A stretch of 24,761 nucleotides of DNA from the IMG/VR virus record IMGVR_UViG_3300011114_000440, positions 1-24,761 of that record; one strand, 5' to 3'. The stretch is from a virus. The notes under the pieces are model-generated. The model was given only the letters and a program-made list of their open reading frames with translations, ran no database searches and was not told the origin of the DNA. Position 1 is the first letter of the stretch; every line of letters begins with the position of its first letter. This document shows positions 1-24,761 of this stretch, piece after piece. Position numbers and translations under genes: made by a program.

Positions 1-105
1 TATATTATGATAATCTACCATATCCCATTTTTCTGGTTGAAAATAACTATCTATTCTAAATCTAAATTCAAGTGTTAAATCCCAGGCTTTTTCTTGTGGT
101 GTCAT
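1..105 (-). CDS. Hypothetical small phage protein, N-terminal part (runs off the left edge)
   Basis: A reading frame starts with ATG at 105 and stays open to position 1, giving 35 residues that begin MTPQEKAWDLTLEFR. The start overlaps the stop of the upstream HTH gene as ATGA (102-105), the same 4-base coupling used elsewhere in this operon, which strongly supports a real gene. The MTPxEKA opening resembles small unknown proteins common in Bacteroidetes phages (from memory of the family look, not a search). No function can be assigned, and the C-terminus is outside the window. Confidence 0.65.
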   Translation of the reverse strand, partial: MTPQEKAWDLTLEFRFRIDSYFQPEKWDMVDYHNI

Positions 106-728
106 TTTAATTTTATTTTTGTGTTTGTAGTGTTTATAGGTTCAAAGTTTTTAGAGTTCTTTACCCATGTACCAATTCTTCTACCTATATCAAAGAATTT
201 TTGGTCTTGGTATCTCATTTTACCTTTAGCATCTGCTTCGGTCCAGTAGTCTAAGAATGATTGATATTGATTCCCTAGTTTATCCTTATACTCGTTTACC
301 CTATTAACAAAAGCTTCTTTATCAGTATATAATTTCTTATTTATATTATCTAATTGTATTTTAGATAATTGTATATTATGTGACGAAATGCCGTCAGGGG
401 GGTGTGTCGAAATGTCGTCAGGGGTATGTTGGCTTTTCGGCAGAGGGTTTTCAAAGCATAGTGTAATACTTCTAAACTCAACTTCCATTTTTTCATTTAG
501 TTTTATTATTCTGCCAATATACTTTTGTTTCTCAAGTTCTCTTAAATTATCCCTAACTGAAGTTACCGAGCAATTTAGACATTTTGCTAAATAATCATTA
601 GATGCAAAACAATATCCCCTTTCATTAGATAAGTTTGATATTAAGGCTAAAAGAATCTTTTGGCGATCTGTTAGTGATTTATCAAGCAAAATCTTTGCCG
701 TAATCGTTACATAAAAACTATGGTTCAT
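102..728 (-). CDS. Helix-turn-helix replication initiator-like protein
   Basis: The protein has 208 residues from ATG 728. That ATG overlaps the methyltransferase stop as ATGA (725-728), so I prefer it to the TTG six bases upstream. Residues about 15-70 form a winged HTH: LTDRQKILLALISNL, then a recognition region around NYLAKCLNCSVTSVRDNLREL (split by position, typical of the HTH_36/replication-O N-terminal type). A low-complexity linker follows (about 90-130), then a C-terminal helical block with YWTEADAKGKMRYQ and FDIGRRIGTWVKN. This linker plus C-terminal block is the usual layout of phage replisome organisers that bind an origin and recruit a helicase loader. Its place in an operon with DnaA-like and annealing proteins fits DNA replication. 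Alternative: a transcription regulator with the same fold. Confidence 0.7.
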   Translation of the reverse strand: MNHSFYVTITAKILLDKSLTDRQKILLALISNLSNERGYCFASNDYLAKCLNCSVTSVRDNLRELEKQKYIGRIIKLNEKMEVEFRSITLCFENPLPKSQHTPDDISTHPPDGISSHNIQLSKIQLDNINKKLYTDKEAFVNRVNEYKDKLGNQYQSFLDYWTEADAKGKMRYQDQKFFDIGRRIGTWVKNSKNFEPINTTNTKIKLK

Positions 729-1339
729 AGACAACTATTTAAAATTTCAATACATAAATTTTGTGGTATTTTGCTTCTATTATAAGCACCCTTTAAACCT
801 TGTGTACCAGTTTTACTGCCTCTAGGTGCTGATACATGACAAGAATCTCCATTTTTACAAATTGGTTTCGGAATCCATTTTTGATTATTTGTCCATATAT
901 CTGTTGGTTTCATTCTTGTATCGCCATATTGACAATATGTTATTGTATGCCTAATCATATCATTCATAAAATCCATTTTTCTTAATAATCCTCTTGGGTT
1001 TTCAATAAAAAAATACTTTGGATTAAAATATTTAATAATATCTATTGTTTTTTTAGCTATTAAAATACCAAGTTTTGCTGTATCTGTTGATGGAATATAC
1101 GCACCCTTGCCACCAGCCCAATGATGCCCAATTGCGGCAACACTAAATCCTGTACATGGTGGAGATGCCCAAACAATATCAGGTTTAAATGGAACTTTTT
1201 TAACATCAAAATCTAAAATATTTACTACATAATCAACTTTGTCAAAATTTTCAATATCACTTGAAAATACATTTATATTAAACTTTTCAGCTTCTTTGCC
1301 AATAGATCTACTTCCTGCAAACAATTCTAATAAATTCAT
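725..1339 (-). CDS. DNA (cytosine-5) methyltransferase, short phage type
   Basis: The 204-residue protein transfers a methyl group from S-adenosylmethionine to cytosine C5. Motif I is LELFAGSRSIG (residues 4-14), binding SAM. The catalytic PPC loop is SPPCTGFS (59-66, Cys62). Motif VI is ENPRG (113-117), where most relatives have ENV. The motif VIII region is CQYGDTRMKPTDIWTN (136-151). It is much shorter than bacterial C5 methyltransferases (over 300 residues), so the target-recognition domain is minimal and specificity cannot be read. The G-rich motif I reads AGSRS rather than AGxGG, as in many orphan phage enzymes. No cognate restriction enzyme is adjacent, so host-restriction protection or epigenetic marking of phage DNA is likely. 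The start is preceded by a T-run, not an A-rich leader, and lies inside a small upstream frame, suggesting translational coupling. Confidence 0.85.
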   Translation of the reverse strand: MNLLELFAGSRSIGKEAEKFNINVFSSDIENFDKVDYVVNILDFDVKKVPFKPDIVWASPPCTGFSVAAIGHHWAGGKGAYIPSTDTAKLGILIAKKTIDIIKYFNPKYFFIENPRGLLRKMDFMNDMIRHTITYCQYGDTRMKPTDIWTNNQKWIPKPICKNGDSCHVSAPRGSKTGTQGLKGAYNRSKIPQNLCIEILNSCL

Positions 1340-1421
1340 AAAAAAAGGCCTTCACAATCCCAGGTAGAGCGAGTACCTGTTCATGATCCAGCCAATAAGT
1401 TTTAAATGTAATCTCGCTCAT
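1308..1421 (-). CDS. Putative 37-residue protein overlapping the methyltransferase start
   Basis: ATG at 1421 opens a 37-residue frame beginning MSEITFKTYWLDHEQVLALP and ending with TAG at 1308, so it overlaps the first 32 bases of the methyltransferase gene. It fills the otherwise empty gap between two close-packed genes. A TATATTTG element (promoter-like -7) lies seven bases upstream. The residues look protein-like, with a mixed charged/hydrophobic composition, but I recognise no family. It may be a real microprotein or a leader whose translation carries ribosomes into the methyltransferase. Support is positional only. Confidence 0.4.
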   Translation of the reverse strand: MSEITFKTYWLDHEQVLALPGIVKAFFYEFIRIVCRK

Positions 1422-1428
1422 TACACTA

Positions 1429-1436
1429 CAAATATA
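1429..1436 (-). promoter_or_regulatory. Putative -7 promoter element (TATATTTG)
   Basis: On the - strand the sequence reads TATATTTG, an exact match to the Bacteroidetes -7 consensus TANNTTTG. It lies directly ahead of the small frame starting at 1421. I see no well-spaced TTTG -33 partner, so this could be chance in AT-rich DNA. If active, transcription would begin at or next to the ATG. Confidence 0.28.
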
Positions 1437-1652
1437 CTAAACTTCCTTAGCAATCCTAAAAACCACCTTTCTATTTTCTACCATAAATCTCTTACGAGCC
1501 ATAGGGTTAAGTGATTCTCTAATTACTTGAGCTGCTATCTTAGTCTTTCGACTAGCTAAAGCTGCTGATTTAAAAATAACCTCTTCTCTCGTGTCAGTAT
1601 ATACCATTCTAATGGCTACTGAGTTCTCTAATCCTTTTATCTCACCTGGCAT
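1437..1652 (-). CDS. Hypothetical protein, basic, 71 residues
   Basis: The 71-residue product starts with ATG 1652 and overlaps the end of the preceding gene by 11 bases, consistent with translation in the same operon. It begins MPGEIKGLENSVAIRMVYTD and is rich in Arg/Lys (for example LASRKTKIAAQV and MARKRFMVENRK), which could suit nucleic-acid binding, although no motif is recognisable. There is no signal peptide or membrane segment. Family unknown to me. Its position between replication-module genes suggests an early role only by association. Confidence 0.65.
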   Translation of the reverse strand: MPGEIKGLENSVAIRMVYTDTREEVIFKSAALASRKTKIAAQVIRESLNPMARKRFMVENRKVVFRIAKEV

Positions 1653-1932
1653 CTTCTTTTGGTTTATAGTGGTTTTTTAGTCCTTTAATAAATGATTGAT
1701 TGGTTTCATTGAACTCCCTTTTAGAAAAATAATCCTCATCTATTTCACCACCATCCATTGAATTGGGGTAGATGAGTATGTCATCATCGTAAAAGTTACG
1801 GACTCTGCCTGTTTTGTAACATACCACTTTCCAAATGGTGTTTGTATCAGTTCCGTAATCAATCCATGCGATGCATTTTCCATATCCTAAGGGGGTTAAA
1901 ACATCAATCGTGTTCTTTAATTGGTGTATCAT
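1642..1932 (-). CDS. Hypothetical protein, acidic, 96 residues
   Basis: The product starts with ATG 1932, which overlaps the upstream stop as ATGA (1929-1932). It contains a beta-rich core (GYGKCIAWIDYGTDTNTIW, WKVVCYKTG) that looks like a small SH3-like or OB-like barrel reading 'value plus unit', followed by an acidic stretch (DDDILIYPNSMDGGEIDEDY) and a charged C-terminus. Similar-looking short proteins are frequent in Bacteroidetes phage early operons without known function. No catalytic motif, membrane segment or metal-binding cluster is seen. Confidence 0.7.
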   Translation of the reverse strand: MIHQLKNTIDVLTPLGYGKCIAWIDYGTDTNTIWKVVCYKTGRVRNFYDDDILIYPNSMDGGEIDEDYFSKREFNETNQSFIKGLKNHYKPKEDAR

Positions 1933-2393
1933 TTCTTTAATGATATTTTAAATGTGGTAGTAGATACTCTAGGAGCAGGATGTACCATCTCGCCTGTTTC
2001 AGGATCAACCACAGGTGATGTAATAGACCTTAACATCTTCTCCCTTTCTTTTAGGGCATATTTAAGGCTTTCTACTTCCTTGTTTAGTTTATCCCAAGCA
2101 TAATCTTGCTCGTAGATATACTTTACTCCTGATTCAATCTTAGCAACCTCGCTACCTAAGACTTCAGCCTTGCCTTGAGGATACTTATCAAGCTCACCTA
2201 CTACCAAGTCACGAAGGTCAGCTCTTACCTCATCAAATAACTGAGAAATAGCATCCATTCTAACTAATGTTTCTAAAGGAGATTCTCCTGTTTCTTTAAA
2301 GTGTTCTACAATAGTGCTTTTAATCACACTATTGTTAAATTTACTAGGCTCGTAAGAAGCCAATTCTATTTTCGGTAATGATAATTCGTTCAT
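1929..2393 (-). CDS. Hypothetical coiled-coil protein next to the annealing protein
   Basis: The 154-residue protein starts at ATG 2393, just after the stop of the putative annealing protein (2395). It is mostly helical and charged. A central coiled-coil-like region (roughly residues 80-125, DYAWDKLNKEVESLKYALKEREK) precedes a C-terminal segment with a VVDPETGEMVHPAPRV turn and a beta-like tail (STTTFKISLK). The position next to a Rad52/ERF-like protein is where phages often keep a recombination partner (nuclease, SSB or nuclease inhibitor), but I see no nuclease motif, so its role remains inferred from context. A Gam-like nuclease inhibitor is possible but it is shorter than that family. Confidence 0.7.
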   Translation of the reverse strand: MNELSLPKIELASYEPSKFNNSVIKSTIVEHFKETGESPLETLVRMDAISQLFDEVRADLRDLVVGELDKYPQGKAEVLGSEVAKIESGVKYIYEQDYAWDKLNKEVESLKYALKEREKMLRSITSPVVDPETGEMVHPAPRVSTTTFKISLKK

Positions 2394-2394
2394 A

Positions 2395-3066
2395 TTATTT
2401 CTTTTTACTTGTTAACGCATCCTTTTTACTCTTCATTAGCATCATTAAAGCTTCATCACTTTCGATGTAAGCCTTATGTGCAAAAAATACCTCGGTTAAA
2501 TCCTTCATCCTAGTAACCGAAGAAATATCTTTTATTAGTTGTACTCTATCAATCTCAATAGGCACTTCCTCGGCTACCACCTCAACTACTTGGGGTTTTT
2601 TAGGGGTGTTATCCTCTTTGGCAAAGTCCATCTCTTCAGCAGGTGTAGCCTCGAATCCTGCGGTTTTCATTAACCAGGCTAAAAGGTTTCTATAAGCCTT
2701 ACCAATAGCTCTAGTTTGTGCCATAGATAAGATGGCATACTCATCGAAGTAACGCTTTGTTTTCTCCTTATTGGAGCATAAAGCTATACCTACTGCCATT
2801 AACTGACCTGTGGTAATATTACGCACCTCGCATTTAGCAGAGTATCTAATTTCATCCTCCTTGGACATATCCGTAGTTTCTGTGATAATCGGCATCAGTC
2901 CTAAGGAAGCCCCTGCAAATTGCCAACCTTCAACATTCACGAATTGTTTGCCTTGGATGTTGGATGACAATCCTTTTTCCTTAATTAATCTTGATAAATC
3001 TTTAGATAAGTCAAGCATTGATTCAGCGTTGACAATATCAAATTTGGGTTTAGTTTGAAGTTCCAT
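2395..3066 (-). CDS. Putative single-strand annealing protein (Rad52/ERF-like superfamily)
   Basis: The 223-residue product starts at ATG 3066 behind an AAAAACCC/AAAAAACC leader. Residues about 10-145 form the core: a helical N-terminus, a VNVEGWQFAGASLGLMPI segment (43-60), beta strands (RYSAKCEVRNITTGQLMAVG), and then the hallmark helix AQTRAIGKAYRN (116-127) followed by LMKTAGFEATPAEEMD (132-147). The AQTRAIGKAxRN...AGFEATPAEEM pattern is characteristic of phage annealing proteins of the Rad52/Sak/ERF grouping, which coat ssDNA and anneal complementary strands in recombination or replication. A flexible linker rich in Pro/Val/Glu (about 150-172) and a small helical C-terminal domain follow. 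Family placement is from memory of motifs. A specific subfamily (ERF versus Sak3-like) cannot be fixed by eye. Confidence 0.65.
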   Translation of the reverse strand: MELQTKPKFDIVNAESMLDLSKDLSRLIKEKGLSSNIQGKQFVNVEGWQFAGASLGLMPIITETTDMSKEDEIRYSAKCEVRNITTGQLMAVGIALCSNKEKTKRYFDEYAILSMAQTRAIGKAYRNLLAWLMKTAGFEATPAEEMDFAKEDNTPKKPQVVEVVAEEVPIEIDRVQLIKDISSVTRMKDLTEVFFAHKAYIESDEALMMLMKSKKDALTSKKK

Positions 3067-3256
3067 ACTGTAAGGTTTTTTGGGTTTTTAAATTTTGTGT
3101 AAAGAATACTACTTCTCTAATGGGATGCATATCCCAAAAGTTTACGATGCTTTGCATCATTTCTAAACTACTCTGTGAATAGTTAATGTTGTGGATCACT
3201 TTAGCAATAAACAATCTTTGTTCTTGCTCGGACCAGTTTGAAAAATCACTCGACAT
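3050..3256 (-). CDS. Hypothetical protein, 68 residues
   Basis: ATG 3256 is preceded by an A-rich leader (AAACCAAAACACACC). The product overlaps the annealing-protein start by 17 bases, consistent with coupled translation. It begins MSSDFSNWSEQEQRLFIAKV and is predicted mostly helical, with no motif, membrane segment or cysteine cluster that I can name. The family is not recognised. Confidence 0.65.
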   Translation of the reverse strand: MSSDFSNWSEQEQRLFIAKVIHNINYSQSSLEMMQSIVNFWDMHPIREVVFFTQNLKTQKTLQYGTSN

Positions 3257-3273
3257 AATTGGTGTGTTTTGGT

Positions 3274-3633
3274 TTATAATATGTTTTGAAGGTTTTTTAG
3301 ATCGTTATTAGTTGGCTCATCATAACAAAGTAGGTTATTGATGTTTTGGATGGCATGGATGACAGTTGTATGGTCACGATTGAATAACATACCAGTAGCT
3401 TTAAGCTTCAATTTTACCTTGTTTCTGATGATATAAATAGCCATGTGCCTAGCCATTACGATTTCTTTGAACCTGGAACGACCTACAACTTCTTCAGTAG
3501 ATACTCCATAGTAAGAACAAACCTTATCTATTATTTCACTACAAAGGGATTGTCTTTGCTTAGGAGTCATCTTCCTGCTACTAACAGAAGGTACTATCCA
3601 ATAGTTCAAATTTTTATTCTGACTGAAAATCAT
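3274..3633 (-). CDS. Stand-alone DnaA domain IV (DnaA-box-binding HTH) protein
   Basis: Residues about 30-101 match the DNA-binding domain IV of the initiator DnaA: CSYYGVSTEEVVGRSRFKEI, then ARHMAIYIIRNKVKLKLKAT, then GMLFNRDHTTVIHAIQNI. The RDHTTV signature (86-91) contacts the DnaA-box major groove. The AAA+ ATPase and domain I of DnaA are absent, so the protein can bind DNA but not open an origin alone. I chose ATG 3633 (119 residues) because its leader (AAAAACTCTATCT) closely resembles that of the operon's first gene (AAAAACCCCATCT at 4473). ATG 3654 (126 residues) is the alternative. It may bind the phage origin, regulate early genes or titrate host DnaA sites. It sits in the replication operon next to a second small HTH gene. 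Confidence 0.85.
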   Translation of the reverse strand: MIFSQNKNLNYWIVPSVSSRKMTPKQRQSLCSEIIDKVCSYYGVSTEEVVGRSRFKEIVMARHMAIYIIRNKVKLKLKATGMLFNRDHTTVIHAIQNINNLLCYDEPTNNDLKNLQNIL

Positions 3634-3811
3634 AGATAGAGTTTTTAATGTCATCAATTTTTTTAGCGTAGTAGGTTTCTACTATTTCAATCATTTCCTC
3701 ATCTTGCTTGGCAAGGCGAGTTTTTACTAGGTAAGGGCTGAGTCCAGTTGCCTCACAAATCTTTTTTATATCGCCATACTTAAGTAAGGCACGATAATCT
3801 CTAATCAGCAT
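3614..3811 (-). CDS. Small helix-turn-helix protein
   Basis: The product is 65 residues from ATG 3811, chosen over an upstream TTG (3847) because the ATG has a close A-rich leader (TTAAAAAACCAAAA) and overlaps the previous stop by only 11 bases. It begins MLIRDYRALLKYGDIKKICE. The segment GDIKKICEATGLSPYLVKTR has the spacing of a helix-turn-helix with a recognition helix on SPYLVKTRL. The rest is charged and helical. It overlaps the DnaA-like gene downstream. A transcription regulator or DNA-binding accessory of the replication operon is the reasonable inference. The target is unknown. Confidence 0.65.
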   Translation of the reverse strand: MLIRDYRALLKYGDIKKICEATGLSPYLVKTRLAKQDEEMIEIVETYYAKKIDDIKNSIYDFQSE

Positions 3812-4043
3812 TTTTGGTTTTTTTAAATAGTTTATAATGTCGGTCAATGGATCGCATCGCAGCTTCTATAGAAGTAAAATAGGATGCTCTCCAATAGTAG
3901 AACTTGTCTAAAGGCTTTTTGTTATCCCAATGGATAAACATACCTCTATACACAAAATCCTTTTTGATTCTATTAGCATCAATAGTAATCATGAAATAAT
4001 CTTTAAGTCCTTTTTGCTTTAGATGGGCTGGTGTTGGATGCAC
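3801..4043 (-). CDS. Hypothetical protein, 80 residues
   Basis: The frame opens with GTG 4043 behind an A-rich leader (CCTAAAAATTTGAATC). An internal ATG at 3992 would give a 63-residue form beginning MITIDANRIKKDFVYRGMF. It contains aromatic-rich beta segments (FVYRGMFIHWDN, FYYWRASYFTS) and a basic helical C-terminus (RSIDRHYKLFKKTKN). No known family is recognised. The compact basic/aromatic makeup could suit nucleic-acid binding. Start choice is uncertain. Confidence 0.6.
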   Translation of the reverse strand: MHPTPAHLKQKGLKDYFMITIDANRIKKDFVYRGMFIHWDNKKPLDKFYYWRASYFTSIEAAMRSIDRHYKLFKKTKNAD

Positions 4044-4054
4044 GATTCAAATTT

Positions 4055-4258
4055 TTAGGTTAATTTATAAATGGTTTCTAATACCTCCGTAACTGGGTTA
4101 ATGTCTTTTTTAGAGGCAATGTTTAAGAATTTTTCGTAGGCTGTATCTTTATCATAAGATAAACTATCAACGACATACAATCCGTCTACTTTAGTAAAAA
4201 AAACGGTTTCCATATTGTGCGGGTGACTTTCCTGCACGAATTCAATTTTTACTGACAT
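4055..4258 (-). CDS. Hypothetical protein, 67 residues
   Basis: ATG 4258 sits two bases after the stop of the upstream gene (4261) and has a clear leader (CAAAAACCTTAATT). The product begins MSVKIEFVQESHPHNMETVF, has an alternating beta-like N-terminal half and a helical C-terminal half (TAYEKFLNIASKK, TEVLETIYKLT). No catalytic residues, cysteines or membrane segments are evident. Unknown family. Confidence 0.65.
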   Translation of the reverse strand: MSVKIEFVQESHPHNMETVFFTKVDGLYVVDSLSYDKDTAYEKFLNIASKKDINPVTEVLETIYKLT

Positions 4259-4260
4259 AA

Positions 4261-4473
4261 TTAAGGTTTTTGTATTTTGTTAAGTTTTTGGTGACGTTGG
4301 AAGTAAGATGTAATCCCTTGAGAATTGATTTGACTCATGACATTCTCGTAGTATCTGGGATGTATGCAGGTTTTTGTGATGTAGTTGTAATAAACATCTT
4401 CTCCTTGCTTGATAAGTGTGCCAGTCATACTGCAAAAGCAGTCGTATCTAGCTGTAATTAATTCAAATGACAT
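4261..4473 (-). CDS. Hypothetical small protein with cysteine motif; first gene of the leftward operon
   Basis: The 70-residue protein starts at ATG 4473 with the leader ACAAAAACCCCATCT. It has C12-x-C14 and C36 in the pattern ARYDCFCSMTGTLIKQGEDV, reminiscent of the small 'CxCxxTGxxIxxGE' zinc-ribbon-like phage proteins, though a fourth metal ligand is only possibly the following His (CIHP, 36-39). It is the most upstream member of the tightly packed operon, directly behind the T-tract repeat array, so its expression probably depends on signals there. Function unknown. Confidence 0.65.
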   Translation of the reverse strand: MSFELITARYDCFCSMTGTLIKQGEDVYYNYITKTCIHPRYYENVMSQINSQGITSYFQRHQKLNKIQKP

Positions 4474-4519
4474 AGATGGGGTTTTTGTGTTTTTTAATAA
4501 TTTTAAACGAAGTTAAAGG

Positions 4520-4689
4520 TTTTTTGTTATTGTTTAAGATTTTTATGGGGTTTTTTGTTAAGGAAATCATAAAAGATTTTTGTCAGATTTTTGTGAAGTT
4601 TTTGTCTGTGGGATTTTTAGGGGATTTTTAGGAAGTTTTTGGCATGGAGTTTTTGGGGAGTTTTTGCTAGGGGTTTTTGGCAGGTTTTT
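4520..4689 (+). repeat. Degenerate 11-bp repeat array of phased T5-6 tracts (A-tracts on the - strand)
   Basis: Thirteen T5 or T6 runs begin at 4520, 4540, 4551, 4577, 4588, 4599, 4614, 4625, 4636, 4650, 4661, 4674 and 4685. Seven of the twelve steps are exactly 11 bases and the rest mostly 13-15. The unit reads approximately RGTTTTTGNNN (for example GATTTTTGTCA, AGTTTTTGGGG, GGTTTTTGGCA). The + strand has almost no C here. A-tracts repeated close to the helical pitch bend DNA (established), so this should be strongly curved. Read leftward as RNA it would be the leader of the gene at 4473 with repeated CAAAAAC motifs. Possible roles: origin, architectural operator, or leader RNA element. Confidence 0.85.
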
Positions 4690-4712
4690 GCCTATTTGAA
4701 ATTTTGTTTCAA

Positions 4713-4756
4713 TAGTTGCATAAACAACTAATGTTTAAACATTAATGTTATAACAT
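4713..4756. promoter_or_regulatory. Operator-like palindrome cluster
   Basis: Two perfect 12-bp palindromes stand two bases apart: ATGTTTAAACAT (4731-4742) and ATGTTATAACAT (4745-4756), sharing the consensus ATGTTWWAACAT. The second extends to 14 bp (4744-4757). Immediately left is TAGTTG-N6-CAACTA (4713-4730). Such tandem dyads are typical binding sites for dimeric HTH regulators. They lie upstream of the repeat array and of the leftward operon. The remaining gene-free DNA to 4889 is AT-rich with no other signal that I can support. Confidence 0.6.
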
Positions 4757-4889
4757 TGATATATTGCAATATCTTAAGCTTATAACAGTATAAAAATACT
4801 ATTTAAAGCTATTTTAAGGCCTAAATTTAAGCTATCTTTTTAAATTAGTATAAGGATACCAAGCAAAAAAAATAAGCCTAAAATAAGCC

Positions 4890-5084
4890 CTATTTTGTTA
4901 AGTATTCAATCCAAGCACTGGACTTGTAAAAATTATCTTTATCCAATTGCTTTTTTACTTTATCTGTAATTTCATTAATTTGCTCCTGGTAAAGATCTTT
5001 GTAAAATTGTAGCAAATATTTATTTGCAGGTTTGTTTTCTTTTTCTAGGGCCTTAATAAGTCCCTTTAAGCCGTAAATATTCAT
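4890..5084 (-). CDS. Hypothetical helical protein, 64 residues
   Basis: ATG 5084 (beginning MNIYGLKGLIKALEKENKPA) is preferred to TTG 5114 because of the A-rich leader AAACCAAAATAAACAAT. The protein is charged and almost entirely helical (KYLLQFYKDLYQEQINEI, KVKKQLDKDNFYK), with no known motif. It lies alone between a terminator on its upstream side (5151-5174) and the gene-free repeat region downstream, and has its own promoter-like sequence. Function unknown. Confidence 0.6.
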   Translation of the reverse strand: MNIYGLKGLIKALEKENKPANKYLLQFYKDLYQEQINEITDKVKKQLDKDNFYKSSAWIEYLTK

Positions 5085-5110
5085 ATTGTTTATTTTGGTT
5101 TGATCCTTTA

Positions 5111-5140
5111 CCAAGATACGATCCTGTAGCCTATAGCAAA
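5111..5140 (-). promoter_or_regulatory. Putative Bacteroidetes-type promoter for the 4890-5084 gene
   Basis: On the - strand, TTTG (5137-5140), 18 bases, then TATCTTGG (5111-5118) approximates the consensus TTTG-N18-20-TANNTTTG with one mismatch. It stands between the terminator at 5151-5174 and the ATG at 5084, exactly where a new promoter would be needed. Confidence 0.4.
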
Positions 5141-5150
5141 TAAAGGATAT

Positions 5151-5174
5151 AAAAAAGGGCCCAATTGAGGCCCT
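5151..5174 (-). terminator. Rho-independent terminator after the Gp88-like gene
   Basis: On the - strand AGGGCC, a 7-base loop TCAATTG, GGCCCT and then a run of T form a GC-rich hairpin with U-tract, nine bases beyond the stop codon at 5183. It should end the leftward transcript of the Gp88-like gene. Confidence 0.85.
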
Positions 5175-5182
5175 AATTTAGT

Positions 5183-5893
5183 TTAATTAGAGTAAGAAAA
5201 TTTAATATTTCGAGCTTTTAAGTCTTTTATTGATTGGCTGGCCTTCGATCCTTTTGGCTGCTGGCCATGTATTAACAAAGCAAAGCTATCTTTGGTTTTA
5301 TAGGCTGCTTCATCTGTGTGATCAATTGAAAGCCCTAATTTTTCGGCTTCCTCAGGACTATAAACTACTTTAGCGAATTTTAGGCCATGTTCTAATATCT
5401 GAGCATCTAATTTGCCACCTTCCGACGCATTAAGTACTAAATTACTAGGTATTTCTTTGATATAATTTACCCAATAAATTAAACTTTTTGTGTAAGCATA
5501 AAATAAGACTGTAGGCCTAAGCTTTGCCACCTGTAGCCATGCTAAAAAATAAGCTTCGTTAAAAAAGTCACCACTAACATGAATTCGAACTATATTAGCT
5601 TTTTTTGGTAAGCTTTCTAAAATAAGATCGGCGGCTTGATCTGTAGTAAGCTTTTTTAATAGGTCGAAATTATGCCACCTGGCAATCCTTACATTGGGAT
5701 AAACGGCCTCGGCCGATGCAGCAAAGCACCTAAATTGTGTATTGTGGCCATCTGTTAATTTACCTGTTAATTTATCGGCCTTGCTTAGGCAATCATTGGC
5801 AAATGGGCATGAATGCCCGGCAGGTAAAGAAAAAGTATAAATATTTTTACCAAGCTTTGCGTTTCCCTGTTGAAATTTTAATAAAGTGCTCAT
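5183..5893 (-). CDS. Gp88-family phage protein
   Basis: The 236-residue protein carries the conserved order of the phage 'gene product 88' family: GNAKLGKNIYTFSLPAGHSCP (10-30, split by the limit of the motif), FANDCLSKAD, FRCFAASAEA (54-63), RIARWHNFDLL (69-79), RIHVSGDFFN (103-112), FYAYTKSL (131-138) and LNASEGGKLD (154-163). Three conserved cysteines (C29, C35, C56) could bind a metal or cluster. The alternating strand/helix pattern with SGDFF and YAYTKS suggests a TIM-barrel-like enzyme, but no activity is established that I know of. Start ATG 5893 follows an A-rich leader (AAACAAAAAACACACAT). A strong terminator follows. The gene contains many GGCC sites, unlike its neighbours, hinting at separate ancestry. 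Confidence 0.75.
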   Translation of the reverse strand: MSTLLKFQQGNAKLGKNIYTFSLPAGHSCPFANDCLSKADKLTGKLTDGHNTQFRCFAASAEAVYPNVRIARWHNFDLLKKLTTDQAADLILESLPKKANIVRIHVSGDFFNEAYFLAWLQVAKLRPTVLFYAYTKSLIYWVNYIKEIPSNLVLNASEGGKLDAQILEHGLKFAKVVYSPEEAEKLGLSIDHTDEAAYKTKDSFALLIHGQQPKGSKASQSIKDLKARNIKFSYSN

Positions 5894-5915
5894 ATGTGTG
5901 TTTTTTGTTTGTTTG

Positions 5916-6155
5916 TTAGTTAATATGTAAATATGTCAAATTAGGAGAAATAAAGTCTTTTTTATAGTCCTCAAAGTATTCGTTTGTACAATATCCTATA
6001 GATTGAACTATTGATAAATTAAGCCAATTTTTAAGCTTTTTATATTGCTTTGTTTGTTCGGGTACTTTGCAATCCTTTACGGCATAAAGAAAACAGTATT
6101 GACTATCTTTTAATAAATAGTACAAATAATAATTTTGTTTTTGTTTGTTTCTCAT
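5916..6155 (-). CDS. Hypothetical Tyr/Lys-rich protein, 79 residues
   Basis: The frame starts with ATG 6155 and begins MRNKQKQNYYLYYLLKDSQY. The protein is basic and unusually rich in Tyr, Lys, Asn and Gln, as expected for AT-rich coding DNA, with two cysteines in the middle and one later. No domain is recognisable. It precedes the Gp88-like gene by 22 bases and is presumably co-transcribed with it. A real gene is likely from the operon packing, but support is otherwise thin. Confidence 0.5.
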   Translation of the reverse strand: MRNKQKQNYYLYYLLKDSQYCFLYAVKDCKVPEQTKQYKKLKNWLNLSIVQSIGYCTNEYFEDYKKDFISPNLTYLHIN

Positions 6156-6158
6156 AAA

Positions 6159-6257
6159 TTACTTTTTTAATGTTTGGTAAATTGTTTTGATTAAGGTATA
6201 AATTAGAATTGAGGCTATAAATAAAGCAATCAATTCAAAAAGGCTAATTATTTGCAT
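6159..6257 (-). CDS. Putative single-pass membrane microprotein, 32 residues
   Basis: ATG 6257 opens a 32-residue frame ending at TAA 6159, with an A-rich leader (AATCAAAGAAA). The first 22 residues form one hydrophobic segment (MQIISLFELIALFIASILIY), followed by a polar basic tail ending in TLKK, the classic shape of a one-helix membrane peptide with a cytosolic basic end. It overlaps the preceding microprotein gene by 14 bases and ends three bases before the next gene, so it is part of the leftward run. A role in membrane targeting, host takeover or toxicity is speculation. Confidence 0.5.
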   Translation of the reverse strand: MQIISLFELIALFIASILIYTLIKTIYQTLKK

Positions 6258-6363
6258 TTTCTTTGATTAATAGGTGGATTAATAGGCGTAATAAAGTACC
6301 TATAAAATAGGTAACTAAGCCAATGAATAAAATAGGTAGTAAAGTTTCTGTAAATTGATACAT
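6244..6363 (-). CDS. Putative single-pass membrane microprotein, 39 residues
   Basis: ATG 6363 opens a 39-residue frame ending at TAG 6244. It has a long hydrophobic stretch covering about residues 8-34 (LLPILFIGLVTYFIGTLLRL and onward) with one Arg and one His inside, and a polar end ENANN. It could make one long or two short membrane helices. The gene lies 20 bases after the stop of the 6384-6569 gene and overlaps the next membrane microprotein, making a tandem pair. No family is recognised. Confidence 0.5.
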   Translation of the reverse strand: MYQFTETLLPILFIGLVTYFIGTLLRLLIHLLIKENANN

Positions 6364-6383
6364 AATAAAGGATTGAATTGTTA

Positions 6384-6569
6384 TTAAATTGTTTCTACTT
6401 TGTAACCTAAGCTAGAATAAAAATTCATTTTAGCTATTAATACAGCATCGTTAAATTCATGTACTGGGATTAAAATAGTTACCCAATTATCGGTAACATT
6501 AAGCTTATAAACTTTGAAAGCCTTAATAAGATCATTCAATTGAATACCTGGTTTGTTTGTGTTTTTCAT
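6384..6569 (-). CDS. Hypothetical protein, 61 residues
   Basis: ATG 6569 (beginning MKNTNKPGIQLNDLIKAFKV) is preferred to a TTG at 6617 because of the leader TTAAACACTAACAAA. The product alternates helix (LNDLIKAFKVYKL) and strand (NWVTILIPVHEF), then a helix with DAVLIAKMNFYSSLGYKVE, resembling a small alpha/beta fold. It is the first gene of this leftward block, bordering the divergent intergenic region. Function unknown. Confidence 0.6.
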   Translation of the reverse strand: MKNTNKPGIQLNDLIKAFKVYKLNVTDNWVTILIPVHEFNDAVLIAKMNFYSSLGYKVETI

Positions 6570-7162
6570 TTTGTTAGTGTTTAATGAGCAATAAAGATAA
6601 GTACAAAAGTCAAACAATATTAAAAATACTTAAATTATTTTAGTTAAAATTGTGTTAACAAAGTAATGTGTACAAAGTACACTAAGGTATTCGGTGTATA
6701 TAATTATTAGTATATGTTATATTAGATAATATAGTATATATTATCTAATATAGTTTTTATTGATCAATATATATATTACTTAGTATATTCTATATTGGAT
6801 AATATAGGGATATAATAATACATAGATTGAATTAAAGTATTTTAGCTTGATTTGTAGCGATCGCATAAACGAGCCTAATCAATCAATAGATTAAAAATAC
6901 ATATTTTTGCCTCGGATATTGGGTAAAATGGTATGCGAATAGCTTCGTATTTAACATAATGGTAATTATAAGTAGATTCTAATATTGATTATCAATGACT
7001 TATAAAAGTGATTATCTATGAAATTGTTCGTAGTACCCCCTACCCACTTTTTTAGCGTAGGAAAGGTAAGGTTGCCCTTGTGCCCCTCAAAATTCTGATT
7101 TCATCTAATAACATTATAAAAAAATATAATATGTACAAATGTAAACCCAAACCAAAGAAATA
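6570..7162. other. Divergent intergenic region between leftward early genes and rightward terS
   Basis: No gene is supported in these 590 bases. Structure seen: GTGTAC-AAA-GTACAC (6668-6682); the triple palindrome set at 6718-6806; a near-perfect dyad ATGCGAA-TAGC-TTCGTAT (6933-6950); ATTGAT-T-ATCAAT (6984-6996) with GATTATC repeated at 7010; and two C-rich patches (7036-7045, 7073-7088) that stand out from the AT-rich surroundings just ahead of terS. The region must hold the control elements for both directions, but I find no full promoter match. Confidence 0.6.
6718..6806. repeat. Three copies of a 16-bp palindromic element, TATATTRGATAATATA
   Basis: A perfect inverted repeat joins TATATTAGATAATATA (6718-6733) to its reverse complement (6737-6752) with a 3-base spacer GTA. 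A third copy, TATATTGGATAATATA (6791-6806), differs by one base. Each copy is itself a near-palindrome (TATATT-N4-AATATA). The set lies centrally between divergent gene blocks and could be operators or initiator-binding sites. The full 35-base inverted repeat can also form a cruciform or hairpin. Confidence 0.75.
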
Positions 7163-7684
7163 ATGAATGCACAATTCAAGGACATCACTAAGGAAGCTTT
7201 TATCATTGCTTACAAGGAGAACTTCGGTAACATCACCATTAGTTGTGAAGCAGCAGGGGTAAGTAGGTCTGCTTACTCTAACTGGATTAAGACAGATGAG
7301 GAGTTCCGTAAACGACTAGCTGAAATAGAGCCTGAGGAGATTATGTTAGACTTCGGTGAGCATAAACTGATGGAGAGAATATCCAAAGGAGATACTTTGG
7401 CTACTATGTTCCTCTTAAAAACCAAAGGTAAACGTAGAGGTTACATCGAAAGACAAGAGGTAGCTCACGAAGGAGATGTGGTAAAACAGATTACTGTCAA
7501 TGTCTTAAAGGCAAACCATGTAGAGGATGTGCCTAAGTTAGATGGTGATGAGAATCTGCAGCTAGAAGATAGTGGAATGGTTGTTCCTGCTTCTATGGCT
7601 GACCAAATAGCGGAGATTCCACTCTATGACCATGACAAAGGACAAGTTTTAGACATCAATGAGGAAGAAGAATATGAGGAATAG
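7163..7684 (+). CDS. terS: Terminase small subunit
   Basis: The 173-residue protein should recognise phage DNA and regulate the packaging motor. Residues about 8-45 hold an HTH (FIIAYKENFGNITISCEAAG then VSRSAYSNWIKTDEEFRKRL), followed by DFGEHKLMERISKGDTLATM and FLLKTKGKRRGYIERQE, a signature of small terminases in Bacteroidetes phages. The C-terminal 60 residues are acidic and probably bind the large subunit. It is the first rightward gene and sits ahead of terL with 467 bases between. The ATG at 7163 is preceded by an A-rich leader (AAACCCAAACCAAAGAAATA). Confidence 0.85.
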   Translation: MNAQFKDITKEAFIIAYKENFGNITISCEAAGVSRSAYSNWIKTDEEFRKRLAEIEPEEIMLDFGEHKLMERISKGDTLATMFLLKTKGKRRGYIERQEVAHEGDVVKQITVNVLKANHVEDVPKLDGDENLQLEDSGMVVPASMADQIAEIPLYDHDKGQVLDINEEEEYEE

Positions 7685-7790
7685 TCGTAAATGTCATTTT
7701 AAGACCATTCTAGGGCTTATCTACCTTGTAGTAGTACTATCTATCCAAAACGTAACTGAACGTCTTAAATGGGCTGTAAATCGTTTTTAG
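7674..7790 (+). CDS. Putative membrane microprotein overlapping the terS end, 38 residues
   Basis: ATG 7674 lies inside the last codons of terS in another frame and is preceded by purine-rich GAGGAAGAAGAAT. The frame encodes 38 residues: a basic start (MRNSRKCHFK), a hydrophobic core (TILGLIYLVVVLSI) and an amphipathic basic end (TERLKWAVNRF). This is a convincing single-pass membrane peptide with positive-inside start. No homologue is known to me. A holin-like or host-membrane role is only a guess. Confidence 0.45.
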   Translation: MRNSRKCHFKTILGLIYLVVVLSIQNVTERLKWAVNRF

Positions 7791-8151
7791 GAATATTGGT
7801 GTTTTTGGAAGTATATTTCTAATTTGCATGAATTTTACTGATTTTCCATGCAATATTGCCAAAATTGGAAATATATGTCCAGTTTTTGATGCATAAAACT
7901 TGACAAGTTAGATTATAAACTGTTGTTGTACGAAAATTATAAAGTCAAGCCATTACTTGACAATTCCATTAAATTTTAAAGCTATAACTTGACTAATGAG
8001 CCGAAAACAAGTCAGAAATGGCTCAATATGACTTATAAGGGATAAATGCACATCAAAAAGTGCATTTTATGACACATTATGCACCTACCTTCCTATAAAA
8101 CGAAAAAGATTAGCTTTGCTTTGAGCAAACCAAAAATTTAATTTTTTTCCT
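7791..8151. promoter_or_regulatory. Gene-free, dyad-rich region between terS and terL
   Basis: No supported gene in 360 bases. It contains TTGCATG-N16-CATGCAA (7824-7853), GCAATATTGC (7850-7859), AACTT-GAC-AAGTT (7897-7909), GTCAAG-CCATTA-CTTGAC (7944-7961), TGAGCC-N17-GGCTCA (7997-8025) and AAATGCAC-N8-GTGCATTT (8044-8067). The hexamer CTTGAC occurs at 7899, 7956 and 7988 and inverted at 7944, in the context WTAACTTGACWA. Candidates are packaging-site repeats bound by TerS, operators, or a structured RNA leader of terL. Confidence 0.55.
8111..8118 (+). promoter_or_regulatory. Putative -7 promoter element ahead of terL (TAGCTTTG)
   Basis: An exact TANNTTTG match 33 bases before the terL ATG, followed by the small dyad TTTGC-TTTGA-GCAAA. 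No clear TTG lies at the -33 spacing, so confidence is modest. Confidence 0.35.
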
Positions 8152-9288
8152 ATGAACGTAACCACCAACGTAGTGTTCGAGGTACTAAATAACTCGAAGA
8201 AAAGAATTTCTGTCATGCAAGGGGGAACTCGTAGCGGTAAAACCTACAACGTTTTAACCTGGTTTATTGTTAAATTACTCCAAGAGAAAGGCAAAACCCT
8301 AACTATCTGTAGAAGTTCGCTTCCATCTATCAAAGGATCGGTTATGAGGGATTTTATAGAGATTTTATCTAAGTATAAGCTCTATTCAGAAGACAAGCAC
8401 AATAAATCCGAGAATTTATACTTTCTCAATGGAAATACGGTAGAATTTGTGTCTACTGACCAACCGCAGAAAATTAGAGGTCGTAAAAGGAATTATTTGT
8501 TCATTAACGAGGCAAATGAGGTGAATTACGAATCTTGGATGCAGTTAGCCCTAAGAACTACGGATAAAATCGTAATTGACTATAACCCTTCCGATTATTA
8601 CTCCTGGATTTACGATAAAGTCATCCCTAGAGAAGATACCGACTTCACCATAACCACTTATAAAGACAACCCTTTCCTAGATAAAAATATTATTGCGGAG
8701 ATTGAGAGATTGAAAGATGCTGACCATGAGTACTGGAGAGTCTATGGTTTAGGAGAAAGAGCCATTAGCGAAGCAACTATTTATTCACATTGGAGAAGAA
8801 GAAGGAACTTCCCTGAAGGGGGCGATGTTTTTTACGGACTTGACTTCGGTTATAACAATCAGACTGCCCTTGTAAGGTGCAAGAACTTCGATGGAGAGAT
8901 TTATGTAGAGCAGTTAGTTTACGATACCAAAATGTCTACCGCACTCCTAATAGACCGCTTAAAATCATTAGGACTATCTCGTAGAGATGAGATATTTGCG
9001 GATGCTGCAGAACCTAAAACGATTGCCGAGGTCAACAAAGCAGGATTTAATTTAAAGTCAGCTACCAAAGATGTGTTTGCAGGAATCAATAAGGTAAAAT
9101 CATTTCCGTTATTTATCAAATCAGAGTCTTTGGATTTGTTGGATGAGATTAAAAACTATAAATGGAAAACGGATCACGATGGCAACACAATGGATGAGCC
9201 TGTGAAGTTTCGTGACCACTTAATGGATGCGATGCGTTATGCTATATACTCAAAATATGCAAAACCAAAGCGAGGTTGGATTGTTTAG
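8152..9288 (+). CDS. terL: Terminase large subunit (packaging ATPase and nuclease)
   Basis: The 378-residue protein pumps DNA into proheads and cuts the concatemer. Walker A is GGTRSGKT (24-31). Walker B is LFINEAN (116-122) with the catalytic Glu120. The QPQKIRGRKRNY segment precedes it as usual. The C-terminal RNase H-like nuclease carries acidic residues in YGLDFG (Asp231), IFADAAEP (Asp284) and HLMDAMRYA (Asp359). All key residues are present and the length is typical of the compact, SPP1/T5-like terminases. The ATG follows a T-rich stretch after AAACCAAAAATTTAA. The portal gene follows after 36 bases containing a promoter-like element. Confidence 0.95.
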   Translation: MNVTTNVVFEVLNNSKKRISVMQGGTRSGKTYNVLTWFIVKLLQEKGKTLTICRSSLPSIKGSVMRDFIEILSKYKLYSEDKHNKSENLYFLNGNTVEFVSTDQPQKIRGRKRNYLFINEANEVNYESWMQLALRTTDKIVIDYNPSDYYSWIYDKVIPREDTDFTITTYKDNPFLDKNIIAEIERLKDADHEYWRVYGLGERAISEATIYSHWRRRRNFPEGGDVFYGLDFGYNNQTALVRCKNFDGEIYVEQLVYDTKMSTALLIDRLKSLGLSRRDEIFADAAEPKTIAEVNKAGFNLKSATKDVFAGINKVKSFPLFIKSESLDLLDEIKNYKWKTDHDGNTMDEPVKFRDHLMDAMRYAIYSKYAKPKRGWIV

Positions 9289-9309
9289 GTGAAAAATTTG
9301 TTACTTTTG
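9281..9309 (+). promoter_or_regulatory. Putative promoter for the portal/head genes
   Basis: TTG (9281-9283), 18 bases, then TACTTTTG (9302-9309) fits TTG-N17-20-TANNTTTG. The following TAAAAAT is shared with the element at 14293. It overlaps the terL stop and lies 15 bases before the portal start. Confidence 0.5.
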
Positions 9310-9324
9310 TAAAAATATCATATA

Positions 9325-10728
9325 GTGAAGTTAACGGACATACTAAGTGCGGTGAATCCTTTTAAACAAAAGGCAGCCCCTAGAAAAAATACGAACCTTA
9401 ATAACCCATTCGCTGATTTTGGTGGCTTAATAAGTGGCAGAACGCTTTATCCAAATTTAGACTATGCCAAGTTCGTACAAGACTACGATAACAATAGCGA
9501 AGTCTATTCTATCATTAAACGTATCTCTAAAACTATCTCTACAGTTCCATTCTACGTTTATAAGGTTAAGAACAAAAAAGAACTAAACACATATAAGGCA
9601 ATGATGGCTAACGCATCAAGCGGAGCAGACATCGCTAAAGCAGAATTGGTTAGAGTAAAGGCAGTTGATGAGATTGCTGATAGCCCATTAAATAAATTAT
9701 TAGAAAGACCGAATCCTTATCAATCATTTTCTGAGTTCATCGAAAATATTATAGGGTATAAACTTATTACAGGGAACTCTTACATTTGGGCGAATAGACT
9801 CGCTAGTGGTAAGGTTGCTGAATTAGTTACTCTCCCATCTCAATATGTCGCTATCATAAGCGATGGTACTATCAATGGGGTTGAAGGTTACACTTTTACA
9901 TTAGTTGGATGGGATCAGTTGGATGCTAAAGATGTAATCCACTTAAAATACTTCAACCCCTACTTTAACACTAATGGACAACAACTATATGGTTTATCGC
10001 CTCTACAAGCTGCTTACAGAACTGTTCAACGCAGTAACGATGCTAAGGATACCTCTGTAGGTATGTTGCAGAATCAAGGACCGAAGGGTATCTTGTATGC
10101 AGATGAATCAAATGACTTCGGACCTGAACAAGCAGGTAAGTTAAAAGAAGATTTTTACAATCAATATGGAACTAAAAACAAGATAGTACAAAATGCAGGT
10201 CAGATTTTAATTGCAGGTGCTAAATTGGGATGGGTGAATATGGGATTATCTCCTGTTGACCTTCAGTTGTTAGAATCAGAGAAAATTACGCTTCGTGAGT
10301 TGTGTAATGTGTACGGAGTCAACTCTGCATTGTTTAATGATCCTGATAACAAGACCTATAACAACATGAAAGAGGCTAAAAAGGAAATGTTAACCCAAGT
10401 GGTACTTCCTGAATTAGTTTTGATTCGTGATGCGTTTAATAGATTTTTTGAAGGAGAAATCGGACAAGGATACTATATCGATTTTGATATCACAGTATTC
10501 CCTGAGCTTCAAGAGGACATGAAAGAGTTGTCTGCTATCCTTTCTCAATCATGGTGGATTACACCTAACGAAAAAAGACAAGCAATGAGATACGATACTG
10601 TTCAAGATGATGTCATGAACGCTATTTACATCCCTGCTGGTTACTTGCCTATCGATGAGTTAACTATGTTGCAGAATCCAAGAGATGCTCAACAACAAGG
10701 AGATTATAATTTGCCTCCTGTAAAATAA
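9325..10728 (+). CDS. Portal protein, HK97 type
   Basis: The 467-residue protein forms the dodecameric ring at the head vertex through which DNA enters and leaves. Family features: an N-terminal segment with SEVYSIIKRISKTISTVPFY (58-77), LNKLLERPNPYQSFSEFIEN (122-141), ITGNSYIWANR (148-158), DVIHLKYFNP (203-212), YGLSPLQAAYRTV (222-234), and in the clip/stem region VYGVNSALFNDPDNKTYNNM. These match HK97-like portals (phage_portal family) and the length is normal. The start is GTG 9325; no ATG gives an equally complete N-terminus. The MuF-like gene follows five bases after the stop. Confidence 0.92.
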   Translation: MKLTDILSAVNPFKQKAAPRKNTNLNNPFADFGGLISGRTLYPNLDYAKFVQDYDNNSEVYSIIKRISKTISTVPFYVYKVKNKKELNTYKAMMANASSGADIAKAELVRVKAVDEIADSPLNKLLERPNPYQSFSEFIENIIGYKLITGNSYIWANRLASGKVAELVTLPSQYVAIISDGTINGVEGYTFTLVGWDQLDAKDVIHLKYFNPYFNTNGQQLYGLSPLQAAYRTVQRSNDAKDTSVGMLQNQGPKGILYADESNDFGPEQAGKLKEDFYNQYGTKNKIVQNAGQILIAGAKLGWVNMGLSPVDLQLLESEKITLRELCNVYGVNSALFNDPDNKTYNNMKEAKKEMLTQVVLPELVLIRDAFNRFFEGEIGQGYYIDFDITVFPELQEDMKELSAILSQSWWITPNEKRQAMRYDTVQDDVMNAIYIPAGYLPIDELTMLQNPRDAQQQGDYNLPPVK

Positions 10729-10733
10729 TATGG

Positions 10734-11564
10734 ATGCCCAAGATATTACAACCTTCTCAGCAATTCAATTTGCAACAAACCATAGCGAGGAAGTCCATCA
10801 CGGAATTTAGGCCTAAAATACAAAAGGCCTTACAAAGTGATTTTAATAAAGCTGCGGAGTTGGTAAAAGAGATGGGGGCATACCAAGTGGCTAACTATAA
10901 GAAAACATTTTTTAACCAAGATAAGATTAGCAATATTTTACGAACTTTGTACGAAGGTACTGGTGGATATACTGCTATGAGGTATCAAAAGATATTTGAC
11001 AGGTATAAGAAAGCTGAAACTATCGACCTCGATCCATTAAATATCATGGATGAGTGGTTAGCGTTTATGTTGTCGTATTGGACTGCAATAAGTGGTTTAA
11101 AAATGTACGGCATAGAAAACACTACCGACAATGAGATAGCTAAAATATTAAACAATGCGATTGCTTATGGAAGGGCTAATAACCTTTCTACAAACGAAGT
11201 AAACGCAATGGCTATTCAGCTTCTTAGAGAAGGTAAAATAAATGGTGCAAGGAGTTTATTGATTGCAAGAACCGAATCTCATCAAGCTTTAAGCACAGGT
11301 GCGATTGGGGCAACACAAGGAATTAATATACCTTTGTCAAAACAATGGATTCATGCTGAGTATGTTGGTAGCCCAAGATATTGGCACATGGCATTAGACA
11401 AGCAAACGAATCCTGATGATGGTGGAGTAAAAATACCTGTGAACCAACCATTCATAGTAAACACTCCAAATTATGGTGTAATTGAAATGCAATACGCACA
11501 TGATGCAAGTGGCGGAGCAGTAAACAACTGCAACTGCCGATGTTGTACGGTGTATATTGCTTAA
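10734..11564 (+). CDS. Minor head protein, Mu gpF / SPP1 gp7-like
   Basis: The 276-residue protein is expected inside or at the portal of the prohead and may be ejected with DNA. The C-terminal domain has the family signature: GARSLLIARTESHQALSTGA (171-190), KQWIHAEYVGSPRYWHMALD (203-222) with the conserved His218, and the terminal cysteine cluster CNCRCC (266-271), typical of the MuF domain that ends in C-x-C-R-C. The N-terminal half is helical. The ATG lies five bases after the portal stop. No toxin or ADP-ribosyltransferase domain is fused to it. Confidence 0.82.
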   Translation: MPKILQPSQQFNLQQTIARKSITEFRPKIQKALQSDFNKAAELVKEMGAYQVANYKKTFFNQDKISNILRTLYEGTGGYTAMRYQKIFDRYKKAETIDLDPLNIMDEWLAFMLSYWTAISGLKMYGIENTTDNEIAKILNNAIAYGRANNLSTNEVNAMAIQLLREGKINGARSLLIARTESHQALSTGAIGATQGINIPLSKQWIHAEYVGSPRYWHMALDKQTNPDDGGVKIPVNQPFIVNTPNYGVIEMQYAHDASGGAVNNCNCRCCTVYIA

Positions 11565-11574
11565 ACAAATAAAT

Positions 11575-12348
11575 ATGAGTAATTTTTATAACAAAAAAGC
11601 GGTAAGCGGAGCACCAGTCGACATGGCTGATGATTCAAGAACAGTTACTGTTTATTATTCTGCTTTTGGGAACTTAGATAGCGATGGCGATATTATCATG
11701 CCAGGTGCTTTTACAAAATCTATTAAAGAGAATGGACCGAATGCTAAAAATAGAATTTGGCATTTGTTTAATCACTCTACAGACAAACCTGTATCTAAGC
11801 CTAAGGAATTGGTTGAGGATGCTTTTGGTTTAAAGGCAGTCGTTAAGATGCCAAATACAACTTTAGGTAGAGATACTTATGAGTTGTATAGAGATGGTCA
11901 TATCACAGAACATAGCATTGGATTCCAAACAATAAAGAATCAAGCTAAAACTGGATATAACGAAATCACAGAAATAAAATTGTTTGAAGGCTCTTCAGTT
12001 TTATGGGGAGCTAACGCTAATACACCAACAATAATGGTGAAATCTGAAATTAAAACTACTATTATCGATGAGATAGCTAAAACTATCAAATCTTTAAGAA
12101 ATGGTTTTTATACAGATGAAACATTCGGTTTGTTAGAGTTAAAACTTAAACAATTACAACAATATCTCGTAGAGATGGAAGATGAAGAGTCAATCCCTTC
12201 AGAGGACCAACCGCTTACAGATTTTCCAGGAGAATTGCAAACTCCAGAGGAAAATGCACAAGAAGCATTGGATGAAGAAGAAGATCCGACTATTTCCGTT
12301 GAAATAGAGATAAACAAATATTTACAATCATTTAAAATTTTCAACTAA
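11575..12348 (+). CDS. Prohead protease, HK97 family
   Basis: The 257-residue serine protease cleaves the capsid delta domain during head maturation. Conserved elements: an N-terminal YYSAFGNLDSDGDIIMPGAF (28-46), the catalytic His67 in WHLFNHS, FGLKAVVKMP, and the Ser114 in EHSIGF, the usual GxxxxHSxGF block of peptidase family U35. I chose ATG 11575 (leader AAACAAATAAAT) over TTG 11557, which overlaps the MuF stop. The C-terminal 60 residues are very acidic (EDEES, EEEDP) and may act as a scaffold or capsid-targeting tail. The stop shares one base with the capsid start (TAATG). Confidence 0.9.
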   Translation: MSNFYNKKAVSGAPVDMADDSRTVTVYYSAFGNLDSDGDIIMPGAFTKSIKENGPNAKNRIWHLFNHSTDKPVSKPKELVEDAFGLKAVVKMPNTTLGRDTYELYRDGHITEHSIGFQTIKNQAKTGYNEITEIKLFEGSSVLWGANANTPTIMVKSEIKTTIIDEIAKTIKSLRNGFYTDETFGLLELKLKQLQQYLVEMEDEESIPSEDQPLTDFPGELQTPEENAQEALDEEEDPTISVEIEINKYLQSFKIFN

Positions 12349-13514
12349 TGGTAGAAGAAATTAAAAGTGCGTTCGAAGGCATTAAATCCGAAGTAAACGG
12401 AGCAATCGAAAGTGCAAAGGCTGACAATGCTAGTGCATTAGAAAGCGTAAAAGCTGAATTAGAAGCTACTAAAGCTTCAATCTCAGTTGTTAAGGATGAA
12501 ATTGAAAAAATGGAAGCAAAAAACAATCGTATTAAAATGAATCAAACAGAAGTAAAAGGGTTTAATGCTACCCTTGCAGATGCTATCGAACAAAATGGAG
12601 ATAGTTTAGCTAAATTAGCTCGTGGCGAACAAAAGCGTTCAGGATTTATCTTGGATACTAAAGCAGTTGGTACAATGTTAGAATCTACTAACTTGACAGG
12701 TGATATCACTCGCCAATATGCTAATCAAGTATATGCCTTACCTTCTCGTAAGGTGCATTTAAGAAGTTTGTTACCAATCGGTACAATCTCTCAAGGTTTA
12801 TTTACTTTCCCTTATGAAAGTGGTGGAGAAGGTGCTCCAGCAGCTCAAACTCAAGGTAGCTCTAAAGCTCAAGTTGATTTTGACATCGTAATGAAAGATG
12901 CTCCTGCTCAGTATATTGCTGGTTATGTGAGAATCTCTCGTCAAATGTTAGATGATATACCTGCTATGACTTCTTTCTTACAATCTCGTTTGTTAGAGCA
13001 ATATTTGATTGCAGAAGATGCTCAATTATTGAATGGTAATGGTACTGCTCCTAACTTGACTGGTTTGACTATTAATGCTACTGCTGCAACAGGTGCTGCT
13101 ACAGTTGACGTTGAACAATTAGTTCAAGCTATTGCTCAGTTAGAATCTACTAACTACTCTGCTACAGGTATCTTAGTTAACCCATTAGATTGGGCTGCTA
13201 TCATGAATACTAAGAACTCTGGTTCTGCGTACTCTTTACCTGCTTCTACAGTTGTTACTACAGATGGTAGCGTATCTATCGCAGGTATCCCTCTTTACAA
13301 ATCAACTGCAATCGCAGTAGATAAGTTCTTAGTAGGTGACTGGTCTATGGGTGCTCAAATCATGCAAAATCAAGGTATCTCTGTTCAGTTCTCTGAATTT
13401 GATGCTGATAACTTCACTAAGAACTTAATCACAGTTCGTGTTGAGGCTAGAATTGCATTCCCTATCTACTACGCTGGTGCGTTTGTTTATGGTGACTTCG
13501 GAAATGTTGCCTAG
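12348..13514 (+). CDS. Major capsid protein, HK97 fold
   Basis: The 388-residue protein builds the icosahedral shell. Residues 1-65 are a charged coiled coil (KAELEATKASISVVKDEIEK), corresponding to the delta/scaffold domain removed by the protease. No separate scaffold gene exists, which agrees with this. The remainder has the phage_capsid family pattern: VHLRSLLPIGTISQG, a P-loop/E-loop area with AQYIAGYVRISRQMLDD, LNGNGTAPNLTGL, and a C-terminal VRVEARIAFPIYYAGAFVYG. Codon use is enriched in strongly favoured codons (TCT, GCT, CGT) relative to flanking genes, as expected of the most highly expressed protein. A terminator follows. Confidence 0.93.
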   Translation: MVEEIKSAFEGIKSEVNGAIESAKADNASALESVKAELEATKASISVVKDEIEKMEAKNNRIKMNQTEVKGFNATLADAIEQNGDSLAKLARGEQKRSGFILDTKAVGTMLESTNLTGDITRQYANQVYALPSRKVHLRSLLPIGTISQGLFTFPYESGGEGAPAAQTQGSSKAQVDFDIVMKDAPAQYIAGYVRISRQMLDDIPAMTSFLQSRLLEQYLIAEDAQLLNGNGTAPNLTGLTINATAATGAATVDVEQLVQAIAQLESTNYSATGILVNPLDWAAIMNTKNSGSAYSLPASTVVTTDGSVSIAGIPLYKSTAIAVDKFLVGDWSMGAQIMQNQGISVQFSEFDADNFTKNLITVRVEARIAFPIYYAGAFVYGDFGNVA

Positions 13515-13515
13515 A

Positions 13516-13548
13516 TTTTGCTAATATAACATAAGTTATATATCTTTG
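13516..13548 (+). promoter_or_regulatory. Putative promoter with a dyad in its spacer, after the capsid gene
   Basis: TTTTG (13516-13520), 20 bases, then TATCTTTG (13541-13548) closely fits the Bacteroidetes consensus. The spacer holds TATAAC-ATAA-GTTATA (13525-13540), a possible operator. A start site would fall inside the hairpin at 13550, so its output may be terminated at once. Confidence 0.4.
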
Positions 13549-13549
13549 A

Positions 13550-13580
13550 GGGAGTAGTTCAAAAGCTACTCCCTTTTTTT
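13550..13580 (+). terminator. Rho-independent terminator after the capsid gene
   Basis: GGGAGTAG (13550-13557), an 8-base loop, CTACTCCC (13566-13573) and seven T form a perfect GC-containing hairpin with U-tract. It lies 36 bases after the capsid stop and directly abuts the endonuclease ATG, so it should trim expression of downstream genes relative to the capsid. Confidence 0.9.
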
Positions 13581-14291
13581 ATGATAGGTATATATAAAAT
13601 CACAGGCCCAAATGGCAAAATTTACATTGGTCAAACAACTAGTTTTATTAAAAGAAAAAACTATTACAAGAATGGGGCAAAGCCATACCAAGTAAGGATT
13701 TACAATTCATTACAGAAGCATGGATACGATGCACATACTATTGAATTAATTGAGGAATGTTTAGTTGATAATCTTAATGAAAGAGAAAGGTATTGGCAGG
13801 ACTTCTATGATGTTATTGGTAAGAATGGATTGAATTGTAGATTAACTGAAACCACAGATAAAAGTGGGTTTATAAGCGATGAATCAAAAGCTAAAATGTC
13901 TGAGGCTAGACAAAAAAGGATATTAACAGATAAAGAAAAATTAAGGTTAAGAGGATTATTTACAGGGAGGAAACATTCTGAAGAAACAAAAAAGAAGATG
14001 TCAGAAAGGGCAAAGATGAATAAAAAGAGCCCAGAGCATATGGCTAAGATATTAGAAAATTTAAAAAAAGTTATACGCAAACCTACATCAGAATCTACTA
14101 AAATTAAACAAAGTATTAATAGCGGAAAATCAAAGGTAGTTTATCAATATACTATGAATGGTATGTTTATAGATGAATATAGAAATGTGGCTGAAGCTCA
14201 AAGATGCTTAAACATTAAAAACATTAGTTCTGCTGCTTTAGGCAAGATTCCATCATCAGGAGGCTTCAAATGGAAGTACACTAAATTTTAG
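13581..14291 (+). CDS. GIY-YIG homing endonuclease with NUMOD DNA-binding modules
   Basis: The 236-residue protein begins with a GIY-YIG nuclease domain: GIYKITGPNGKIYIGQT (3-19), a conserved Arg/Lys region after it, and the catalytic Glu in NERERYW (66-72). The DNA-binding half has NUMOD3-type repeats (GRKHSEETKKKMSERAK, 129-145, with related SDESKAKMSEAR at 99-110) and a NUMOD1/IENR1-like C-terminus (VVYQYTMNGMFIDEYRN, 186-202, then SSGGFKWKY). This is a free-standing homing endonuclease, a selfish element that cuts cognate alleles lacking it and spreads by repair. It has inserted between the capsid and connector genes without breaking either. Its gene is more A-rich than the capsid gene. 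The ATG follows the terminator U-tract with no A-rich leader, suggesting weak translation. Confidence 0.92.
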   Translation: MIGIYKITGPNGKIYIGQTTSFIKRKNYYKNGAKPYQVRIYNSLQKHGYDAHTIELIEECLVDNLNERERYWQDFYDVIGKNGLNCRLTETTDKSGFISDESKAKMSEARQKRILTDKEKLRLRGLFTGRKHSEETKKKMSERAKMNKKSPEHMAKILENLKKVIRKPTSESTKIKQSINSGKSKVVYQYTMNGMFIDEYRNVAEAQRCLNIKNISSAALGKIPSSGGFKWKYTKF

Positions 14292-14292
14292 T

Positions 14293-14300
14293 TATTTTTG
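14293..14300 (+). promoter_or_regulatory. Putative -7 promoter element ahead of the connector gene (TATTTTTG)
   Basis: An exact TANNTTTG match followed by TAAAAAT, nearly the same as the portal-gene promoter (shared TTAYTTTTGTAAAAAT). It would restart transcription after the endonuclease and the upstream terminator. No good -33 TTG is visible. Confidence 0.42.
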
Positions 14301-14314
14301 TAAAAATTAGCATA

Positions 14315-14860
14315 ATGCAGATACTAAGAGATGTAACTACCACAGTAGCCCCTACGGCAACCATAGTTACTTTACAAGCAGCTAAAGACTACTTAAGAGT
14401 AGATTACAGCGAAGATGACACTTTGATAACGAATCTAATAGAAACTGCTAGAATCAGATTAGAGCAGTATGCAGCAGTCGCTATGAGTCCTAGAACTCTA
14501 AAGGTGGTAGCTTATGTAGATGAGTTTATTGAGCTTCCTTATGCTCCTATAAATACTATTTCAAAGGTAGAATATTGGGATGGTGTTGCTTGGGTTGAAT
14601 TATTAGTTGGCAATTACAATGTTTTGGGTGATACTTACAAAAAAGTTTATTTCACTTCTCCTATTATGAGTGAGTATAGATTCACTTATACTTGTGGATA
14701 TGCTACAACTCCTGAGTCTATGAAAACGGCTCTTTTGAAAATGGTGGGTGATTTATACGAATACAGAGAATCAAGTGTTGAAAGCACTAAGCCATCAGCA
14801 AACTTAACAACGGCATACGAATTAATGAAACCTTACAAAAGGGTAAGTACCTTCTTATAA
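14315..14860 (+). CDS. Head-tail connector (gp6-like adaptor)
   Basis: The 181-residue protein forms the ring below the portal. The N-terminus LQAAKDYLRVDYSEDDTLI (21-39) followed by LIETARIRLEQYAA is the signature of the phage_gp6/gp15-like connector family ('AKxxLRVDxxxDDxLIxxLIxxAR'). The middle is beta-rich (ELPYAPINTISKVEYWDG), and the end has PESMKTALLKMVGDLYEYRE, also typical. ATG 14315 follows GCATA. The stop overlaps the next start (TAATG). Confidence 0.88.
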   Translation: MQILRDVTTTVAPTATIVTLQAAKDYLRVDYSEDDTLITNLIETARIRLEQYAAVAMSPRTLKVVAYVDEFIELPYAPINTISKVEYWDGVAWVELLVGNYNVLGDTYKKVYFTSPIMSEYRFTYTCGYATTPESMKTALLKMVGDLYEYRESSVESTKPSANLTTAYELMKPYKRVSTFL

Positions 14861-15180
14861 TGATAGGACAATTAAGAAATAGGATCACTTTTAATACTAA
14901 ATCAAGCGTTTCTGATGATGCAGGAGGGTTTGTGAATACTTTAGTACCATACTACACTTGCTGGGCTGAATTGGTCACTAATACCAATTCTAGGACTAAT
15001 ATAGCAGGTAAGGATAGTATTAATGATGGAGCTACATTTAGAATCAGATATACAACAGGTAAAGTATTTAATAATGCTCTTGTAATAACTTGGAAGTCAA
15101 GGACTTATATGATTAATTCAATCATTAACGAAGCCGACTTAAATCAATATTATTTAATAGGTTGTTCAACACTTAAGTAA
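14860..15180 (+). CDS. Head closure / head-tail adaptor protein
   Basis: The 106-residue protein begins MIGQLRNRITFNTKSSVSDD AG-G and continues to WAELVTNTNSR, FRIRYTTGK and WKSRTYMINSII. This 'LRxRITfq...DxxGG...wAel...' pattern is the SPP1 gp16 / phage head-tail adaptor family, which plugs the connector and provides the tail docking site. Its place between the gp6-like and gp10-like genes is canonical, and the genes overlap by one base on both sides. Confidence 0.85.
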   Translation: MIGQLRNRITFNTKSSVSDDAGGFVNTLVPYYTCWAELVTNTNSRTNIAGKDSINDGATFRIRYTTGKVFNNALVITWKSRTYMINSIINEADLNQYYLIGCSTLK

Positions 15181-15653
15181 TGTTTTTAGAAGTAAGAGGA
15201 TTAAAAAATCTAAAAAAGAAGTTTGCGTTTGGGTATGAAGATTTTAAATCTCATACAATTAATGCTATAAACCAAATGGTTATAGATATAGCAGATGAGG
15301 CTAGAAAAGATGCAGCAGATTTACCTTATTTACTATCAAATGCCAAAGTGCCATATAAAAGAACAGGCAAATTATCTCGTAGCATTCATTCTATTCCATT
15401 TAATGGCAAATATGCAGAAGTAGTGGTTGGTGCAAGTTATGGTGCTTATGTTGAATTTGGAACAGGAAGTGGCTTTGGCATTCCACAAAGAAAATACGGT
15501 ATAACACAAAAGCATATTATTCCTTATGCTTTAACATTCAGAGGATCAGGTATTAGAAAATACAATATGCCATATAGGTCTTATTTGTTTTCTAACTTTA
15601 ATATAGAATACCCTAAAGCATTAAAAAGGATTAGGTCATTTAAAATCAAGTAA
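15180..15653 (+). CDS. HK97 gp10-like tail-completion protein
   Basis: The 157-residue protein contains VPYKRTGKLSRSIHS (57-71) and VVVGASYGAYVEFGTG (82-97), the core signature (RTGxLrxSI ... YaxyvEfGT) of the HK97 gp10 family, implicated in tail completion and head-tail joining. It is basic at both ends. It starts with ATG at the base overlapping the previous stop (TAATG) and is followed by 38 bases with a promoter-like element. Confidence 0.85.
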   Translation: MFLEVRGLKNLKKKFAFGYEDFKSHTINAINQMVIDIADEARKDAADLPYLLSNAKVPYKRTGKLSRSIHSIPFNGKYAEVVVGASYGAYVEFGTGSGFGIPQRKYGITQKHIIPYALTFRGSGIRKYNMPYRSYLFSNFNIEYPKALKRIRSFKIK

Positions 15654-15676
15654 AAAGAAATATAAATATATTTCAC

Positions 15677-15684
15677 TAAATTTG
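15677..15684 (+). promoter_or_regulatory. Putative -7 promoter element ahead of the tail terminator gene (TAAATTTG)
   Basis: An exact TANNTTTG match seven bases before ATG 15692, followed by TACC. If used, the transcript would be nearly leaderless. No -33 TTG is visible, so this may be chance. Confidence 0.3.
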
Positions 15685-15691
15685 TACCAAA

Positions 15692-16120
15692 ATGAAGGAC
15701 TGCGGATATACATTAAGGAAGGCTTATTACGATAAGTTTATCTCGGCATCCTACTCATTAGCTGCTTATGATACCATAGCACCTGATACAGTAGAACCAC
15801 CTTTTTTGATTATCAGTAGTCAAACACAAGCGGATAATAGCAATAAACAAACGTTTTGTTTTGATGTTACTATTCAATTTGACATAGTTTACAGGACTTT
15901 TAAAGCAGGTGAAGTAGGACAAAAAACGGTAGATACTTATGCCAATGAATTATTAGGCATAATTGGAGTAAGACCTCCTGACTATCCAAATACTGCTCCT
16001 AACTTTAAAATAGTCACTTGTAAGATTGCTAGTAATATTGCTACCTTTGACTATGTCGATGAGGCTTATGTGTTTAGAAGGGTGATAACAATGGAACATT
16101 TCGTGAATCAAATAACATAA
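15692..16120 (+). CDS. Tail terminator / tail-completion protein
   Basis: The 142-residue protein sits where siphophages encode the tail terminator (lambda gpU-like, DUF3168-like), between the gp10-like gene and the tube gene. It begins MKDCGYTLRKAYYDKFISA and has FLIISSQTQADNS followed by FDVTIQFDIVYRTF, the beta-strand pattern 'tQ.d.s....f...v.vdi' of that fold, then a helix (TVDTYANELLGII) and a C-terminal strand pair (YVFRRVITMEHFV). Assignment is by position and strand pattern, with no strict signature. Confidence 0.7.
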   Translation: MKDCGYTLRKAYYDKFISASYSLAAYDTIAPDTVEPPFLIISSQTQADNSNKQTFCFDVTIQFDIVYRTFKAGEVGQKTVDTYANELLGIIGVRPPDYPNTAPNFKIVTCKIASNIATFDYVDEAYVFRRVITMEHFVNQIT

Positions 16121-16136
16121 AGTAAAATAAAATAAA

Positions 16137-16592
16137 ATGGCAACAACAGGAATTTTTAACGGAACTTCATTAGTAGTTCTAATCGGAACTGAAGTAATAG
16201 GATACGCAACATCTTGTTCTTTAAGTTTAAATATTGATACTCCAGATGCATCTACTAAACAAAGTTTAGGATGGGCTGATGAGATTGGTGGTCAAAGATC
16301 ATGGTCTTTAACAACTGATGGCTTAGCTACAGTAGTTCCAGGAACAGTTGCTACTTATGTAACTACTGCCGAATTAAATGCTTTAGCAATCGCTAGAACT
16401 GCGGTTACAGTTAAGTTTACAACAGTAGATAACTCAACAGTTGGTGGTATTACTCCAGTTTCAGGAGATGTGGTATATTCAGGTTCAGCATTTATTGAGA
16501 GTGTAGATTTAACTGCTGACATGGAAAATCCAGTTACATATTCAGTTTCTTTCAAAGGAACAGGAGTATTAACTATCGCAACCAACGCATAG
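16137..16592 (+). CDS. Major tail (tube) protein
   Basis: The 151-residue protein polymerises into the tail tube. It shows the TP901-1-like tail-tube pattern: NGTSLVVLIGTEVIGYATSCS (8-28), SWSLTTDGLA (55-64), a helix (ELNALAIAR), the strand TVKFTTVD, and the C-terminal IESVDLTADMENPVTYSVSF plus KGTGVLTI (120-147). Low charge and many Thr/Val/Ala fit a beta-barrel ring subunit. A second protein in this window (21546-22718) is clearly related. The leader is AGTAAAATAAAATAAA before ATG. Confidence 0.9.
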   Translation: MATTGIFNGTSLVVLIGTEVIGYATSCSLSLNIDTPDASTKQSLGWADEIGGQRSWSLTTDGLATVVPGTVATYVTTAELNALAIARTAVTVKFTTVDNSTVGGITPVSGDVVYSGSAFIESVDLTADMENPVTYSVSFKGTGVLTIATNA

Positions 16593-16616
16593 TAAAAGCA
16601 AACCAAAACCAAAAAT

Positions 16617-16988
16617 ATGAGAGGACAATTTGAATTAACTCTTTCCGATGGAAAGAAGGTACAGTTACGTTTCTGCACATGGAGTCTTAAAAGATTCTGT
16701 CAGTTACAGGGAATCGGACCTTCTGAAATAGGAGAAGCTTTATCAGGAACTAATACAATAGATGCTATTGTTAATCTTTTAAGGGCAGCAGCAGAATATC
16801 CATTATATAAAGAAGGAATTACTCCGACTTTTACCGAAATGGAAGTATGCGACTGGATAGATGATATGGGAGGAATGACAAGTAAGAAATTCCAAGATAT
16901 TATGTCTACTTTATCTGAGAGCATGAATAGCGGAGTAGATGATAAGCCTTCTAAAAAATCAACCAAGGATGGAGTAAAAAAAAATTAG
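16617..16988 (+). CDS. Tail assembly chaperone, G-like
   Basis: The 123-residue protein begins MRGQFELTLSDGKKVQLRFC and has TWSLKRFCQLQGIGPSEIGE, then INLL-type helices and EMEVCDWIDDMGG. It fits the gpG/gp24-like chaperones that coat the tape measure and recruit tube subunits. It lies between the tube and tape measure genes as expected. Its last codons run over A9 (16976-16984), where a -1 slip joins it to the T part. The fused product would be about 226 residues. Lambda gpG/gpGT is the established precedent. The leader is AAACCAAAACCAAAAAT. Confidence 0.85.
   Translation: MRGQFELTLSDGKKVQLRFCTWSLKRFCQLQGIGPSEIGEALSGTNTIDAIVNLLRAAAEYPLYKEGITPTFTEMEVCDWIDDMGGMTSKKFQDIMSTLSESMNSGVDDKPSKKSTKDGVKKN
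16976..16982 (+). promoter_or_regulatory. Programmed -1 frameshift site (A AAA AAA)
   Basis: In the G frame the codons are GTA AAA AAA AAT TAG. A -1 slip on A AAA AAA continues AAA TTA GAG TGG, in the exact frame of the 17015-17296 reading frame with no stop between. This matches the X XXY YYZ heptamer rule and the G/GT arrangement of siphophages. Confidence 0.85.
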
Positions 16989-17013
16989 AGTGGATTGATA
17001 TAGAAAGATATAC

Positions 17014-17042
17014 AATGGGGGAGTGTCAAATACTTCCCCATT
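17014..17042 (+). promoter_or_regulatory. Hairpin burying the internal ATG of the T part
   Basis: ATGGGGGAGT (17015-17024) pairs with ACTTCCCCAT (17032-17041) with one G-U pair and a 7-base loop, and an extra A-U pair closes it. The stem includes ATG 17015. It may block separate initiation and could act as a downstream stimulator, though 31 bases from the slip site is farther than usual. Confidence 0.6.
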
Positions 17043-17296
17043 TGTTTTGGGAGATGACCATGGCTGAATTAGATTTTGTGTGGTATGGATATAGACACAA
17101 AGAAGAACAAGAGTGGGTTAAAACAAGGTGGCAAACGGCTATGCTTATTAATGTTCAGCTTCCTAAAGGGAAACAAGTTAAACCTAAAGACATACTTGAA
17201 CTAGATTGTGATAATCGTAACTTTGTGAAACAAAGGGTAATGACAAAAGAGGAATTGGAAGAAGTTATTAAAAAGTATAAAATTATAAATCCGTAG
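17015..17296 (+). CDS. Tail assembly chaperone T part, made as a G-T frameshift fusion
   Basis: The frame is open from 16982 (read after the -1 slip: KLEWIDIERYTMGECQ) to 17296, adding about 104 residues to the G part. ATG 17015 is the only internal start (93 residues) but sits inside a hairpin without an A-rich leader, so fusion is the likelier product. LFWEMTMAELDFVWYGYRHK resembles the 'FWxmTxxEfxxaxxGYr' block of gpT-like chaperones, which contact the tape measure. The C-terminal half is basic and helical (TKEELEEVIKKYKI). The tape measure gene starts four bases after. Confidence 0.82.
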   Translation: MGECQILPHLFWEMTMAELDFVWYGYRHKEEQEWVKTRWQTAMLINVQLPKGKQVKPKDILELDCDNRNFVKQRVMTKEELEEVIKKYKIINP

Positions 17297-17299
17297 AAA

Positions 17300-19594
17300 A
17301 TGGCAGATCAAGATTTATTAAAGATTAGGGTAACCGCAGACTTTAAAGAAGCAGAAGGAGCATTTTTGAAATTATCAAGAACTGCAACTACATTTGAAAA
17401 AGATATTAATAGAGTTTCAGCTAGTCTTAATAAAGAATTTAATAAAATAGTTGGATCTGCGGAATTATTTGGCGATGCTACAAATGTCGTAAAGGATAAA
17501 ATGGATGCGTTGAAAAACGCAATGGTTAGTCTTTTGACAATGGGATTTCAACCAATGAATCCTGAGGTTCAAAAACTAAAAGCTCAATATGATAATTTAG
17601 CTCAATCCTTAGACAACACAACAAATGCCACACAAAAATCAAAAAAGAATTTAGATGAATCTTCATCTACGATAAAGAAAAGCAACCAACAATGGACTAA
17701 TTGGGCTCTTGTATTACAAGATTTGCCTTATGGGTTTAGGGGTATTCAAAATAACTTACCTGCACTTATGGGAGGCATTGCTGGTATGGCTGGTCCTTTA
17801 TATTTAGTTGGATCTGCAATAATTGCATTATTTACTGCATGGGATCAAGGCTCGTTTAAGGCAAAAGATGCTATAGATAGAGTAGCTGAAGCACATAAAA
17901 GAACAAATGAAGTATTAACTAAAGGAGCTGAAGAAGAAGCCAAGGCAATAGTCGAAATGAAGAAAATGGCTATTGTTTTTGATGGTGTAAGAAGTGGTAG
18001 CATTTCAGCAAATGATGCTCTTAAGACATATAATGAAACTTACGGAGAAACTTGGGGAATAGCTAAAAATGTAAATGAAGCTGAAGATAGTTTTATAAAA
18101 AAATCTGGTGCTTATGTAAAAGCTATGGCATTAAGAGCTATGGCTAATGAAAAATACGCACAAGCTCAAGAGGCATTTAAAGCAGGAAGATTGGCAGCAG
18201 GAGAAGATAGAACATCTTTCTTAATCAAATTAGCTGCTGGTATGGATGCCTTAGATAAAGTTGGTATAATGGGATTTGATCCTGCTATGTTAACTAAACT
18301 AGCTAAGAATTTTACTAAAAATTATATAGAAAGTCAAAAAGTAGCAGTAAATGATATTATAAATTCAAATGCTAGTTCTTTTGATTTATTAATGGCACAA
18401 GGTGCAGCACTTGACAAAGAGGCAAATAAGCAACTTTCTGGAGTAGGTATAAAGCCTACAGGTAAAGGTAAAAAAGAAACAGTTACAAAGCCTACATTAA
18501 AACAAGATGATAGTTTATTAAAATCATTAAAGGCAGAAGAGCAGTTGTACAGAGATGATATGTACATGAAACGAGCTATTGGTCTTGAGATATTAAAAGA
18601 AGAAGAAAGATTATCTGTTGAAAAAGCAACATTTGAAAAAGCTTCAGATGCAGTATTATTAAATATAGCAAAAGAATTTAAGTTTAAAAGACTTGCAGTT
18701 GAAAAGGAATTGACAGATGGAATTAATGAAATAAATAATGCTGCTGCTGACCAAAAAGCAAAAGAACAAACAGAGGCAAATAAAATAGCATTTGATTTAG
18801 CTAAAGCAGCTAAAAATAGAGAATTACAAAATGCTTTAGATGCCATTAAAATAGAATCTGATACAAGACAGAAGTTTCACAAAAAAGATAGAGCACAGAT
18901 TCAGCAAGACCTTAATGATGAAAAGGATGCTTTAATGGATTTGGCTGCAACTGGTATTTGGACTGCTGAGCAATTTGATAAGATTACAGATGCCCTTGCT
19001 AGGGTTGATGCTGCTATTGCAGGAAATAAAGCTCATTTAAAAGACTTTAGTGTTGACTGGATTGATACAATGAATAATATCAATGGAGTTATTATGGATT
19101 TTATAAATAACTCTATATATGCTTTAGCTGATTCTTTAGGAAAGGTTTTAGCAGGTGATACAGTTGATATGGTAAGTGTTTTTGGTAATCTTATAGCAGA
19201 TGCTTTACAAGCAATAGGTAAGCAATTAATAGCATTTGCTACTGCATGGTTATTTACATTTGCATTAATGGCTAACCCAAATCCAGTATCAGCAGGATTA
19301 GCTTTAGCTGCTGGTATAGCAGCAGTTGCAATAGGTTCTCTTATTAAATCAAGTATTAATAAAAAACCACAAGCATCACCACCTAAATTTGCAAATGGAG
19401 GTATAGTTAGTGGACCGACTTATGGTTTAATGGGTGAGTATCCTGGTGCAAAATCAAATCCTGAGGTAGTAGCTCCATTAGATAAATTGAAGTCAATGAT
19501 TGGTGGAGGAGGAAGTGGAGAATTTGTTTTAAGAGGAAATGATTTAGTTTTAGCTTTGCAACGTTCTAATTCATCTTTAACACTTAGAAGATAA
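17300..19594 (+). CDS. Tape measure protein
   Basis: The 764-residue protein fixes tail length and is ejected with the DNA. It is the longest gene after the chaperones. The N-terminal 130 residues are helical and coiled-coil-like. A hydrophobic stretch (about 153-181: LMGGIAGMAGPLYLVGSAII) is followed by long charged helices, and a second membrane-like region (about 640-690: AFATAWLFTFALMANPN and LALAAGIAAVAIGSLI). Near the C-terminus, FANGGIVSGPTYGLMGEY and PEVVAPLDKL match the conserved ends of tape measures. At 0.15 nm per residue the tail would be about 115 nm, an estimate from the family rule. No lysozyme or peptidase motif is visible. Confidence 0.93.
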   Translation: MADQDLLKIRVTADFKEAEGAFLKLSRTATTFEKDINRVSASLNKEFNKIVGSAELFGDATNVVKDKMDALKNAMVSLLTMGFQPMNPEVQKLKAQYDNLAQSLDNTTNATQKSKKNLDESSSTIKKSNQQWTNWALVLQDLPYGFRGIQNNLPALMGGIAGMAGPLYLVGSAIIALFTAWDQGSFKAKDAIDRVAEAHKRTNEVLTKGAEEEAKAIVEMKKMAIVFDGVRSGSISANDALKTYNETYGETWGIAKNVNEAEDSFIKKSGAYVKAMALRAMANEKYAQAQEAFKAGRLAAGEDRTSFLIKLAAGMDALDKVGIMGFDPAMLTKLAKNFTKNYIESQKVAVNDIINSNASSFDLLMAQGAALDKEANKQLSGVGIKPTGKGKKETVTKPTLKQDDSLLKSLKAEEQLYRDDMYMKRAIGLEILKEEERLSVEKATFEKASDAVLLNIAKEFKFKRLAVEKELTDGINEINNAAADQKAKEQTEANKIAFDLAKAAKNRELQNALDAIKIESDTRQKFHKKDRAQIQQDLNDEKDALMDLAATGIWTAEQFDKITDALARVDAAIAGNKAHLKDFSVDWIDTMNNINGVIMDFINNSIYALADSLGKVLAGDTVDMVSVFGNLIADALQAIGKQLIAFATAWLFTFALMANPNPVSAGLALAAGIAAVAIGSLIKSSINKKPQASPPKFANGGIVSGPTYGLMGEYPGAKSNPEVVAPLDKLKSMIGGGGSGEFVLRGNDLVLALQRSNSSLTLRR

Positions 19595-19596
19595 TA

Positions 19597-21543
19597 ATGG
19601 CATACGGACAAAAATATCAAATTACATACGCAACTAGAGCAGATAAAGATGTATTGGTTAAGATATGGCAAAATGCCTACACAGGAAGCCTTATTTCGCT
19701 TCAAGGGGTAGATGTGAACCTTCAGTACATCCCACAATCAGACGATCCATTTGAGCCTATATTTGCCTCACAAATGGGTATTTCAGTAGACTTTACTGAT
19801 AATACTTCTGATATGATAGATTTTACCAATATTAACGATAGATACCTATATGTTGAGATGTTCGTTAATGGGGTTATAGAATGGGTTGGTTTTATTATAA
19901 ACGATGATGTTTCTATATCATACTCTACAGGAAGGAAGATAGTATCTTTTAATGCTACCGATGGATTAGGTATGTTAAAAGATATTAGATTTCCTATTGA
20001 TGTTTTTTCAAGTTGGTTAGGTTGCAATGAAACGCAAAATACTCTTTTTTTAATGTCAGCTTGTTTTAATGCTATAGGATTTAAGGACAATAGGAATATA
20101 ATTACAATGTGTTCTTATTTCGCAGCAGGAATGGATACAAGAGCAGCATATTCTTATGCTGATCCATTTAGACAAACTTATCTTCCATATAGAACCTTTA
20201 TAGATTCAGCAGGTGAATTTAGTTTTTGTTTAGATATTTTAAGCGATATAGCAAGGTCTTTTGGATGTAGAATATTCCAGGCTAAAGGCAAGTGGTGGGT
20301 AGTAGCAATTAATGAATTTGCTTCAACAAATGCTTATTATACAGAATATAATACTTCATTAGTTTATGTAAATAATGGAGATGGCAATCAGATGAATACA
20401 TCTAGTACTATTCAACCATATGTTGGTAATACATCTAGTTTATATTTTATTAATAATAGTCAATTAAAACTACTAAAGAAAGGTTATAATAAAGTTATAT
20501 CAGAAAATTCAGCTACTATAGCATCTAACTATATGGCTAATGCTAATTTAAAGCAATTAACTAGCGGTGTTGCTGATTTTTGGACTTTAGAAGTAGGACC
20601 AGATTCCACTATTACAGTTATTCAAGATGCTGAAAGCGAATACAATACATTTGAACTTGTAAATGGAGTCACTCCTGCTACTACTTATGCTAGAATCCAA
20701 AGTGATTATATGCCACAAGTAAGGCAAGGAGATTGTGCTCAGTTTTCAATGACAATACAAACCATGGTAACTACTGCGGTAATTGGTACTATAGATATTA
20801 GGATTGTAAGCGGAGCTACTACATGGTATTTAAAAAGTGATTCTACTTGGCAAAATACTCCAACTGCTTATAGTGCTTATTCTACTTTAAAAGGAGATGT
20901 AGCAGAACCATTTTCTTTAACGATATCTACTGCACCATTTCCAGCAGGAGGTCAATTAAGCTTCAAATACAGACTTGAAGAAGGAACTGTAACAAGTTTA
21001 TTCATTGGCAATTTTAAGCTTCAATTAAAGTCTAATATTGAGAAATATCGCTATCAAGGTTATATTATAAATACTAATCAATATGTCAAAGAAATATCTA
21101 TTCCTTATGGATTCTTTGGAGGTGATGTAGGAGTAGGAGAATATCCATCTCAAGTAGGTGTTTTATTGTTAGCAGATGGTACACAAGCGGATATATGGAG
21201 AAGATATGGGAAAGACACAGTTAACTATTTTGGTACTCTACAAGAGTTGCTAATTCAACAATACATAAACGTATTTGGTAAAAACATCATTAACGTAGAT
21301 TGTAATTTGAGTAGCTTTTATACTAGCAATACTAACTATCCTTTATTGGATGGCTCTAAAATATTCTTTGCTACAGATGATGATCCTGCAAGTATTAATA
21401 TAAGCGGTAATTCATATATGCTAGGAAACTGCACTATAACTTATCCAACTGACCAAACTCAAGCCACTTTGCTTTATATATCAAATACCGATATAACTTG
21501 CACAAAAGAAACAAAATACTTTTATCAAACGACTAATTTTTAG
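19597..21543 (+). CDS. Tail-tip / baseplate hub protein (Bacteroidetes siphophage type)
   Basis: The 648-residue protein starts two bases after the tape measure stop. The N-terminus MAYGQKYQITYATRADKDVL followed by VKIWQNAYTGSLISLQGVDV and FASQMGISVDFTDNTSD resembles proteins found after tape measures in Bacteroidetes phages, combining distal-tail and hub roles. Cys/aromatic-rich middle (SWLGCNETQNTLFLMSACFN) is followed by GCRIFQAKGKWWVVAINEF, a hub-like strand-turn. The C-terminal half is beta-rich (jelly-roll-like TWYLKSDSTWQNTP and FSLTISTAPFPAGG). I cannot place it in a named family. Position and length are the main support. Confidence 0.65.
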   Translation: MAYGQKYQITYATRADKDVLVKIWQNAYTGSLISLQGVDVNLQYIPQSDDPFEPIFASQMGISVDFTDNTSDMIDFTNINDRYLYVEMFVNGVIEWVGFIINDDVSISYSTGRKIVSFNATDGLGMLKDIRFPIDVFSSWLGCNETQNTLFLMSACFNAIGFKDNRNIITMCSYFAAGMDTRAAYSYADPFRQTYLPYRTFIDSAGEFSFCLDILSDIARSFGCRIFQAKGKWWVVAINEFASTNAYYTEYNTSLVYVNNGDGNQMNTSSTIQPYVGNTSSLYFINNSQLKLLKKGYNKVISENSATIASNYMANANLKQLTSGVADFWTLEVGPDSTITVIQDAESEYNTFELVNGVTPATTYARIQSDYMPQVRQGDCAQFSMTIQTMVTTAVIGTIDIRIVSGATTWYLKSDSTWQNTPTAYSAYSTLKGDVAEPFSLTISTAPFPAGGQLSFKYRLEEGTVTSLFIGNFKLQLKSNIEKYRYQGYIINTNQYVKEISIPYGFFGGDVGVGEYPSQVGVLLLADGTQADIWRRYGKDTVNYFGTLQELLIQQYINVFGKNIINVDCNLSSFYTSNTNYPLLDGSKIFFATDDDPASINISGNSYMLGNCTITYPTDQTQATLLYISNTDITCTKETKYFYQTTNF

Positions 21544-21545
21544 AT

Positions 21546-22718
21546 ATGGCATCAGTAATTAATGGAACGAACATAGTCTTATACGAATACGATAGCAATG
21601 CTATCTATTACTTCAATGGAGGTACTGCACAAGGCACTTTTGATGGTGTTGCTTGTAAGCAAATGAGTAGAACTCAAGTAAGTGGAACGGCTACAGATTT
21701 TACTAAAACAGGAGCAGGAACTATTGTATCTTTTATTACTGATGCTAATGATCCAGGAGTAACAACCATTCCTACAGGAACATGGAGCTTTACGGCTTAT
21801 GCTTCCATATTAACCTCTTTTACAGGAGCTAAGTTTAAATACGAGCTTTATAAATATAACGGAACTACTTTGACTTTATTGTTTACTTCTAACGAAACAA
21901 CTTTAACTTCTACGGCTACTACTTTATATACAACTACGATGGCAGTAACAAACACTACCATATCTGCAACAGATAGATTGGCTATTAAAGTGATTTATAC
22001 AGGCACTACAACCAATCAGATTACTTTTAATACTCAAGGTTCAAACGTATCTAAAGTAACCTCTTCTATAGCCCTAGGAACTCCAATGGGAGCATCTACA
22101 AGTTGTTCTTTTGAGGCATCTACCGAACAAGTAGAAGTTACCTCACAATCTTCAGCTTGGTTTAAAGAGTTTAAAAATGATGTACAAACTTGGACTGTGA
22201 GTTGTGATGGATTTATAGCCTTAACTGGATATTCTTATTTGGCTTTAATGCAAAAACAATTAAATAGAGAAAGTGTAGCTTTTAGATTTTCTATTAATAA
22301 CGATAATGCAGATGGATCAGGAACTTATGGCTATAGCGTAATAAGTGGTAATACTAATATTACTTCATTAAGTTTAAGTGCTCCTGTAGAAGGTGCATCT
22401 ACTTATTCTTTGTCTTTACAAGGAACTGGAGCTTATACTATAAGCGGAACTCAAGTCATTGATGGTGGTACTTCAGTATCTACTTCAGGGGTTAGTTCAG
22501 CTCCATTTATCGCTTCAGGAGGTGAATATACCATCACATTCGTGGGTGGTATTGGTAAGGCTTTAATATCCCTTACAAGAGGTGGTATTGAGGTAAGAAC
22601 CATTAATACATCAGGTGCTCCAACAGGTGAAGATGTGACCTTTAACTCTTTAACAGGAGTGCTTACCTTTGCAAGAGCATTAGAAGCAGATGAGTTCGTA
22701 AGAGCTACTTTTTCTTAA
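21546..22718 (+). CDS. Second tail-tube-like protein with an inserted domain and C-terminal Ig-like domain
   Basis: The 390-residue protein looks like a tail-tube fold interrupted by an insert. Residues 1-15 (NGTNIVLYEY) parallel the start of the tube protein (NGTSLVVLIG). After an insertion (about 16-180, a beta-rich segment with WSFTAYASILTSFTGAKFKY) the match resumes: TSCSFEASTE (185-194), AWFKEF, WTVSCDGFIA (216-225), VAFRFSINND and ITSLSLSAPVEGASTYSLSL plus QGTGAYTI (272-299), aligned with TSCSLS, SWSLTTDGLA and FIESVDLTADMENPVTYSVS. The last 85 residues form an Ig-like or fibre-like domain (GGEYTITFVGG, DVTFNSLTGVLTFARALEAD). Probable role: a tail-tip ring or decorated tube subunit that could present the insert to the host. 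Confidence 0.65.
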   Translation: MASVINGTNIVLYEYDSNAIYYFNGGTAQGTFDGVACKQMSRTQVSGTATDFTKTGAGTIVSFITDANDPGVTTIPTGTWSFTAYASILTSFTGAKFKYELYKYNGTTLTLLFTSNETTLTSTATTLYTTTMAVTNTTISATDRLAIKVIYTGTTTNQITFNTQGSNVSKVTSSIALGTPMGASTSCSFEASTEQVEVTSQSSAWFKEFKNDVQTWTVSCDGFIALTGYSYLALMQKQLNRESVAFRFSINNDNADGSGTYGYSVISGNTNITSLSLSAPVEGASTYSLSLQGTGAYTISGTQVIDGGTSVSTSGVSSAPFIASGGEYTITFVGGIGKALISLTRGGIEVRTINTSGAPTGEDVTFNSLTGVLTFARALEADEFVRATFS

Positions 22719-22736
22719 TATTTTAACTTTATATAG

Positions 22737-24761
22737 ATGGCAAATCAATTACAGATTACTGGGGACACCAAGGTCAAGAGTTTAAGTGGGGTTTTAACAG
22801 GCACAAGTGGTTTAGTAGGTTCAGTTCCACTCGGTGCAGCCAATGGTGTGGCAACCCTTGATAGTGGTGGTAAAGTACCTGTATCTCAATTACCTTCATC
22901 GGTAGTAACTTATTTAGGTACTTGGAACGCTGCTACGAACACTCCGACCTTAGTAAATGGTGTAGGGGATGCAGGGGATATGTACATTTGTAATGTTGCA
23001 GGAACTGTGAACTTCGGTGCTGGTCCTGTTACTTTTGCAGTAGGGGATTGGGTGTTATACGGAAGTGGAACTTGGCAGAAATCAAACGGACAAAATGGAA
23101 CAGTTACTTCAGTAGGTGCTTCTATTACAGGAAACGCTATTGGTTTAACAGGTTCTCCGATAACTACGGCAGGAACTTTAGCTTTTGCCTTTTCAGGTAC
23201 TTCAGGTCAATATGTGAATGGTGCAGGAAATTTGACCACATTTCCGACTTTAATTACGAGCATAGGTTTATCTATGCCAAGTGCATTTAGTGTCGCTAAT
23301 TCGCCTCTAACGGCTAATGGGAGCATAAATGTAACAGGTGCAGGAACTGTATCTCAATACATAGATGGTACAGGTGCTTTACAAACCTTTCCTGCTTTAA
23401 CAGGGTATGTACCTTATACAGGTGCTACTGCGGATGTAGATTTAGGAACGCACGTTTTAAACGCACAAGCATTGCACGTTAAAGGAACGGCAGGAGCAGG
23501 TCATTTAGGGTTAAAACATCAAACGGCAAGCCCAACAGGTAGTGCGAATGAAAGTTTAATCTTTGCAGATGTCAATGGGAATTTAGGATGGCAAAACGAT
23601 AACTTATATTTAACGACTTTAGTTTCTAATGCAAACACCGCTAATAGAAGTTATACTTTTCCTAATGCAAGTGGAACTTTAGCTTTAACAAGCGACATAT
23701 CATATCCAGTTACTTCGGTATTTGGAAGAACAGGTGCGGTTACGGCTCAAAGTGGAGATTATACAACAACTTTAGTAACGGAAGGAACAAGGCTTTATTA
23801 TACCGATACAAGAGCAAGGGCAGCGTTAAGTTTTACGGCAGGTAGTGGTGCTTACAACTCTACAACAGGGGTAATAACGATACCGACTAATACGAGTCAA
23901 TTAACCAATGGTGCAAACTTTATTACTCTTGCTAGTTTATCAGCAGGAACAGGAATAAGTTATAACAATTTAACAGGGGTTATTAGTTCTACGATTACAC
24001 AATATACGGATGCAATGGCTCGTGCTGCTATAAGTGGAGGCACAGGCATTAGTTATAATTCTACAACAGGAGTTATTACAAATACGATAACCCAATACAC
24101 CGATGCTTTAGCAAGAGCAGCCATTAGTTTAACCACAACAGGAACTAGCGGAGCAGCAACCTATAATTCAACAACAGGGGTATTAAATATCCCTCAATAT
24201 ACGGATGCATACACAGGTACAGTTACTTCTGTGGCTATGACAGTTCCCACAGGATTGTCAGTAAGTGGAAGTCCTATCACTACAAGTGGTACTTTAGCGA
24301 TTACTTTAACGGCAGGTTATTCTATTCCTACTACGGCATCTCAAACAAATTGGGACACCGCATATACAAATAGAATCACAAGTGCAACAAGTCCTTTAAG
24401 TATTACTTCAAATGTTATTTCAATAAGTCAAGCGACTACTTCAACAAGTGGTTATTTAAGTTCAACGGATTGGAATACTTTTAACTCAAAGCAAGGAACA
24501 ATAACCTTAACTACAACAGGTACAAGTGGTGCTGCTACTTTAGTAAGTAACACTTTAAATGTCCCTAACTACACATTAAGTGGTTTAGGTGGTATTGGTG
24601 GAAGTGGAACGGCTAACTATTTACCTAAGTTTACCGCAGGTACTACAATAGGGAATAGTGTAATACAAGAAGCAAGTAATAATATCGGAATAGGTCATAG
24701 CCCTTCTTATAAATTTGATATAAATAATGTTGGCGGTTCTTCTGCAACTGCTCGTTTATAT
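22737..24761 (+). CDS. Tail fibre protein, repeat-rich (open at the right edge)
   Basis: The frame runs from ATG 22737 with no stop to the window end, at least 675 residues. It begins MANQLQITGDTKVKSLSGVL, a short anchor as in Bacteroidetes phage fibres. Features: GSVPLGAANGVATLDSGGKV with PVSQLPS, SVFGRTGAVTAQSGDY (327-342), YTD-x-RAA repeats centred near residues 356, 424, 455 and 489 (YTDALARAAIS, then GTGISYNSTTGVI), paired GTVTSV...GSPITT(A/S)GTLA blocks near 121 and 495, and NYLPKFTAGTTIGNSV near the edge. The latter usually precedes receptor-binding or chaperone S74 domains, which would lie beyond the window. The Thr/Ser/Gly-rich beta repeats suit a trimeric fibre. Host recognition is inferred. 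Confidence 0.8.
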   Translation, partial: MANQLQITGDTKVKSLSGVLTGTSGLVGSVPLGAANGVATLDSGGKVPVSQLPSSVVTYLGTWNAATNTPTLVNGVGDAGDMYICNVAGTVNFGAGPVTFAVGDWVLYGSGTWQKSNGQNGTVTSVGASITGNAIGLTGSPITTAGTLAFAFSGTSGQYVNGAGNLTTFPTLITSIGLSMPSAFSVANSPLTANGSINVTGAGTVSQYIDGTGALQTFPALTGYVPYTGATADVDLGTHVLNAQALHVKGTAGAGHLGLKHQTASPTGSANESLIFADVNGNLGWQNDNLYLTTLVSNANTANRSYTFPNASGTLALTSDISYPVTSVFGRTGAVTAQSGDYTTTLVTEGTRLYYTDTRARAALSFTAGSGAYNSTTGVITIPTNTSQLTNGANFITLASLSAGTGISYNNLTGVISSTITQYTDAMARAAISGGTGISYNSTTGVITNTITQYTDALARAAISLTTTGTSGAATYNSTTGVLNIPQYTDAYTGTVTSVAMTVPTGLSVSGSPITTSGTLAITLTAGYSIPTTASQTNWDTAYTNRITSATSPLSITSNVISISQATTSTSGYLSSTDWNTFNSKQGTITLTTTGTSGAATLVSNTLNVPNYTLSGLGGIGGSGTANYLPKFTAGTTIGNSVIQEASNNIGIGHSPSYKFDINNVGGSSATARLY

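Follow-up and report, generated by a model that had tools for sequence, protein, structure and literature searches.

Direct repeats with a pitch of about one helical turn, lying beside replication genes, are characteristic of iteron origins and of parC-type sites with their 11-bp repeats. In phi29, p6 monomers touch the minor groove of the DNA at 12-bp intervals, in GA-1 at 11-bp intervals, and p6 builds up long nucleoprotein assemblies with effects on early transcription and on replication (PMC10899789). Cluster K mycobacteriophages carry SAS/ESAS, a short asymmetric motif of unknown function that precedes gene starts mostly in one orientation and is sometimes accompanied by inverted repeats upstream (PMC3203893). 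In phages thought to infect Bacteroidetes, control of the replication genes is poorly known. At the locus described here, a dense array of A5 units stands at the head of the replication operon of such a phage, and it ranks with the most constrained non-coding features of its phage group.

The window, i.e., the whole stretch of DNA that was analyzed, is a 24,761-base IMG/VR virus record of a tailed phage, the terminase of which is about 35% identical to terminases of Bacteroides and Parabacteroides phages. Bacteroidetes bacteria are probably the hosts of this widespread uncultured phage group; no close cultured relative was found for the early genes or the terminase, and two prophage scans of genome contigs for the host returned no relative. 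Late genes point rightward, and the early and replication genes form a leftward block with the 70-aa first gene, an HTH-like protein, a DnaA domain IV protein, a C5 methylase and an HTH_36/DnaD-like initiator (Table 1). An earlier note on this DNA had placed the array ahead of an operon encoding a DnaA domain IV protein and a replication initiator-like protein, and both are indeed members of the operon, the former with a Bac_DnaA_C match. The initiator gene holds a 24-bp tandem repeat (1.9 copies, window 379-424) that recalls iterons within initiator genes. Elsewhere in the window, an ORF within the head-gene cluster (13581-14291) resembles GIY-YIG/NUMOD homing endonucleases, and the non-coding gap dividing the leftward from the rightward gene blocks carries a 35-bp AT-rich repeat of 3.2 copies (6696-6816).

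Table 1. Features at and around the array, in window coordinates.
Feature	Position	Strand	Basis or remark
Replication-initiation/DnaD-like protein with HTH_36 domain, distal end of the operon	102..734	-	
DnaA domain IV-only protein	3274..3633	-	Pfam Bac_DnaA_C, 3.4e-22
Small predicted helix-turn-helix-like protein, long C-terminal helix	3614..3811	-	Present in many relatives
First operon gene, 70 aa, conserved	4261..4473	-	Relatives at 46, then 240 loci; low-confidence fold
Putative promoter P2, AAAAATCTTAAACAATAACAAAAAACCTT-TAACTTCG	4508..4544	-	-7 box TAACTTCG at 4515-4508
Conserved proximal 33-mer AAAAATCTTTTATGATTTCCTTAACAAAAAACC, links array to promoter	4549..4581	-	Exact degenerate match in 75 other viral contigs
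Dense array, ten C/T-AAAAA-YYY units	4577..4689	- (transcribed strand)	Spacings 11,13,11,14,11,11,15,11,11 (mean 12.0)
Inverted repeat CTATTTGAAA..TTTCAATAG, adjoins upstream edge of array	4692..4715	.	Sequence
Two tandem palindromes ATGTTTAAACAT + ATGTTATAACAT, type ATGTTNNAACAT	4731..4756	.	Upstream of array in many relatives too
Intrinsic terminator-like hairpin past GP88-family gene, separates upstream transcription	5156..5174	-	

The earlier note had described thirteen T5-6 runs with seven exact 11-bp steps at 4520-4689, on a strand almost free of C and in a gene-free region. All of this was reproduced, with exactly seven of the start-to-start distances between the 13 runs measuring 11 bp, 6 C per 170 bases and no plausible genes in the interval, and every other 170-bp stretch of the window has at most five T5-6 runs. 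The T autocorrelation at lag 11 is 0.45, a value reached by 0/2000 dinucleotide shuffles and by 0/2000 run-preserving shuffles. At lag 24 it is as high (0.43): 11-bp steps take turns with longer ones of 13-15 bp, which puts the true mean pitch at 12 rather than 11 bp. The location of the array stands, but its limits had been drawn slightly too narrowly around a dense part (Table 1) from which a conserved promoter-like tail extends to about 4480. Our data hence support a non-random, strand-asymmetric repeat at the head of the replication operon. Rfam gave no significant match, and an incomplete literature search, in agreement with the note, found no described element of this form.

Relatives were gathered by protein searches with the first gene, at 46 loci and then at 240. 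The presence count was restricted to distinct first genes preceded by 400 nt or more of sequence, chosen by the neighboring protein alone (n = 61); some other relatives came from a pattern search, which is biased, and were excluded from it. All 61 distinct IMG/VR relatives carry such an array upstream of their first operon gene. On the sense strand within 3 kb, 60 of them have at least five units per 100 nt and all 61 at least four; elsewhere in those loci, on either strand, the maximum is three units per 100 nt, save for two cases with four. The orientation in the 61 relatives is single, the A5 strand always being that of the operon direction, and 25 long loci never contain more than one dense array, again always on the operon strand.

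On the transcribed strand, the unit reads C-AAAAA-Y-C/Y-Y. Across 86 arrays the A-run is exactly five long in 483 of 514 units and six long in 31. Across 200 distinct unit contexts, C or T precedes A5 and three pyrimidines follow it in at least 99%, a figure to be read with a detection rule that already demanded A5-6 and a pyrimidine at adjacent positions; spacer positions are nearly free. By a stricter count, arrays comprise 5-11 units. The commonest step across arrays is 11, with 13, 14, 15 and 17 also found, and the spacings compensate so that a 12-bp register is held. In 25 dissimilar representatives, the 12.0-bp vector strength is 0.77, compared with 0.63 for shuffled step orders (0/2000), where the arrays are mutually related, so that register tests are not fully independent and the statistics are descriptive. 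These representatives were picked greedily because single-linkage clustering collapsed all arrays into one. The proximal 33-mer is present in lineages with first-gene proteins only 46-52% identical; this 33-bp piece is nearly unchanged in 75 contigs, while the adjacent protein goes down to about 46% identity. A conserved leader peptide starting from the ATG of TCTTTTATG was considered and rejected on inspection, as several lineages lack the ATG and the frame relative to the first gene varies.

Many A-tracts and 11-bp steps had led to the proposal that the array is intrinsically curved DNA built from helically phased A-tracts. At 10.5 bp, however, the A5 tracts are out of phase. The vector strength over all arrays is 0.36, compared with 0.46 in shuffled arrays, with 1000/1000 shuffles higher, and coherence is below chance also in the 25 dissimilar representatives. 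In a wedge model with a self-written wedge table, the end-to-end ratio is 0.89 for the array and 0.30 for a phased control; 12% of the window's stretches exceed the array in curvature, and 99.7% of the spacer permutations of the window array curve more than the real one. Being off the 10.5-bp phase and of ordinary modeled curvature, the array thus fails the curvature idea for free DNA, and strong intrinsic curvature appears hardly tenable. The array is a worked case that A-tracts at regular spacing need not mean curved DNA.

With its downstream end, the array adjoins what by sequence is a putative promoter of the Bacteroidetes type, P2. The P2 -7 box has one mismatch to TAnnTTTG, the Bacteroidetes -7 box (PMC6847099, PMC7366714), and in one relative the perfect TAACTTTG is found. 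The P2 spacer carries an A6 tract at 4525-4520, and a -33-like TTAAA lies at 4537-4533. Within 160 nt downstream of the array end, TAAYTTYR occurs in 82 of 108 relatives, compared with 8.7% in shuffles; the relatives' promoter boxes typically have an A-run in the spacer and a TTTG/TTTAA-like sequence further up. The -33 region reads TTTG in some lineages and TTTAA or CTTAA in others, and the -33 motif is weak in F. johnsoniae as well (PMC6847099). An additional upstream promoter P1 (TTG-N16-18-TAnnTTT) was dropped, showing no excess over shuffles. At the position of the upstream inverted repeat, other lineages have different palindromes, e.g., GCAACT..AGTTGC.

In some relatives the array and the first gene are separated, over up to 2.3 kb, by one or more genes, e.g., C5 methylases. 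The array keeps its position at the head of the block in all of these insertion alleles and hence is an autonomous element. Most insertion alleles have a promoter-like element directly behind the array. Five insertion types have a gene of about 200-630 bp inserted ahead of P2, and the start codon of this gene is no more than about 20 nt away from the array. From this it follows that the array is separable from P2 and may be transcribed there, which makes it less likely to be a simple promoter-adjacent enhancer serving only P2. These five types are also the strongest point for a role at the RNA level. As a separate observation, in locus L109 a methylase-bearing gene block (3320-4720) is lodged between the array and P2, and its stop codon overlaps the conserved 33-mer, which suggests gene exchange at short A5 motifs.

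For control at the RNA level, the array would be an untranslated leader, an unstructured, C-rich and G-poor RNA that loads Rho or an antitermination/RNA-binding protein at sites 11-13 nt apart and decides whether upstream transcription enters the replication operon. Indeed, among all 78-nt stretches of the window, both strands included, C exceeds G most strongly in the array (30 C, 3 G). RhoTermPredict recognizes rut sites by C residues 11-13 nt apart over 78 nt (PMC6407284), and six to seven units of 12 nt correspond to 72-84 nt. In agreement with this, the orientation always follows transcription, and insertion alleles have a gene start right behind the array. However, exactly five A and three following pyrimidines are unnecessary for a rut site, as is a cumulative 12-nt register for a flexible RNA. 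The C/G ratio is as high as in the array, or almost, at two further places in the window, and hairpins in the longer spacers, a sign of structured RNA, are on average not enriched. We consider RNA-level control unlikely, although it is the main rival to the reading favored below.

Direct repeats beside palindromes, a single array per genome and the nearby genes for a DnaA domain IV protein and an initiator could also point to a replication origin. The units would then be iterons for the phage initiator or a DnaA-like protein and the region an unwinding site, similar to the curved origin or iteron that the earlier note had found plausible. Third-position GC skew was used as a proxy for the origin. 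With the first gene as reference point, operon-strand genes of 99 distinct loci have a negative skew between -4 kb and +1.3 kb and a positive one from +1.5 kb onward, and opposite-strand genes show the skew expected for diverging forks. The flip, 1.3-1.5 kb past the first gene, falls at window 3000-3270, next to the DnaA-IV gene. If skew marks the origin, this suggests an origin there rather than at the array, and a bidirectional origin at the array is disfavored because the switch lies elsewhere. The array contains no DnaA box, and such boxes are not in excess, including those with one mismatch, as found at 3190-3198. Moreover, the insertion alleles move the array far from the first gene. The array probably is not the replication origin, and we regard a function of its units as iterons as quite unlikely.

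AAAAACC leaders before downstream genes, to which the repeat had been likened, are real and precede several operon genes. AAAAAC motifs are found ahead of 24% of same-strand starts, compared with 3.4% of random 30-nt windows. In Flavobacterium, TAAAA or A-rich leaders replace Shine-Dalgarno sequences (PMC2483708, PMC6847099), and the single AAAAAC motifs at other genes probably are ordinary A-rich Bacteroidetes leaders. Given this enrichment and precedent, and with a start codon near the end of some arrays, the array might be a series of A-rich ribosome-binding elements that raise translation of the first gene. In most alleles, however, a promoter-like element separates array and start codon, and the array would thus fall outside that mRNA. 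Elsewhere a single A-rich element per gene is enough, and such leaders have neither a strict A5 nor a 12-nt register, making a translational role of the array very unlikely.

The strictness of the sequence, its single orientation and the cumulative 12-bp register together suggest a rigid multi-site scaffold. We tentatively favor, with slightly less than even confidence, a multi-site, single-orientation docking array on which a DNA-binding protein assembles at 12-bp intervals and governs how the replication operon is expressed. Each CAAAAAYYY unit would be one site for a phage- or host-encoded protein that probably contacts the narrow minor groove of the A5 tract, and the spacing of about 12 bp would let many protein copies assemble side by side on one DNA segment. 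Together with the upstream palindromic operators, the nucleoprotein assembly could switch the adjacent Bacteroidetes-type promoter, and with it replication gene expression, on or off. We infer binding, multimerization and transcriptional regulation by such a protein; the presence of the array in 61/61 relatives, the pyrimidine context, the register, the TAAYTTYR boxes and the palindromes upstream are in agreement with it. Counting against docking are the five insertion types that part the array from P2, the A5 strand that always follows the operon direction, as an RNA element would also explain, and the register tests having been made on related arrays. The small HTH-like protein, going by its predicted structure, is a candidate DNA-binding partner only, and that its structural comparison against the PDB gave no significant match counts against docking as well. 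It is possible, if doubtful, that the array represents a new class of control element, namely a DNA-wrapping filament of an unknown protein, built on A5 units of strict sequence, one orientation and 12-bp register, that would act as master switch of the replication genes in a large uncultured phage group. The conserved unit and register offer a ready bait for finding the protein.

Compared with known systems, the array shares with rut sites the excess of C over G along about 78 nt, a C every 11-13 nt and the location on the transcribed strand, whereas A5 invariance and cumulative register are features of the array and not of rut sites. Iteron and parC-type sites differ in that the array steps vary from 11 to 17 and the GC-skew switch lies elsewhere; no ParM/ParR-like gene was seen among the window proteins searched. 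Two unrelated phages, L180 (array 6227-6319, reverse strand) and L209 (694-740), have arrays of 11-bp AAAAATTTCGT units immediately upstream of small genes of ribbon-helix-helix appearance; these arrays resemble parC/ParR or autorepressor sites. L224 has seven units of exact 11-bp pitch (GGGTAAAAACT, 11388-11458) upstream of an ORF that contains a repressor-like HTH sequence. SAS occurs as 11-19 dispersed 13-bp copies with the consensus 5'-GGGATAGGAGCCC, whereas the array is dense, single and of other sequence, with looser A-rich leaders in addition. Like Bacteroidetes primary-sigma promoters (TTTG/TAnnTTTG), for which AT-rich motifs at -18 and -28 were found in F. johnsoniae (PMC6847099), P2 has a TAAYTTYR -7 box and an A/T tract near -20; a preceding array of 5-11 A5 units, as P2 has one, is not described for them. 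Pfam and PHROGs scans of window proteins gave no p6 homologue, with a structure comparison for one candidate only. p6 reads a bendability pattern and not a sequence, whereas the array unit is a strict A5 in pyrimidine context, and the array does not lie at genome ends. A register of 11-12 bp, however, is common to phi29/GA-1 p6 and the array, and by analogy phi29 p6 would be the nearest working parallel, in function rather than in membership.
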